Shown: in pieces, positions 1 to 64,000 of the stretch
How the letters are laid out: each line of letters starts with the position of its first letter
Position numbering within the stretch: the first letter of the stretch is position 1
DNA from: Nitrospira lenta
GTDB lineage: Bacteria > Nitrospirota > Nitrospiria > Nitrospirales > Nitrospiraceae
Direction: 5' to 3'
Assembly (NCBI RefSeq): GCF_900403705.1
Contig: NZ_OUNR01000018.1
Span: forward strand, 124,001-188,000
Length of the DNA: 64,000 nucleotides
The notes under the pieces: model-generated
What the model was told of the DNA's origin: nothing
What the model saw: the letters and a program-made list of their open reading frames with translations, nothing else
Database searches by the model: none
Translations under genes and position numbers: made by a program

Positions 1-595
1 ACAGCGCTACCGCCCCCAGGCTGACACCGATCAAAATGGCCCGGCGCACGGAGGCGTTCAGCACGTTCAAAATCCATTGGGAAATATCCCCGCTGACCGG
101 CACGAGGTATTCACCTAATGGAACGCGGCCCATCATGACAATCACCGCGGCAACCAGGAGTACCGCGGCTTCCCGGCTTCTGGCGCGGAACGAGCGATAG
201 GCCGCCGAGGCGATGAAGAAGGCCAGGATGGCAAACATGGTCCCTTGCAGTGGGACCATCATAAAGTTGTAGACCCACCCGAATGCCGTCGAGACACCTT
301 CGACACTCTCCTTGCCGTTGGCCCACCAGCCGACGGCCATCGTGCCCAACATGCCGGCGTAGAGCACCACACTGTAGCCCCAGCCGGCTTCTTTCCGGCG
401 GATCTTGGCCGCATGGACCTGAAACAGACTGGTCACTCCCAGCACGAGCGCAAAGCCGCCGATAATCTGGAGCCATTTCGTGGCGGAGGTGAGCAACTGT
501 TCGGAAGCGGGATGCGGCACATAATACTGACCCGCAAAAATCAGCCCGGTGATCATCGTAATCAGCAGCGGCAACTGTCGGCGTAAAAAGATCAT
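1..595 (-). CDS. multi-pass membrane protein (3' end beyond window)
   Basis: This reading frame is open from an ATG at 595 to the left window edge (198 codons, no stop), so the C-terminus is missing. Its start overlaps the stop of the DUF6754-like gene in an ATGA, which implies translational coupling. The protein begins MIFLRRQLPLLITMI and has about five hydrophobic segments: roughly residues 7-27, 45-62, 77-95, 115-133 and 142-160. They are separated by short basic loops such as AAKIRRKEA and RSFRARSREA. There is no cleavable signal peptide and no recognisable catalytic motif. It is the last visible member of the operon running from 5452, so it is probably the membrane partner of the DUF6754-like protein. 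I cannot assign a function. The frame is well supported by the hydrophobic pattern and the ATGA overlap. Confidence 0.8.
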   Translation of the reverse strand, partial: MIFLRRQLPLLITMITGLIFAGQYYVPHPASEQLLTSATKWLQIIGGFALVLGVTSLFQVHAAKIRRKEAGWGYSVVLYAGMLGTMAVGWWANGKESVEGVSTAFGWVYNFMMVPLQGTMFAILAFFIASAAYRSFRARSREAAVLLVAAVIVMMGRVPLGEYLVPVSGDISQWILNVLNASVRRAILIGVSLGAVAL

Positions 596-1839
596 TTCAC
601 ATCCTTGAAGAAATCGAGGGCATATTGCGGCCAGGCGGCCTGCGTCGCGACGCCGACCGTCGCGAGCAACACTCCGATTGCGATGACCGACAGAATCATG
701 GCTTTCCCGATGTCCTGCCCGCGCAAGGTCCCCAGCTGCACCGGCTCCCGCGACAAATAGGCGCTCGCGGCATACAGCTCTTCGCCGATCAATGTGTAGT
801 CGCACGTGGTCACGAAGAAGGGCAACTGATGGTCCGAATCGGTTCCCGCGATCTGGATGGCCCCGGTGCTTGCCCCAGTTTCCGTCAGCAGCAGCGCCTC
901 GGCAAAATAGGATCCCATAAAGAAATTCGCCGCCGGTTGTTTGCGCAGCATGATGCCGTCGACCGCCGCCGTGTAGCTGAACTGGTCACTGGTAATGAAA
1001 AAATTCGAGTCTTCTTTGAACAGATCGGGTTTCCCCGCTTCCAAATAGGCTTGTTTGGTGATCTCCTGACAGACCGCCATCGTAATGGGGTCGCGATGGG
1101 GCACCAGCAGCTCCGTTTCATAGGCCGCCGTCTTTTTTGCCACGCGCCCGAGAATCACGGCCGCCGCGATCGTCGAGGGATCGCTCATATCATGCGCACC
1201 GGTCAGATAGAGGATCGGCTTGCCCAATTCGGTAGCGCGGCCGATGGCTTCATCCACCGCGTCGAGGCCTGGGATGCGACGAAGAAACATCTCACGCCGT
1301 TTGGCTTGCGCAATGGAAAAGAACACCACGCCGCCGAAGATCAGCGTCAACACAAGATTGTTCACCAAGTTCCAATTGAACCAGTTCGGAGCCGGCGTGG
1401 CTTGCAGAAGCGGCCCGACGATTCGCTCCTCTCCTTTGAGCAGCGCCACAGTCACCGTATAGACCGTCCCGTCTGTCAGTTCGACGGCCTTTCCGTTTCT
1501 GATAGTGAACTGATGCCAATTGCGTTCTGCCGTTCTGGTCCACCAGGCCCCCTTGGCGTCCTTCACCAGACGAGTCTGAGCCGGGAACTCGGCGACCACT
1601 TTCAATGCGGCCACATCCGTGACACCGGCCTCGCCGACCAACACCTGATAGCGGGCATCAGGACTCTCCAACGCGCTCGGCGCCCAGTTTACCGTCAGGC
1701 TTTGTCCCCCATCATTCGGCGTATCGAATACGGATAGATGAGCCGGAGCGGCCAACTGATCTTCCGCAAAAACACTGGCAGATGACAGGCCGCAGACCAT
1801 TATCAATATCAGGATGTTCAAAAATCCCGCTGGTCTCAC
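592..1839 (-). CDS. DUF6754-like membrane protein
   Basis: About 415 aa if translation starts at the GTG at 1839. The frame stays open to an ATG at 1974, but those first 45 codons lie in an inverted-repeat element and look non-native. An ATG at 1800 is a third option. From 1839 the N-terminus is a signal peptide (FLNILILIMVCGL, then SSASVFAE). A beta-rich extracytoplasmic part of about 130 residues follows (APAHLSVFDTP, SLTVNWAPS), then a membrane segment (LVLTLIFGGVVFFSIA). After it comes a soluble domain with GLDAVDEAIGRATELGKPILY and CQEITKQAYLEAGK, and a final membrane helix (AMILSVIAIGVLL). From memory this matches the DUF6754 family, function unknown; that name is unverified. It lies downstream of the MutL-like and KOW genes and overlaps the next membrane gene by 4 nt. 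The most likely role is a membrane component of that system. Confidence 0.8.
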   Translation of the reverse strand: MRPAGFLNILILIMVCGLSSASVFAEDQLAAPAHLSVFDTPNDGGQSLTVNWAPSALESPDARYQVLVGEAGVTDVAALKVVAEFPAQTRLVKDAKGAWWTRTAERNWHQFTIRNGKAVELTDGTVYTVTVALLKGEERIVGPLLQATPAPNWFNWNLVNNLVLTLIFGGVVFFSIAQAKRREMFLRRIPGLDAVDEAIGRATELGKPILYLTGAHDMSDPSTIAAAVILGRVAKKTAAYETELLVPHRDPITMAVCQEITKQAYLEAGKPDLFKEDSNFFITSDQFSYTAAVDGIMLRKQPAANFFMGSYFAEALLLTETGASTGAIQIAGTDSDHQLPFFVTTCDYTLIGEELYAASAYLSREPVQLGTLRGQDIGKAMILSVIAIGVLLATVGVATQAAWPQYALDFFKDVK

Positions 1840-1978
1840 CCACCCAACCCCAGCGCGCCAAGACGCGCCGTGCCGCGAGTAAGACCGCAGCGAGTGAAGG
1901 GCCGTGGCACATCCACTGGGGTACGTTGAGGAGGCCTTCAAGGCGAGAACGCAGTTGGCGGACTTGTTCAGCATCCTG
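1810..1978 (-). repeat. inverted-repeat intergenic element, copy A
   Basis: This 169-bp element has imperfect terminal inverted repeats. Read on the minus strand it opens CAGGATGCTGAACAAGTCC and closes TTTTTGAACATCCTG. It begins on the base next to the stop codon of the KOW-protein gene (1979-1981). It runs into the 5' end of the DUF6754-like gene, supplying its putative GTG start and the first signal-peptide residues. Related copies are at 3112-3224, 13367-13494 and, as a fragment, 12716-12742. It encodes no transposase, so it resembles a MITE or a large REP-type palindrome. Confidence 0.75.
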
Positions 1979-3109
1979 CTACGCCCCTTCGATCACTTCG
2001 ATATTCGTTCGTGGAATGACGGCAACCTGCCCGTCCGGGAATCGTACTTCCAGCACTCGCGCGTCGCTTTCCGTGGGAATCTTCTGGAGATCGGTGGGCA
2101 GCGCCGAAACCTCTCCGATCTTGCCGAACAGCGGATCGCGAATGATGCGCACCGGATCGCCGATCCGAATGCCTTCACGTTGCGGTGCTGCCGCAGCTTC
2201 GATCCCTCCCGCACTGTCGGACTTCGCAATAATGATCTCGGGCCGGATGACACCGGCGCGAATTTGCGTGGCCCCTGAAACCGCCGCCTTCTCTCCGGCA
2301 TGGGCGGAGAACAGCGCAAAGGTCTTCTGCGCCATCGGGATTGTGCCGAAGCCCTCCGTGAGAATCAGCGTGAACCCCACCTGCTCTGTCCCAGTGATGG
2401 CCACCCCCAGATCGTATCCCAGCAGGGCACGAAGATCCTTATCGTGAATCCCTCCGACCACTAATCCGGCGACGCCGATTTCCTTCGCCTTGGCCATCGT
2501 CTCGGCGGACAGAAACGAGCCGCCGACGACAATCTTTCCCTTCATGTCGGCCTTCAGATGAGCCGGAGTCAAGGCGTCATCCGGCTTCGCGACAGCAACC
2601 ACCAAGACGCCGGAAGTTTCACCGCCGATGCCAAAGATCCCCTGGATCAGGCTGCACCGCGCCTCGACCGTCACGCCCTGGCGCGGATGCACTTCTACAA
2701 TCGTCCCGTCCACATACGCCGATAATTCCAGCACACGCGGCGGCTCCCGGAGCAGCACTTGGCCCGTGATCGTCGAGAGCGATTCCACCGTTCCGGTGAT
2801 CGGAGACTTGATCTCCGTTTTGAACCATTTAATCAGCGGCTTATTTTCGGCCAGAATTTCATCCTTCCGGACCGGCTCGCCTTCTTTCTTGATCAGATAT
2901 TCTTTGATCTCGTCCGGCGCAACGCCAAGCTGATTCGCCAGATTCAACGGATACACTTTGCCCGGCAATTCGGCTCTGGCCACCGGTTGATTCGATTGCA
3001 CGCGATCACCGACCGCGACGAGCACCGTGCCGGGCAACGGCAACTGCCGCCGCCGCCTGATGACGGTCTGCTCGGTGACGGTGAGCCCTGGTGTATATGA
3101 GTGCGCCAT
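1979..3109 (-). CDS. barrel-sandwich/KOW-domain protein of the MutL operon
   Basis: 376 aa, soluble, no signal peptide. The first 70 residues (LPLPGTVLVAVGDRVQSNQPVA) resemble a biotinyl/lipoyl-type barrel-sandwich fold. A second such module covers about 90-160 (SPITGTVESLSTITGQVL, YVDGTIVEVHPRQGV). No lysine in an MKM-type motif is present, so lipoylation or biotinylation is not supported. The middle (about 185-240) is Gly/Val-rich (KGKIVVGGSF, GVAGLVVGGI). The last 60 residues form a NusG-like KOW segment (IRIGDPVRIIRDPLFGKIGEV) ending in VIPRTNIEVIEG. It lies between the MutL-like ATPase gene and the DUF6754-like gene and is transcribed with them. Its ATG is 2 bp from repeat copy B, and I see no good Shine-Dalgarno sequence. 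It is probably an adaptor in the same system; no named function. Confidence 0.85.
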   Translation of the reverse strand: MAHSYTPGLTVTEQTVIRRRRQLPLPGTVLVAVGDRVQSNQPVARAELPGKVYPLNLANQLGVAPDEIKEYLIKKEGEPVRKDEILAENKPLIKWFKTEIKSPITGTVESLSTITGQVLLREPPRVLELSAYVDGTIVEVHPRQGVTVEARCSLIQGIFGIGGETSGVLVVAVAKPDDALTPAHLKADMKGKIVVGGSFLSAETMAKAKEIGVAGLVVGGIHDKDLRALLGYDLGVAITGTEQVGFTLILTEGFGTIPMAQKTFALFSAHAGEKAAVSGATQIRAGVIRPEIIIAKSDSAGGIEAAAAPQREGIRIGDPVRIIRDPLFGKIGEVSALPTDLQKIPTESDARVLEVRFPDGQVAVIPRTNIEVIEGA

Positions 3110-3111
3110 AA

Positions 3112-3224
3112 CAGGTTACTGAAAAACCCTCTCCAGCTTCGTGCTCAATCGCTCTGCTCTCTCGACGGCCAGAACCGGTACGCCTCTCCTTGCGGCCTCG
3201 CCGGAGGATCGTTTGAGCAACCTG
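3112..3224. repeat. inverted-repeat intergenic element, copy B (diverged)
   Basis: Fills most of the gap between the MutL-like gene and the KOW-protein gene. The plus strand opens CAGGTTACTGAAAAACCC and closes GTTTGAGCAACCTG, so its ends are inverted repeats of each other. The internal CCAGCTTCGTGCTC resembles the CCAACTGCGTTCTC of copy A. It lies between the stop codon at 3249 and the start codon at 3109, so it is transcribed within the operon and may fold as a long hairpin between the two cistrons. Confidence 0.65.
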
Positions 3225-3248
3225 GGCAAACAAGACAACGGGATCACC

Positions 3249-5084
3249 CTAGGACCTCGGATACAGATCCACGGCCTTGAACCATTTCGTCAGCGCCGCG
3301 ACGCGCGCCGATTGATCGGCCGGTAGCTGTAGCGGCCGGCCGCGGCCGTCCAGCAAGAGCCCGACGACACCACCCTGCACCTCACGGCTGACCGGCACGC
3401 CGGCGCCCTGCCCCAGATTCACGGTTTTCGCCGGTTGCATCGTCACCTTGGCCTGCTGGTTTAATCCAAGCGGAAACAGTCGCAACTCGCCCATCTTCAA
3501 CTGATCCTTGACAATACTCCCGTCTGGAAACGTGACCTCGTAATCCGCCAGCCGCTCGCCGTCTTTCAGCTGCCCGATCGGCGCGACACAGGTGCCGAGA
3601 TAGACCATGCAATCGCGCACGAAGACATCCGTCGCCGCCTTCTCATTGATCGTCGACAGCACGCCCAGATGCGGCATCATGAAAATGCTGTCCACGGAGA
3701 GCAGGGTAAACCCAAGCGGCTCATAGGCATCCACCATCATCAGCATCGACTGGATGCGCCGCGGGGCATGCGACAAAATCCCGCCGCTCCCGACGATCAG
3801 ATCCAGCTTCAGCATATCGACGAGGCTCTTGCCGGAGGCCTGCTGCTCGAACGCGTCGGAGATCGTCCGTTCCTGTTGGATCCCCTTGAGACCCGTCGCG
3901 AGCGACTTATGATGAATGAGCGCCAGCCGCAGCGCTTCCCGCGCAATGGCCTGCTCGATCTGCAATTCGTCGAGCGTCTGCGGAATCGTCGTGGGCCGGA
4001 CCATCTTGTTCTTAATGCGATTGCGGAGCGTCTGTTCGTCAATATCAAACGGCACCCAGCGCATGATATTCGCCAGCCCCGCTTCCGCCAGCACATTGGA
4101 AATACTGTAGGACATTCCAAGATTGGCGCTGACCGTCCGGTTGAACACACTGTCGAATACCGAAAACACGTCGGTCGTCGCGCCGCCGATATCGACGCCG
4201 ATCAGATTCAGATGCTCCCGCTTGGCGATGGTTTCCATGATGAGGCCGACCGCCGCCGGCGTCGGCATGATCGGCGCGCCCGCCATCTCGATGAGATTCT
4301 TATAGCCCGGCGCCTGAGCCATGACGTGTTCTAGAAATAGATCGTGAATCTTGTGTCTGGCCGGTGCAAGATTTTCCCGCTCCAGCACAGGCCTGATGTT
4401 CTCGGCGATCACCAGCGCAGTTTTCTGCTCCAGCGTGTTCGCCACCTGTTTGCGCGCCTCTTTATTCCCGGCATAGACCAGCGGCAATTTATACGTACTC
4501 CCAAAACGCGGGCGGGGGTCCGCCGCAGCGACATACTCCGCCATCTCGACGACGTGCGTGACGGCCCCGCCGTCCGTGCCGCCCGACATCAGGATCATGT
4601 CGGGACGGAGCGTGCGGATCCGTTCGATCTTTTCGTGGGGCAGCCGGCCGTCATTCGACGCCAATACGTCGATCACAATCGCGCCGGCGCCTAGCGCGGC
4701 TCGCTGCGCACTCTCGCCCGTCATGTTCTGTACGACACCCGTCACCATCATCTGCAATCCGCCCCCGGCACTGCTGGTCGAGATGTAGATATCGACGCCG
4801 GTCTTGGCATCGCGGGAAGGCGTGAGGATCTTCTCGCCATTGAGAATCTTGCGGCCCGACAGTTCTTCAATTTCGGCAATGGCGTTCAAGACCCCGCGCG
4901 TCACGTCTTCGAACGGCGCTTCAACGGTCGTCGGCGCTTCGCCGCGAAACGTCTGGCGGTACTCGTCGCCGACTTTTTCTATGAGGATAGCTTTGGTGGT
5001 CGTGCTGCCACAGTCCGTGGCAACAATGACGTTCAACGGATGGTCGAACTTCGGCTTCTCAGAGGAAGGAATCGATGCGCTCAT
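3249..5084 (-). CDS. glutamate mutase L (MutL)-family ASKHA ATPase
   Basis: 611 aa. The N-terminal VATDCGSTTTKAILI is an ASKHA phosphate-1 motif and IGVDIGGATTDVFSVF (about residue 310) is the matching phosphate-2 motif, as in the MutL/GlmL family. GlmL is encoded with coenzyme-B12-dependent glutamate mutase and is thought to act as a chaperone or reactivase. Other family-like stretches are ILMSGGTDGGAV and LDLIVGSGGILSHAPR. No mutase subunit (GlmS or GlmE) or other B12 enzyme is encoded nearby, so the name reflects homology, not a demonstrated role. The ATG at 5084 overlaps the stop of the upstream 123-aa gene by 4 nt. Genes for a KOW/barrel protein and two membrane proteins follow. I infer an ATP-driven protein acting on a membrane-associated partner. 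Confidence 0.85.
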   Translation of the reverse strand: MSASIPSSEKPKFDHPLNVIVATDCGSTTTKAILIEKVGDEYRQTFRGEAPTTVEAPFEDVTRGVLNAIAEIEELSGRKILNGEKILTPSRDAKTGVDIYISTSSAGGGLQMMVTGVVQNMTGESAQRAALGAGAIVIDVLASNDGRLPHEKIERIRTLRPDMILMSGGTDGGAVTHVVEMAEYVAAADPRPRFGSTYKLPLVYAGNKEARKQVANTLEQKTALVIAENIRPVLERENLAPARHKIHDLFLEHVMAQAPGYKNLIEMAGAPIMPTPAAVGLIMETIAKREHLNLIGVDIGGATTDVFSVFDSVFNRTVSANLGMSYSISNVLAEAGLANIMRWVPFDIDEQTLRNRIKNKMVRPTTIPQTLDELQIEQAIAREALRLALIHHKSLATGLKGIQQERTISDAFEQQASGKSLVDMLKLDLIVGSGGILSHAPRRIQSMLMMVDAYEPLGFTLLSVDSIFMMPHLGVLSTINEKAATDVFVRDCMVYLGTCVAPIGQLKDGERLADYEVTFPDGSIVKDQLKMGELRLFPLGLNQQAKVTMQPAKTVNLGQGAGVPVSREVQGGVVGLLLDGRGRPLQLPADQSARVAALTKWFKAVDLYPRS

Positions 5085-5452
5085 CGAGCCGCCGCTCCCT
5101 GAGGAGTTGACGCCACCTCGATCAAGGCAACGAGACGAACGGTCGTATCCCGGCGCTCAAGCAGCGCCGCGACTTGCGATACTTCATGCGCGCTGAACGC
5201 GAGTTCGATAATAGGCGCGAAGAAATGCATCGCCTGGCTGCCAAGAAAACTCATCGGCCCAAGGGATTCCAGAAACACAACCGCCGGAGCGGCCATCCGC
5301 CGTTGCACCACCGCATCGGCAATGCGTTGCAGCAGCGCCAAGTCTTCACTCGTAAAAGTTTCTGCTTCAGCGCGAGTGGAAAAGGCATGAGACAGTCCCG
5401 CTCGGACCCGGTCCCATTTTTCCGTCAGAGAAACCTTGGTGAAGGAAGCCAT
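5081..5452 (-). CDS. conserved-looking 123-aa protein, first gene of the MutL operon
   Basis: Small soluble protein, mostly helical by inspection (SEDLALLQRIADAVVQRRM, HEVSQVAALLERRDTTVRL). It has a mid-section AVVFLESLGPMSFLGSQAMHFFAPI that could pack against a membrane or partner. I do not recognise the family. It begins 40 nt downstream of the -10 box of a strong sigma70 promoter and its stop overlaps the start of the MutL-like gene (ATGA). It is therefore the first cistron of the five-gene operon and likely a small subunit of the same system. The start ATG at 5452 gives MASFTKVSLTEKW. Confidence 0.75.
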   Translation of the reverse strand: MASFTKVSLTEKWDRVRAGLSHAFSTRAEAETFTSEDLALLQRIADAVVQRRMAAPAVVFLESLGPMSFLGSQAMHFFAPIIELAFSAHEVSQVAALLERRDTTVRLVALIEVASTPQGAAAR

Positions 5453-5491
5453 AAGTGTGTGGAAAGGCAGTCGAAACGGTTATAGAGAGGC

Positions 5492-5520
5492 ATTATAGGA
5501 AGGGGTCTGAAAAGAGTCAA
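5492..5520 (-). promoter_or_regulatory. sigma70 promoter of the MutL/KOW/DUF6754 operon
   Basis: On the minus strand: TTGACT (5515-5520), 17-nt spacer, TATAAT (5492-5497). That is one mismatch from full consensus with optimal spacing. It points at the 123-aa gene starting at 5452. Confidence 0.8.
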
Positions 5521-5586
5521 TTTTATGCGGACGCACCTGACGTCCTATCCCTCCACTGTTCCGCTGCTTTTTGCCGACCAGAAAGC

Positions 5587-5615
5587 TAGCAATGCTCAGC
5601 GCACTTAGGTATAAT
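5587..5615 (+). promoter_or_regulatory. candidate promoter of the hybrid kinase gene
   Basis: A perfect TATAAT at 5610-5615 lies 60 nt upstream of the kinase start. The position 17 nt further up (5587-5592) reads TAGCAA, a weak -35, so this may need an activator or depend on the -10 region. Confidence 0.45.
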
Positions 5616-5674
5616 TTTGCGCCATTGATTTCGCGGGTGCTCGGTTACACGATTCACGAGTGGAGTATTCATCT

Positions 5675-8600
5675 GTGACGGCACAGACTCTACGAGAGCC
5701 CTCACCCGCCGAGCTTTTGTACATGACTCGCCGGGCGATCACCTGGACGAAGGGCCTCCAACAGTATCACCTGGCGACGACCGCGCGCGGCTCATTACAT
5801 CCACAGTATTTCCATGAACATGACGGGGGGGCCGTCGAGGTCGCCATGCCGCCGACCGCGATCGCGCGGCTTGACGCGATGCGGTATCTGTCGCCGGAGC
5901 AGCTTGGCAAACTGCCCGATATCGATGCTCGAAGCGATCTCTATTCGCTCGGCGCGATTCTCTACGAACTGTTAAGCGGATACCCGCCGTTTCGCCATAA
6001 CGACCCCTTGGATCTCGCGCACCAGCATCTGGCCGTGCCGCCCAAGCCGCTGTCGCTCTGGACACCGGTCCCACAACCGCTGAGCGACATCGTCATGCGG
6101 CTGCTGGCGAAAGCGCCGGAAGCGCGCTATGCCTCGACCGCCAGTCTCCTGCACGATTTAGCCCGCTGTGAACGGACGCTGCTGGAATCCGGCACACTGC
6201 CCCCATTTGCATTAGGACAATTGGAGCGGGGATCGCAGTTTTTGATCGGCGCGACGCTCTATGGGCGCGAGGCCGAACTGGCCGCGCTGAAAGACATCTA
6301 TGCGCGCGCGGTGCAGGGAAAAGTCGTGCTCGGGCTGGTGTCAGGCTACTCTGGCATCGGAAAATCGGCGCTCGTGTGGGCGATGCTCCCACATGTCACC
6401 GCGCTGGGCGGCACCATCGTCGAGGGCAAATACGATCAATACCAGCGTGAAACGCCCTACTCCGCCATCGTCGAAGCCTTCCGCGGCTTGCTGCGCCGAA
6501 TCCTCTCCGGCACCCAGACCGACATCGCCGCCTGGCGCGAGCGAATCTTGGGAATCTTGGCCAGCGAAAGCAGCGTGCTGACCAATGTGCTGCCGGAACT
6601 GGCCCAACTGGTTGGACCTCAGCCCCCGGCGCCAGAGCTGACGGGCACCGCGGCCAAAGCCCGATTCAATACGCTGTTTACGGCCCTGCTCAAAGAATTT
6701 GCCAACCCCTCGCATCCGCTGGTGCTTTTCCTCGACGATCTCCAATGGGCCGACCTGTCCTCCTTGGCTCTCATTCGCACATTCGTCCGGGAAGCCGTGG
6801 GCGCTCATCTGTTGCTCATCGGGACCTATCGCGACAATGAAGTCGCCCCCCACCATCCGCTCGCCAAGTTGATTGAAGACTTCCGTGCCGACCAATCGCT
6901 TTTTGCAGAACTGACCGTCGGACCGCTGGGCGAGGCCGATCTCTCCCGGATGATCGCGGATTCGCTGCACCAGCTGGAGGACCCGGACGGTCTGGCCCGG
7001 TATGTGAGACAACACACCCACGGGAATCCCTTTTTCACCCGGCAGTTCCTCACCCACATGGTGCGCATGCGAGAGCTGCGGTACGACCCGGCGCACGATC
7101 GGTGGGACTGGACGAAAACCGCGGAAGCGGACAGCCGCCAGGGAGATGTCGTGGCGCTGATGCATACGCGCCTGAGCACCTATCCGTTCCCGACGCGCGA
7201 GGCCATGAAGGTCGCATCCTGCATCGGTAAACGCTTCTCGCTGGCGGTGCTCGCGCCAGTGATGGGTCTCCCGGCCGATCAAACCTTGATTGCCCTGGCG
7301 CCGGTGCTCCGAGACGAACTCGTGCTCCCCGTTGCCGATACGGATCAGCCGCATGAATTCCGATTCGCTCACGATCGTGTCCGGCAAGCCGCCTACGCCA
7401 CCTGTGGACCGAAGGCCGCCCAGCACCTGCACCTCGCCATCGGCCTCAGCATCTGGCGCAAACTCCCCCCCGACACCGTCTGCGATGCCGTATTCCGTAT
7501 CGTAGACCAGCTCAATCAGGCCCTGCCGCTGATCGTGGACCCCGCACTGCGGCTGGAGGTGGCCCACTTGAATCTCCTCGCATCGGAACGGGCCCACGCC
7601 GCCCTAGCCTACGAAGCCGAGCTCTTGTATTTGCGCGCTGGCGAATATTGCCTGCCGAAGTGCGCCTGGACGACCCACTATGCCTTGGCATACCGGTATC
7701 ATCTTGCGCTCGCCGAAGCCTGCTCCGTCTTGAGCCAGGAAGAGCCCTTTCAGCATGAAGTGCGCCTGATGCTGTCTCATGCGCAGCCTCCCTTCGACCG
7801 CATCCGCGTTCGCATTCGGCAGACCATCCATCTGTGCCAGTCGAGCCAGATGACGGAGGGTTTGGCGATTGGGTGCCACGCCTTAGCCGAAGCCGGCATC
7901 TTAGTGCCTGCCCCCGGCGATACCGACCAGATCCATGCCATGTTCGACCGGGAAGTGTCGCGCTTCCATGCCCACATCGGAGACACCGATCTTCGCCGCT
8001 CTTTCCAGTTTTTGATGGCGCTGCCGAATGCGAGCGATCCGATGGCGGAACAGATCCACCGGTTGATCGGCGCCATGGGTGATGCCACAACGATTACAAA
8101 CTCTCCGCTGCTGGGACTGTTGGGCGCGATTGGCGCCAATATCAGCCTGACACACGGCCGCACCTCCCTGTCCCCGCTCATGTATACCCTGCTCGGCCAA
8201 GGGCTGATCCGCAGGCAAGCCGCCTATGCCGAGGCCACCGCGCTGGCGAACATTGCGCGAGATCTCTGGGAACAGCAGGGACAAGACGGATGGACGTTCG
8301 GCCGTATGCGCGTCCATCAGGCCTGGTTCATCTTGCACTGGAGCACCCATATCGAAGAAATTTTGACGGTCGCGACGGATGCCCTCACGCTGACCCGCCG
8401 GGCGCACGATCCCATCTATGGCGGCTACCTGCTCAACGTCATCACCATCGCTCTGGCAGCTATGGGGCGCGGCACGCACGAAGTGCTGGCCGCGCATGCC
8501 CGTGTCGTCGCACACTGCAAACCCTTCCCCGCCATGGAGGTCATCGTCGGATTTACCCAATGCTACGCCGCGGCGGCGGCCGCCTTGCGCGGCGAGACCA

Positions 8601-11600
8601 ACTCGCTCACCTCGCTCGACGGGGCGTTTGTCGACGAACAGGTGTTTATCGAACGCTATCGAACCCTGCCGATGGTGCTAGGCTTATGGCAAGGCGCCCG
8701 TATACCGCTGCTAGGGCTGGCCGGATGCTGGCACGAGGTGCTGGACGCCGCCGATTCCGCCGAACTGGCCGCGTCGCCTCCCTTTATCCCGCATCGGGCG
8801 ATCCGCTTCTGGCGCGGAGTCGCCTGCGCCGGACTGGCGGCGAGCGCCTGCCCGCCCGCTCGCCCGCAATACCGGGAGGGATTAGCCCTCGCCCTGGAAG
8901 AGATGGCGGCATTTTCAGCAGCCGCCGAAGAAAACGTTGCACATTATCGGTATTTTTTACGCGCGGAGTCCGCCCATCTTGATGGACAGATTCACGCGGC
9001 CATTCAGGCCTGCCGCCAAGCGGTAGTCGCGGCAAGCCGCAGCGGGTTTCTCATTGAGGAGGCCTATTTCAACGAACGCCTGGCCGACTGGTTGGAACAA
9101 GAGCAGTCGCCAGTCTCACTGTACCGACAACCTCTGCTCGACGCGCACAACGGCTACGGCCTCGCGCAAGCCTATGCGCTGCAGCATCGGGTTGGGCTCC
9201 GACTACAAACGCTGGACGCCGATCCGCTAGCGCTTGAAGACGACCGCGCGCTGGATCTGGTGGATGCCCAGGCCATGACCCGCGCCATGCGGACAATCAG
9301 TCACCAGGTTGACCTGACAATCCTTCTGCCAAATTTGCTCAAGCTGATTTTAGACTTGTCCGGCGCCGACCGCGGAGCCATCGTCCACCGCCTCGATGAC
9401 CGTCTTGAAATCGAATATGCTCGCGGAATCTATTCTCCCAGCCGCCTGCCGTCGAACTTAGTTCACTATGTACTGAATACCGGCGATGTCGTGGCCAGGG
9501 ATTGTCCATCGGGTGCGCTCGGCGCCTGCTCAGGACCGGACAGCGGCCAGTTCGACGAAGAGCCGTATTTTAAACGCGCGCTGGCGGCATCCATCCTCTG
9601 CCAGGCCATCGACCGCCGCCGGCCGGCCCGGCGCGCGCTCTATCTGGAATATGCCCACCTGTCGAAAGCCTCTTGGCCAGCCCGGCAGGAAGTGCTCACA
9701 TGGCTGAGCCTCCAAGCCGCAACGGCCATCGAAAACGCGGAACTCTACGCGCAACTCGAACAACGAGTACAGGAACGGACGATCGCCCTCTTGGAGGCCA
9801 ACGACCAATTGCACGACCGGGAAACCGCTCTGCTGGCCGCACGAGACGCCGCAGAACGAACGGCACAGGCCAAGATGGACTTCCTCGCGCAGATGAGCCA
9901 TGAGATTCGTACGCCTATGAGCGCCATCATTGGGCTGGCCGATCTAGCCGCCTATGAGAGCACGCCGGACCGTCTGCGCGGCAGCCTCAAAAAAATTCAA
10001 CAGGCCGGCCACCACCTCATGAATGTCCTGGACGACAGTCTCAACTTGTCCCAGCTTGAGTCCGGCAAAACCCCCATCGACCAGACGGCGTTTCTGATGG
10101 ATGACATTTTCCGCGTCCTCCTCAACCAAACCATCGACCGCGCGGAAAACAAACGGCTGACGCTCCTCTGGCGCGTGGAGCCGGATGTGCCGCGCTGCCT
10201 CGTGGGGGACGCCCTGCGCATTAGCCAGGTGCTGTTGAACTATCTCAATAACGCGCTGCGGTATACCGACCAAGGCGAAATTACGGTCGCGGTAGCCGTC
10301 GAACACCGAGAGGCGGACCGCGCGATCATGCGGTTCTCGGTGCGCGACACCGGCCCCGGCATCGATCCGGCGTTGCAACAGACGCTGTTCGAGGAATACC
10401 ATCAGATCGCGACAGATCTACCCCGGCGCCTCAACACCACCGGCTTAGGCCTGGCGATCAGCAAGCGTTATGCAGAACTCATGGGCGGCAGCTGCGGTGT
10501 TCACAGCGCGCCGGAGCACGGCTCGACCTTCTGGCTCTCCGTTCCCTGCGGCGTCGGCGACACCGCCTCAGACCGTACGTCAATCGACGCCGTACGCGGC
10601 CGTTCGGCAATTTTGCTGGAACCGCATGACGAAGCCCGCGAATCGCTGGCGCACAACCTGCGCGAATGGGGCATGGATGTGCTGGCACTGTCATCGGAGC
10701 AAGCCGCGCTCACCGCACTGTCGGAGCGGACGATCCCGCCGCCGGACATTCTTATTTTGTCCTGCTCCACGCCAAGACCAGAGACCTCTCGGCTGTTACA
10801 GGAGAACAAACACTGGCACGCGGAAGACCGCACGCTGCTGCTGCTACCGCAGAGCAGAACGCCGGTCGAGGGCCTTCGAGAAGACACGCCTCACGCCATA
10901 ACAAAACCGATTTTGTCCTATCGTTTATTGGAAGCCGTCGCGGCTCGTCTCGGACACGCGCCGGACGAACATTATGCGCCGCCGACTCAGTTAGGTCGCG
11001 AGGCGCTGGCTCCGCTGAAAACTGTCCGCGGCGCGAGGATCTTAGTGGTAGACGATTCCCCCTTAACCCGCGAAGTCGCGGTCGGCTTACTCGAACATGC
11101 CGAACTGAGAACCGGAACCGCGGAAAACGGCACCGAGGCGATCGCGCAGCTTGAGCTGGCGGCCAACGAGCAGGATCCGTACGTCTTAGTATTGATGGAT
11201 TGGCAAATGCCCGTCATGGATGGGCTTGCCGCGACGGCACTCATCCGCACACGCCCCGAGTGGGCACAGCTGCCCATCATCGCGGTGACAGCCTACGCGC
11301 TGCCGGACACGCGCCGGCAGTGTCTCGAAGCCGGCATGAGCGATCTCGTGACCAAACCGTTTCGTCCCGCCCAATTGTGGAACACCATCGCCCAATGGCT
11401 TGCGCCGCTCCCACCCGCGCAGGTCGAGTGCGCCGCGCCTCCTGCGCCCACACCTGCGCCCAAGAGCGTTCGCACGCGAACTGCCGCTGAGCTTGTGACG
11501 GCCCTTGGCACGGTGCCTGGCCTGTGTCCGACAGAATCGCTGAGTCTTCTTCCCGGCAAAGAAGATCGGTACCTGAGCCTCCTCAATGTCATGCTGTCGG

Positions 11601-11935
11601 ACGCCCTCGCCTGTTCCCAGCTAACAGAACAAGCCATCGACGAATGGCACTGGTCGGCTGCCGCGAATCAGCTGCATTTGCTCAGCGGAAATTGCTCGGT
11701 GCTGGGTGCGCCGACACTGCGGGCGCTCGGCCTGACACTCGAACAATCCGCGAGGCTCTTTCAAGATGGCGATCAGGTTCTCAATCTCGCGCTTTCAATC
11801 CGCCACCTACTCAATGAATTGACCTCCCTGTGGCGCTCGATTGCCGCCCAGCTCTCCACAACGCCATATTATTTAGAAGCCGGCCGCCCCCTCCTGCGCG
11901 ACACCCACGTGAACGATTCCGGAAATGTCTCGTGA
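5675..11935 (+). CDS. giant hybrid sensor: pseudokinase-AAA-GAF-HisKA-REC-REC-HPt
   Basis: 2086 aa from the GTG at 5675, chosen because GGAG lies 9 nt upstream; a GTG at 5660 is the alternative. Order by residue: about 1-170, the C-lobe of a Ser/Thr kinase (YLSPEQLGKL, DARSDLYSLGAILYELL) with no N-lobe, and RGSLHP where HRDLKP is expected. About 190-480, an AAA/predictor-type ATPase (Walker A SGYSGIGKSAL, Walker B LFLDDLQWAD). About 480-1190, helical repeats. About 1200-1360, GAF. About 1407, a HisKA box (MSHEIRTPMSAIIG). About 1520-1600, HATPase (DTGPGID, GLGLAISK). About 1645, a degenerate receiver without the phospho-Asp. About 1790-1905, an intact receiver (VVDDSPLTRE, VLMDWQMPVMDG). About 2000, an HPt-like LHLLSGNCSVLG retaining a candidate His. 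No transmembrane segment. This is the family of fused kinase/ATPase/histidine kinase sensors, here with a dead kinase module. Its partner and output are unknown. Confidence 0.9.
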   Translation: MTAQTLREPSPAELLYMTRRAITWTKGLQQYHLATTARGSLHPQYFHEHDGGAVEVAMPPTAIARLDAMRYLSPEQLGKLPDIDARSDLYSLGAILYELLSGYPPFRHNDPLDLAHQHLAVPPKPLSLWTPVPQPLSDIVMRLLAKAPEARYASTASLLHDLARCERTLLESGTLPPFALGQLERGSQFLIGATLYGREAELAALKDIYARAVQGKVVLGLVSGYSGIGKSALVWAMLPHVTALGGTIVEGKYDQYQRETPYSAIVEAFRGLLRRILSGTQTDIAAWRERILGILASESSVLTNVLPELAQLVGPQPPAPELTGTAAKARFNTLFTALLKEFANPSHPLVLFLDDLQWADLSSLALIRTFVREAVGAHLLLIGTYRDNEVAPHHPLAKLIEDFRADQSLFAELTVGPLGEADLSRMIADSLHQLEDPDGLARYVRQHTHGNPFFTRQFLTHMVRMRELRYDPAHDRWDWTKTAEADSRQGDVVALMHTRLSTYPFPTREAMKVASCIGKRFSLAVLAPVMGLPADQTLIALAPVLRDELVLPVADTDQPHEFRFAHDRVRQAAYATCGPKAAQHLHLAIGLSIWRKLPPDTVCDAVFRIVDQLNQALPLIVDPALRLEVAHLNLLASERAHAALAYEAELLYLRAGEYCLPKCAWTTHYALAYRYHLALAEACSVLSQEEPFQHEVRLMLSHAQPPFDRIRVRIRQTIHLCQSSQMTEGLAIGCHALAEAGILVPAPGDTDQIHAMFDREVSRFHAHIGDTDLRRSFQFLMALPNASDPMAEQIHRLIGAMGDATTITNSPLLGLLGAIGANISLTHGRTSLSPLMYTLLGQGLIRRQAAYAEATALANIARDLWEQQGQDGWTFGRMRVHQAWFILHWSTHIEEILTVATDALTLTRRAHDPIYGGYLLNVITIALAAMGRGTHEVLAAHARVVAHCKPFPAMEVIVGFTQCYAAAAAALRGETNSLTSLDGAFVDEQVFIERYRTLPMVLGLWQGARIPLLGLAGCWHEVLDAADSAELAASPPFIPHRAIRFWRGVACAGLAASACPPARPQYREGLALALEEMAAFSAAAEENVAHYRYFLRAESAHLDGQIHAAIQACRQAVVAASRSGFLIEEAYFNERLADWLEQEQSPVSLYRQPLLDAHNGYGLAQAYALQHRVGLRLQTLDADPLALEDDRALDLVDAQAMTRAMRTISHQVDLTILLPNLLKLILDLSGADRGAIVHRLDDRLEIEYARGIYSPSRLPSNLVHYVLNTGDVVARDCPSGALGACSGPDSGQFDEEPYFKRALAASILCQAIDRRRPARRALYLEYAHLSKASWPARQEVLTWLSLQAATAIENAELYAQLEQRVQERTIALLEANDQLHDRETALLAARDAAERTAQAKMDFLAQMSHEIRTPMSAIIGLADLAAYESTPDRLRGSLKKIQQAGHHLMNVLDDSLNLSQLESGKTPIDQTAFLMDDIFRVLLNQTIDRAENKRLTLLWRVEPDVPRCLVGDALRISQVLLNYLNNALRYTDQGEITVAVAVEHREADRAIMRFSVRDTGPGIDPALQQTLFEEYHQIATDLPRRLNTTGLGLAISKRYAELMGGSCGVHSAPEHGSTFWLSVPCGVGDTASDRTSIDAVRGRSAILLEPHDEARESLAHNLREWGMDVLALSSEQAALTALSERTIPPPDILILSCSTPRPETSRLLQENKHWHAEDRTLLLLPQSRTPVEGLREDTPHAITKPILSYRLLEAVAARLGHAPDEHYAPPTQLGREALAPLKTVRGARILVVDDSPLTREVAVGLLEHAELRTGTAENGTEAIAQLELAANEQDPYVLVLMDWQMPVMDGLAATALIRTRPEWAQLPIIAVTAYALPDTRRQCLEAGMSDLVTKPFRPAQLWNTIAQWLAPLPPAQVECAAPPAPTPAPKSVRTRTAAELVTALGTVPGLCPTESLSLLPGKEDRYLSLLNVMLSDALACSQLTEQAIDEWHWSAAANQLHLLSGNCSVLGAPTLRALGLTLEQSARLFQDGDQVLNLALSIRHLLNELTSLWRSIAAQLSTTPYYLEAGRPLLRDTHVNDSGNVS

Positions 11936-12077
11936 AGAAACAATGCCGGCCTTCCGTAGCACTTTTGCGGCAGCCATTGCACCACAAGCACCTACAGCAG
12001 GCCGGTGACACGGCGGGCTAGCCCCAGACAGACCTAACAGGCGTAATCGCCTCAATCCCTTGGACGCGCCGTTTTGC

Positions 12078-12683
12078 TTATACCTGCTTCTGCCCGATCT
12101 TACTCTCCGTCCCGTTCAAGAGGCGTTCGATGTTCCCCTTGTGCTTCAGCATAATGAGCCCGCTGACGATCACGGAGAAAAGGACAAACTCCACAGTCGG
12201 ACGGGCCACCGAGGCAATCAACGGGAAAAGTCCAAACGCAGTCAGTGCTCCGCCAGAAGAGTAGCGCCACAATGCGACGGCGCCGAGCCACGCCATCAGC
12301 AACAGAAATCCGATCGCCGGCTCGACGCCCAAGACAGAGCCCAGTGCCGTGGCGACGCCTTTACCGCCCTTAAATCCGAGAAACGGCGAGAAGAGGTGGC
12401 CGAGGAACGGCGCCAGGGCCACCAGCAAAATCATCCATTCCTGCTGAAGCATCTGCGTGGCAGCAAATCCCATGACCCAGCCTTTTCCCATATCGCCGAT
12501 CAGCGTCAGGATGCCGGCCTTCTTGCCGGAAACTCGCAGGACATTGGTGAAGCCAACGTTCTTGCTGCCGACCGTTCTCGGATCAGGCAACCCCATCGCT
12601 TTCGACACGACAATGCCGAATGGAATAGCCCCCAGCAGATAGCCGGCCATTGCCATGAGAACCCAGAGCACTTCGTTATTCAT
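12078..12683 (-). CDS. plsY: glycerol-3-phosphate acyltransferase PlsY
   Basis: 201 aa integral membrane enzyme that transfers acyl groups from acyl-phosphate to glycerol-3-phosphate, the first acylation of phospholipid synthesis. The family's glycine-rich loops are present: GAIPFGIVVSKAMG at the start, GSKNVGFTNVLR (usually GSGNPGATNVLR, so slightly divergent), and GFKGGKGVATALG in the second conserved block. About five hydrophobic helices; normal length. It lies just downstream of pgsA, so two phospholipid genes end the envelope block. The gap to pgsA holds a fragment of the inverted-repeat family. It converges on the hybrid kinase gene (142 bp between stops), where I see no clear terminator. 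Confidence 0.93.
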   Translation of the reverse strand: MNNEVLWVLMAMAGYLLGAIPFGIVVSKAMGLPDPRTVGSKNVGFTNVLRVSGKKAGILTLIGDMGKGWVMGFAATQMLQQEWMILLVALAPFLGHLFSPFLGFKGGKGVATALGSVLGVEPAIGFLLLMAWLGAVALWRYSSGGALTAFGLFPLIASVARPTVEFVLFSVIVSGLIMLKHKGNIERLLNGTESKIGQKQV

Positions 12684-12715
12684 AGTTCAGAAATAGAAAC
12701 AGGAAGAATAATGCG

Positions 12716-12742
12716 TGGCTGGAGGACGTTTTCAGCATCCTG
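12716..12742. repeat. inverted-repeat element fragment, copy D
   Basis: Half-copy in the plsY-pgsA gap: GGACGTTTTCAGCATCCTG matches the terminal arm of copies A and C. It ends 8 bp before the pgsA stop codon. Only one arm is recognisable. Confidence 0.5.
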
Positions 12743-12749
12743 CCATGGA

Positions 12750-13346
12750 CTATAGTCCTTTGGCGACGACCTGCTTCCAGAAGCTCCACACATACTGGCC
12801 GCCGGAAATATAGCCCAGCACCAGTGACAGATAGAGTGTCACGATACCCGCCAGGTGCAGATTGCCCAGCGGGGCCAGGCTGGTCCCTTCGAGAATGAGC
12901 ATGACAATCGCCACGACCTGCAAGGCCATCTTGTACTTGCCCGTCGTCTCGGCGGCGATGATCATCCCTTCGCCCGCAGCGATGGCGCGAATGCCGGTAA
13001 CTCCCAGCTCTCGGGCAATGATCAGAATAGCGACCAGCGCGCTGACCCGGTCCACGTTCACGAGCAGAATCAGCGCGGACAAGACCAACAGCTTGTCGGC
13101 GATGGGATCGAGCAACTTTCCGAGCTTGGTCACCTGACCCGACCGTCTCGCGAGATAGCCATCGAGCATATCCGTCACGGCAGCCACGACAAACACGATG
13201 GCGGCCATGAGCGATCGGTCTGGATCCGGCGTCGAAAACAGCACGACGAACACCGGAATCAACAGGATCCGGGTGAGCGTGAGCAGGTTGGGGATGTTCA
13301 GCGAATCCTGCCCGATTTCCCGCCATGCGGCTAAGACGCGATTCAT
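12750..13346 (-). CDS. pgsA: CDP-diacylglycerol--glycerol-3-phosphate 3-phosphatidyltransferase
   Basis: 198 aa integral membrane enzyme making phosphatidylglycerol phosphate from CDP-diacylglycerol and glycerol-3-phosphate. The CDP-alcohol phosphotransferase signature is complete: TDMLDGYLARRSGQ followed by GKLLDPIADK, with the expected spaced aspartates. The N-terminus NIPNLLTLTRILLIPVFVVL is typical of PgsA. Four to five hydrophobic helices. The next gene on this strand is plsY; upstream, separated by repeat copy C, is kdsD. Confidence 0.95.
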   Translation of the reverse strand: MNRVLAAWREIGQDSLNIPNLLTLTRILLIPVFVVLFSTPDPDRSLMAAIVFVVAAVTDMLDGYLARRSGQVTKLGKLLDPIADKLLVLSALILLVNVDRVSALVAILIIARELGVTGIRAIAAGEGMIIAAETTGKYKMALQVVAIVMLILEGTSLAPLGNLHLAGIVTLYLSLVLGYISGGQYVWSFWKQVVAKGL

Positions 13347-13366
13347 AGCTGTGTACGATCCTCTTG

Positions 13367-13494
13367 CAACCTACTGAAAACCGGCTCGATCTACTCGCAC
13401 TTGATACCACTACTCGCTTGGAACAACAAGATATTTACCTACAGGATACACAACAATAAGGCGAGGACACCGCTGGCGGACTTTTTCAGCAGCC
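13367..13494. repeat. inverted-repeat intergenic element, copy C
   Basis: Fills the kdsD-pgsA gap. The plus strand opens AACCTACTGAAAACCGGC and closes GGCGGACTTTTTCAGCAGCC, so the two ends are imperfect inverted repeats. It ends 4 bp from the kdsD stop codon. The interior is more AT-rich than the flanks and carries no ORF. Confidence 0.65.
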
Positions 13495-13497
13495 TAA

Positions 13498-14532
13498 CTA
13501 GACGATGCCGCTCTTCAAGAGATCATGCAAATGAATGACCCCGCGAATATTCCGATCGCCTTCGATCACCACAAGCGTCGTAATGGAAAAACGTTCCATC
13601 ATTTCGACCGCTTTGGCCGCCAGGTCGTCTGGGCTGATGATCCGTGGACGTCGCGATGCGAGCACGCTCGCCGTCGCCTTCGTAAAGTCTCCGCCGCCCT
13701 GAATGAACCGACGCAGATCTCCATCGGTGATGATCCCGGCCAGCTTCCCCACTTGATCGACCACTGTGGTCATCCCGAGCTTCTTCGCGGTCATCTCCAA
13801 CATCGCCGTGGTGCCGGATACCGACTCCTCCACCTTGGGCAAATCGGCCCCCGCATGCATGAGATCCTTCACCCGCACCAACAACCGCCGCCCGAGCGTG
13901 CCGCCCGGATGGAATTGCGCAAAGTCTTCTTCTTTGAATCCGCGCTTCTGCAACAAGGCCACGGCCAGCGCATCGCCCAGCGCCAACGTCGCGGTCGTGC
14001 TGGCCGTCGGCGCGAGCCCCATGGGACAGGCCTCCTCCGACACCGAGACATCCAACGCCACATCACTCTGCTTGGCCAGGGTCGATGTCATGCGACCCGT
14101 GAGACCAATGACCGGAATCCCCATGCGCTCGACATAGGGCAGGATTTGCAGTAACTCCGCCGTCTCACCGCTATTGGAAATGGCAATCAAGGCGTCGCGT
14201 CGCGCCAACATCCCCAGGTCGCCATGCACTCCTTCAGCGGGATGAAGGAAAAACGAGGAGGTGCCGGTGCTGGCCAGCGTCGCGGCAATCTTTTGACCGA
14301 TCAATCCGGATTTGCCCATCCCGGAGACCACGACCTTGCCTTTGCACTGAGCAAGCAGATCCACGGCCTTTTCAAACTTATTATCCATCCGATCGACAAG
14401 CGCCAGCACCGCGCGCGCTTCGATTTCAAGCACACGCTTCCCGTCACCCAGGCTTCCCAGGCTCTTCACCCCTTTAGGAGCCGGAGCGCTCTTTGATGGA
14501 GACTTTAGCTTCGTGGTTTGGCTGCGTCGCAT
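13498..14532 (-). CDS. kdsD: D-arabinose-5-phosphate isomerase
   Basis: 344 aa. Converts ribulose-5-phosphate to arabinose-5-phosphate, the entry to KDO synthesis. A basic, Ser/Pro-rich leader of about 25 residues precedes the SIS domain ([46 protein letters not shown]). Two CBS domains follow (from [12 protein letters not shown] and from [14 protein letters not shown]). This is the normal KdsD/KpsF layout. Its 5' end overlaps the kdsA 3' end by 28 nt, so the two are co-translated. With kdsA and kdsB in the same block it gives most of the CMP-KDO pathway; kdsC is not in this window. Confidence 0.94.
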
Positions 14533-15332
14533 ATCCGCATCACCCGTTCAAGCAAAGATTTCAGTTGATGCAGCGGCACCATGTTCGGGCCATCAGAAAG
14601 GGCTTCGTCAGGATTGGGATGCACTTCCATGAAAAATCCGTCCACCCCGGCGCCGGCAGCCGCACAGGCCAATGGCTCGACAAACTCCCGCTGACCGCTG
14701 GATTTGGTGCCCCCGCCGCCGGGTAACTGCACGCTATGCGTCGCATCGAACACGACGGGATAGCCGAAGCTCCGCATAATGGGAAAGGAACGCATATCGA
14801 CAACGAGGTTGTTATAGCCGAAGGACGATCCGCGCTCCGTCAGCACAATGCGCTGGCTTCCACACTCTTCGACCTTCTTCACGGCATTGGCCATTTCAGG
14901 CGGCGAGAGGAATTGCCCCTTCTTCACATTCACCACTTTGCCGGTCTTAGCCGCCGCGATGAGCAGATCCGTCTGGCGACACAAGAATGCGGGAATCTGC
15001 AGCACATCGACGACCTTCCCCGCTTCCGTCGCCTGTTCTTCCGTATGCACATCGGTCAGAATTGGAAGTCCCAATTGGTCCTTCACCTTCTTCAAGACCG
15101 CCAAACCATTCTCGATGCCGGGGCCACGGTACGACTTGATGGAGGTCCGATTGGCCTTGTCGAACGACGACTTGAAGACATAGGGGATACCGAGCGACTT
15201 GGTGATCTCTGCAATTTTCCCGGCCGTATCCAGCACCAGCTGTTCACTCTCGATGACGCAGGGACCGGCAATCAGGAACGGCCGATTTCCCGCTCCGACT
15301 TTGAACGAACCGATTTGGACTTCGTGACTCAT
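14505..15332 (-). CDS. kdsA: 3-deoxy-8-phosphooctulonate synthase
   Basis: 275 aa, normal length. Condenses arabinose-5-phosphate with phosphoenolpyruvate to KDO-8-phosphate. Family motifs: [15 protein letters not shown] at the start, [33 protein letters not shown], and [20 protein letters not shown]. The [12 protein letters not shown] form is usual. The gene overlaps kdsD and follows pyrG after a 187-bp AT-richer gap in which I recognise nothing. Confidence 0.95.
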
Positions 15333-15519
15333 CTATCAGCCTATATTTCTAGGGCTAACGAATACCCCTGCAAACATTTCTCGAATAATCCCAAGCTCCT
15401 CCGGCATCCAAACAACTATCTATGTACCAGCAATGCTTTAACCAAAAAGCTGATACCAAGATAGTAACCGATGCAGTAACGATGACCCATATTACTCTCG
15501 GTGTACTCATTGAACCTGA

Positions 15520-17121
15520 TTAATGCCCAAGCTTCTTTCGAAGCGCTGCCCCCACAAATCCGCTGAACAACGGATGTGGATGATGCGGTCGCGAACGATA
15601 TTCCGGATGGAACTGCGTCGCGAGGAACCAGGGATGCTTCTTAAGCTCCACGATCTCGACCAGCCGCCCGTCCGGCGACAACCCGCTCAACACCAATCCC
15701 TTGGCCGCGAGTTGCTCGCAATAGGCATTGTTGAATTCGTACCGATGCCGATGCCGCTCGCTGATCTCGTTGACACCGTACATCTTCTGCGCCAGCGTCC
15801 CCTCTCCGAGTTTGCACAGGTAGGAGCCGAGCCGCATGGTCCCGCCCTTGTCGCTCACGGACTGTTGTTCGGACATCAAATGGATGACAGGATGCGGCGA
15901 TTGCCCGTCGAACTCCGAACTATTGGCGCCCGCCAGACCCGCCACGTTCCGCGCAAACTCGATGGTAGCGCATTGCATGCCCAAACACAGTCCGAGGAAC
16001 GGCACTTCGCGTTCTCGCGCATACTTGATGGTGAGAATTTTCCCTTCGACTCCGCGCGTCCCAAACCCTCCGGGAATCAGAATTCCGTCCGCCTCGCGCA
16101 AGATCCGCTCGGTCCCCTGACGCTCAACGTCTTCAGACTCAATCCAGGTGATGTTGACCTTCGTCTCATGATCGATCCCGCCATGCACCAGCGCCTCGGC
16201 CAGACTTTTGTAGCACTCCTTCAGCCCCGCGTATTTCCCGACCAGCGCGACGGAGATCTCGTGCTTCGGATGCTTGATCTTCTGCACCATCGCATCCCAC
16301 TCGCGCAGATTCGGGGGGCCGGTCTCAATATGCAGTTGCCGGACGATCAGTTCATCCAGACCTTCTTTTCGGAAGACAATCGGCACTTCATAGATCGTCT
16401 CAACATCCTTTGCTGTGATGACGGCATCTTTCTCGACATTGCAGAACATCGCGATCTTGGCCTTCATCTCCGGCGGAATGTACCGATCAGTGCGGCACAA
16501 CAGAATATGCGGCTGGATACCGATCTCGCGAAGCTTGTTCACCGAATGCTGCGTGGGCTTGGTCTTCAATTCACCAGCCGCGCCGATGTAGGGGACCAGC
16601 GTCAAGTGGACATACAACACATTGTCGCGACCTACATCGTAGGGCATCTGGCGAATCGCTTCGAGAAACGGCAGACTTTCAATGTCGCCGACAGTGCCGC
16701 CGATCTCGACGATCGTGACGTCGATCCCCTGCGAGATCCGCATGATGCATTGTTTGATCTCGTCGGTGATGTGCGGCACGACTTGGACGGTGCCGCCAAG
16801 ATAATCGCCCCGGCGTTCTTTCGTGATGACGGAATTGTAAATCCGCCCCGTGGTGTAATTGCTTTCCTTCGTCAGCGACAACGAGGTGAACCGCTCGTAG
16901 TGACCCAGGTCGAGATCGGTTTCCGCGCCGTCCTCGGTGACGAAGACTTCGCCATGCTGATAGGGATTCATCGTGCCCGGGTCGACGTTGATGTAGGGGT
17001 CGAGCTTCAAGAACGTGATCTTGAGCCCGCGGCTCTCCAGAAGATTACCGATCGACGCCGACGCCAGTCCCTTCCCCAGCGACGAGACCACTCCCCCTGT
17101 CACAAAAATAAACTTGCTCAT
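15520..17121 (-). CDS. pyrG: CTP synthase
   Basis: 533 aa. Aminates UTP to CTP with glutamine. The ATG at 17121 is preferred over 17136 because GGGG lies at good spacing before [18 protein letters not shown], the usual N-terminus. The synthetase domain has [15 protein letters not shown] and [17 protein letters not shown]. The C-terminal class I glutamine amidotransferase domain has the nucleophile in FLGLCLGMQ and the ATQFHPEY motif. It lies between kdsB, which consumes CTP, and kdsA, so placement makes metabolic sense. It is separate from the pyr operon at 25-35 kb. Confidence 0.96.
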
Positions 17122-17132
17122 GGCTGCCCCCA

Positions 17133-17933
17133 TCATCGGCTCGGTGCGGTCCGTTTGAGGTTGAGTTCCTGTTTCAGGGATTCATACTGCCGCAACTTTT
17201 CTTCGGCCTCCGGGACATCCTCCGGCGCATCGATGCGCAGCGACGCATACGGCGTCTCCCAGACACGCACGCGGATTCCGTTTTCGAGCGCGCGCAACTG
17301 TTCCAGCTTTTCCGCATCTTCCAGCACACCCGTCTTCATCCCGGCAAAGCGCAACAGCGTTTCCTTCGTATAAATATAGACCCCGAGATGAATGTAATGC
17401 AGCCCGCTGACCACACGCCGGCTCGGATCGTCGCGGACGAGCGGGATCGGCGCGCGCGAAAAATAGAGCGCATGGCCATTGGCATCCGTCGCCACCTTGA
17501 CGATCGCCGGATTGTGCAGATCGTCGGTCACATCCATCTTGCGCTTCAGCGTGCCCATTTCGGCGCCGCTCTGGAGGAACGGATCGATGAGATCCGACAG
17601 CAGCTCGGCATTCAGCGGAATTTCGTCTCCTTGCAAATCAACGAAGCACTCTCCCGCAAACATCCTGGCCACCGCCGCAACACGATCGGTCCCCGTCCGA
17701 TATTCGCCGCCCATCATGACAACCCGGCCGCCGAACTGTTCGACAGCCTGCTTGATACGATCATCATCCGTCGCGACCAGCACGTCATTCACCGAGCGAC
17801 AGGCCCGCGCGCATTCATAGACATGCTGAATCATCGGTTTGCCGGCCAGCTTCACCAGCGGTTTTCCGGGAAACCGCGACGACCCGTAGCGGGCCGGAAT
17901 GACGAGGGTGACCGACGACAATGTTTTAGCCAT
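17133..17933 (-). CDS. kdsB: 3-deoxy-manno-octulosonate cytidylyltransferase
   Basis: 266 aa from the ATG at 17933; an upstream in-frame extension to 18044 overlaps the kinase gene and is rejected. Activates KDO with CTP to CMP-KDO. N-terminal [16 protein letters not shown] is the nucleotide-binding signature; [17 protein letters not shown] and [10 protein letters not shown] follow as expected. The 5' end overlaps the heptose-7-phosphate kinase stop by 8 nt, and its stop lies 11 nt before the pyrG start. Confidence 0.95.
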
Positions 17934-18936
17934 TCCCGACCGCCTCCAGGAGCTGCTTGGGCGAGACCGTCGCCGTGCCAACCATGCCCACGACAATGCC
18001 GGCCGCATGATTGGCCAATGTCGCGGCTTCCCGCATGCTGGCACCGGTTGCCAGCGCCAGGGCCAAGGTCCCGATCACGGTATCGCCGGCTCCCGTCACA
18101 TCGTACACTTGCCGGGCCTGCGTCGGAAGATGCCAGGACGTCCCCTCACCTTCGTACAAGCTCATTCCCTTTTCGCCTCGCGTGATGAGTACAGACTGGC
18201 ACCCCAGCCGTTGCCTGATCAAGGCGCCGGCCTGGTTGATGGCTCGATCATCATCGCCATGCAACCCAGCGGCCTGCGTGGCTTCCAGATGGTTCGGCGT
18301 CATCACCGTCACACCCTTGTAGTAGCTGAAATGCTCGACCTTCGGATCGACGATGATGGGGATCTTGCGCAAGGCCGCCATCCGCGTCAATTCGGTCATG
18401 AGCGCCGCCGATACGACGCCTTTGGCATAATCCGAGACGATAATGCAGGATAACTCGCGAATCCGCGATTCGACATAGCGCAACAGCCGTTTCTGAAGCG
18501 TTCCTTTCAGTTCTTGGCGGCCCTCCATATCGTAGCGCACAATCTGCTGATTGTGGGCGATCACCCGACTCTTCCTGGTGGTTGGACGATCATGGTCGAT
18601 AATCACGCCACCCCGGCCTGAACGCGACTGGCCCAGCTCTTTCAACAGCAACCGTCCGCTCTCGTCGGCGCCGATGACCCCGCACAAGTCTGCTTTGCCG
18701 CCGAGCGCAAGAATGTTGTTGAAGACGTTGGCCGCGCCGCCCAGCCGCAGCGTTTCCGACTCGACATGCACGACCGGCACCGGCGCCTCCGGAGAAATCC
18801 GGCTCACCCGTCCCATCACGTAATGGTCAAGAATCAAATCCCCGATGACCAGGAGGCTGGCCTGAGGAAACCGCTGGAGATACTGACGAAGCGCTTTCTG
18901 TGACACAGATTGATTCTGCGTGGTCTGCGAAGCCAT
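17926..18936 (-). CDS. rfaE1: D-glycero-beta-D-manno-heptose-7-phosphate kinase (RfaE1/HldE N-domain)
   Basis: 336 aa PfkB/ribokinase-type enzyme that phosphorylates heptose-7-phosphate for ADP-heptose and LPS core synthesis. Motifs: LLVIGDLILDHYVMGRVSRISPEAPVP near the N-terminus, LRLGGAANVFNNILALGG, and the catalytic DVTGAGDTVIGTLALALA near the C-terminus. It ends after the kinase domain, so the nucleotidyltransferase half of bifunctional HldE is absent and must be encoded elsewhere. It is separated from lepB by about 120 bp containing a degenerate duplicate of the lepB 3' end. Confidence 0.92.
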   Translation of the reverse strand: MASQTTQNQSVSQKALRQYLQRFPQASLLVIGDLILDHYVMGRVSRISPEAPVPVVHVESETLRLGGAANVFNNILALGGKADLCGVIGADESGRLLLKELGQSRSGRGGVIIDHDRPTTRKSRVIAHNQQIVRYDMEGRQELKGTLQKRLLRYVESRIRELSCIIVSDYAKGVVSAALMTELTRMAALRKIPIIVDPKVEHFSYYKGVTVMTPNHLEATQAAGLHGDDDRAINQAGALIRQRLGCQSVLITRGEKGMSLYEGEGTSWHLPTQARQVYDVTGAGDTVIGTLALALATGASMREAATLANHAAGIVVGMVGTATVSPKQLLEAVGNG

Positions 18937-18963
18937 GACGTACGCGTCCCTCTATTGGCGGAT

Positions 18964-19057
18964 CATTGAATGGCTTTGCCGAACCGATCCCTTTGAGCCT
19001 ATTTCAAATCCAGTGACCGTGCGGTTTATTCTTCACTCACACACTTCTCGTGCCCGC
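18964..19057 (-). repeat. decayed tandem duplicate of the lepB 3' end
   Basis: The minus-strand sequence here ends GATCGGTTCGGCAAAGCCAT then TCAATGA, near-identical to the lepB terminus (codons for DRFGKAI then CAG TGA at 19058-19086), 95 nt downstream of it. Further upstream both copies share GGTCAC and surrounding bases with gaps. The copy is out of frame and non-coding. Confidence 0.65.
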
Positions 19058-19816
19058 TCACTGAATCGCTTTGCCGAACCGATCCCATCGAACCCACTCA
19101 GTCCACTCCCCGTGACCGCTCCAGGACCAGTAGATTCTGAACGCCTTCCCGCGGATCTTTTCCTCCCGCACATAGCCCCAGAAGCGGCTGTCGAGGCTCT
19201 GATCGCGATTGTCGCCCATGACAAAATAGGACCCGTCCGGCACCGTCACCGGGCCGAAGTTGTCGCGGGGATTGATCGTGCTGTCGATGATGCCCGGATC
19301 GATCCGCTGCGTGAAGGCTCGGTCGTCGAGCAGTTCACCGTTGACGAGCACCTGCTTATTGCGGATCTGCACGGTATCGCCGGGCGTGCCGACGATGCGC
19401 TTGATGAAATCTTTCTCTTCGTCTTCCGGAAAGCGAAAGACGATGACATCGCCCCGCTGCGGCTTACCGAACGGCATCACGTTGGAAGACGTGTAGCAAT
19501 TCACCGGCGGAAAGTTCCATTGCAACTTACAATCGGTCGGCCATTGCAACCCATAGGACAACTTGCTGACGAGGATATGATCGCCGATCAACAGTGTGGG
19601 AATCATCGACCCGGATGGAATCTTGAACGCCTGCACGACGAACACCCGAATGGCGAAGGCCAGCAGCATCGCGACGATGATGGCTTCGGCGTACTCCCGA
19701 ATGATCGACTTCCCGCTCTGCCGAGCGTCGCCCGCCGCCGGGACCTCCGTCGGAGCCGCGACCGGGGCGACCCCTGATACATCCTCAAGATTGGGCGGAG
19801 TCGGTTCAGCACTCAT
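19058..19816 (-). CDS. lepB: signal peptidase I
   Basis: 252 aa membrane protease that removes Sec and Tat signal peptides. A Pro-rich cytoplasmic leader of about 35 residues precedes one membrane segment ([20 protein letters not shown]). The catalytic serine lies in [20 protein letters not shown] and the general-base lysine in [12 protein letters not shown]; box E is [14 protein letters not shown]. The ATG overlaps the lepA stop by 4 nt. It lies downstream of lepA, an arrangement common in bacteria. Its 3' end has been partly duplicated downstream. Confidence 0.96.
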
Positions 19817-21612
19817 TCATCCCCCACTTTCAACAGCGCCAGGAAAGCCTCTTGCGGCACTTCCACGCTTCCCACCGACTTCATCCGCTTCTTGCCTTCT
19901 TTCTGCTTTTCCAGCAGCTTCCGTTTGCGCGAGATATCGCCGCCATAGCACTTCGCGATAACGTTCTTCTTCATCGCGCCGATCGACTCGCGAGCAACGA
20001 TCTTCGTCCCGATCGCCGCCTGAATGGCAATTTCAAACATCTGACGGGGGATGAGCTCTTTCATCTTCTCCGCCATCTGCCGCCCGCGATGGACCGATCG
20101 CTCTTTGTGGGTAATGAACGACAGCGCATCCACAGCCTCGCCGTTCAACAGAATATCGAGCTTCACCAGATCGGATTCGCGATAACCGAGCAATTCATAG
20201 TCCAGCGACGCATACCCCTGCGTGCGCGACTTGAGCTTGTCATAAAAATCCAAGATGACTTCATTGAGCGGCATCTCATAACTGATGACGACGCGGGTCG
20301 GATCGAGAAAGTGGATGTCCCGCTGAATGCCACGGCGTTCCTGGCAGAGCTTGAGGATCGCTCCCATATACCGTTCCGGGGTAATCACCGTGGTCAGGAT
20401 AAAGGGCTCCTCGAACGAATCGATACTGCTGGGCTCCGGCAAATCGGCAGGATTGTCGATCTCCAGCACCTCGCCTTTGGTCGTCATCACGCGATACACG
20501 ACAGTGGGCGCGGTCGTAATCAACGTCAGGCCATATTCTCGCTCGAGGCGCTCCTGGATAATCTCCATATGCAGCAAGCCCAGGAAGCCGCAGCGAAAAC
20601 CAAAGCCCAACGCCAAGGAACTCTCCGGCTCATAGACAAAAGAGGAGTCGTTCAATCGCAACTTGACGAGCGCATCCCGCAGATCTTCGTACTTCGCCGT
20701 GTCGGTCGAATAGAGCCCGCAGAAGACCAGCGGCTTCACTTCCTTATACCCGGGGAACGGCGTGGCCGTCGGGTGCACGGCATCAGTCAGCGTGTCACCG
20801 ATCTTGACGTCCGCCACCTCACGCATGTTCGCACAGAGATAGCCGACCTCACCGGTCAGCAGTTGGGTCGTCTTCGAGCGCTTGGGAATAAACTTCCCGA
20901 CTTCCATCACTTCAAATGTCCGGTCGTTGGACATGACCTTAATCTTCATCCCCGGCCGGACCTCTCCGTCTACGATGCGGATGAGGACGATCACCCCCTG
21001 ATAGTTATCGAACCAGGAATCAAAAATGAGGGCTTTCAGCGGGGCCTTGGGATCACCGGACGGCGGCGGAATCCGCTCGATGATCGCTTCGAGTACCTCC
21101 GGCACTCCCTTGCCCTCTTTCGCGCTGATCGGCATCGCATCGCTGGCATCCAGCTGCAACACTTCTGAAATGGAATTCTTGGTCCCCTCGACGTCCGCAC
21201 TGGCCAAATCGATCTTATTGATGACGGGGATAATGGTCAGATTGTTCGCCATGGCCAAATTGACATTGGCGATAGTCTGCGCCTGCACCCCCTGCGTGGC
21301 ATCCACAAGCAAGAGCGCGCCTTCGCAGGCCGCGAGACTCCGCGAGACTTCATAGGTGAAATCGACGTGCCCCGGCGTATCGATCAAGTGCAAATCATAG
21401 GTCTTCCCATCCTTGGCCTTGTACCGAATGGCGACCGCATGGGCCTTGATCGTAATGCCCCGTTCCCGCTCAAGATCCATGGCATCAAGGATCTGCTCCT
21501 TGGCCTCTCGGGCGGTCACTGCGCCAGTCGCATCCAGGAGCCGGTCGGCGAGGGTGGATTTGCCGTGATCGATATGGGCGATAATCGAGAAGTTTCGTAT
21601 AAGGCTTTGCAA
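19813..21612 (-). CDS. lepA: elongation factor 4 (LepA), ribosomal back-translocase GTPase
   Basis: 599 aa, standard length. GTPase motifs: [10 protein letters not shown] (G1), [11 protein letters not shown] (G3) and NKIDLASAD (G4), followed by EF-G-like domains and the LepA-specific C-terminal domain ([23 protein letters not shown] region). It acts on stalled or mis-translocated ribosomes and is membrane-associated under some conditions. It is the first gene of the minus-strand envelope block and has a full-consensus sigma70 promoter just upstream. Confidence 0.97.
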
Positions 21613-21642
21613 ATCCTAGCTCTTTTCAGAAAAAATCGGTTC

Positions 21643-21671
21643 ATTATAGTAACTGCCCCACGGGTTGTCAA
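21643..21671 (-). promoter_or_regulatory. full-consensus sigma70 promoter of lepA-lepB
   Basis: On the minus strand: TTGACA (21666-21671), 17 nt, TATAAT (21643-21648). Both hexamers are perfect. The -35 overlaps that of the plus-strand bioA promoter by 5 bp. Confidence 0.85.
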
Positions 21672-21693
21672 AGTCAGGACTCACTCGTATAAT
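21665..21693 (+). promoter_or_regulatory. sigma70 promoter of bioA-lhgO
   Basis: TTGTCA (21665-21670), 17 nt, TATAAT (21688-21693) on the plus strand. One mismatch from consensus. It shares its -35 bases with the divergent lepA promoter. Confidence 0.8.
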
Positions 21694-21767
21694 CGCCGCC
21701 GCACGGTGATTTTCGAGCCTTTCTACGCACCTCAACTCCACCCGGCTTCGCAGGAACTCTGAATCGC

Positions 21768-23171
21768 ATGGCACCACGCACCCCCCCGGACACACTCGCG
21801 GATTGGGACCGGAAATATCTCTGGCATCCCTTTACACAAATGCAGGAATGGGAACAGGAAGCCCCCCTCATTATCGAACGGGGAAAGGGCGCCTACCTGA
21901 TCGATACTCAGGGCAGAAAGTACCTCGACGGAACCTCATCAATCTGGGTGAATCTCCATGGACATCGGCATCCGACGCTCGATCGCGCCATCAAAAACCA
22001 ACTCGACAAGATTGCCCACTCAACTTTTCTAGGACTCTCAAACCCGCCGGCTATTCAACTCGCGCGCGAACTGATCCGCATTGCGCCGAAGGGACTGAAG
22101 CGAGTCTTTTATTCCGACAACGGATCAACGGCAGTTGAAGTCGCCCTCAAGATGGCGGTCCAATATTGGCAGCAACGCCATCCCGAGGCCGGACCCAAAC
22201 ATACCTTTCTGCATCTCAAGCTGGCCTATCACGGCGACACGATCGGGGCCATCAGTGTCGGGAATATCGAGCTGTTTCACGGCCGCTTCAAACCTCTTCT
22301 GTTTCCAACTCTCGACGCCGAGCCCCCCTACTGTTACCGCTGTCCGCTCGCCCTCACCTATCCTTCCTGCCACATGGCCTGCCTCGATCCAATCGAACAG
22401 CTACTCAAAACCCGGCATCGCGAAATCGCTGGATTCGTCATTGAACCACTCGTGCAGGCCGCAGCCGGCATGATCATGTCTCCGCCCGGCTACTTGAAAC
22501 GCATCCGTGAACTCTGCACTCAATATAATGTGCTACTCATCGCCGATGAAGTGGCGACAGGATTTGGCCGCACGGGAAAGATGTTTGCCTGTCAGCATGA
22601 GGGCGTCACCCCTGATCTGATGGCCATCAGCAAGGGGCTGACCGGCGGCTATATGCCCTTGGCCGCCACGTTGACGACGGAAGCCATCTACAGCGCGTTT
22701 CTTGGGAAGTACGAAGAGTTCAAGACGTTCTTCCATGGCCATAGCTATACCGGCAATCCGTTGGGATGCGCAGTGGCGCTGGCAAACCTTGAGGTCTTCC
22801 GCACAGAAAAAACCCTTGCGGGACTTCGCCCGAAGGTCGCACTCTTGAAACGCCTGCTTAAGCCCCTAGCCGATCTGCCGCTCGTGGGAGATATCCGCCA
22901 GCGCGGCATGATGGCGAGCATCGAACTCGTTCAGAACAAGACCACCCGCGAAGCCATCCCCCTACAGGCCAGAATCGGCCACCGAGTCGCCATGGAGGCG
23001 CGCCTGCGAGGGCTCTTACTCCGCCCGATCGGCAATGTGATCGTCCTGATGCCGCCGCTCTCTTCGACCCGGGATCAATTGTCGAGAATGGTGGAAATCT
23101 TGGCCGATTCCATAGACACTTGCACTCATCCAATCGGGGCGCCCGATGCAGCACGAAGCCCCGTCTTGTGA
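21768..23171 (+). CDS. bioA: adenosylmethionine--8-amino-7-oxononanoate aminotransferase
   Basis: 467 aa PLP-dependent class III aminotransferase making 7,8-diaminononanoate for biotin. Motifs: WHPFTQMQEW near the start (BioA-specific), YLDGTSSIWVNLHGH, SDNGSTAVEVALKMAVQYW, the PLP aspartate in LLIADEVATGFGRTG, and the Schiff-base lysine in AISKGLTGGYMPLAAT. GCAGGAACTC precedes the ATG. No other biotin gene is in the window; lhgO follows after 25 nt, probably co-transcribed from the promoter at 21665. Confidence 0.94.
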   Translation: MAPRTPPDTLADWDRKYLWHPFTQMQEWEQEAPLIIERGKGAYLIDTQGRKYLDGTSSIWVNLHGHRHPTLDRAIKNQLDKIAHSTFLGLSNPPAIQLARELIRIAPKGLKRVFYSDNGSTAVEVALKMAVQYWQQRHPEAGPKHTFLHLKLAYHGDTIGAISVGNIELFHGRFKPLLFPTLDAEPPYCYRCPLALTYPSCHMACLDPIEQLLKTRHREIAGFVIEPLVQAAAGMIMSPPGYLKRIRELCTQYNVLLIADEVATGFGRTGKMFACQHEGVTPDLMAISKGLTGGYMPLAATLTTEAIYSAFLGKYEEFKTFFHGHSYTGNPLGCAVALANLEVFRTEKTLAGLRPKVALLKRLLKPLADLPLVGDIRQRGMMASIELVQNKTTREAIPLQARIGHRVAMEARLRGLLLRPIGNVIVLMPPLSSTRDQLSRMVEILADSIDTCTHPIGAPDAARSPVL

Positions 23172-23196
23172 ATCCACGTGAAGACTAGAGGCGCAG

Positions 23197-24396
23197 ATGA
23201 GTTCCTATGATTTCCTCGTGATCGGCGGCGGTGTCATTGGGTTGAGTATCGCCAGAGAACTCAAGTCCCGCCATGCCGATGCCCGCATCATGTTGATCGA
23301 GAAAGAATCCGCTTGCGGGGCCCACGCCAGTGGCCGCAACAGCGGCGTCCTCCACGCAGGATTTTACTACTCCCCCGATAGCCTGAAAGCGAAATTCACC
23401 AAGCTCGGGAACAAGCGGATGACCGCCTATTGCGAGCAGAAAGGCATTCCCCTCAATCGCTGCGGCAAGCTCGTCGTGGCCAAAGATGCCGGCGATCTTC
23501 CCTCCCTCGACGAGCTGGTGAAGCGCGGCCGAGCGAACGCGATTGAGATTCAGGAGCTGACCGAAGCAGAAGCCAAACGCATCGAGCCTCGCGTCAAAAC
23601 CTACCAGCGCGCCCTGTTCTCACCCCGCACCTCGACCGTGAATCCCTTGCACGTCGTCGACGCCATGCAACGCGATGCCACCCAGGAGGGAATCGAGATA
23701 CGATTCGGCACCGCCTACATCAGCCGAACCGATCAGGGAGTCCGGACCAACTCGGACACGATTGCCGCTGGCTATGTCGTCAATGCCGCGGGATTGTACG
23801 CGGACAAAATCGCGCTGGATTATGGCTTCTCTGAAAAGTATCGGATCCTGCCCTTCAAAGGGCTCTATCTCTATTCAAACGAGCCGCCGGGCGCGATCCG
23901 CACCAATATCTACCCGGTTCCTGATCTGAGGAATCCGTTTCTCGGGGTTCACTTCACCATCACCGCCGACGGAAAAGCGAAGATCGGCCCTACGGCCATT
24001 CCGGCCTTCTGGCGTGAAAATTACGAGGGCCTCAGTAATTTCAAGCTGGGTGAGATGATGGAGGTCGCGGGCCGCGGACTCGGGCTGCTGACCAACGCCC
24101 AATTCGACTACCGGCGTCTCGCCGTGGAAGAGATCGCCAAATATTCCCGCAGCAAAATGGTCGAACTCGCCTCGGTGCTCGCCGAAGGAGTACAGGAATC
24201 AAACTATCAGAAGTGGGGACGGCCCGGCATCAGGGCCCAATTACTGGATATTACCAAGCGCAAGCTCGAAATGGATTTTGTCCTGGAAGGAGACCGCCGC
24301 TCCATGCACGTCCTCAATGCCGTCTCACCGGCCTTTACCTGCTCACTACCCTTCGCCGCGCATGTGTGCGATCAGATCGACCAACGCCTGCGCTAA
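23197..24396 (+). CDS. lhgO: L-2-hydroxyglutarate oxidase (LhgO family)
   Basis: 399 aa FAD enzyme of the D-amino-acid-oxidase superfamily that oxidises L-2-hydroxyglutarate to 2-oxoglutarate. The dinucleotide-binding motif is VIGGGVIGLSIARELKSR; SGRNSGVLHAGFYYSPDSLK and FSPRTSTVNPLHVVDAM are characteristic of LhgO. The C-terminus carries NAVSPAFTCSLPFAAHV. Length is typical. AGAGGCGCAG lies before the ATG. It is paired with bioA without an obvious pathway link; the stop is 7 nt from the convergent SAM hydrolase stop. Confidence 0.9.
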   Translation: MSSYDFLVIGGGVIGLSIARELKSRHADARIMLIEKESACGAHASGRNSGVLHAGFYYSPDSLKAKFTKLGNKRMTAYCEQKGIPLNRCGKLVVAKDAGDLPSLDELVKRGRANAIEIQELTEAEAKRIEPRVKTYQRALFSPRTSTVNPLHVVDAMQRDATQEGIEIRFGTAYISRTDQGVRTNSDTIAAGYVVNAAGLYADKIALDYGFSEKYRILPFKGLYLYSNEPPGAIRTNIYPVPDLRNPFLGVHFTITADGKAKIGPTAIPAFWRENYEGLSNFKLGEMMEVAGRGLGLLTNAQFDYRRLAVEEIAKYSRSKMVELASVLAEGVQESNYQKWGRPGIRAQLLDITKRKLEMDFVLEGDRRSMHVLNAVSPAFTCSLPFAAHVCDQIDQRLR

Positions 24397-24403
24397 CTCA
24401 CCG

Positions 24404-25195
24404 TCAACCATTCAGCTCGACGACGGCTCCAACACCAATCTGTAAGCGCTCGCTGGCCGATTTTTCTTTGAGAAATAACTCCAGCATCCCATTGCTGTTG
24501 ATCACAGCATGCAGCACATCACCCTGCCCTTCGCTATAGTTTGCGACCAGGGTTTCACTGCGATGCGCTCCGACCCGGATCTCCGGCTGGCCGATCATAC
24601 CGGCCTCAATCTGCGCGCGGGAAATGTTCGAGATCAGATTCCCGAAACGGTCGATGTAGACAATCTCTCCAATAATCGTTCGCGTCGTCACCTGGGGTTG
24701 AGGCCAGTTCGTTCTGACCGGATCAGGAACCAATCGGCCGAACGACGACAGCGCCGCGCCTTTGGCCAGCCAGGCCGCCGCCGGGGCAAACACATCTCGG
24801 CCGTGGAAGGTCGCTCCGGGGGACGGCAATCGGTACTGCTGATTTTCGATTTCCCGAACCTCAACGTCTTCTTCCATATTCAAAACCGGCGTCAGTACAC
24901 CGTTGTCCGGCGCCACGAAGTAATAGCGGCCCGTTTTGACCAGAATCGGCCGGCGGCGGCTGCCGACGCCGGGATCGACCACCACGACATGCACGGTGCC
25001 TTCGGGAAACGCCCGGTAGCAGGCCTGGAGACAATAGGCGGCTTCGTCGATTCGATGCGGAGTGATGTGATGGGACACATCTTCAATGCGGGCATCAGGG
25101 TGGATCGTCAGGATCACCCCTTTCATGCTGGCGACGAAATAATCTTTGGTGCCGAAATCGGTCAGGAGAGTAATGAGCGAGGGGGCCGGAGGCAC
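24404..25195 (-). CDS. SAM hydrolase (SAM hydroxide adenosyltransferase, DUF62)
   Basis: 263 aa from a GTG at 25195, one base after the greA stop, with GAGG nine nt upstream inside greA. It hydrolyses S-adenosylmethionine to adenosine and methionine. Motifs: LITLLTDFGTKDYFVASMKG at the N-terminus, VHVVVVDPGVGS, YFVAPDNGVLTPVL, and TFHGRDVFAPAAAWLAKG; the C-terminal domain has DRFGNLISNIS. It is the last gene of the pyr/car operon. The cellular purpose of these enzymes is poorly defined. Confidence 0.9.
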   Translation of the reverse strand: MPPAPSLITLLTDFGTKDYFVASMKGVILTIHPDARIEDVSHHITPHRIDEAAYCLQACYRAFPEGTVHVVVVDPGVGSRRRPILVKTGRYYFVAPDNGVLTPVLNMEEDVEVREIENQQYRLPSPGATFHGRDVFAPAAAWLAKGAALSSFGRLVPDPVRTNWPQPQVTTRTIIGEIVYIDRFGNLISNISRAQIEAGMIGQPEIRVGAHRSETLVANYSEGQGDVLHAVINSNGMLELFLKEKSASERLQIGVGAVVELNG

Positions 25196-25196
25196 G

Positions 25197-25673
25197 TCAC
25201 AATTCCTCGAATTTGATCTCCACGATTTCGTATTCAATGACCTTTGCCGGTGTCGTCACTTCAACAAAATCACCGACCCGCTTGCCGATGAGTGCGCGCC
25301 CGACCGGCGACTGCACGGAGATTCGGTTGAATTTCATGTCGGCTTCGTCTTGCCCGACCAGCGTGTATTGCCGCTTCGACTGCGATTCCTGCTCGATCAC
25401 CAGGACCGTCGCGCCGAAGACCGCGGTGTCCGTCGTACGGCCGGTCGTGTCCACCACCCGGGCCTCGGCAATTTTGGTTTCGAGTTCGGCCATACGCGCC
25501 GCGATAAACCCCTGCCGTTCCTTGGCCGCGTCATACTCGGCATTCTCGCTCAAATCGCCATGCGCGCGGGCTTCGGCAATCGCTTCGATATTCTTCGGCC
25601 GTTCGACCTTGCGCAAGCGATCGAGTTCAGCCTTGAGTGCGTCAAAACCTTTTTGGGTAATGGGTGTCGGCAT
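25197..25673 (-). CDS. greA: transcription elongation factor GreA
   Basis: 158 aa, standard length. Reactivates backtracked RNA polymerase by stimulating transcript cleavage. The N-terminal coiled coil starts MPTPITQKGFDALKAELDRL and has the tip acidic pair in DLSENAEYDAAKERQ; the C-terminal FKBP-like domain includes VGQDEADMKFNRISVQSPVG and GKRVGDFVEV. Its ATG lies 15 nt after the carB stop. A carB-greA neighbourhood is also seen in other bacteria. Confidence 0.96.
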   Translation of the reverse strand: MPTPITQKGFDALKAELDRLRKVERPKNIEAIAEARAHGDLSENAEYDAAKERQGFIAARMAELETKIAEARVVDTTGRTTDTAVFGATVLVIEQESQSKRQYTLVGQDEADMKFNRISVQSPVGRALIGKRVGDFVEVTTPAKVIEYEIVEIKFEEL

Positions 25674-25688
25674 ACCGCAGAACTCCTC

Positions 25689-28600
25689 TTACGCCTGGGG
25701 GCGATGATACTCTTGCAGCGATCGAATCGACAATTCTTTCTTGGCCAGGGCTTCAATGCCCATCACGGCCGCCAGTGCTCCCCGCATCGTCGTATAGTAG
25801 GGCACTCCCCGCTGCAGGGCTTCCCGACGAATCGACAGGGAATCCGTATGGGCGGAAGCCGTCCGCACCGTATTCACGACGACGGCAACAGCCCCATTTT
25901 TAATGTGATCCACGATATGGGGGCGCCCCTCTTTTACTTTATTGACGGTCTCCACCTCAACCCCTTTGTCTCGCAAAAAACTGGCGGTGCCGCTGGTGGC
26001 CTGAAGGGTGAATCCGAGGGTGCGCAACCGCTTCGCCACATCCCACGCCGCCAGCTGATCGGATTCTTTCACGCTGATAAAGGCGGTGCCCGATTGCGGC
26101 AGAGAGGCGCCGGCTCCGGCCTGGGACTTGGCAAACGCCCAGCCGAAATCGCCGTCGATGCCCATGACTTCTCCCGTCGATTTCATTTCCGGCCCCAACA
26201 GCACATCGACTCCCGGAAACTTATTGAACGGAAACACCGCCTCCTTCACCGATAAATGCGTAGGCTGCGGCGCCGTGATAAACCCGAGGTCTTGGAGCGA
26301 CTTCCCCAGCATCACCTTCATGGCCAGCTTGGCCAGCGGAACACCGATGGCTTTGCTGACGAACGGCACGGTGCGCGAGCCCCGTGGATTCACTTCGAGC
26401 ACGTACACCGTTTGGTCCTTCACGGCGAACTGCGCATTCATCAGACCCACGACACCTAACTCCAACGCCAAGGCCGTCATCTGCCGCTCGATCTCACGCA
26501 CGAGCGCCTTATCCAACGTGTAGGGCGGAAGTGAACAGGCCGAATCACCCGAGTGCACGCCGGCTTCCTCAATGTGCTCCATAATACCGGCTACCACCAC
26601 CGTTTTCCCGTCAGAAATGGCATCGGCATCGATCTCGATCGCGTCCGAAAGATACTTGTCGATCAATACCGGATGTTTGGGCGAGGCCTTCACGGCCGAA
26701 CGCATGTACTCCAGCAAAGCGGTTTCGTCATACACAATCTGCATCGACCGCCCGCCTAAAACATAGGAGGGACGCACCATGACGGGATAGGTAATCTTCC
26801 CCGCGATCCGCACCGCTTCGTCGACGGAGCGGGCCATGCCGCTTTCGGCCTGCCGCAATCCGAGCTTGTCCAACAGATCGCGGAACCGCTCACGATCCTC
26901 TGCCCGATCGATGGCCTCCGGGCTCGTGCCTAGAATTTTCACCCCGGCCCTGGAGAGCGGCAACGCCAATTTCAGCGGAGTCTGCCCGCCGAATTGCAGC
27001 ACCACCCCAAGCGGTTGCTCGCGGTGGATGATGTTCAGCACATCCTCCTCGGTGAGCGGCTCAAAGTAGAGACGGTCCGACGTATCATAGTCGGTGCTCA
27101 CCGTTTCGGGATTGCAATTCACCATGATCGTTTCGACACCCTCTTCACGCAGCGCCATCGCCGCATGCACACAGCAGTAGTCGAACTCGATCCCCTGCCC
27201 GATCCGGTTGGGACCGCCGCCGAGAATCACGACCTTCGTGCGATCAGACGGGCGCGATTCACATTCACTGCCGTAGGTCGAATAGAGATAAGGCGTATTG
27301 GCTTCAAACTCCGCGGCACAGGTATCCACGCGCTTATACGTCACGGCCCTGGCCGGCTTGGCGGACTTACCGGACTTGCCGGATCCCATGCGCGCCTTCC
27401 GAACAACGGCCCCCTCGACGCCGAGCAATTGCCCGATCCGGTCGTCTGAGAATCCTAACTCCTTCGCCTCCCACAAGAGATCGCCGGACAGCACCTTAGC
27501 GGCGCTGTCGACCTGGCCTATCAGTACCTGTTCAAACTGGATCAGCTCACGAATCTGCTCCAAAAACCAGGGGTCGATCTTGGTAATCGCGAACAATTCG
27601 TCATTCGTGAGGCCGAGTCGGATCCCGTCGGCCAGATACCAGAGCCGCTCCGGTAACGGCGTTTTCAGGGTACGCCGGATCTTCTCGACCGCCTCGGCGC
27701 GATTGAACTCGGCGGGAATTCCCCGATCGATGCCGACCCGCGAGGCCAGACCGTTCAAATCCAGCTCCAACGAGCGAATCGCCTTTTGCAACGACTCCTT
27801 GAAGGTCCGGCCGATCGACATCACTTCGCCCACCGACTTCATCTGTGTCGTCAGCGTCGGATCGGCCCCTTTGAATTTCTGAAAGGCAAAGCGAGGAATC
27901 TTGACCACGACATAATCGATCGTCGGCTCGAAGGACGCTTTGGTCACACCCGTAATATCGTTGCTGATCTCATCCAGCGTATACCCGATTGCCAGCTTCG
28001 CGGCGATCTTCGCAATCGGAAAACCGGTGGCCTTTGACGCCAACGCCGAGCTCCGCGACACGCGCGGGTTCATCTCGATAATGATCATTTCCCCGTTGTC
28101 GGGGTTCAACCCGAATTGAATATTCGAGCCGCCGGTATCGACGCCGATCTCGCGAATGATCCGCAAGGCCGCATTGCGCATGCGCTGATATTCCTTGTCG
28201 GTCAGGGTCATGGCCGGCGCCACGGTGATGCTGTCGCCGGTATGCACGCCCATCGGGTCCAGATTTTCGATCGGACAGACGATGACCACGTTGTCCTTGA
28301 GATCGCGCATGACCTCCAACTCGTACTCTTTCCATCCGATCAAGGAGCGTTCGATCAGCACCTGACTGGTTGGGCTCATCGCCAGCGCCCAGTCGATGAG
28401 CTTTTCAAATTCCTCCCGGTTATAGGCAATGTTGCCGCCGGTCCCGCCCATCGTAAACGAAGGCCGGATAATAGCGGGGAATCCGACTTTCTCCAGAATC
28501 TTGGTCGCCTCTTCTCGGGTGTGCGCAGTCCCGCTTTCAGGCACCTTCAGCCCAATCCGCTCCATGGCCTGCTTAAAGGCTTCCCGGTCTTCGGCTTTGT

Positions 28601-28970
28601 GAATAGCTTCCGCCGAAGCCCCGATCAGCTTGACGCCGTACTTCTCCAACACGCCGCGCTTCACCAACCCCATCGTCGCATTCAACGCCGTTTGCCCACC
28701 CATCGTCGGCAGGAGTGCATCGGGGCGCTCACGTTCAATCACTTTCTCGACAACCTCTAGCGTAATCGGCTCGATATACGTGCGGTCGGCCAGCTCGGGA
28801 TCGGTCATAATCGTCGCCGGGTTGCTGTTGATGAGGATGACCTTGAACCCCTCTTCCCGCAACGCTTTGCAGGCTTGCGTGCCGGAATAGTCAAACTCAC
28901 AAGCCTGGCCGATCACAATCGGCCCGGACCCAATTAACAGAATGGACTTAATATCAGTGCGTTTCGGCAT
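25689..28970 (-). CDS. carB: carbamoyl-phosphate synthase large subunit
   Basis: 1093 aa. Makes carbamoyl phosphate from bicarbonate, ATP and ammonia delivered by CarA. Two homologous ATP-grasp halves: the first begins [20 protein letters not shown], the second [20 protein letters not shown]. Both carry the expected glycine loops ([28 protein letters not shown]). The C-terminal MGS-like allosteric domain runs from about residue 950 ([10 protein letters not shown]), where UMP/ornithine regulation occurs in known homologues. It is separated from carA by sppA and an M48 peptidase gene. Confidence 0.97.
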
Positions 28971-28997
28971 GGATCCTCAATACTCGATAGTTGAAAA

Positions 28998-29972
28998 CTA
29001 GCTCAGTTGCGGCATAGGACCGATCAGCGGCCGATAGGGTGCCGCCGGTGGGGCCGTCGGGGCATTGTGCCCATGGTAATATCGCATCGCATCCGGCAAC
29101 CAGGCCTCGATCTGATTGATACGCGTAAGATCCGACGGATGCGTCGAGAGAAATTCCGGAACCGCCTGCTGTGACCGAAAGCACACCTTCCCAATCATCT
29201 GCCGGGGACAACCGCTCATACGCTCCCAAAACGGCACGGCTTCACGGGGATCGAACCCCGCCTCCGCCATCAAACGCAGTCCGATATAGTCCGCTTCAGA
29301 CTCCTGCTTGCGGTTGAACGGCAGCGAGACATTTACGCCATAGGCGCCGAGCAACCCCTGCATGGCGCCGCCGCCGGCATGCCCGGCCGCTGCGGCCCCG
29401 ATCGCACCCAGCTGAGCGATCTGATCGATGATGCTGCGGCTCATCCGCTCGACTCCGTGGCGCTGCAGCGCATGGGCGACCTCATGCCCCATGACCGTCG
29501 CCAATCCTTCTTCGCTTTTCGTCACCTTGAGAATGCCCGTAAAGACCGCCACCTTGCCACCAGGCAGGCAAAAAGCGTTCACCATCTTGTCTTCCTGAAT
29601 GACCGCAAACTCCCACTGATACTCCGGCTTGTTGGCGGCCTTGGCGATCCGCTGCCCGACCTTCTGGACCAGCTCATTGATTTCGACATTGTCGCTCAAC
29701 GTCGCCTGCCGCAAGACCTCCCGGTACGCGCCGAGCCCAAACTCCATTTCCTTTTCTTCCGAAAAGAAAATGAGCTGATCGCGGGCCGTTCCCGGCGCGC
29801 GATAACAGCCGGTCAACGACGACAATAGCCCCAGGGCCGTGCAGGCCCCAAGGGCCGCATAGATTCCGGTCACGCCCCGCACCCCGAGCGCCAGTACGGC
29901 GCGCCGCCCGACCGGCGTGGCGAGAAACTGGTCTACGCTATGATCGCCCGTCTGCGCCATCACATCACTCAC
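28998..29972 (-). CDS. M48-family periplasmic metalloprotease lipoprotein
   Basis: 324 aa. The zinc motif is HEVAHALQRHG (HExxH) and the third-ligand region is ESEADYIGLRLMAEAGFDP. The N-terminus has a GRRAVLALG segment, a long hydrophobic stretch and a lipobox-like SLTGC, so export as a lipoprotein is likely, possibly by Tat given the paired arginines. It resembles the Loi/BepA-type outer-membrane quality-control proteases but lacks an obvious TPR tail. The start is ambiguous: GTG at 29972, or ATG four codons later. It lies between sppA and carB, co-oriented within the pyr operon. Confidence 0.9.
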   Translation of the reverse strand: MSDVMAQTGDHSVDQFLATPVGRRAVLALGVRGVTGIYAALGACTALGLLSSLTGCYRAPGTARDQLIFFSEEKEMEFGLGAYREVLRQATLSDNVEINELVQKVGQRIAKAANKPEYQWEFAVIQEDKMVNAFCLPGGKVAVFTGILKVTKSEEGLATVMGHEVAHALQRHGVERMSRSIIDQIAQLGAIGAAAAGHAGGGAMQGLLGAYGVNVSLPFNRKQESEADYIGLRLMAEAGFDPREAVPFWERMSGCPRQMIGKVCFRSQQAVPEFLSTHPSDLTRINQIEAWLPDAMRYYHGHNAPTAPPAAPYRPLIGPMPQLS

Positions 29973-30003
29973 TCACGCCGGCCTGAAAGGATTTCAGCCA
30001 GGC

Positions 30004-30969
30004 CTACGGCATCCACAAATACATGAATTGCGGCGTGCCGCCCCTGACAAACGACATCACGTCGAGATTGCCCAGCGCCGACAGCGGACCGGGCGCCATG
30101 AGCTTGGTGTACACATTGTTCGAATAATCGCCCGGGCGGTGATAGGTCACCACCCTCGCCTCCGTCAATCCGGCTTTTTTCTTGGCCGCTTCAATAGCAT
30201 CTTCCAGATAGCCGATCTCATCAACCAGTCCCGCCGCTTTCGCTTGATCGCCGGTATAGATCCGGCCGTCGGCCAGCTTCTTGATCTGCTCCATCTGGAG
30301 ATTCGGCCTGCCCTCTTGTACAACCGTCAGGAACCGCTGATAGAACGAATCGATCAACCCTTGAAAAATGCCCCGTTCTTCCGGAGTCATAGCGCGAAAC
30401 GGCGACCCCATATCCTTCCGAGGACCGGATGTGATCGCGGTGGCTTCAACCCCCACTTTCTCCAACAGTCCGTGCGTATTCACCGTGAGCATGATGACGC
30501 CGATACTCCCCGTCACCGTCGAGGGATGGGCCATGATCCGGTCCGCGGATGAAGCGATGTAGTACCCGCCCGAGGCCCCCACATCCATGATCGAGGCGAT
30601 GACCGGAATCTTGCGGGATGCTTTGAACAGCTTCAGCTCATGATGAATGATATCCGACGCCGTCACTGTGCCGCCAGGCGTATTGATCCGCAACACCAGC
30701 GCCTTGACCGACTCATCGCGTGAGGCCCGCGTCAGTTCTTCCTTGATCGTCGCGATCATGCTGGGAAGCGTATAGAAACTCGCCTTGTCTTCCGAACTGA
30801 TCATCCCGGATACATCCACGAGCAAGATCTTATCCTTGCCGGTTCCACTCACCTGCCGCTCCTCCAACTGAGTGGGCGGCGGCGGAATCTGAATATTGAC
30901 GCAGCCCGAGTGCAACACACTCAAGCCCACGATGCACACACCGGCGACGAATGACCTGACTCTATCCAT
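30004..30969 (-). CDS. sppA: signal peptide peptidase SppA
   Basis: 321 aa from the ATG at 30969; the frame remains open to 31092 but that part overlaps carA. The N-terminus [19 protein letters not shown] then HSGC is a lipoprotein signal. The SppA serine-protease core is clear: [28 protein letters not shown], the serine motif [17 protein letters not shown], and VTGSIGVIM. This is the short, single-domain form. It degrades leftover signal peptides in the membrane. Its start overlaps the carA stop by 8 nt. Confidence 0.93.
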
Positions 30970-32140
30970 GATGTTTCTCCATGAGCTGCACAAACTCCTC
31001 AAACAGATACGCCGAATCATGCGGACCGGGTGAGGCCTCCGGATGATATTGTACGGAAAAGACGGGCTGGTCCAGGCACACCAGGCCTTCAATCGATTGA
31101 TCGTTCAGACTCAGATGGGTAATCGACACCTTGCCGAGCGCGGTCTCGATCGTCACCGGCCGCTCCGGCACGTCACCGATCAGAGTCGGACCCTGCACGG
31201 CGAAATTGTGATTTTGCGAAGTGATCTCGACCTTGCGTGTCCGGATATCGAGGACCGGATGGTTCGACCCATGGTGCCCGAATTTCAGTTTGTAGGTCTT
31301 GAGGCCCAAGGCTAATCCGATGATTTGATGACCGAGGCAAATGCCAAAGATCGGGTAACGACCGATCAAGGCTCGCACGGCTTCCATCGCATAGGGCACG
31401 CCCTCCGGATCGCCCGGGCCGTTCGAGAGAAACACTCCGTCTGGTTTCAACGCCTGCACCTCGGCAGCCGACGTCGACGCCGGCACCACCGTCACGTGGC
31501 ACCCCACATCGACCAGCCGCCGCAAAATATTTTCCTTCACACCAAAATCGTAGGCCACCACCCGCCAGGGCTTTCGTCGCTCGGATCGCGCCGGCCCTAG
31601 CACGACATCAGGCATCCATTCCCCCGACCCCTTGTCCCATTCATAGGAACGTTTCGACGTCACCTCAGCAACAAGATCGCGCCCGAGAATGCTCGGCGCC
31701 TGCTTGGCTTTCTTGACAGCAGACTCTCGATCGGCACTCAGATGCGTGATCACCGCCTGCTGTGAGCCCTTCTCCCGGAGATGCCGTGTCAGCGCGCGCG
31801 TATCCAGCCCTTCGATCGCGACAAGCTTAGCCTTGGTCAGATAATCCTGAATGCACTCCTTGCTTCGCCAGTTGCTCGCCAACCGGCTGGCCTCCATGAC
31901 CACGAATCCTTCGGCCCAGACTTTTTGCGACTCGATATCCTCCGGCGTCACTCCATAGTTTCCGATATGCGGACAGGTCATCGTGATGATCTGGCCTTTA
32001 TAGGAAGGATCCGTCAACACCTCTTGGTATCCGGTCATCGCCGTATTAAACACCACTTCACCAAGGGCTTCGCCTGTATAGCCAAGTGCGCGCCCCTCGA
32101 ATACCGTGCCGTCAGCCAGTGCTAATAACGCCTTCTTCAT
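30962..32140 (-). CDS. carA: carbamoyl-phosphate synthase small subunit
   Basis: 392 aa from the ATG at 32140, which overlaps the upstream stop in an ATGA; an upstream ATG at 32164 is less likely. It supplies ammonia from glutamine to CarB. N-terminal half: [38 protein letters not shown]-terminal class I amidotransferase half: [13 protein letters not shown], the nucleophile in [12 protein letters not shown], and [14 protein letters not shown]. Length normal. Confidence 0.96.
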
Positions 32141-32673
32141 GCCTGCCCCTTGCTCACTCGCCATGTGTGCAACGTGTGATTGACTCGGACACCCATCAAG
32201 ACGATACCCAAACAGAGATTCACCATATAGAGCGCGCGCACGGGCATATGGAGCTTGAAGAAGGCTCCCAGCGCCGCCTTCCGTGCCGTGTCATCTTTGA
32301 TCGCAAACGCCTCAGCTTGCAGCCTGGCGGCTTGGGGATGCAAAACACCGATGATGATCCCGGCAACCAGCACCATCACACCGAGTAAAACCATTTCAAA
32401 CGTTGTGGGGGCCATCACCGGATGCTGAACCCACCGCCGCCACCCCATCCCGGCGACCATCACGACGATCGCCACCAGCACCGCTCGATTGAACCCTTCA
32501 AATGTTCTCGTCAAAAAAAATCCCCCGGAATCCTGCCCTCCGAACGTATTAAACACCGCCGGAATCACAGCAGTCACCAAAATCACTAACCCGCCGACCC
32601 AGACCCCCAACGCCACCCATTCGAGCGTCAGACCGATGCGCGAGATCCACAAGGACGCCCGGGACTCCATCAT
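32137..32673 (-). CDS. DUF4149-like four-helix membrane protein
   Basis: 178 aa with four hydrophobic helices at about 10-37, 63-80, 93-112 and 145-165. Features resemble DUF4149/TMEM205-like proteins ([49 protein letters not shown]). It lies between pyrC and carA, with an ATGA overlap onto carA, so it is firmly part of the operon. Function is unknown; the family name is from memory. Confidence 0.8.
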
Positions 32674-32676
32674 AGA

Positions 32677-33963
32677 CTACTGCTCGGCCGGAGTCGCTTC
32701 AAACACCACCCGCCCTCCGACAATCGTCGTTCTGACCCGCCCCTTCACCTTCCATCCGGCGAACGGCGTGTTCCGGCTCTTCGACTTAAACTTGCTGGGA
32801 TCGACCTGCCATTGCTCCTGAGGATCGACGATCGCCACATCCGCATCGGCTCCGACAGCCAATGTGCCCTTCTTAAGTCCGAAGGCAATCGCCGGCGCAG
32901 TCGCCAGCTTATCGACCGCCTGCTCCAACGTCAGCACACCTTCCTCCACCAAAGCCAGCGTCAGCGAAAGCGCCGTCTCCAACCCGACAATGCCGAACGG
33001 CGCCTCGGTAAAGTCCTGCTGCTTTTCCTGCGTGGCATGCGGCGCATGGTCTGTGGCAATGACATCGATCGTCCCGTCGCGCAAGCCCTCTTTAATCGCC
33101 TGCACATCTTCCCCGGTCCGCAACGGCGGATTCATTTTCGCCAGTGTGTTGTACCCGCGCACGATATCCTCTGTGAGGGTAAAGTGGTGCGGGCAGGCCT
33201 CTGCTGTTACCTTGATCCCGCGAGCCTTCGCTTCGCGAACCATCCGCACCGACCCGGCAGTACTGATATGCGCCAGATGCAAGCGCGCGCCGGTGAGTTC
33301 TGACAGCGACAGATTGCGTGCGACCATCACATCTTCCGCCGCAGCTGGAATCCCAGGCAGCCCCAGCTCCGTAGAGATCAACCCTTCATTCATGCAACCG
33401 CCCTCGGCAAGATGCAGATCCTCGCAGTGATCCACCACCGGGATGTCAAAGGCCACCGCATATTCCATCGCCCGCCGCATCACCAGGCTGTTCATGACCG
33501 GCTTGCCGTCGTCGGAAATCGCGACACAACCGGATCGATGGAGATCGCCGATTTCCGCCAACTCCTTGCCTTCTGAACCTTTTGTGATGGCACCGATCGG
33601 CAAGACATTCGCCAACCCCGCCGTGCGCGCCCGATCCAGCATGAATTCCGTCACCGCTTGATTGTCGTTCACCGGCTTGGTATTCGGCATGGCACAGACC
33701 GTGGTAAATCCGCCGGCCACCGCCGCGGCGCTGCCGCTCTGAATCGTTTCCTTATACTCAAACCCCGGCTCGCGGAAATGCACATGCAAATCCACAAATC
33801 CAGGCAAGACCAGCAGCCCTTTCGCGTCGATGATCGTACAGCCGGCAGGAGCCTTCAGATTCGCCCCCACTGCCGCAATCTTTCCCTGATCGATCAACAC
33901 ATCCGCCGCACCGTTGACGCGTCCCGGATCAATGACCTGTCCGCCCTTAATCAATATCGCCAC
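32677..33963 (-). CDS. pyrC: dihydroorotase (type I)
   Basis: 428 aa amidohydrolase from a GTG at 33963, 3 nt after pyrB. Cyclises carbamoyl-aspartate to dihydroorotate. Zinc ligands in DLHVHFREPGFEYKE (HxH), further His in VVDHCEDLHLAEGG and LHLAHISTAGSV, and the catalytic Asp in DVIATDHAPHATQEK. The layout is that of the bacterial class I enzyme often encoded beside pyrB. Confidence 0.95.
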   Translation of the reverse strand: MAILIKGGQVIDPGRVNGAADVLIDQGKIAAVGANLKAPAGCTIIDAKGLLVLPGFVDLHVHFREPGFEYKETIQSGSAAAVAGGFTTVCAMPNTKPVNDNQAVTEFMLDRARTAGLANVLPIGAITKGSEGKELAEIGDLHRSGCVAISDDGKPVMNSLVMRRAMEYAVAFDIPVVDHCEDLHLAEGGCMNEGLISTELGLPGIPAAAEDVMVARNLSLSELTGARLHLAHISTAGSVRMVREAKARGIKVTAEACPHHFTLTEDIVRGYNTLAKMNPPLRTGEDVQAIKEGLRDGTIDVIATDHAPHATQEKQQDFTEAPFGIVGLETALSLTLALVEEGVLTLEQAVDKLATAPAIAFGLKKGTLAVGADADVAIVDPQEQWQVDPSKFKSKSRNTPFAGWKVKGRVRTTIVGGRVVFEATPAEQ

Positions 33964-33966
33964 GAT

Positions 33967-34887
33967 TTAGTTCGCTCCTGACATGAGATATAAAACACCC
34001 ATGCGAACGGCGACGCCGTTCGCGACTTGATCCAAAATGACCGACGACAGACTATCCGCCACTTCCGGCGCGATCTCGACTCCGCGATTGATCGGACCGG
34101 GATGCATGACAATCGCTTTCGGATCCGCCATCTTTACACGCTCCGACGTCAGACCGTACAAACGCGCATACTCGCGAATCGTCGGAAACAGCGCCCGCCC
34201 CTGCCGCTCAAGCTGAAGCCGCAACATCATGATGACCTGCACATCCCGCAGGCCGTCGTCGAGATGGTGAAAGACACGCACCCCCATCTTTTCAATGCCC
34301 AACGGAATCATCGTCGGCGGCCCCACCACACGGACTTCCGCGCCTAGCTTGGTCAAGGCCAATATATTGGACCGCGCCACCCGGCTATGCGCCACATCCC
34401 CGACAATCGCGACACGCAACCCCTTGAAGGCCATCCCCCGCTCTCGAATCGTATAGAGATCGAGCAGCGCCTGGGTTGGATGCTCATGCCAGCCGTCGCC
34501 GGCATTGATGACCGAGGACTTGACCCCGCGCGCCAAGGTCTCGGCCGCGCCCGCCGACGAATGGCGGAGCACGATAATATCTGCCTGCATGGCTTCAATG
34601 TTGCGCGCCGTATCCAGCAAGGTTTCGCCTTTGACGACGCTGCTCGACGAAGGAGAAAAGTTAATGACATCCGCGCTCAGTCGCTTGGCCGCCAATTCAA
34701 ATGACGTGCGCGTTCTCGTGCTCGGCTCGAAGAAGAGATTCACAACCGTCCGTCCGCGCAACGCCGGCACCTTCTTGATCTCGCGCCCGCTCACTTCCTT
34801 GAACGAATCGGCCGTCTCAAGAATGAGCTGAATATCTTCCACCGACAGCGGTGCCAAGCTGAGCAGATTTTTATGTTTGAGACTCAT
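33967..34887 (-). CDS. pyrB: aspartate carbamoyltransferase catalytic subunit
   Basis: 306 aa. Transfers carbamoyl from carbamoyl phosphate to aspartate. The carbamoyl-phosphate loop is FFEPSTRTRTSFELAAKRL; other motifs are GDGWHEHPTQALLDLYTIRE and VMHPGPINRGVEIAPEV. No pyrI regulatory subunit is adjacent, as in the PyrR-regulated type. It follows pyrR by 13 nt. Confidence 0.96.
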   Translation of the reverse strand: MSLKHKNLLSLAPLSVEDIQLILETADSFKEVSGREIKKVPALRGRTVVNLFFEPSTRTRTSFELAAKRLSADVINFSPSSSSVVKGETLLDTARNIEAMQADIIVLRHSSAGAAETLARGVKSSVINAGDGWHEHPTQALLDLYTIRERGMAFKGLRVAIVGDVAHSRVARSNILALTKLGAEVRVVGPPTMIPLGIEKMGVRVFHHLDDGLRDVQVIMMLRLQLERQGRALFPTIREYARLYGLTSERVKMADPKAIVMHPGPINRGVEIAPEVADSLSSVILDQVANGVAVRMGVLYLMSGAN

Positions 34888-34900
34888 GGCATCCTCCGCA

Positions 34901-35579
<679 letters not shown>

Positions 35580-35595
35580 CATTAAAGGCAACTGG

Positions 35596-35624
35596 ATCTT
35601 ACTGGGGCGCGCCCCGACTGTCAA
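35596..35624 (-). promoter_or_regulatory. sigma70 promoter of the pyr/car operon
   Basis: TTGACA (35619-35624), 17-nt spacer, TAAGAT (35596-35601) on the minus strand. The spacer contains a perfect 12-bp palindrome, GGGGCGCGCCCC (35604-35615). Transcription would start near 35590, just before the PyrR loop. Confidence 0.85.
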
Positions 35625-35849
35625 GCTCGGCACGTCCAATCCGAGCGTCGAAGGCATGTCGAGTGTATGCGTAACCAAGCAACGAAACTCATTCGCCTGA
35701 AACCTGCCGCATCTCCGACACTAAAGCCGGCGCAAATGACAAGACCTTGACGCTCTTCAACTAAACCTGAGTCGGTTTCGTCAAAACAAAGAGTCCCGAT
35801 GTCGCTTCTTATCCCCTAACCACTGTTAGAGACTCTTACCGTTGGCATC
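35625..35849. other. intergenic gap upstream of the pyr promoter
   Basis: Between the pyr promoter and the 3' end of the small lipoprotein gene at 35850. No ORF, repeat or hairpin terminator is evident. Confidence 0.5.
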
Positions 35850-36296
35850 TCACGAGAGAGTATAGCCGCGCGCAGATAAGCAAGATCGCATTGCAGCATC
35901 CGCATCATGCTGGCGAGAGATCATTCCTGCCACTATGAGTCCTGATGCTGCCGCAACGCCCGCAATTGAAAATCCCATGAGAGCCTTCCCGCCATGTTGA
36001 GGGCTAGCATCAGGAAGTGGCTGGCCAGGTAATCGCTGCTTATACTCAACGATGGCTCCTACTACTACGAGGAGAAATGCAGCACTCAATGGACCATATA
36101 AATCGCTAAAGGAAAACTTGGGCCGTTTAGATTCAGCCCACTCATAACATTCGGCAAAGTCTTGTTGAAATTTCTCTTGCTCTGCTGGGCCAAGGAACTG
36201 AGAGATTGTCTCAGGGTGAATCGTAGTACAAGCACTTAATACGGCAATTACGACTATGCGAAACCCTCCAGTCTTCAATGGAGTTAATGATTTCAT
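35850..36296 (-). CDS. small lipoprotein with two membrane/hydrophobic segments
   Basis: 148 aa. N-terminus FRIVVIAVLSAC gives a lipobox at about residue 23. A short charged stretch (FLGPAEQEKFQQDFAECYEWAESKR split over about 20-60) follows, then two hydrophobic helices (GPLSAAFLLVVVGAIVEY, Gly/Ala-rich MGFSIAGVAAASGLIVAGMI). Four cysteines including the lipobox. I do not recognise the family. GC is lower than the neighbours, and it is isolated from the operons on either side. Confidence 0.65.
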   Translation of the reverse strand: MKSLTPLKTGGFRIVVIAVLSACTTIHPETISQFLGPAEQEKFQQDFAECYEWAESKRPKFSFSDLYGPLSAAFLLVVVGAIVEYKQRLPGQPLPDASPQHGGKALMGFSIAGVAAASGLIVAGMISRQHDADAAMRSCLSARGYTLS

Positions 36297-36352
36297 CTGC
36301 TACGCTGGCATCTTACCTATTCGAGAGGTCTACATCCAGCACGCCATCCGGC

Positions 36353-36410
36353 TTCAACAATGCCAACATGCAGATGACTTGATCGATATTGATTTGGGTT
36401 CATCGATGGG
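36353..36410 (+). repeat. direct repeat flanking the 255-aa lipoprotein gene, left copy
   Basis: TTCAACAATGCCAACATGCA followed by GATGACTTGATCGA and a T/G-rich tail. It matches the copy at 37395-37449 at roughly 70% of positions over about 55 bp, in the same orientation. Confidence 0.6.
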
Positions 36411-36582
36411 AAGAATGCCGCGCGCAACACCAGCATCCGTTGCACGGGAGCACCAACCCACACTCGAACCATTTTCTCATCCCCCTCTGCGGCACTCGCA
36501 ATACATTTCCCCTACTAAATGACTATAGATGACATTAGGCTGCCTAGCTTAGTGTGCCCACATCTATCCATGGGGAAACAAT

Positions 36583-37350
36583 ATGCATAAGAAAACCGTC
36601 AGCCTGTGTAGCATCCTCTTCTTGACTCTTTCCCTTTCGGCCTGCAGCGGCGGTGGGAGTGATAGTCCAACGCCGCCCGCATCGGCATCAGCCACATCAG
36701 CGGAGGGCTTATGGAATGGCACAACTAACAGTGGCCGCTCAGTAGCCGGACTTGTTTTACACGATGGAACCTATTGGTTCCTGTATACCCTGATGGGCTA
36801 TCCCTCGGTCGTTGCTGGAGTCGTTCAAGGAAACGGCAGCTCGCAAAATGGCTCACTCACATCGTCAAACACCAAGGATTTCAATTTGGAGGGGCTGGGA
36901 ATACTTGATGCCTCCATCAATGGCAGCTACGTCATGAAGCAATCGCTGAACGGCACCATTGTCATTGCGAATAACGGTGGGCAAAGCACCTTTACCACTA
37001 CTTACAATACCGACTATGACATTCCCCCAAACCCTGCCCTTCTCACAGGAACCTATACAGGCTCAACGGCGACCACCGGCGGAGTTGAGGCTGTGACCCT
37101 GACGGTATCTGCGCCAGGAACAATTACGGGAAGCAGCGCGAGCCTGTGCAGCTTTACAGGCTCATTCGCCCCACGGAGCAGTGGAAATGCGTATGACGTA
37201 TCAATCACCTTCGCAGGCGGCGTGTGCTCGAATGGAACAAGTACTGTAACTGGAGTAGCGTTTTTCGATGCCGGAACAAAGAAGCTGTACAGTGCGGGGC
37301 TCAATAGTGGCAGGACGAACGGATTCGTATTTATTGGCACCAAGCCTTGA
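36583..37350 (+). CDS. predicted secreted lipoprotein, Ser/Thr/Gly-rich
   Basis: 255 aa. Signal peptide MHKKTVSLCSILFLTLSLSA then the lipobox cysteine CSGGG and a short Pro/Ser linker. The body is all-beta by inspection, with repeated motifs of the type GLWNGTTNSGRSVAGLVLHD and LTGTYTGSTATTGG, including two cysteines (SLCSFTGSF, GGVCSNGTS). It looks like a beta-sandwich or barrel; no enzyme motif. It is alone on the plus strand between minus-strand genes and flanked by direct repeats, which may indicate insertion as a unit. Function unknown. Confidence 0.75.
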   Translation: MHKKTVSLCSILFLTLSLSACSGGGSDSPTPPASASATSAEGLWNGTTNSGRSVAGLVLHDGTYWFLYTLMGYPSVVAGVVQGNGSSQNGSLTSSNTKDFNLEGLGILDASINGSYVMKQSLNGTIVIANNGGQSTFTTTYNTDYDIPPNPALLTGTYTGSTATTGGVEAVTLTVSAPGTITGSSASLCSFTGSFAPRSSGNAYDVSITFAGGVCSNGTSTVTGVAFFDAGTKKLYSAGLNSGRTNGFVFIGTKP

Positions 37351-37394
37351 CCAGCTCTGCTAAAGGCATAGGGGCCCAAGAAATCATTTCAGGG

Positions 37395-37449
37395 TTCAAT
37401 AGAGCCGACATGCAGCTAACTTGATCGACCTAGGTTTGGTTTCGACGGG
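37395..37449 (+). repeat. direct repeat flanking the 255-aa lipoprotein gene, right copy
   Basis: TTCAATAGAGCCGACATGCA then GCTAACTTGATCGA, parallel to 36353-36410. It lies between the lipoprotein stop and the 3' end of the HDOD gene. Confidence 0.6.
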
Positions 37450-37470
37450 TTCACTGAATGAGGGACGGCC

Positions 37471-38667
37471 TTACTGCTCCTCCTGCGCACACATTTCTTT
37501 CCACGCTGCAAGCTGATCCAATTTACCTAGTTTGGTCAGATAGGCTTCATCGATTGGAAGAGATGTGGCCCCCTCTCCGGCAGGCTGCTCACTCTCAACC
37601 AGCACATTGGCCACATGCACCGCGGTGAGCGGACTGAAGGCCAGTTCGTCGCAGGCAGATGGCCGGTGGTGATAGGCAACGGCTTCGACGATAGCTTCGC
37701 CGACTCCCCACAGTCCCAACAGATAGGCCCCGACTTCGGCATGGGTGACGCCGAAGACCTCCTGCTCCGCCTGCCAGTCGAGCAGGCCCCTATCTTTCTG
37801 AAGCCCCAATACCTGTTGGTACCCGTCAGGCAGGTTGCTTGCCAGCACCAGCATGCCGATATCGTGCAACAGTCCCGCCGTGAACGCATCATCGATCATG
37901 GTCTGCGGAGCGCGCTCTTCCTTTGCGATCGCCTTGGCGTAGCCGCTGGTTTTCAAGCCGTGTTGCCACAAGGCCTCGAGTGAAAAACTCGGCAACGCCT
38001 TGGCATCGAACTGGGAGAACGCCTGCATGGACAGCACGAGAGACCGGATCGTGTCGCTGCCGAGTAAGGCCACCGCCTGCTCGGAATTCGACACCGTGGT
38101 GCGCAATCCGAAAAAGGCGGAGTTCACCAGTTGAAGAATCTTGGTCACCATCGCCATGTCTTTGGAGATGATCTTGGCGATCTTCTTGAGGGAGGCGTCG
38201 CCGGAATGGATTTCATCCATCAATTCTTTGTAGAGGGCCGGAAGACTAGGCAGATTTTTGAGATTCGTGACAATCTTGCGCACGTTGTCGTCTGACAGTA
38301 ACACCCGCAGCCCGCAGGCGCGAGTCATGATCGACCGCAAGAGTTGTGCGTCAATGGGCTTTTCAAGAAACTGATGCGCCAGATCGGTCGAACGCAGGCC
38401 CAGGTTCTGCCCCTGCTGCCCGGAGAAGGCGATCCGTACCATCTGCGGATACCGCGTCTTGGCTTCCTTCAACAGTTGGAACCCGTCCATCCCCGGCATG
38501 ATCATGTCGGTCGCCAGCACATCGAAGGCATCCTGCTCCAGTACGGCCAACGCATCCGGCGCGCTTTCCACAAAGCGCATGTCCCACTCACCCTTGATCG
38601 GGTCGAGCGTACGTTGCAGCATGCGCAACACTTCCGGCATGTCATCGACGAATAAGACTCTCCGCAT
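37471..38667 (-). CDS. response regulator with HDOD output domain
   Basis: 398 aa from the ATG at 38667 (GGGAGAGGG upstream); an extension to 38778 is spurious. The receiver domain (1-120) has the acidic pair VLFVDDMPE, the phospho-Asp in DVLATDMIMPGMDG and the lysine in LEKPIDAQ. The HDOD domain (about 135-330) has LPSLPALYKELM, DMAMVTKILQLVNSAFFG and LLHDIGMLVLASNLP. HDOD proteins relate to HD-GYP proteins but lack the phosphodiesterase signature and usually act by binding. It is monocistronic, and the cognate kinase is not adjacent. Confidence 0.92.
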   Translation of the reverse strand: MRRVLFVDDMPEVLRMLQRTLDPIKGEWDMRFVESAPDALAVLEQDAFDVLATDMIMPGMDGFQLLKEAKTRYPQMVRIAFSGQQGQNLGLRSTDLAHQFLEKPIDAQLLRSIMTRACGLRVLLSDDNVRKIVTNLKNLPSLPALYKELMDEIHSGDASLKKIAKIISKDMAMVTKILQLVNSAFFGLRTTVSNSEQAVALLGSDTIRSLVLSMQAFSQFDAKALPSFSLEALWQHGLKTSGYAKAIAKEERAPQTMIDDAFTAGLLHDIGMLVLASNLPDGYQQVLGLQKDRGLLDWQAEQEVFGVTHAEVGAYLLGLWGVGEAIVEAVAYHHRPSACDELAFSPLTAVHVANVLVESEQPAGEGATSLPIDEAYLTKLGKLDQLAAWKEMCAQEEQ

Positions 38668-38749
38668 AGCCCTCTCCCTCTTGGCGTACGAAACCATTAC
38701 CAGTATCGGTTTGGGAGAGAAACACTTGAGTGGAACAGGGAATGAAAAC

Positions 38750-39442
38750 TCAGGGGCGCTTGATTTCTTCGAGCGCAAACTGCTTCGGCAGCATGACGGG
38801 GAGCACTAATCCGATCGGATCGCCACGCTTGATGGTGGTGGGCTTGTGGAGCTGGAGCAAGAAATTGGCGGTGAAGGCTTCGTAGTCCGGCAACCAGTCG
38901 TACTGATTTGGTGTCCGCTTGTATTCTTGAGTCTTGATGCCTTCCCAGATGGCATAGGTGCGCTCAGGGTAATGATAAAAGTGGTTGGGGATGTCCTTCA
39001 TCATCAGCCCGACATGCTTGGGATAGTAAAAGCGAATCCCGCAACAGAGCTTGGGATACCCGCTGTTCAGAATCAAATCGACGTAGGTCCCGGAAAACGA
39101 TTTATATCCTAGCAGCCGCTCTTCGGGCTCGATCGGGGGTGATTGCCACCGCACACCCTCGGCTGTCCGCCGCAACTTAATATCCGCCGGGCACCGGATC
39201 AGCCAGCCATAGCTACCGACGGTGCGTACCGGCCCGCAGTCGTCCGGCAACACCTTGTACCCACTAGCGGCAAGCCCGCGCTGTTCATCGAGCGTCATGT
39301 TGTTCAGCATCGGGCGATGCGGATTGAAATCCAGCTTGAGCCGCTCCGGCGCGAAAGCGGTCGAATACTCCCGCTCCCAATAGATGACGACCTTGTCGCC
39401 GCCATCCTCAACCGGCACCTGCTCTGTCGTTGGCTCACTCAT
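38750..39442 (-). CDS. uncharacterised 230-aa protein downstream of the proA pair
   Basis: Begins MSEPTTEQVPVEDGG from the ATG at 39442; an upstream start at 39487 adds 15 residues. The sequence has many aromatic and proline residues (YWEREYSTAFAPERLKLDFN, LLGYKSFSGTYVDLIL, HFYHYPERTYAIWEGIKTQ) and one CC pair (KLCCGIRFYYP). No signal peptide or membrane segment. I do not recognise the family. It lies 54 nt downstream of the 590-aa gene, likely co-transcribed with it and proA. Confidence 0.75.
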   Translation of the reverse strand: MSEPTTEQVPVEDGGDKVVIYWEREYSTAFAPERLKLDFNPHRPMLNNMTLDEQRGLAASGYKVLPDDCGPVRTVGSYGWLIRCPADIKLRRTAEGVRWQSPPIEPEERLLGYKSFSGTYVDLILNSGYPKLCCGIRFYYPKHVGLMMKDIPNHFYHYPERTYAIWEGIKTQEYKRTPNQYDWLPDYEAFTANFLLQLHKPTTIKRGDPIGLVLPVMLPKQFALEEIKRP

Positions 39443-39496
39443 AGGTCTGACAGTAATCGAAGGAGACGGATCGGCGCAAGGGGCCACGTGGTAGCG

Positions 39497-41269
39497 CTAT
39501 CCTCGGCGTACATGAAACAGCGTCACCCCGCTCCGCAGTTTGGCCTTCGGCAAGATTGTTTTATGCATCGCAAACGTGGGCAGTCGCTCAACCGCTTCCT
39601 CCCAGCAACGCTGCAAGCCGGCTCTGCTCAGCTCATCGCCCATCCGTGCCGGCCCGACGATAAATGCGTTGCCGCCCGCCTTGATGCCTTGCGCGAGCGC
39701 GCGTACCCGCGCTGCGAGAGCATTTCCCTGCTCGAACTCGGCATAGGGAATCCAGACATAGACAAGGTCATACGACTCGCCTTGAGACGTTGCAGACGGG
39801 AGCATGAATCTGGTTCGCTGCAACCACTCCCAACGCTGCAATTCAGCGCACACCGTCCAAATCTGCTGTGCCTGTTTGTAGGCAAAGGGCGGATGCGAGA
39901 TGTGCGCGACGACTTCGCGCGGACGATCGAATGGCACACAGGTTGAGATCACCGCATCCCCGTTATCAATCAGAATACGCTCTGCTCTCATCAGGATCTG
40001 CCCGATCTCGCGATCCTGCTCGGCGAGATCTTGCAGATAGTCCGCGACAAACGGTTGAGCCGCCAATTCTCCGACTGCGGTCTCATCCTGCGGATACAGC
40101 AGCACCGCTCCGAATACCTCTGCCGGTTGAACAGCGGGCACCGCCGACACGAACACCGATCGCCAGTCGACCGAACTCGGCGGGGGAACGACCGGAGAGG
40201 ATGTCACCCTTGCCAATTCCTGTGAGAGCGGCACATCCTTCTTATCGTCACGATCACTCAGATGCAGGTGTCCATCGACGATGACGGCCGACCGATTCCA
40301 CGCCACCATCCGCCGCCCCTTGGGATTCACATACGACAGCCCCGCCGGATCGTCGGCGCACGTCACCTTCAGCAACACCGCTCCCTGTACCGTCACGCAC
40401 AGACGATGCGTCTCATCGAAATAGCGTAGTGGCGGCGCCGGCGCCGGCAGCCACGTGACTCGATGAGAACGGGAAGGGTCCATGAACAGCGCGACAGGAT
40501 CTCCGCCGGCGTCGGCCTGCGGCGTGAAGAAACTGCTGAAGAGACGAAAGGCCGCTTCGGATGGATAGGTCGGAATGCCGCGATAGCGCAAGGGACGCGA
40601 ACTCGGTTGCCCCACGTTCTGGTCATCGTAGAGTCCGCGAATCAGCTCAAACGCCGCCGACCCGGTGCCCGGCAGGAGCGATTTGAAGAGTTCGACGACG
40701 GGCAGAAAATCGATCTGCTCCCAATGCATCGCCCCCATGCAGGACATGAAGCGCGCCGATTCGAACGTGCCGTCTTCCAGCACATAGAACGCATCTTTCC
40801 GATGCCGGATCGTCGCCTGTCCATGCGCATCGATGACCAGATCTTCGTCGCCATAGAAGAACCGAACCTCTTCGATCGGCACTCGCATCGCCTGCGCCGC
40901 CATGTGGCGAAGATCTTCCGCTTTTAGGCGCTGCCAGCCCGGCTTCGTCGCTAGATTGAGGCGAGTTTCATTGACCAGGCCGCCGGGTTTCAACCCGACC
41001 CACCGCCCCCAGTCCAGCCAAAGGCGTGCACGAACCAGCACCGTTCTTCCACGAGGATCGACGCTCCACTCGCATTCATGCAAGGGATGGCCTGCAGGAT
41101 CGGTCGCGAGAAATCGCCGGCCATCGGGCCGATAGAAGATCAGATGTCCGGTGGATTGGCGAACGACCTTTCCGCCGGACTGGTCAAATTGACGGGCCAA
41201 GGTCTGATTGGCAGGAAACCGGAGAGAGTCGGAAGACGCTAGTGCGGTACGAACAGGGTCGCCAGCCAT
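39497..41269 (-). CDS. uncharacterised 590-aa protein immediately after proA
   Basis: Soluble, no signal peptide. The ATG touches the proA stop (TAAATG). The first 350 residues are beta-rich with repeated short YRPDGRRFLATDPAGHPL-like turns and LYDDQNVGQPSSRPLRYRG. The C-terminal third (about 400-590) looks alpha/beta with YDLVYVWIPYAEFEQGNA and GNAFIVGPARMGDELSRAG, somewhat like a degenerate nucleotide- or SAM-binding fold, but no conserved motif is convincing. No homologue comes to mind. Tight coupling to proA is the only functional clue. Confidence 0.75.
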   Translation of the reverse strand: MAGDPVRTALASSDSLRFPANQTLARQFDQSGGKVVRQSTGHLIFYRPDGRRFLATDPAGHPLHECEWSVDPRGRTVLVRARLWLDWGRWVGLKPGGLVNETRLNLATKPGWQRLKAEDLRHMAAQAMRVPIEEVRFFYGDEDLVIDAHGQATIRHRKDAFYVLEDGTFESARFMSCMGAMHWEQIDFLPVVELFKSLLPGTGSAAFELIRGLYDDQNVGQPSSRPLRYRGIPTYPSEAAFRLFSSFFTPQADAGGDPVALFMDPSRSHRVTWLPAPAPPLRYFDETHRLCVTVQGAVLLKVTCADDPAGLSYVNPKGRRMVAWNRSAVIVDGHLHLSDRDDKKDVPLSQELARVTSSPVVPPPSSVDWRSVFVSAVPAVQPAEVFGAVLLYPQDETAVGELAAQPFVADYLQDLAEQDREIGQILMRAERILIDNGDAVISTCVPFDRPREVVAHISHPPFAYKQAQQIWTVCAELQRWEWLQRTRFMLPSATSQGESYDLVYVWIPYAEFEQGNALAARVRALAQGIKAGGNAFIVGPARMGDELSRAGLQRCWEEAVERLPTFAMHKTILPKAKLRSGVTLFHVRRG

Positions 41270-42604
41270 TTACTCGCGGATCTGGCCGCTCCCCAGGACG
41301 ATGAACTTTGAACAGGTGAGCTCTTCCAGCCCCATGGGACCACGAGCATGGATGCGGGAGGTGCTGATACCGATCTCGGCACCGAGCCCGAACTGATAGC
41401 CGTCATTGAGTCGCGTGGACGCATTCACCAGCACCGCCCCCGCATCGACTTCCCGCAGGAACCGCATGGCCCGCTGATAGTTGGTTGTGATGATGGCTTC
41501 GGTGTGCTGCGACCCGTACTTGGCGATATGTTCCATCGCCTCGTCCATGTTCTTCACGACCCTCACGGCAAGGACCAACTCTAAGAACTCTTTTCCAAAA
41601 TCATCGTCGGCCGCCGGCTTCGCGTCCGGCAGTAATTGGCAGGTCCTAGAGCATCCGCGCACTTCCACGTTCGCAGCTTGCAGCTTTTCCATAAGGCGCG
41701 GGAGAAACGTCCTGGCAATCGTTTGATGGACCAGCAAGGTTTCCATCGCATTGCAGGTCGAAGGCCGCTGGGCTTTGGCATTCACACAAATTGCCTCGGC
41801 CATGGCCTGATCGGCATCCGCATCCACATAGATATGACAAATCCCCGCATCATGCTTGACGACCGGGATCGTCGCGTTTTCGGCGATCGTCTTCATGAGG
41901 GAAGGTCCGCCACGCGGGATAATCACATCGATATAGCGATCCTGCTTCAGCAAGACCGGCACGAGTTCCCGATCCGGGCGATCGACAAAACTGATGGCGC
42001 CGGGAGGAATCCCAGCCTTCTCCGCGGCTTCGGCCAACACAGCGGCAATGGCCGTATTCGAATGAATGGCCTCGCTCCCGCCGCGCAGCACACAGGCATT
42101 GCCGGACTTCAAGCAAAGCGCAGCAGAGTCGGCCGTCACGTTCGGACGAGATTCGTAGATGATGCCAATGACGCCGATCGGCACACGCACCCGACCCACT
42201 TGCATTCCGTTCGGCCTGGTCCACATCTTCGGCATGTCGCCTAAGGGATCGGGCAGCTTCGCAACTTCCCTGATCCCCGCCGACATGTCGGCAATCCGCT
42301 GCTCCGTGAGCCTGAGACGATCCGCCATGGCGGCTTTGTCCGGATCCGTACCGAAGGCATCAACATCTTTTTCATTGGCTTCGATGAGAAGGGTCTGCTT
42401 CTCATCCAGCGCATCGGCCATGGCAATCAAGGCATTATTTTTCACGACCGTGGAGAGTGTCGCCAGACGACCGGCCGCCTGCCTGGCCCGTGTGACCAGT
42501 TCATGCACATAGTCGGGTATGGACAGCGGCGGGACTTCCTGAACGTCCTTCGTCTCAGGAGACTCAACGGCGGCTAACTCCTGCTGTTCCTCATCGGAGA
42601 TCAT
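41270..42604 (-). CDS. proA: glutamate-5-semialdehyde dehydrogenase (gamma-glutamyl phosphate reductase)
   Basis: 444 aa. Reduces gamma-glutamyl phosphate to the semialdehyde for proline. About 25 acidic residues precede the usual start. Motifs: VRVPIGVIGIIYESRPNVTAD, ALCLKSGNACVLRGGSEA, PRGGPSLMKTIAENATIPV and the catalytic cysteine in QRPSTCNAMETLLVHQ. The C-terminus has ASTRLNDGYQFGLGAEIGIS. No proB is adjacent. Confidence 0.95.
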   Translation of the reverse strand: MISDEEQQELAAVESPETKDVQEVPPLSIPDYVHELVTRARQAAGRLATLSTVVKNNALIAMADALDEKQTLLIEANEKDVDAFGTDPDKAAMADRLRLTEQRIADMSAGIREVAKLPDPLGDMPKMWTRPNGMQVGRVRVPIGVIGIIYESRPNVTADSAALCLKSGNACVLRGGSEAIHSNTAIAAVLAEAAEKAGIPPGAISFVDRPDRELVPVLLKQDRYIDVIIPRGGPSLMKTIAENATIPVVKHDAGICHIYVDADADQAMAEAICVNAKAQRPSTCNAMETLLVHQTIARTFLPRLMEKLQAANVEVRGCSRTCQLLPDAKPAADDDFGKEFLELVLAVRVVKNMDEAMEHIAKYGSQHTEAIITTNYQRAMRFLREVDAGAVLVNASTRLNDGYQFGLGAEIGISTSRIHARGPMGLEELTCSKFIVLGSGQIRE

Positions 42605-42641
42605 GCGTATCGCCTTCTCTGTGAAAAAGTGAACGGGCGAC

Positions 42642-42671
42642 AGGATACCGCGCGGGTTTGAAGGGGGTCAA
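42642..42671 (-). promoter_or_regulatory. candidate sigma70 promoter of proA
   Basis: TTGACC (42666-42671), 18 nt, TATCCT (42642-42647) on the minus strand, 38 nt upstream of the proA start. Confidence 0.55.
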
Positions 42672-42760
42672 GACACCATCTGCCCCCCCTGCACCAACGA
42701 GAACTCCGTACAGGCCGTTTAGGGTCACGAAGGGAGGCCAGCGATGATGTATGTGCCAGA

Positions 42761-43390
42761 TTAAGGAGCGGTTGGATAGACGGGAAGTCCTGCCTGAGGA
42801 GGACTCATACCGGCGGGATTCTGAGGGGCCATCGACGCCGCTCCTGGGGAAGCACCCTGCGGCCCGGCTGATCCTGGAACCATGGCTCCAGGCCCGGCCA
42901 TTCCTACGAATGTCGCGGAAGGATTAGGATGCTGAAATACCCATTCATAATGTGATTTGCGTCCATCAAAGTGCCGAACCGCTGGAGGGAAATTGTGCTG
43001 CCAAATCGGCTTGCCCTTGCTCTTACTCCTCACTCCCATGATCCCTCCGGTCGGTGCGCGAACTAGCTCCCAGTCGCCATGCCCCACGGGATCCCCATAG
43101 ACCTTACGCAGAAACGGTTTTGGCGACCGGGTAAGCTCAGCCAGTGTTTGGGGATACACCTCCCCTGGAACCACTCGCCCCGCCTTCATGCTGGCCGAAT
43201 AGAACGCCAACGCGTTCTGAATCTCAATGCCTTTGGATATTAAATCGACTTCTAATTCTCGCTGTATCATCACTTTCCACTGCCGTGCGGCCATGGTCGT
43301 TCCGAGACCGATAAGTACGATGGTAAACATCAACACGACATAGGAAAACCCCTGCTCGGCTGCTCTGTGCTTGAGGACTGATCCTGCCAT
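42761..43390 (-). CDS. pseudopilin-like protein, Pro/Gly-rich C-terminus
   Basis: About 209 aa from the ATG at 43390, 4 nt after the preceding stop. N-terminal AAEQGFSYVVLMFTIVLIGLG is a type IV prepilin-like signal, with G before F at the cleavage point but S rather than E at the usual +5 position. The body (QRELEVDLISKGIEIQNAL, LYPQTLAEL-like VYPQTLAELTRSPKPFLRK) resembles GspG/GspH-type minor pilins. The last 50 residues are Pro/Gly/Ala-rich and disordered. Last gene of the secretion operon. Confidence 0.8.
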   Translation of the reverse strand: MAGSVLKHRAAEQGFSYVVLMFTIVLIGLGTTMAARQWKVMIQRELEVDLISKGIEIQNALAFYSASMKAGRVVPGEVYPQTLAELTRSPKPFLRKVYGDPVGHGDWELVRAPTGGIMGVRSKSKGKPIWQHNFPPAVRHFDGRKSHYEWVFQHPNPSATFVGMAGPGAMVPGSAGPQGASPGAASMAPQNPAGMSPPQAGLPVYPTAP

Positions 43391-43394
43391 GGGG

Positions 43395-43985
43395 CTATGG
43401 CTGCGGTTCAGCCGCATCCTCTGTGAGGGGAACCGTATGGTCCACACGCGCCTGAGTATCTCGCAGCGTCACGCTTTCCGGAGTGATGGCTTTCACCACA
43501 AGATGCCGCTCCAAGCGCTGACCAACCCGGCTGATCATTACCTCTTCATTCTTACTCAGGACGGCCGTATTGCCGGAGTTCTCGGTCGACTCACCCATCC
43601 GGACAAATCCCAAATACCGATATTGATCCAATTCCAGAGACGCCGCTTGTTGCTGCAACGCCTCTTCAGAAGCTTGATTGAGCTGCCCACTATCCGATCC
43701 GTCACCGGACGCCGATAGCGTTCCATCTAAGCCGGATGCCGCAAAGATATTTCGAGGTGCGGTAAACGTTGCCTCACGCTGGGTTCGCGCGGACGCCAGC
43801 TGTTCGAGATGGACTCGTAATCCACCGGTTCGGGATATCGACCGAGCGAGCGACGACACGGGGCCCGAGGTATTGACCAATGGCACACGCACTGGGTCAG
43901 GCAGTGTGCCCCACTGCCAATAGGCCACTCCGCCCCAGAGCGCCACCAGTCCGATTGCAATAAGCGCTTTCCGTTTTGCATCCAT
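43395..43985 (-). CDS. PilP/GspC-like periplasmic alignment protein
   Basis: 196 aa with one N-terminal membrane anchor (KALIAIGLVALWGGVAYWQW) and a periplasmic rest. The C-terminal segment YRYLGFVRMGESTENSGNTA then VLSKNEEVMISRVGQRLERH resembles the homology region of PilP and GspC, which contacts the secretin. Two nt separate its ATG from the PilO-like gene stop. Inference from position and pattern, not strong identity. Confidence 0.75.
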   Translation of the reverse strand: MDAKRKALIAIGLVALWGGVAYWQWGTLPDPVRVPLVNTSGPVSSLARSISRTGGLRVHLEQLASARTQREATFTAPRNIFAASGLDGTLSASGDGSDSGQLNQASEEALQQQAASLELDQYRYLGFVRMGESTENSGNTAVLSKNEEVMISRVGQRLERHLVVKAITPESVTLRDTQARVDHTVPLTEDAAEPQP

Positions 43986-44555
43986 CTATTTCTGTCCGTC
44001 CGATGAAGGCTTCGCAGCTTCTCCACGCAAATACGTCACAATCTTAATGTTAAAGGTCAACTGTTGATCGCGTGAACTGGAGGAACCAGCCAACTCTAGG
44101 TCTTCAATAAACAGCAGCTCCTCGGCAGTTTCAAGATCATAGATAAACCGCCTCAGATCCTCATACCGCCCGGTCATGGCTCCCTGAAGCACCCCTTTAC
44201 TCGTATTCGTTACCGCGGTCGACTCAGTCTTGTAAGACAGTGCCGGCAGCGTCACATGGTCGCGCTCCGCCTCTTCGGATATCCCTAAGGCCAACGGAGC
44301 AAAGTCACGCTCGACCGGGAGAACGGCCCAGACCTGACTCACATCCTTTCGCGCCTTCTTCGCTTCCCGATGCTGAGCCAACATCTGGCGCGCAGCTCCC
44401 CACTCTTTTTCGATCTGGATCCGATGACCTTCAACCCCACGAACCCCAACCGTATTGACCAGAACCAGCCCTCCCAGCAACAACGCAGCCAGCCCAACCC
44501 ACGGCAACAGCGGGGCATACGGCTCGGACAACATGCGCCGCAACCGATCCGTCAC
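43986..44555 (-). CDS. PilO/GspM-like inner-membrane assembly protein
   Basis: 189 aa. One N-terminal helix (LLPWVGLAALLLGGLVLVNT), then a coiled-coil (EKEWGAARQMLAQHREAKKA) and a ferredoxin-like periplasmic part ending YEDLRRFIYDLETAEELLFI, a hallmark of PilO. Follows the PilN-like gene directly. Confidence 0.82.
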   Translation of the reverse strand: MTDRLRRMLSEPYAPLLPWVGLAALLLGGLVLVNTVGVRGVEGHRIQIEKEWGAARQMLAQHREAKKARKDVSQVWAVLPVERDFAPLALGISEEAERDHVTLPALSYKTESTAVTNTSKGVLQGAMTGRYEDLRRFIYDLETAEELLFIEDLELAGSSSSRDQQLTFNIKIVTYLRGEAAKPSSDGQK

Positions 44556-45179
44556 TTACACGCCCTCCCGCCGATACCTAACGGTTACATCGAACTCCAC
44601 CAAACCGCTTGGTCCAACTCGATGCTGCGCTAACACCGGGTCTTTGAATTTGGGATGGTCTTGCAGTCCGACGGTAAATGCCGTGAGATCTTCCAAACTC
44701 GTCGCCGAGCCGGTCAGATGAACGAGCGACCCTCCGGACTCCAACCGGACACTGGTGAGCGCCAAGCGTGGCGGAAGCGCTTGCTCCAACCCTGCTAAAA
44801 ACGCCGTCCAAGAAAATGTCCGCTTCTCAAGCAGTTGATTGGCCAACGCAACTTCTGCGGGTAACTGCAGCAGCGCCCGCTCGGACAGATCGATCCCCTC
44901 TTGAGTCGCCTCGGCTATGAGCTGCTGATCCTGCTGCCGCACATGCTCCAGCTCGGCACTCATTTGCAGAAGATCTTGGTACCCGAGAACCGTTCGGGCC
45001 ATACTCCACGCGATCGCCACGCAGAGCGCCAAACAACCGGCCATCAGCCCCAGCTGGAGCGGAAGCAGATACCACCGAAATCGGGTAGCGAGAGAAATCT
45101 GAAAATATCGATGGAGCCCCATCATACGCGCCACGCGATCGGCGGCGCAGCTGATGCCGTCTCGAAGCGCCACCATCAT
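44556..45179 (-). CDS. PilN/GspL-like inner-membrane assembly protein
   Basis: 207 aa from the ATG at 45179, overlapping the PilM-like stop by 4 nt; an extension to 45242 is rejected. A basic cytoplasmic start (VARMMGLHRYFQI) is followed by one membrane helix (LPLQLGLMAGCLALCVAIAW), coiled coil and a PilN-type C-terminal fold (PPRLALTSVRLESGGSLVHL, SLEDLTAFTVGLQDHPKFK). Confidence 0.82.
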   Translation of the reverse strand: MMVALRDGISCAADRVARMMGLHRYFQISLATRFRWYLLPLQLGLMAGCLALCVAIAWSMARTVLGYQDLLQMSAELEHVRQQDQQLIAEATQEGIDLSERALLQLPAEVALANQLLEKRTFSWTAFLAGLEQALPPRLALTSVRLESGGSLVHLTGSATSLEDLTAFTVGLQDHPKFKDPVLAQHRVGPSGLVEFDVTVRYRREGV

Positions 45180-46165
45180 GACAACACTCCCGCCAATGCG
45201 GCAAGGGAATCCACACCCTGCCGATGCTCCCCGTTCCCCCAACCGCGCGATTCAATATCCTCCCAACCCAGAGACTCAACGGACAGCGCCAGATACTCCT
45301 CGAGCTTTTCGTGCAACGCCACCATATTGTCAGCACACAACACGACACGGTGCACCGATACTCCCGAATGGCGCTGCTGGCACATTTCCAGCGAAGCGGC
45401 ACATTCCTCCGCAATTTTCTGCAAGCCGGTATCGGCGCCACTCAACGTATCCACGGTCAATAACTTGCACCGATAGAACAATAAGCGACCCTGCTGAAAC
45501 ACCATGGCCGTCAACGCTCGATCAACCAGGCTGATCCACAGCAGGTCATCGCCTTGCCATCCCGTCCGCCCGGCCATTTTGACCCATAAGTCAAAGAGCC
45601 GCAGGCTCGTCAGTCCCACATCACGCGGAACCAACCCGACGCTTTCACAGACTGATTCATACTGACGCAAAACCGATTGATGGACCGCCACGGCCAGTAC
45701 CGACTGCGCCGCGCCAGCGGCACGCGGAGACCCGCTAAATACTTGCGAGATCATCGTCGTTCCGGTGAGTGGGAACAGCTGCTCCTGGCCGAATCGCCAG
45801 CGGATCAACGCCTCGCGTTCATCCGCACGAGCCGGCAGTTGATCCAAATGCAACACCACGGCCCGCACCGCCGCATCCGGCAGCAGCAAGGTCACTGGAC
45901 GCGGACCGTTGGCCATCACAACCTGCCCCAAGATCCGAACATCATGTGGAGGACCAACTAAGCCATGAATTTTCGCTTCCACGACCGGCAGCTGAGCAAG
46001 ATTCGGTTCAGCCGGCGACGGCTTGACCGCGCCCTCAGGAAGCGGGGAGGTTACGCACCGATATCCACGTCTACCACGCCAATCCGACTGCGTCTCCGCC
46101 CAGGCCACGGACTCCACACCGACCTTGAGACATTGTCGCGGCCGACCGCTTATCCATCCCCACAT
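45176..46165 (-). CDS. PilM-like actin-fold cytoplasmic protein
   Basis: 329 aa. The arrangement around RWRFGQEQLFPLTGTTM and SVLAVAVHQSVLRQYESVCE matches PilM/MshI (SHS2/ASKHA fold), including the middle DLLWISLVDRALTAMVFQQG. The N-terminal conserved segment (KVGVESVAWAE) is short. It anchors PilN and the ATPase at the inner membrane. The ATP-site glycines are weak, as in other MshI-type members. Confidence 0.8.
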   Translation of the reverse strand: MWGWISGRPRQCLKVGVESVAWAETQSDWRGRRGYRCVTSPLPEGAVKPSPAEPNLAQLPVVEAKIHGLVGPPHDVRILGQVVMANGPRPVTLLLPDAAVRAVVLHLDQLPARADEREALIRWRFGQEQLFPLTGTTMISQVFSGSPRAAGAAQSVLAVAVHQSVLRQYESVCESVGLVPRDVGLTSLRLFDLWVKMAGRTGWQGDDLLWISLVDRALTAMVFQQGRLLFYRCKLLTVDTLSGADTGLQKIAEECAASLEMCQQRHSGVSVHRVVLCADNMVALHEKLEEYLALSVESLGWEDIESRGWGNGEHRQGVDSLAALAGVLS

Positions 46166-46168
46166 CCC

Positions 46169-47917
46169 TCACCCCTCCTCGCTGAAGGTCACGCGATTGA
46201 TCTCACGCAGCGAGGTCTCTCCCTGCAAGACTTTCTTGATCGCGGATTGACGCAGCGTAATCATTCCGTCCGTCACGGCGCGATACCGGATTTCCGACAA
46301 GGGCCGTTCCGCCAAGATCATCTCCTTGATTTCATCCGTCAGATCCAGAAATTCAGTAATACACTTCCGCCCGCGATACCCGGTCCCCATGCAATTCGGG
46401 CAACCCTTCCCCTGATAGAAAGGCGTATCTTTATATTGCTCATAGTCGAGACCCGAATCCTCTAAGAGCGATTGTTCAGCCGCAACCGGCACTCGGCATG
46501 AGGGACAGAGAATCCGCACCAGTCGTTGGGCCAATACGCAATTCAACGCCGCGAGAAAATTGTAGGCATCGATGCCCATAGAGGCGAACCGTCCGATGAC
46601 ATCGAACACATTGTTCGCATGGACCGTCGTGAGCACCAAATGCCCGGTCAACGCGGACTGAATCGCAATCTGCGCCGTCTCCGCATCACGAATTTCTCCG
46701 ACCATGATCTTGTCCGGATCATGACGCAGGATGGACCGAAGCCCTCGCGCGAACGTCAGCCCCTTTTTTTCATTGACCGGAATTTGCACGATTCCAGCCA
46801 GCTGATACTCAACGGGATCTTCAATGGTAATCAGCTTGTCTTCTGCCGTATTCATTTCTGAAATCGCAGCATACAAGGTCGTCGTTTTCCCGCTTCCGGT
46901 CGGCCCGGTCACCAACACCATCCCGTACGGTCTGACGATCGCCCGGCGAAACCGCTTCAGATCTTCAGGATTGAAACCCAACCGCTCCAGACGAAGGGCC
47001 GAGACCCCAGTAGTAATCGCCTCACGGTCCAGAATACGGACGACGACAGATTCGCCGAAGACGCTGGGGAGAATAGACACGCGAAAATCGACGGTCTTGC
47101 GATCAAGCCGCATCCGGAAACTGCCGTCCTGCGGTACTCGCCGCTCCGCAATATCCAGCTCAGACATAACTTTCAGCCGAGACACCAAGGGCGCATGCAG
47201 ACGGATATCCAACGGTTCCATGGCGGGAACGAGAATACCATCCACACGCAGCTTCACTTTCGTGGCTCGATCCGAAGCTTCAATGTGAATATCGCTCGCG
47301 CGACGCTGCATCGCACTGAGCAAGATCGAATCCAGCAGTTTCACCGCCGGGCTTTGATCCTCGGCCACATGATTGACCGTGAGCACTTCCTCCCCGCGGT
47401 CGTCCTCTTTGACCAGAACGGACCGATATTCCGCTTCCAACTCCCGCAACGCCTGGCTCGACCCCTCACTGCGCTCAAGCGCGGAGAGAATCGCGCTTCG
47501 CGAACTCACCACGCGGGCCAACGGCTTGCCGATCAGCAATTCCAATTCATCAAATCCCAACACATTCTGCGGATCCGCAATGGCAATGGTCAGGACGCCG
47601 GCCCGCTCCCCCATCGGCACAAACGGATGGCGCTGCATGAGCTTCACGGAGATAGATTCATAGAACTGCTGATCGACGCGATACTCGGTGAGTGGGTCAT
47701 AGGGAAGTCCGTACTGTTCAGCCAGAGCCTTGGCAAGCTGCTCTTCCGAAAGCACCCCTTCACTCACCAATGTTTGGCCAAGCGCGAGGGACACTCCACC
47801 TAGGCGGCGAAGCGTGTGCTCAATCGGCTCCCGAGCAAGGCCATGGCGCACCAAGACCTCCACCAATGTAGGACGGGTCGCACTACGAGCCACTACGCAC
47901 CTCACGCCTACGGACAC
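46169..47917 (-). CDS. GspE/PilB-type secretion ATPase
   Basis: 582 aa hexameric motor. The N-terminal MshEN/GspE-N domain (about 10-160) has TLVEVLVRHGLAREPIEHTL and EEQLAKALAEQYGLPY. The catalytic part has Walker A GPTGSGKTTTLYAAIS, the Asp box (TIEDPVEYQL), Walker B LRHDPDKIMVGEIRD and the His box (GHLVLTTVHANN). A tetracysteine zinc motif (CPSC and CPNC about 40 residues apart) lies near the C-terminus, as in assembly ATPases. No retraction ATPase PilT is seen here. Confidence 0.94.
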   Translation of the reverse strand: MSVGVRCVVARSATRPTLVEVLVRHGLAREPIEHTLRRLGGVSLALGQTLVSEGVLSEEQLAKALAEQYGLPYDPLTEYRVDQQFYESISVKLMQRHPFVPMGERAGVLTIAIADPQNVLGFDELELLIGKPLARVVSSRSAILSALERSEGSSQALRELEAEYRSVLVKEDDRGEEVLTVNHVAEDQSPAVKLLDSILLSAMQRRASDIHIEASDRATKVKLRVDGILVPAMEPLDIRLHAPLVSRLKVMSELDIAERRVPQDGSFRMRLDRKTVDFRVSILPSVFGESVVVRILDREAITTGVSALRLERLGFNPEDLKRFRRAIVRPYGMVLVTGPTGSGKTTTLYAAISEMNTAEDKLITIEDPVEYQLAGIVQIPVNEKKGLTFARGLRSILRHDPDKIMVGEIRDAETAQIAIQSALTGHLVLTTVHANNVFDVIGRFASMGIDAYNFLAALNCVLAQRLVRILCPSCRVPVAAEQSLLEDSGLDYEQYKDTPFYQGKGCPNCMGTGYRGRKCITEFLDLTDEIKEMILAERPLSEIRYRAVTDGMITLRQSAIKKVLQGETSLREINRVTFSEEG

Positions 47918-47954
47918 CGTTCACCATGTTTGGAGCAACGACCTTCATGACGCC

Positions 47955-49169
47955 CTACCCAATCGTGCCGGCCATCTGAAATACCGGCAGATACATCACA
48001 ATGACGATGGCTCCGACGAGCACTCCCATGACCAGCAACAAGACCGGTTCAATCCACGTGGTCACTTGAGACAACCGCGTATCGAGATCGGCTTCATAAA
48101 AATCCCCGACATCTCGCAACATGCTCTCCAATGAACCGGTTTCCTCACCGACCGACACCATCTCAATGGCCAGTTTCGGCAAGATACGCGGACGCTCAAG
48201 CGCCGTCGCCAGCGTGGCCCCCTCACGAATCTCGCTTTCGGCTTCATCCAGACCTACCCTCACCCAGCGATTAGAGACCGCACCGCGTGCAATATGCAGC
48301 GCCTCTACCAGAGGCGTGCCTCCGGCCAGAATGGTCCCCAAGGTTCTGGTCAACTGCACCGTGTGGTGCTTCACCATGATCGGCCCGATGAGTGGAAGTG
48401 CGAGCAAGAAGCGATCGATCGTCAATCGACCGGTCGGAGTCGCATAGTAGGCCCGCAAGGCCAATCCACCCGCGCCGAGAATGAGTAGCGCCGGAATCAG
48501 CTGCGCCTCGCCATGCCGCACAACATCCATGAGTAATTGAGTCGCCCAAGGGAGTGTCTTCGCATTCTCCCCATACACAGACACAAACGTCGGCATCACA
48601 AAGGTGAGCAAGAAGGCAATGACACCCACTCCGATCAACACCAAAAACAACGGATAGGACAGGGCCTTCGTCACTTTTTGGCGCAGCGCCATCATCAGCT
48701 TCAGATACCCGATGTACCGCTGCAGCACCTCGGGAAGATTGCCCGATTGCTCTCCCGCTTTGACCGTTGCAATATACAACTCGGGGAAATAGGTGGGATG
48801 TGTGGCTAACGCGTCGGACGACGCCGTGCCTCCCCGAATATCCTGCCGTACCTCCCGTAACGCCTGTTGAAATCCCGTGTGCTGGGCCCGCTCGATAAGC
48901 AGCTCCCACACTCGCAACACCGGCAATCCCGACTTCACCAACGCCAGAAACTCCTGGTTGAAAATCAGAAACTCTCCCAGAGGAAGCTTTCCCCAGGATC
49001 GACTCGGGGCAGGCTGGCCGGAGACTGCACCACTTCGTTGATGCAGGGTGAAAACCAAGAGGCCTTGAGACTCTAGCCTTCCACGCACCGCAGCCTCTTC
49101 GACCCCTTCGATTTGTCCGTCAACGATAGAGCCGTCAGATCGAGCAACTCTGTAGGTGAAGATGGCCAT
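47955..49169 (-). CDS. GspF/PilC inner-membrane platform protein
   Basis: 404 aa with two repeated GspF domains. Motifs: FNQEFLALVKSGLPVLRVWE, FPELYIATVKAGEQSGNLPE, and MVSVGEETGSLESMLRDVGD. Three membrane segments at about 165-190, 215-240 and 375-398. It organises the ATPase under the pseudopilus. Confidence 0.94.
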   Translation of the reverse strand: MAIFTYRVARSDGSIVDGQIEGVEEAAVRGRLESQGLLVFTLHQRSGAVSGQPAPSRSWGKLPLGEFLIFNQEFLALVKSGLPVLRVWELLIERAQHTGFQQALREVRQDIRGGTASSDALATHPTYFPELYIATVKAGEQSGNLPEVLQRYIGYLKLMMALRQKVTKALSYPLFLVLIGVGVIAFLLTFVMPTFVSVYGENAKTLPWATQLLMDVVRHGEAQLIPALLILGAGGLALRAYYATPTGRLTIDRFLLALPLIGPIMVKHHTVQLTRTLGTILAGGTPLVEALHIARGAVSNRWVRVGLDEAESEIREGATLATALERPRILPKLAIEMVSVGEETGSLESMLRDVGDFYEADLDTRLSQVTTWIEPVLLLVMGVLVGAIVIVMYLPVFQMAGTIG

Positions 49170-49207
49170 GAATAGGTACCTGCGTCCCAGAGAGACGGGG
49201 CGTTTGG

Positions 49208-50062
49208 TTACTCAGCCTTATCGAGTGGAGACGTCCCGGATGCGACAGGACTGGGGAGCCGAAGGGCTTGCCCAATGAGAATTCGACTATCGGCTAACTC
49301 ATTTGCGACCATGAGTTGCTGCACCGTGACACGAAATCGCTGCGCAATACTCCACAGTGTATCCCCCGGCTTCACCGAGAGACTGGCAGGACGGGCGGCC
49401 TCCGCCGACAAAGGCTCTCTGCTATCAATGATCGCATCGGATGGCAGCGTCTCAGTCGGAATCACGTCCGCGCGCGACGTCTCAGCGTTATGAGGGGAGG
49501 TATCCATGTTGACAGGACGTACTGCGGACGGGCGGGTGGTTGCCGAAGACAGGCTGGCCGGTGCGGCACCAGTTTCGCCACCGCGCTCAAACTGCTTTCC
49601 CATCTTCGCCAGCTGTTTCTGGAGTTGTTTGAGCTGGTTCTGCAACGCCGTCCCGGCCTGAGAAACCCGCTGCCGCTCAGTTCGAGATGAGGTGAGCTCC
49701 TCGCGCTGCAGATCAATAATATGCCGGGCCTCTGTCAGCCGCCGTTCCGCTTCTCGAATTCGCCCTTCCATCTGTGCGCGGGCGATTTGGGAATCTGCCA
49801 GCTCTTGCCGCCTAGACTCGAGTTCCGATCGAAGCTCCGCAATCATGCGCTGGGAGTCACGGAGTGAGGTCTTCAGCGTATCCACCGTCAGCTGAAGGTC
49901 CGACACCTCCTGCTCGACGATGGGTTCGAGCGGTCCGCACCCGGCGAGACTTATTCCTCCGAGCAGGAACCAGACCGCCCCTGCACCCAGTCTTCTCCGA
50001 CACGTAAAGCCAGAAACACTGGCAAGCAAATTATGAACTGATCGTATACGCATAGACAGCAT
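49208..50062 (-). CDS. LysM lipoprotein with coiled coil
   Basis: About 284 aa; the ATG at 50062 overlaps the GspG stop (TAATG), with an in-frame ATG 6 nt upstream. Signal and lipobox: GAVWFLLGGISLAGC. Residues 50-155 form a long coiled coil (SDLQLTVDTLKTSLRDSQRM). A Thr/Ser-rich linker follows, and a C-terminal LysM domain (VKPGDTLWSIAQRFRVTVQQ) binds peptidoglycan. In place of the usual pilotin it may tether the secretin complex to the cell wall. Confidence 0.88.
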   Translation of the reverse strand: MLSMRIRSVHNLLASVSGFTCRRRLGAGAVWFLLGGISLAGCGPLEPIVEQEVSDLQLTVDTLKTSLRDSQRMIAELRSELESRRQELADSQIARAQMEGRIREAERRLTEARHIIDLQREELTSSRTERQRVSQAGTALQNQLKQLQKQLAKMGKQFERGGETGAAPASLSSATTRPSAVRPVNMDTSPHNAETSRADVIPTETLPSDAIIDSREPLSAEAARPASLSVKPGDTLWSIAQRFRVTVQQLMVANELADSRILIGQALRLPSPVASGTSPLDKAE

Positions 50063-50463
50063 TACCATTGATTGTAGGCGGTCCCGGTTGTTCCGACAAG
50101 GTCAGACCCGGAATAGACATCAAAGATGCCACCCTCTGTCGGCTCAATGATCTCTTGCCATGTCGTTGAGGAACTCGTAAATGGGTCTTTGGGTAGCGAC
50201 CGCAGATACCCAGCCACCACAAGCCCTTCCAAATTGCTCGGGTATTTCCCATGGTCAGCCCGATGGTGATCTAAAAGTTCCCGCATAGTGAACAGATCCT
50301 GCCGCAACACGGTCTCCCGCGCCTTGATTAATGAAGACTGATACGACGGCACCGCAAGCGTGGCTAAAATTCCAATAATTGAAATCACGATCATCAACTC
50401 AATAAGGGTAAAACCTCTTGCGTTGAGTGCGCCAGGCCTACCAATCTCGATACTTCGTTCCAT
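50062..50463 (-). CDS. type II secretion major pseudopilin GspG-like
   Basis: 133 aa. The prepilin signal is ARGFTLIELMIVISIIGILA, with G at -1, F at +1 and E at +5. The rest follows the GspG pattern: ETVLRQDLFTMRELLDHHRA, HGKYPSNLEGLVVAGYLRSL, and KDPFTSSSTTW. Its start overlaps the upstream pseudopilin gene by 26 nt. Confidence 0.92.
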   Translation of the reverse strand: MERSIEIGRPGALNARGFTLIELMIVISIIGILATLAVPSYQSSLIKARETVLRQDLFTMRELLDHHRADHGKYPSNLEGLVVAGYLRSLPKDPFTSSSTTWQEIIEPTEGGIFDVYSGSDLVGTTGTAYNQW

Positions 50464-50944
50464 CCAGCGCTACGGCCTCGCTTTGGGTCACCACATCATA
50501 AACATCCTCGCCGCACCAACTGGACGGCTTCGGACTGTCTTTATAACAACGGAGAATCCAGTCGATCTTCCCGGTGAGCGGGTCGACCGGCATGCCTCGA
50601 AGATATCGCCGCATCGTCGTCCCGCGAACCGTCGCTTCTTCCCCGGTCAACTTGACCCCGAGAAGCGCATCCAACGTCTTGGGATACCCATAGATGCTGG
50701 TCACATCTTTACAGGTCAGCTTGTTCTTCAAACAGACAGGCCCGAGCAATGCATCGCCATCTCGATTCCATTCCAACTTGAACGTATCAATGGCCGATCG
50801 GATAGTCCGCAACTGCTGGCGCAATTCGATTTCCTGTCGTCGTTGTGTCGTGACCTTGCTCAGGGGCATTGCGATTGAGGCGAGAATCACGACGATCGTC
50901 ATGGTGACAAGAAGCTCAAGAAGCGTGACTCCCGACTCTTTCAC
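50438..50944 (-). CDS. second pseudopilin (GspG/GspH-like)
   Basis: 168 aa. N-terminal MKESGVTLLELLVTMTIVVI is a prepilin signal with a very short leader (G-V-T-L-L-E). A 60-residue helical part (ELRQQLRTIRSAIDTFKLEW) and a domain with four cysteines (VCLKNKLTC, RCYKDS, WCGEDVYD) follow. DPLTGKIDWILRC resembles the GspG calcium-loop region. Overlaps the secretin gene by 4 nt. Confidence 0.88.
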   Translation of the reverse strand: MKESGVTLLELLVTMTIVVILASIAMPLSKVTTQRRQEIELRQQLRTIRSAIDTFKLEWNRDGDALLGPVCLKNKLTCKDVTSIYGYPKTLDALLGVKLTGEEATVRGTTMRRYLRGMPVDPLTGKIDWILRCYKDSPKPSSWCGEDVYDVVTQSEAVALDGTKYRDW

Positions 50945-53289
50945 CGGACCCTCACGACTCCCGTCCCGGTTTCGGTCGCTTGTACGGCACCTTCTCGATC
51001 CCCCGCAACGAGCTCGACCCTCACCGGAGAAACCCCGACGGCAACAGCCGCAAACGTGACCGTCACAGATCGAGGAGCAGGACTGTCTGTCTTAGACAGA
51101 CGAAAGGTCAACTTCCCCGTATCCTCTCCCCCACCATTGTTTTCAGAAGCAGCCGCATCGAGCAACTCCGCATCGCCAATTCGTTTGAAGTGCAACACCA
51201 GCGGATCATATTCCAACAGGAAGACATTATCGGCCGATGCCTGAAGACGCCCATCCATGATCGAAAGCTTAATTTCTTTTCCGACATGGACCGCCGTATC
51301 GCCGGGCCGAATGGAAAGAACCGGGCCGCTGACTGCGGCCTTCATCAGAGAGGCGGCTGACGCGGTATCATTCTTAGAACGTGTACCGACCGAGGAGAGT
51401 GAACCGAGTCCGGTCTGGCTGCCGGAGAGATGCGCTAGCGTCTTCTTCGGAGCGCTTGAGAACAGCGGCGTGGTCGCATAACTCGTCTCAGTCCCGGACC
51501 AGAAGGCCTGGTTAGTTGATCCGGGCGCCAATGGGGACTGCATGATGCGAGGAGTAATCGTCAAGATGACTTCGGTCGTTATCCGTTCCGTTTTGAATGA
51601 GCTAAGCCAATTCCCGATGAGAGGGAGGTCTCCGATCCACGGCATGGTCACGCGAGTCCGGCGATCCTCCTCCTGGATGAGTCCACCGAGGACGATTGTT
51701 TCGCCGTCACGCATATTGAGCGTCGTTTCGGCCGAACGATTGCCGAAACGGAATTGCTGGATCGGTGGAGAGGCCTGTAAGGTCACCTGATCGCCGATGC
51801 GGATCACTTCCACTTTCATCTTCAAGGAAAGTTCATTGCCCAATCGGATGGATGGCTCCACCGTGAGTTTGACCCCGGTGTCCCGAAACTCAATCGACGT
51901 GACGGTTGATGTCGTCGGCACCGCCCCAGTTGCCGCCTGCCCAGGCAACACATTGGTGGTCGACAAGAGGATCGGCTGCTTGTCTCCGATGTTGATCTCA
52001 GCCTTCTTATTGTTCACCACACGCACTTTTGGCGCAGCCAGCGTCTTAGCATCAGACTCCTGCTTGAAGAAATCGAGCAAGACACTTGTGGGAAGACGAA
52101 ACAGATAGCTGTCCGGCCCAAGACTCGTCAATTGGCGATACGTCATTTGGACAGGATCTGCCGCCAAGGCCCCCGTAAACCCAGGAGGAATGAGCCCGGC
52201 GCCGGCCTGCTTGGGATAATTCAAACCGTAGGTCTGGTTCTTGGTACGATTGACTTCCAGCACTTCAAGGTCAAACAGGACTTCCGGCTCTTGCCGGTCA
52301 TTGGAAAGAATGATCCGCTCGGCCAAATCCAGCTTCTCCGGTTGATCGCGAATCACGATGGCATTGAGCTGTTCGTTGGCATGCATGCGTTTGGAGTCCA
52401 ACATGCTTTTGAGCAGCACCAACATGTCCTTCGCTTTAGCCGTCGACAGATAAAAGGTGCGGATCATCAGGTCCTGATACTGTTCCTGCTTCTGCTTTGT
52501 GTTCGGGCTGATGATGAGAACTCCGGACGAAACCTGCCTGGAAAAGAGGCTATTGCTGTTCAGAATCAAGTTCAGCGCATCCTCAAATGGCGTATCCTGA
52601 ACCCCGATAGAAATCGGATCGTTCCGAACATCTTTATCGAAAATCAGAGTAAACCCGCCGACCTTGGCCACTCCCTCCAATACCTCTTTGATCCCTGCAT
52701 TCTTGAATCGCATCGTCACCGGCTGCTTCAAGCGATCGCTGCGCATGGACGCTTGCTGCTCTTCCGTCAATCGGCTGATGCTTTCAAGAGGATCCTTGAA
52801 CGTAGGATCAAGCTCAGCAGCCCTGGTATAGCCTCTCATCGCCTCGTCTATTCGACCGAGCTGGGCCAACCGTTCAGCTTCACGAAAATGCGAGCGAGCC
52901 TCTTTCAATCTGGTTGCTTCCGCCAGGCCGGCCTGATGAGCAAGATTGGCAGGCTCAATCGTCAACGCCCGCTTGAACTGCTCAATCGCCAGATCCATTT
53001 GCCGTTCTTTGAGAAACGCCTGCCCACGGTCATGGTAGAGGCCTGCTGCCCGTTCCCGCGCCATCGCATACTTGCCGGTGAGCCCTGGGTCAAATGGATC
53101 GTTCTTCAAGGCCTCCTTGTAGGCAAGACTAGCTTCCTCCCAATTTCCGGCAGCCAGATGCTGATCACCACGCTTCGCATCCTGAGAGGCAAGACAGCCT
53201 GAGAGAAGAACAAAAGACAGAAGCAATGAGGCAACTTGCCCAGAGTGGGGGGAAAACCTATCGACCCGAATCAGTAGACTTCGCATCAC
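50941..53289 (-). CDS. TPR-secretin-cohesin outer-membrane protein (GspD/PilQ-like)
   Basis: 782 aa. Lipoprotein signal (SLLLSFVLLSGC). Residues about 30-180 are TPR-like repeats (QHLAAGNWEEASLAYKEALK, MDLAIEQFKRALTIEPANLA). N0/STN module about 190-260, N1-type module about 270-340 (RTFYLSTAKAKDMLVLLKSM). The secretin domain, about 345-590, has VEPSIRLGNELSLKMKVEV and the C-terminal VLGGLIQEEDRRTRVTMPWI then GDLPLIGNWLS. Residues about 660-782 look like a cohesin domain (SIRPGDTAVHVGKEIKLSI, VTVTFAAVAVGVSPVRVEL). The TPR-secretin-cohesin order differs from canonical GspD. First gene of the operon. Confidence 0.92.
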   Translation of the reverse strand: MMRSLLIRVDRFSPHSGQVASLLLSFVLLSGCLASQDAKRGDQHLAAGNWEEASLAYKEALKNDPFDPGLTGKYAMARERAAGLYHDRGQAFLKERQMDLAIEQFKRALTIEPANLAHQAGLAEATRLKEARSHFREAERLAQLGRIDEAMRGYTRAAELDPTFKDPLESISRLTEEQQASMRSDRLKQPVTMRFKNAGIKEVLEGVAKVGGFTLIFDKDVRNDPISIGVQDTPFEDALNLILNSNSLFSRQVSSGVLIISPNTKQKQEQYQDLMIRTFYLSTAKAKDMLVLLKSMLDSKRMHANEQLNAIVIRDQPEKLDLAERIILSNDRQEPEVLFDLEVLEVNRTKNQTYGLNYPKQAGAGLIPPGFTGALAADPVQMTYRQLTSLGPDSYLFRLPTSVLLDFFKQESDAKTLAAPKVRVVNNKKAEINIGDKQPILLSTTNVLPGQAATGAVPTTSTVTSIEFRDTGVKLTVEPSIRLGNELSLKMKVEVIRIGDQVTLQASPPIQQFRFGNRSAETTLNMRDGETIVLGGLIQEEDRRTRVTMPWIGDLPLIGNWLSSFKTERITTEVILTITPRIMQSPLAPGSTNQAFWSGTETSYATTPLFSSAPKKTLAHLSGSQTGLGSLSSVGTRSKNDTASAASLMKAAVSGPVLSIRPGDTAVHVGKEIKLSIMDGRLQASADNVFLLEYDPLVLHFKRIGDAELLDAAASENNGGGEDTGKLTFRLSKTDSPAPRSVTVTFAAVAVGVSPVRVELVAGDREGAVQATETGTGVVRVR

Positions 53290-53491
53290 AACGCCAGCAG
53301 CCTTTCTTTAGCCCCTCAGAAGAACAGCCCGGAATGATGGAAGTTTGATACCAGACACGTCACGGTACTTATACTACATATTGAGAAGTTCAGAAAGATC
53401 TTGTCAATAGGCAGTAGCTTGATGGACCCTCTGAAGGGTGGAACCTACAGGTCTATCCCCGCTCGTTGGCTGAAGCATGATTGAGGGGGTA

Positions 53492-53512
53492 GGGCGGCTG
53501 AAAGCCGCCCTG
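53492..53512. terminator. GC-rich hairpin after the UDP-sugar dehydrogenase gene
   Basis: AGGGCGGCT-GAA-AGCCGCCCT is a perfect 9-bp stem 17 nt past the stop of the 53529 gene. There is no U-tract on either strand, so it may only be a structured 3' end or part of the secretin leader. Confidence 0.45.
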
Positions 53513-53528
53513 GTTTCCCCCCACTGAA

Positions 53529-54824
53529 CTAGAGACGCCAGTATTTTATTGAGGAAGGGACTTTTGAAGGATCAAAAATGCTTTTCACGTCGATCAAGAC
53601 TCCACTCTTCTGATCACGCAAGGGCTTTAGCAGCTCACTAAGCCCCATCTCAAGGAAACCCCGGTGAGCCACCGCCACAATTACGCCATCAACATCTTTG
53701 ATCTGTTTCAAATCGATCAGCTTGATCCCATACTCATGCACGGCTTCCTCCGATTCAGCGATCGGATCATGCACAATCACTTGCACGCCATACTCGCGAA
53801 GCTCATTGATGATATCCGGGACTTTACTATTGCGAAGGTCAGGCACATTCTCTTTAAAGGTCAATCCAAGCACTGCAACTTTAAGTTCATTGACGGGCCG
53901 AGGAAGCTGACTCAGAAGCTTCATTGTCTGTTCAGCGACGAACTTCCCCATGCCATTGTTGATCCGACGGCCTGAAAGAATCACCTGGGGATGGTAACCC
54001 ACCGACTCAGCCTTCGCCGTCAGGTAATAGGGATCAACCCCGATACAATGGCCACCGACGAGGCCAGGTGAAAATCTCAGGAAATTCCATTTTGTACCTG
54101 CGGCCTCTAAGACCGACTTCGTATCGATTCCCAACCGATGAAAAATCAGCGCCAGCTCATTCATCAGCGCAATATTGAGGTCGCGTTGTGTATTCTCAAT
54201 TACCTTGGCAGCTTCGGCGACTTTGATACTTGACGCACGATGGATTCCAGCTTTCACCACTGTCTCATAAGTCTTTGCAACAACTTCCAGCGATTCAGCA
54301 TCCTGAGCCGAAACGACCTTGATGATTTTCTCAAGCGTATGCTCTTTGTCTCCGGGATTGATGCGCTCCGGAGAATATCCGATCTTGAAATCGACTCCGG
54401 CCTTCATCCCAGACATTTTTTCGAGGATGGGCAAACACACTTCTTCCGTGGCCCCGGGATAGACCGTCGACTCATACACAACAATGGTCCCTGGAGCCAA
54501 ATTCGAGCCAATCAGCTCAGATGACTTCTGCAAGGCTGTAAAATCAGGCTGAAGCGCCTCATTGATAGGCGTCGGGACCGCGACAATAATAAAATCAGCA
54601 GCCTTGAGCTCCGCCGGCTCCCACGTATACTGCACCTGCGAAGCCTTGAGGTCAGCAGATGAAACTTCCCCTGTTCGATCAACCCCACGGCGTAATTCAT
54701 CAATCTTGGCCTTATTAATGTCGAAGCCAACCACCGGCCCTTGCTTGCCAAATGCCACGGCAATGGGAAGTCCTACATACCCCAACCCTACGACAGCAAT
54801 TGACCGAGTCCGCTCTTTACCCAT
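53529..54824 (-). CDS. UDP-N-acetyl-sugar 6-dehydrogenase (TviB-like)
   Basis: 431 aa nucleotide-sugar dehydrogenase making a UDP-uronic acid for surface polysaccharide. NAD motif IAVVGLGYVGLPIAVAFG; VAVPTPINEALQPDF; the catalytic cysteine in SPGLVGGHCIGVDPYYL; then YHPQVILSGRRINNGMG, which favours the UDP-GlcNAc/GalNAc (TviB/WbpO) branch over UDP-glucose. C-terminal domain LKVAVLGLTFKENVPDLRNS. It stands alone on the minus strand at the edge of the polysaccharide region. Confidence 0.92.
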   Translation of the reverse strand: MGKERTRSIAVVGLGYVGLPIAVAFGKQGPVVGFDINKAKIDELRRGVDRTGEVSSADLKASQVQYTWEPAELKAADFIIVAVPTPINEALQPDFTALQKSSELIGSNLAPGTIVVYESTVYPGATEEVCLPILEKMSGMKAGVDFKIGYSPERINPGDKEHTLEKIIKVVSAQDAESLEVVAKTYETVVKAGIHRASSIKVAEAAKVIENTQRDLNIALMNELALIFHRLGIDTKSVLEAAGTKWNFLRFSPGLVGGHCIGVDPYYLTAKAESVGYHPQVILSGRRINNGMGKFVAEQTMKLLSQLPRPVNELKVAVLGLTFKENVPDLRNSKVPDIINELREYGVQVIVHDPIAESEEAVHEYGIKLIDLKQIKDVDGVIVAVAHRGFLEMGLSELLKPLRDQKSGVLIDVKSIFDPSKVPSSIKYWRL

Positions 54825-55326
54825 ACATCCCCCCCAATATATTCAAGCAACATGGCAGAAGCCCTAAAACCAGTCAAGAAAGTACGCGGTTCTTTCCAAA
54901 GGTTAGATATACCTTCAGGCCACACGCCGTGAAGACGTCCAGAAAACCACAGCCGGTTACTGTGCTCACGTATAACACCAGACAACAGGACATCTGCGTA
55001 ACCTCCACCTAAATAAGAAAGATCCACACAACAGATCCCCCCTTCTTACTACCACCACGGAGCCACCCTCCAACTGAATCAGAGATAACCACACGAGGAC
55101 AGAGGGAAAATCGAACCGACAGTAGAGGTCGTAAGGAGCTTCCGTGCGATCTCGTACCCAAAGAGCCTCTCTCCTAATACAAGCTCAAGTATGTCCTCTC
55201 CTCCCTACGCATCTGCCCTTATAAGTGCAACACCCTGCTCAGCACCTGCCTCGATCAGAGAGGCTAACCATTTGAAAGCACGCCGACTCTACAAGATATC
55301 AATACAACACTTGAATCACCTCAACA
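54825..55326. other. 500-bp divergent intergenic region
   Basis: Between the UDP-sugar dehydrogenase start and the BACON-protein sigma54 site. I find no convincing ORF, tRNA or inverted repeat. It is AT-richer than the flanking genes and probably holds upstream activator sites for the sigma54 promoter, though none is identifiable by eye. Confidence 0.45.
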
Positions 55327-55341
55327 GGGCACCCATCTTGC
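55327..55341 (+). promoter_or_regulatory. sigma54-type (-24/-12) promoter
   Basis: GGGCAC-N5-TTGCT: one mismatch to the TGGCAC-N5-TTGC(A/T) consensus, with invariant GG (55328-55329) and GC (55340-55341) exactly 10 nt apart. Transcription would start near 55353, about 74 nt before the BACON-protein ATG. Confidence 0.65.
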
Positions 55342-55426
55342 TTTAACTCCCTACGGTTGCCGAGCATCCACCGTGAGATAGATGGTCGGCGCGCAGGGCG
55401 GTCGAGCAACACGGAGGCCCCTTACC

Positions 55427-57556
55427 ATGTACTCTCCAACGAAACCTTTGAGCGCCAAGATATCGAAACGGTTACTACTCGGCATCACTTTGGCTAGTTT
55501 GATATCAATAGAGACTCAGATACCAATGGCCACCGGCGCAGCCGCTATAACTCAAGAGAATTCATCATTGCAGCCCCACAACTCGTCAACGAAAGCTCTC
55601 TCCCCTACTGTAAAATCTTCACCGGCAGGGACACGAAAGTCGCATCGTCTGGTCCGCCGCCCGGCCCTCTTGGGGAGCAGCGAGGCCGGGACAATTGGCA
55701 CAGCTACCCTGAATCAAGCCCCATCGACACCTGCTATCAACACCCCCCCCTCTGTAAAGACGGTGCCCCCAGAGCCAGGAACAACATCGACCAGAGGGGT
55801 AGCATCAGAAAAGCAGACTCCCCAGATCAGCTTCGCGGCACCGATTGCAGGGCCGCTTGCACTCATGCAGACCACACCGGTAACCGCTGCAGCAGCAGCA
55901 CCTTCCGCACTGATGGGAAGCGCGCAGCCATCGACGAGAGTTGCTGCGGCAACTCCGTCCGGAGCGCGTGGACCAAACCCTCCTGGCCGAATGCAGCGGC
56001 TTCTGTCCGAGCTCCCAGGGGCAGCACAAATCGTTGCCTATCAAGAAGAAGATCCTGACCCAACTGTGGTTACCCCCACACTCACTCGCAATCCAAGCGT
56101 CTTATCATTTTCCGCTATTCAGAACGGATCCAGTCCGGGAGCCCAGGCCCTCACAGTAACCAACACAGGGCCCGGAACGCTGACATGGATCGCATCCGCA
56201 AATAGCGCCTGGCTGACATTGAATGGCGCCACATCAACCTCGGGGACCAATCTCGGCTCGATAAGCGTACGAGTAAATCCTGCCGGCCTCTCTGTTGGAA
56301 CTCATAGTGGCCTGATCACCATCGTCGGAACCGGTGCGACCAACTCTCCGCAGACAGTCAGTGTGAGCTTTGACGTCACGGCTGCCCCCACTCCCACCAT
56401 CGGCCTAAGCGCGACAACGTTATCGTTCTCGGCCATTCAGGGAGGGAGCAACCCGGCAAACAAGACGATCTCCGTTTCCAACTCCGGGAGTGGGACCTTA
56501 AACTGGACGGCAACTGAAAACGCTAGCTGGCTCAGCCTGAGCCCTGCTTCGGGAGCCGGATCCGGAACGATATCAGTCGCGGTCAATACGTCTGGTTTAT
56601 CCGCTGGTACTGTCAGCTCTCCCATTACGATTGCCGCTTCCGGATCTACAAACACACCCCAAACCGTGACCGTCTCGCTCACTATCACAGCGGCCGCGGT
56701 TCCTCCGGCTATAGGGGTCACTCCTGGGAGCTTGACCTTCACCGCACAGCAGGGAGGCGGAAACCCAACGCCACAGTCACTGGCCATCAGAAACACTGGA
56801 GGCGGCACCTTGACTTGGACCGTCAGCAACAACTCGGCGTGGCTGTCGCATTCCCCAACCTCCGGTACTGGAAATAGCGTGGTGACGATTAGTCCTATCA
56901 CCGGAAGCCTAACTGCCGGCACCTACAACGGCATAATTACCCTCTACGCTACCGGATCCACAACCGTAAATGTGCCAATCACCTTTACGATAACTGCTCC
57001 AGCAGCTCGAGCAACCATCGGCATGAGCCCCACAAATCTCTCGTTTAATGCCACCGCTGGAGGGAGCAACCCCTCGACGCAGAGCCTCGCAATAACCAAT
57101 ACCGGCACAGGAACCCTGACATGGACCGTCACAGACAACGCCAACTGGCTCACGGCAACCCAATCAGGCAACTCAGTGGTAGCGAGTATCAATATTGCTG
57201 GACTGGCGGTAGGAAGCTATAGCGGCATCATTACCGTGTCTGCATCCGGGGCTACCAACACTCCTCAAGCGGTGCCAGTGACATTGACCATAGCGGCGGC
57301 TACACAACCGACGACCGGAACGGTTACACTATCCTGGGTTCCCAATAGCGAATCAGATCTCGCAGGATATAAAGTGTATCGTGCGACATCCTCGGGGGGA
57401 TATGGCGCACCCATCGCCACTTTGACAGCAGGAACAAATCAATATGTATCGAGCGGTCTGGCGAAAGGATTCACCTACTTTTTCGTGATCACAGCCTATG
57501 ACGAGGCAGGGAATGAAAGTCCCTACTCGAGCGAAACAAGTAAGAGCGTCTATTAA
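55427..57556 (+). CDS. secreted BACON-repeat protein with C-terminal fibronectin III domain
   Basis: 709 aa from the ATG at 55427, which has a GGAGG nine nt upstream; the ATG at 55382 has no such site. A signal-like N-terminus (KRLLLGITLASLISIE) leads into about 170 low-complexity Ser/Thr/Pro/Ala residues. Four tandem repeats of about 100 aa follow, near 218-320, 322-424, 426-524 and 526-624. Each has the pattern LSFSA(I)QGG-NP, L-NTG-GTL-W, (A/N)WL, SG--SGTI, LTI; this matches BACON/Ig-like domains. The last 80 residues are an FN3 domain (GTVTLSWVPNSESDLAGYKV). These domains bind carbohydrate or other matrix components; no catalytic site. Two jelly-roll secreted proteins follow on the same strand. 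Confidence 0.9.
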   Translation: MYSPTKPLSAKISKRLLLGITLASLISIETQIPMATGAAAITQENSSLQPHNSSTKALSPTVKSSPAGTRKSHRLVRRPALLGSSEAGTIGTATLNQAPSTPAINTPPSVKTVPPEPGTTSTRGVASEKQTPQISFAAPIAGPLALMQTTPVTAAAAAPSALMGSAQPSTRVAAATPSGARGPNPPGRMQRLLSELPGAAQIVAYQEEDPDPTVVTPTLTRNPSVLSFSAIQNGSSPGAQALTVTNTGPGTLTWIASANSAWLTLNGATSTSGTNLGSISVRVNPAGLSVGTHSGLITIVGTGATNSPQTVSVSFDVTAAPTPTIGLSATTLSFSAIQGGSNPANKTISVSNSGSGTLNWTATENASWLSLSPASGAGSGTISVAVNTSGLSAGTVSSPITIAASGSTNTPQTVTVSLTITAAAVPPAIGVTPGSLTFTAQQGGGNPTPQSLAIRNTGGGTLTWTVSNNSAWLSHSPTSGTGNSVVTISPITGSLTAGTYNGIITLYATGSTTVNVPITFTITAPAARATIGMSPTNLSFNATAGGSNPSTQSLAITNTGTGTLTWTVTDNANWLTATQSGNSVVASINIAGLAVGSYSGIITVSASGATNTPQAVPVTLTIAAATQPTTGTVTLSWVPNSESDLAGYKVYRATSSGGYGAPIATLTAGTNQYVSSGLAKGFTYFFVITAYDEAGNESPYSSETSKSVY

Positions 57557-57643
57557 TAACCGTTCTGAGAGCCAGGTTAGGTGTGGTAGAACTTTCCATG
57601 TCTCTGGTGGACTCGGGCAAAATTCACAGCGTAGGAAAGGTAT

Positions 57644-58534
57644 ATGAGAATGGAAAGTGTTCGCAGCAGCCGTTTAGAAACTGTAGGCCTAGTTGCCTGC
57701 CTGCTCCTAAGCTGTATGGCGGTATCGCCATCATGGTCGAATGCAGCTGTATTTTGGGAAGATGGGCTCGAGCCAGGGAATACAGGATATACGGCAGTTG
57801 GAGGGATGAACTTTTCCAACAGTGTCGTGGCATATGGCTCCCATTCACTGCGACTTTTTTTCCCTTCGATAAATGTGCAAGCAGGGACTTTCACCGACCG
57901 CGAATTCCCATCTACCACCAATATTTATAGTCGATTCTATTTTCGGTTAGACAACTTTACGGTTGCGAATCAGACCAAAATCGTGGAATTCACAGATTAT
58001 GCAACGGGCTCAGGCCCTAGCTACTGGTGGAACATGTCCAATGGCAACCCAGAACTTAATGTTCACGCTCAACTTGTCTTACTGCCCGATGGCACCCTCG
58101 GAACGAAAGTCTTCTATCCAAATCAAGGCAACGCTCGCTTTCAGAATGGCCAGTGGTATTGCGTGGAACTCCATATCCAGCACAATACTCCAGGTGTCGC
58201 AGACGGACTCATCGAAGCCTGGAAAGACGGTCAGCAAGTTCTCTACTACCCCAATTTGAAATTGCGAGAAGCAACTCAGATCGGCAATCATGACCCCAAC
58301 CGGAAATTCACCATCAATCGTCTGTACGCACAATACGGACAGGGAGAAATGTATTTTGATAGTATGGCCGTCGGAAATCAGCGAATCGGCTGTTCGGGCA
58401 CACCCCCACAGGTTGAACCGCCGCCGCCCGCTCCGCTGGTACCCACTCCGCCAGCTCCAGCTCCACCGGCTCCCCAACCCACTGTCCCATCCTTAGTCCC
58501 ACCACCAACCCCTAATGGGCTGTTTATAAGGTAA
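57644..58534 (+). CDS. secreted jelly-roll (polysaccharide-lyase-like) protein 1
   Basis: 296 aa. AGGAAAGG precedes the ATG. Signal peptide ETVGLVACLLLSCMAVSPSW up to SNA. Mature part begins AVFWEDGLEPGNTGY and is all-beta, with NGQWYCVELHIQHNTPG and GLIEAWKDGQQVLYY, a pattern shared with polysaccharide lyases of the alginate/heparin-lyase jelly-roll type and with LamG-like lectins. The catalytic residues of those lyases cannot be located with confidence. The C-terminus is GCSGTPP then a Pro-rich 40-residue tail ending PNGLFIR. It is about one third identical to the next gene's product, so the pair arose by duplication. Confidence 0.82.
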   Translation: MRMESVRSSRLETVGLVACLLLSCMAVSPSWSNAAVFWEDGLEPGNTGYTAVGGMNFSNSVVAYGSHSLRLFFPSINVQAGTFTDREFPSTTNIYSRFYFRLDNFTVANQTKIVEFTDYATGSGPSYWWNMSNGNPELNVHAQLVLLPDGTLGTKVFYPNQGNARFQNGQWYCVELHIQHNTPGVADGLIEAWKDGQQVLYYPNLKLREATQIGNHDPNRKFTINRLYAQYGQGEMYFDSMAVGNQRIGCSGTPPQVEPPPPAPLVPTPPAPAPPAPQPTVPSLVPPPTPNGLFIR

Positions 58535-58562
58535 CCAATTCGCGTTCAGTGAGGAGAAACAC

Positions 58563-59366
58563 ATGATAGCGTACAAACTTCCATCGCCAAGCAATCTCAG
58601 AATCACAGGCCTCACGGTTCTGCTTGCGGGGCTGATCCTAGGGCACCCCATAATCTCTTATTCCGCCGTCTTCTGGGATGATGAGATGGAGTCCGGCAAC
58701 ACCGGCTACAACCTTATCTCTGGGGCCATGTCATTTGATACTTCCGTGAAGTTCAGTGGTAACGGATCCGTCCGGTTAGATTATCCGTCCGTCTGCTATC
58801 CGGATTCCAGTGCACAGAACAACTGCGGTGGATACATGGATCGCACGTTCACCCCGACGGGGACGTTCTACCGCCGTTTCTATATCCGGTTAAGTTCAGG
58901 ATTTACTGTGTCTGACGTATTTACGAAGCTGATGCGGTCGGATACCAATGGGCAGACAAGCAACTGGTGGACGCTGGGATGTTGCGGCAGCAAGCAGCTC
59001 GAAGTGCACGACCAAAATGTGCCGGTGGGCACGACCTCGGTCTACTACGCGAATTTCACGATGTCAGACGCAACCTGGTATTGCGTCGAGACCTATGAAC
59101 AACTCAATACTCCCGGTATAGCAAACGGCGTGCAGCAAGCGTGGGTGAATGGTACGCAAGTCCTCAATCAGACAGGCATTCCATTCAGAGCTTCCGGGGA
59201 CAATGCTCTCTACTACAACAATCGGCTGTATCGACAGACTGGACTAGGCTCAATTTGGTTTGATCGCGTGGCCGTCGGTGACACCCGCATCGGCTGCTCA
59301 GGAACACCGCCGCCTTCAAACGATACTACCCCCCCGGCAACTCCCAGTGGTTTTACAGCCCGGTAG
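58563..59366 (+). CDS. secreted jelly-roll (polysaccharide-lyase-like) protein 2
   Basis: 267 aa, paralogue of the preceding protein, 28 nt downstream with a GAGGAG ribosome site. Signal peptide NLRITGLTVLLAGLILGHPI then SYSAVFWDDEMESGNTGY. Shared features: FYRRFYIRLSSGFTVS, ATWYCVETYEQLNTPG, GVQQAWVNGTQVLNQTG, and IWFDRVAVGDTRIGCSGTPP. It has extra cysteines (CYPDSSAQNNCGG, GCCGSK) not in the paralogue. The short tail TTPPATPSGFTAR is like a truncated FN3 start. Probably binds or cleaves the same exopolysaccharide. Confidence 0.82.
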   Translation: MIAYKLPSPSNLRITGLTVLLAGLILGHPIISYSAVFWDDEMESGNTGYNLISGAMSFDTSVKFSGNGSVRLDYPSVCYPDSSAQNNCGGYMDRTFTPTGTFYRRFYIRLSSGFTVSDVFTKLMRSDTNGQTSNWWTLGCCGSKQLEVHDQNVPVGTTSVYYANFTMSDATWYCVETYEQLNTPGIANGVQQAWVNGTQVLNQTGIPFRASGDNALYYNNRLYRQTGLGSIWFDRVAVGDTRIGCSGTPPPSNDTTPPATPSGFTAR

Positions 59367-59499
59367 TAGCGGGGATCCCCCTGGGGAAGTGGCCTGTAGG
59401 CAACTACAGCTCCCATTGATGTCTACTTGGGAAACGACTGCCTCTTGCAACCAGGGTAGAATGACGGCTTCGGCGGTCCTCGACTAACGGAGTGGACCG

Positions 59500-59759
59500 A
59501 TGAATCGGTCGAAATTCTCCGAGGAGCAGATTATCGATTATGACATCCGGCCAGCCAAAAGCAGTACTCCGATCGACGACCTCTGCCGGCAGCTCGGCAT
59601 CGGCGAAGTAACCTTCTACACCGAAAAATGACGTATGCGCATCTGGACGTACGCAACCGGCTGAACTCGCTCACGGTGAAAGAGGAAAATGCCCGGCTCA
59701 AACGGCTGGTGGCAAATGTGCCCATGATCTTGTACTCGGCCGGTAACCGCATACCCTAG
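59500..59759 (+). pseudogene. IS3-family transposase orfA remnant
   Basis: Starts MNRSKFSEEQIIDYDIRP, as in IS3-family OrfA, then stops at 59629 (TGA). The family sequence continues in another frame (YAHLDVRNRLNSLTVKEENA then RLKRLVA) and ends at 59757. A one-base loss after TTCTACACC and missing downstream sequence make it non-functional. No intact orfB follows. Confidence 0.8.
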
Positions 59760-59872
59760 ACATTGAACTCTTCGGCGTTCCCCCGATATGGCTTTGCTAT
59801 TTCAAGGACGCTAGGGGCCAGACTTCGCAAATTGAGCTCGGTCGTCAATAGTAGACGCCATACGTTGCAGCC

Positions 59873-60837
59873 TCATGCCGCAGGCTGTTGACGGGCCCAC
59901 TGTTGGGCCAATGCCTCCAGCGAGCGATTCCTCAGTCTCGAATGGCGCCGCTGACGGTTGTAGAAGACCTCAATGTACTTCGCGATCTCCCGTCGGGCCT
60001 ATTCCCGCGTTCCATAGCACCGGTGATGTACCAGTTCGTTCTTCAGCGTGCCCCAAACACTTTCCATCGGGGCATTGTCGTAGCAATTGCCTCTCTGACT
60101 CATGGACGCGGTCATGCCGAACAGGCGTAATCGATCTTGATACTTTTGGGCACAATACTGCGAGCCGCGATCGGAGTGGTGAATCAGTCCCGGTCGCGGA
60201 CGTTTCGCCCCACCGCCATGCCAGGGCCTGACTCACCAAGTCCGTCGTCATCCGGCCCTCCCTCGCATGGCCGATCACCTCAGATCCTTGATCCCGGCTA
60301 CATACAATCACCCTTCCGCTGTGAGAACATGCGTGATATCGGTGACCCAGGTCTCATTCGGTCGCATGGTCGCAAACGTTTGAGCCAACCGGTTGTCCAC
60401 AACGGGTAGCGCGGGATTCGAATTTGTGGTGGTTTTGAACCGGCGCACCAGGAACAGCGCCGCCCGAGTTTCTTGCACAGCCGCTTAATGCGGCCGACAC
60501 CCGCCGGGAAACCGTCCTCACGCAGTTCGGCTTGCAGCCGTTCCGGGGCCATACGTCTGACGCGTGCACACATGCGCAGCCTGGATCGCCACTTCCAGCC
60601 GCGCACTCTCCTGGGCGCGTATCGAGGGACACTAGTGCTGCCAGGCATCGTAGCCGCTTCGGGACACTTCCCCGCCAGCCGCCCCTGCCACGCCAGAAAC
60701 ACCCCAGTTCGCGAGCGTCTTTCTAACATCGTCTGTCGTCTTGTCTCCTCGGGAATTGTCAGCTCCTGATCGAGCACCACCCCCACAGCTTGCTCCAGGA
60801 ACTCCTTCGTATACTTCTGCCGCGGTAACCGTTCCAT
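59873..60837 (-). pseudogene. decayed IS3-family transposase (orfA and orfB)
   Basis: From MERLPRQKYTKEFLEQAVGV near 60837 to the OrfB end QQWARQQPAA at 59873, read in several frames. The IS3 core is visible: RMAPERLQAELREDGFPAGV then GRIKRLCKKLG, MRPNETWVTDITHVLT (first Asp of DDE), MTTDLVSQAL. At least three frameshifts and local deletions break it. It is a different subgroup from the flanking remnants at 59500 and 62358. Confidence 0.82.
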
Positions 60838-60922
60838 CCCACACCTTTCAACCTCAGATCATCGGTTGAAGGCGCCCACTTTTTTGAGCCTCGCTCAGGA
60901 ATGCTTGCATGGAAGTTCTGGC

Positions 60923-62248
60923 CTAATCCCACCTAATAAGCCTAGGCTGCCTCGAAAAAATCACGTCCGAATCGTTTGCGAATTTGTACCCCGGAACGCT
61001 TTCGCACGGTTGGACGCTGTCAAACGCCTGTTGATATGCAGCGTTAATCTTTGGGCCAATCTGTGACCACGAAAACGCTTCGTGAACGAGCAGTGCGCTT
61101 GCTGCCGTAAGGCGGCATCGCAACTCAACATCACTTATTACAGACATAACGTGACGGGCAAATTCTTCGGGTGTATCACCTAAGAGCACATGGATTTCAT
61201 GTTTAAGATTCAAGCCCATCACAGAAAAGGTTGTAGCCACAGTAGGAACTCCCATAGCGAGAGCATCTAAAACTTTAAGTTGGGTTCCACCTCCGTCAAA
61301 CACCGGACATACGAAAGCTACGGCTTTCTTGAAATAAGGCCGCACGTCATCGACAAAGCCGGTTACATGGATACGGCCATCAGCTTGCCTAACTTCTTGA
61401 GCCAAAGGGGAGGATCTCTGCCCATGACTGCGATCTCAATGCGCGGATCAAGGATTGTCAACAATGGCCATATTTTCTGGAAGAAGTACTTGATTCCTGA
61501 CTTATTTGAATACTTGTCTAATTTCCCGCAAAAATGATTGTCTTTCCTTGGGGATCACTCCTTGTCGCGAAGTAGGTAGGGTCCACCCCATTGGGAACAA
61601 CTTCTACTTTTGCCCTATGATTCACAGCGTCATCCAGAGGGATTTTTCCTCCTCTGAAACCGTCAAATTGAGATCCATAAGGGGACACCAAAACTGCTCG
61701 GCGCGACGTACATTCCGTGCCTCTCGTTTCAATAAAGCCTGAGACAGATAGTTAGTTTCATGGGCTGCTCGTCGCAATAATTGTGCGGACTGAACATCAT
61801 GATGGTTCAATACGGCTGCCATACGTTTGTTAACCCCGAGCCGTCTCACGATAGGGAGATACTGCGCAAGCCCAATGGTGTTAAAATGAATCCCGTCAAT
61901 GGACACATGAGATAGAAATGAATATAGTCGGTCAGCCATTTCTGAATGCCTGAGCCAACGTGTTTCATAGGGATCGGAACCAAACCATGATCCCAAGATG
62001 CGGCAACTAGTCCGCCATCTTGATGATGGACTAGACAATTGTACCCATTCAACCGTGGCGCAAAATTTGGTCAGTGCCTTCACGCAATCGTCGGCGGTTA
62101 CCGTCGAGGGGCGCGTGGCTGGTTGATCAAATGCAAGGACATGTACCTCGCACTGCTTTGAAACCTCTAAGAGTAGATTATAGTTGCGCTGCAGCGCCCC
62201 GCCTTTGGGAGGAAAGGCAAGATTATGTCCAAGCCAAAGAACTTTCAT
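60923..62248 (-). pseudogene. glycosyltransferase family 4-like gene, broken by three single-base frameshifts
   Basis: Opens MKVLWLGHNLAFPPKGGAL at 62248 and closes near 60923. The N-terminal acceptor domain is intact to 61640; VEVVPNGVDPTYF follows in a second frame, KYSNKSGIKYFFQKIWPLL in a third, and the C-terminal donor domain (CPVFDGGGTQLKVLDALAM, GVPTVATTFSVMG) in the next. Each shift is explained by one missing base in a homopolymer: near 61643-61647 (T5), 61522-61524 (T3) and 61407-61410 (G4). Adding these back gives about 442 aa, a normal GT4 protein. So this is either a young pseudogene or the product of sequencing indels. In the exopolysaccharide region it would transfer a sugar to the repeat unit. 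Confidence 0.85.
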
Positions 62249-62357
62249 CTTGAGAATCGTAAGGAAAAGAAACAGGCAGGTTCAACATTTGACATGCGAT
62301 GAGTGAGGGAAGGATACACGCTTACGCGTCACAACACAGCCCGCCTTAAGAGGGGGC

Positions 62358-63022
62358 TGACCTTCCCCTGATTTCACAGACACCTCCACAAGTGGGAAAA
62401 TGGTGAAATGGGAGGTCGCATGGCAACACCCACACGACGTCAATTTACCGACGCGTCAAGTCCGAGGCCGTTCGCCTCACGCGGGAATCGGGGCGGCCTG
62501 TGGCACAGATGGCGCGGGACCTGTGGATCTCAGACAATGTGCTGTATCGGTGGCGGAGTGAACAGCAGCAGGTCGAATCCCAAGGCGGCACGGGCCAGTC
62601 GATGCGCGCCGCGAAAGACGAACTGGCCCGGCTGAAGCGGGGGAAATGAGCCCCTGAAGAAGGAGCGGGATTTTCCAGAACGTGCGGCAGCGTTCTTCGC
62701 GAGGGAATCGCAATAAGATACCGGGCGATCCAGGAGCACGACCGTCGCTATCCGATCTGCCTGATGTACCGCGCCCTGACCGTTTCGACGGCGGGCTATT
62801 GCGCGTAGCGACACGACCTGAGAGTGCCAGGTCCATCCAGACGCATACACTGCTCTCGGCCATTCGAGTGATCCACCAGGAGTCGCGGGAAACCTACGGC
62901 AATCCCCCGCATCTGGAACGCACTGGTCAAACAGGGCCATCCCTCGGCTATCACTCCCCGACCAGCATGAAGCGAGAACGGCAGTTGCTTAACCAGGTGT
63001 CCACGGAATTGGGGGAATGTTA
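62358..63022 (+). mobile_element. truncated IS3-family element with both terminal inverted repeats
   Basis: Left end TGACCTTCCCCTGATTTCAC and right end (reverse complement) TAACATTCCCCCAATTCCGT are related inverted repeats. OrfA starts near 62420 (MATPTRRQFTDA); fragments VAQMARDLWISDNVLYRWRS, then OrfB (RYRAIQEHDRRYPICLMYRA, VIHQESRETYGNP) and the OrfB C-terminus LGYHSPTSMKRERQLL just before the right end. About half the element is missing internally and frames are broken, so it is inactive. Confidence 0.8.
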
Positions 63023-63039
63023 GGTGAAAGACATACAGC

Positions 63040-63585
63040 TTAGACAACGTATCCAAATCGATTCTTCATCATGGCATTCATTTCATCTTTCCTCTGCTCC
63101 GTGATATTGCCTCGGATTGTGTACTCTATTCCAAAGTTAGGCGAAGAGGCCACCTCCGCACTCCGCCGCTCAAGAAACTCGCTGAGAGGACACAGCACTC
63201 TGGCTGGATTCCCCGCCGCAACTACCCCAACAGGAATATCCCTGGTGACAATACTTCCAGCTCCGATGATGACGTCTGAACCTATGGTGACTCCGGGAAG
63301 GATGATGCTCGATGCTCCGACAAACACCTTGTCCCCGATCACCACTTTCCCAATTCGTGTCCGGCCGAGGTGCCGCTTGGTGCTTGCGTCATGCACCAAA
63401 ATCTGCACTCGTGGCCCCAACGTCACATCATTGCCGATTACAATGTGCCATGGGTGGCTAGGATCAATGAAGACATCCTCCAACATGGCGAAATTATGAC
63501 CGACCACCAACCCCTGCTTCACCAACCAAGCGACTGGATCTCGTCGATGATACTTCGCTAGCACCCACGCCAGAAGTTCACGCAT
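63040..63585 (-). CDS. left-handed beta-helix acetyltransferase
   Basis: 181 aa hexapeptide-repeat acyltransferase (maltose-acetyltransferase/WcaF type). Repeats: HPWHIVIGNDVTLGPRVQI, VVIGDKVFVGASSIILPGV, TIGSDVIIGAGSIVTRDIP, then GVVAAGNPARVL, the typical end. A candidate catalytic His lies in ILVHDAS. It likely O- or N-acetylates an exopolysaccharide sugar. It follows the asparagine synthetase gene by 15 nt on the same strand. Confidence 0.9.
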   Translation of the reverse strand: MRELLAWVLAKYHRRDPVAWLVKQGLVVGHNFAMLEDVFIDPSHPWHIVIGNDVTLGPRVQILVHDASTKRHLGRTRIGKVVIGDKVFVGASSIILPGVTIGSDVIIGAGSIVTRDIPVGVVAAGNPARVLCPLSEFLERRSAEVASSPNFGIEYTIRGNITEQRKDEMNAMMKNRFGYVV

Positions 63586-63600
63586 GCTCCCCCCTAGCTA

Positions 63601-64000
63601 CTAAAGAACCGTCGCGTTAGCAGCACGTGATCCGTCCACCTTCATGTATGTCCGGTGCCAGATAGCAAACATCATTGCTGCCCACAGCTGCGTCTCATGA
63701 TTTCTCACACCACGATCATGCTCGTCGAGCATACGCTCAACTGCCTGCAAGTTAAACAGCCCTAGGTCTCGCAACGCATCACCAGTAAGGTTTGCCCATA
63801 ACAATTCACGTAGAGGCCCACGCAACCAGGCCCCGAGTGGAATTGAGAATCCTTGTTTCCGACGACGCAAGATCGAGTCTGGAAGAATCCCTTCCAACGA
63901 TTTGATGAGGATATGTTTTTTCTCCCACCCCTTCAACTTCAGCCCAGAGGGAATTGTCGAGACGAATTCGACAAGCTTGTGATCGAGAAAAGGCACTCGT
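63601..64000 (-). CDS. asnB: asparagine synthetase (glutamine-hydrolysing), C-terminal part
   Basis: Only the last about 133 codons are in the window; the 5' end lies beyond 64000. The segment VPFLDHKLVEFVSTIPSGL and then EKKHILIKSLEGILPDSILR with RKQGFSIPLGAWLRG is the C-terminal end of the synthetase domain of AsnB-like amidotransferases. Such genes are common in exopolysaccharide clusters linked to exosortase systems. The glutaminase domain is not visible. Symbol given by family. Confidence 0.88.
   Translation of the reverse strand, partial: RVPFLDHKLVEFVSTIPSGLKLKGWEKKHILIKSLEGILPDSILRRRKQGFSIPLGAWLRGPLRELLWANLTGDALRDLGLFNLQAVERMLDEHDRGVRNHETQLWAAMMFAIWHRTYMKVDGSRAANATVL

Follow-up and report, generated by a model that had tools for sequence, protein, structure and literature searches.

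An FN3 strand-A-like C-terminal tail on diverse secreted proteins of Nitrospirota and its proposed docking into FN3 domains without strand A

The locus and its BACON-FN3 protein

The window (the whole analysed stretch, 64,000 nucleotides of Nitrospira lenta) contains three consecutive forward-strand open reading frames at the positions given in the initial annotation, the first of which is read from 55382/55427. They encode a BACON-FN3 protein and two jelly-roll proteins (the twins), each with an N-terminal stretch that reads as a signal peptide. Upstream, on the opposite strand, lie a UDP-sugar dehydrogenase gene and a type II secretion/type IV pilus-like (T2SS/T4P-like) set with a TPR-bearing secretin, identified by Pfam and by N-methylation motifs read in the sequence. 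The earlier description of a polysaccharide-gene neighborhood is supported, and the T2SS/T4P-like genes may possibly provide the export route for the proteins of the locus. Sixteen loci, drawn from several genera, preserve the order secretin, UDP-sugar dehydrogenase, BACON-FN3 gene and tail gene. The secretin carries an extra C-terminal beta domain, possibly cohesin-like by eye, which ends in VVRVR-stop in nearly all relatives. Remnants of an IS3-type transposase were recognized by eye among the ORFs immediately 3' of twin 2 (59495-60837), and transposase-like ORFs also occur near tail genes in the relatives L093, L099 and L101.

Table 1 Features of the locus and its neighborhood (positions within the window)
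Feature	Position	Strand	Remarks
T2SS/T4P-like set: PilO, PilN, GspE with MshEN, GspF, LysM protein, two pseudopilins	43986..50944	-	Pfam
Secretin with N-terminal TPRs and C-terminal beta domain	50941..53289	-	Kept as neighbor in relatives
UDP-sugar dehydrogenase (TviB-like)	53529..54824	-	Syntenic with the BACON-FN3 gene in relatives
BACON-FN3 gene	55427..57556	+	Signal-peptide-like N-terminus, long low-complexity region, four BACON domains, C-terminal FN3; Pfam
C-terminal FN3 starting at strand B (GTVTLSW), without strand A	57317..57553	+	Proposed socket
Twin 1: secreted PL14/PL20/Cip1-type jelly roll, proline-rich linker, C-terminal tail	57644..58534	+	
Twin 1 tail, PPPTPNGLFIR-stop	58499..58531	+	
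Twin 2: secreted PL14/PL20/Cip1-type jelly roll and C-terminal tail	58563..59366	+	
Twin 2 tail, PPATPSGFTAR-stop	59331..59363	+	

The first protein had been described as a secreted protein of four BACON repeats with FN3, and Pfam agrees. BACON_2 (PF19190) matches four stretches with 103.1 bits against a curated cut-off of 25 (7.6e-30), and fn3 (PF00041) matches once with 29.1 bits against a curated cut-off of 25 (1.2e-06). The protein is thus a standard member of the BACON and FN3 modular proteins, from which it departs in that its FN3 has no strand A. The fn3 match begins at profile position 8, the domain starts at strand B instead of showing the complete strand set, and strand B follows within about 10 residues of the last BACON strand, as it does in all neighbors examined. 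Strand A is absent from 97 of 101 FN3s of the BACON-FN3 type, and in the remaining 4 it is the last BACON strand or its linker that produces the A-strand match. Many of the approximately 97 A-less relatives are lipoproteins, and in the small ones among these strand B follows the lipobox cysteine so closely that a strand A would have little or no space. Small lipoproteins consisting of approximately an A-less FN3 alone are widespread in Nitrospira (L236-L275, for example L236:5623-5949); a tblastn search of an FN3 lipoprotein against plasmids returned no match. A second A-less FN3 protein, of 313 residues with a proline-rich linker, is encoded elsewhere in the same genome (L234:6407-7348, G000:C1).

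The fold of the twin proteins

The twins are 46% identical to each other and are the sole two members of their family found in their own genome. Pfam places them in Polysacc_lyase and Polysacc_lyase_14 (PF14099 and PF21294; 2.4e-07 and 8.3e-07; 4.2e-06). Against the PL14/PL20 clan profiles twin 1 scores above both Pfam cut-offs, and twin 2 passes that of PF21294 narrowly (27.1 against 27). The closest solved protein by sequence is Cip1, with a profile match of 1.7e-09. Foldseek searches with an AlphaFold model containing twin 1 returned 2zzj, 6kcw and 3zyp as top matches; the best include the glucuronan lyase 2zzj, the alginate lyase Aly36B and Cip1 (3zyp). VIA-align superposed 150-167 residues at approximately 3 A with Z-scores of about 12-13, and PilC minor pilins that carry a LamG-type domain reach equal scores.

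The twins therefore have the lyase-type fold that the initial annotation had read in them, as Pfam, Foldseek and VIA-align agree, and they share the jelly roll of PL14, PL20, PL36 and Cip1, albeit at 10-20% identity. The column aligned with the active-site tyrosine (Y185) of the PL36 relative Aly36B is variable, being occupied in the family by H, S, V, A, G, Q or T and by H in both twins. Lysine is present in 12 of the 13 rows of the Aly36B alignment and is only a candidate equivalent of K143. Lyase activity of the twins is consequently best described as putative; Cip1 itself gave no convincing sign of such activity (PMC3764139).

A C-terminal tail resembling FN3 strand A

The twins had also been credited with a shared GCSGTPP signature. 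This signature was rejected because GCSG ends the jelly-roll domain: RIGCSG is its last strand, and solved Cip1 ends in TRVGC. The recurring element is instead formed by the last approximately 11 residues, PPxxPx[GN][LF]x[VA][RQ]-stop, with [RQN] at the last position among close homologs. All close homologs of the twins stop at the same residue with this tail after a linker of variable length, and identity is 55% in the tail against 37% in the domain and 19% in the linker. Searched with a profile, 60 of 235 Nitrospirales genomes contained the twin family, and most of the divergent members retrieved still end in PPAPTNLRIQ, PPSAPINLRIQ, PPSSPVNLRAQ or similar before the stop. Across several Nitrospiraceae genera the tail is exactly C-terminal in these divergent PL-like homologs.

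The search for the tail on other folds used a nucleotide pattern that covers it and its stop codon. In the own genome and the genus an overly permissive first pattern matched no more often than expected by chance, and matches were therefore read in frame. Order-wide, the raw count (31) was close to that of a reversed-pattern control (about 28), so that the reading frame constitutes the evidence; approximately 26 matches are C-termini of long, secreted-looking ORFs. A phylum-wide scan gave 16 real matches against 6 in the control. The tails score 10.9-26.6 (18.8 for twin 1) against at most 5.0 for about 700 other, unrelated C-termini, under a weight matrix trained on many of these same tails. 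The proteins so identified include non-homologous secreted ones (a subtilase, right-handed beta-helix proteins, a DUF5060 with Collagen_bind_2, TIG and kelch proteins), and the tail extends to other families and classes of the phylum (L230-L232). A restriction of the tail to the twins is ruled out by the divergent homologs and the other folds. Its presence on diverse, apparently secreted proteins is solid at the level of sequence, and the recurrence that the initial annotation had asked about is thereby found, and its idea of a possible export or attachment mark gains support, once the signature is moved to the last 11 residues. A strict form of the pattern was not found in viral contigs. Two prophage-like regions with phage tail-type genes hold a LamG-type gene ending in NKPTNLRVQ-stop (L143:8926-9864; L124, G129:C56:8088-8120).

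Comparison with intact FN3 domains indicates what this tail resembles. In related genomes, FN3s with a full strand set have DTTAPTTPTDLAATATSASQIDLTW (L257) and TTAPTVPSNVVATATSASQINLTW (L144) at their start, and the tail reads DTTPPATPSGFTAR followed by the stop. In a chimera that joins the tail to the FN3, the alignment with the solved FN3s 3mpc and 1k85 takes in their strand A, while the FN3 alone (from the relative L101) aligns only from residues 19 and 15 of these structures, respectively. The Pfam fn3 score of the chimera exceeds that obtained with scrambled tails by just 1-5 bits. Judged from these alignments, the tail corresponds to strand A of an FN3 whose remaining strands are missing. 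Strand A of the BACON domain also resembles the tail; the partner of the tail could therefore be another Ig-like domain.

Two read-through fusions, made possible by genes that happen to share a frame, were modeled with AlphaFold, with an unnatural linker and shallow alignments in each. In the fusion of the window genes the FN3 and the jelly roll are confident and the tail is unstructured (pLDDT about 50). The L101 fusion places the tail as a strand at 384-388 (pLDDT about 78) after a disordered linker (pLDDT 44), and the partner of this strand is not readable from the model. The VIA-align list contains hardly any FN3 chains, with the exception of 5z06, because the jelly roll filled it.

Proposed docking and alternative explanations

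Tail genes and A-less FN3 genes are linked both by position and by genome. The BACON-FN3 gene adjoins a tail gene in 16 loci, where the tail genes all encode PL/LamG-like or kelch plus LamG-like proteins and are therefore divergent rather than wholly unrelated. In another class (L230, G258) 26 bp separate a TIG-type tail gene from the gene of an A-less FN3 lipoprotein, and the G258 cluster includes a second A-less FN3 protein. A tail-independent search with the FN3 lipoprotein led to L299 (G250), where the next gene ends in a shortened tail, TPPVNLR-stop. Such adjacency is not a general rule: of 40 BACON-FN3 loci located independently of the tail none had an adjacent tail gene, and of 40 small-FN3 loci one did, which was known beforehand; several genomes of those small-FN3 loci carry a tail gene elsewhere. 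Among genomes with a tail, 37 of 38 also encode an A-less FN3, compared with 111 of 197 (Fisher test, 9e-08, without correction for phylogeny). Strand-A-like tails on diverse secreted proteins and A-less FN3s thus occur in the same genomes, and often side by side.

We consider it a real possibility, somewhat short of an even chance, that the three genes form a modular surface-attachment system in which the tail docks into the A-less FN3. The cargo, here the two lyase-fold jelly rolls, would be secreted with its C-terminal strand on a flexible linker. The scaffold would be the BACON-FN3 protein at this locus and small lipoproteins elsewhere, and the tail would insert as strand A into the FN3 that begins at strand B, so that diverse enzymes and adhesins are held non-covalently on a cell-surface or matrix scaffold. 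By further extension, the adjacent T2SS-like machine might export these proteins, which might then act on the exopolysaccharide of the cell itself. We propose tentatively, and with slightly more reserve, that this is a natural and widely used split-FN3 tag, in which a peptide of about 11 residues at the C-terminus of unrelated secreted enzymes completes sockets on lipoproteins or BACON scaffolds, allowing Nitrospirota to load their surface or matrix in a plug-in fashion. The precedent is donor-strand complementation in chaperone-usher pili and in TasA/TapA (PMC10151520), where an incomplete Ig-like sandwich is completed by a separate donor strand. Here too, judged by sequence, one protein has an Ig-like domain short of a strand and another has a strand that matches it; in the proposed pairing, enzymes or adhesins would donate their C-terminal strand and the A-less FN3 would accept it.

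The arrangement also recalls the PEP-CTERM/exosortase system, in which diverse signal-peptide proteins encoded near exopolysaccharide genes have only a short C-terminal module in common (PMC1569441). The tail could similarly be an export or sorting signal for a dedicated machine, such as the adjacent T2SS-like one, its likeness to strand A being incidental or ancestral; the secretin, GspE, GspF and pseudopilin set is indeed a conserved neighbor of the BACON-FN3 gene. In a PEP-CTERM module a transmembrane helix and a basic cluster come after the PEP motif (PMC1569441), whereas neither twin ends in this way and the tail has neither a transmembrane segment nor a basic cluster. Since A-less FN3s are present in the same genomes and T2SS-like genes were not seen adjoining the tail gene in other classes, we regard a sorting signal as unlikely, though deserving of serious consideration.

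Alternatively, the tail strand might pair elsewhere, with the cargo's own domain, with another copy in self-assembly, or with a BACON domain or other receptor. The similarity of BACON strand A to the tail, some LamG alignments in the first model that reach the last residue, and the non-obligatory adjacency to A-less FN3s fit such a partner. Linkers that vary and reach approximately 45 residues argue against pairing within the own fold, and the tail is common to unrelated cargo folds; we regard this explanation as improbable. The most conventional interpretation takes the secreted BACON-FN3 protein and its two paralogous lyase-fold neighbors as modifiers of exopolysaccharide and the tail as a relic, without a role, of lost C-terminal FN3s; it agrees with the fold and families of the twins. 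It also agrees with a long relative (L025) in which similar tandem jelly rolls are joined in one chain by DTTPPPxP linkers. A relic would not stay better conserved than its domain or stop at one fixed residue across unrelated families, and we consider this interpretation decidedly improbable.

A literature search, with most subscription journals outside its scope, found no description of such a tail or docking system. If docking is correct, nitrite oxidizers and comammox bacteria, an environmentally central group, would use a previously undescribed protein-docking code, from which attached secreted proteins and their anchors could be predicted. FN3 would join the folds used for donor-strand assembly, and the tail and its acceptor would provide a short, genetically encoded tag and socket pair. 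Whether or not docking is correct, the C-terminal motif marks a hidden class of exopolysaccharide-associated proteins.

Beside A-less FN3 genes in another class we also observed proteins that end in a hydrophobic segment and basic residues (L296:7897-8805, L299:8102-8845 and L300:3421-4194), C-termini that resemble a separate sorting signal.
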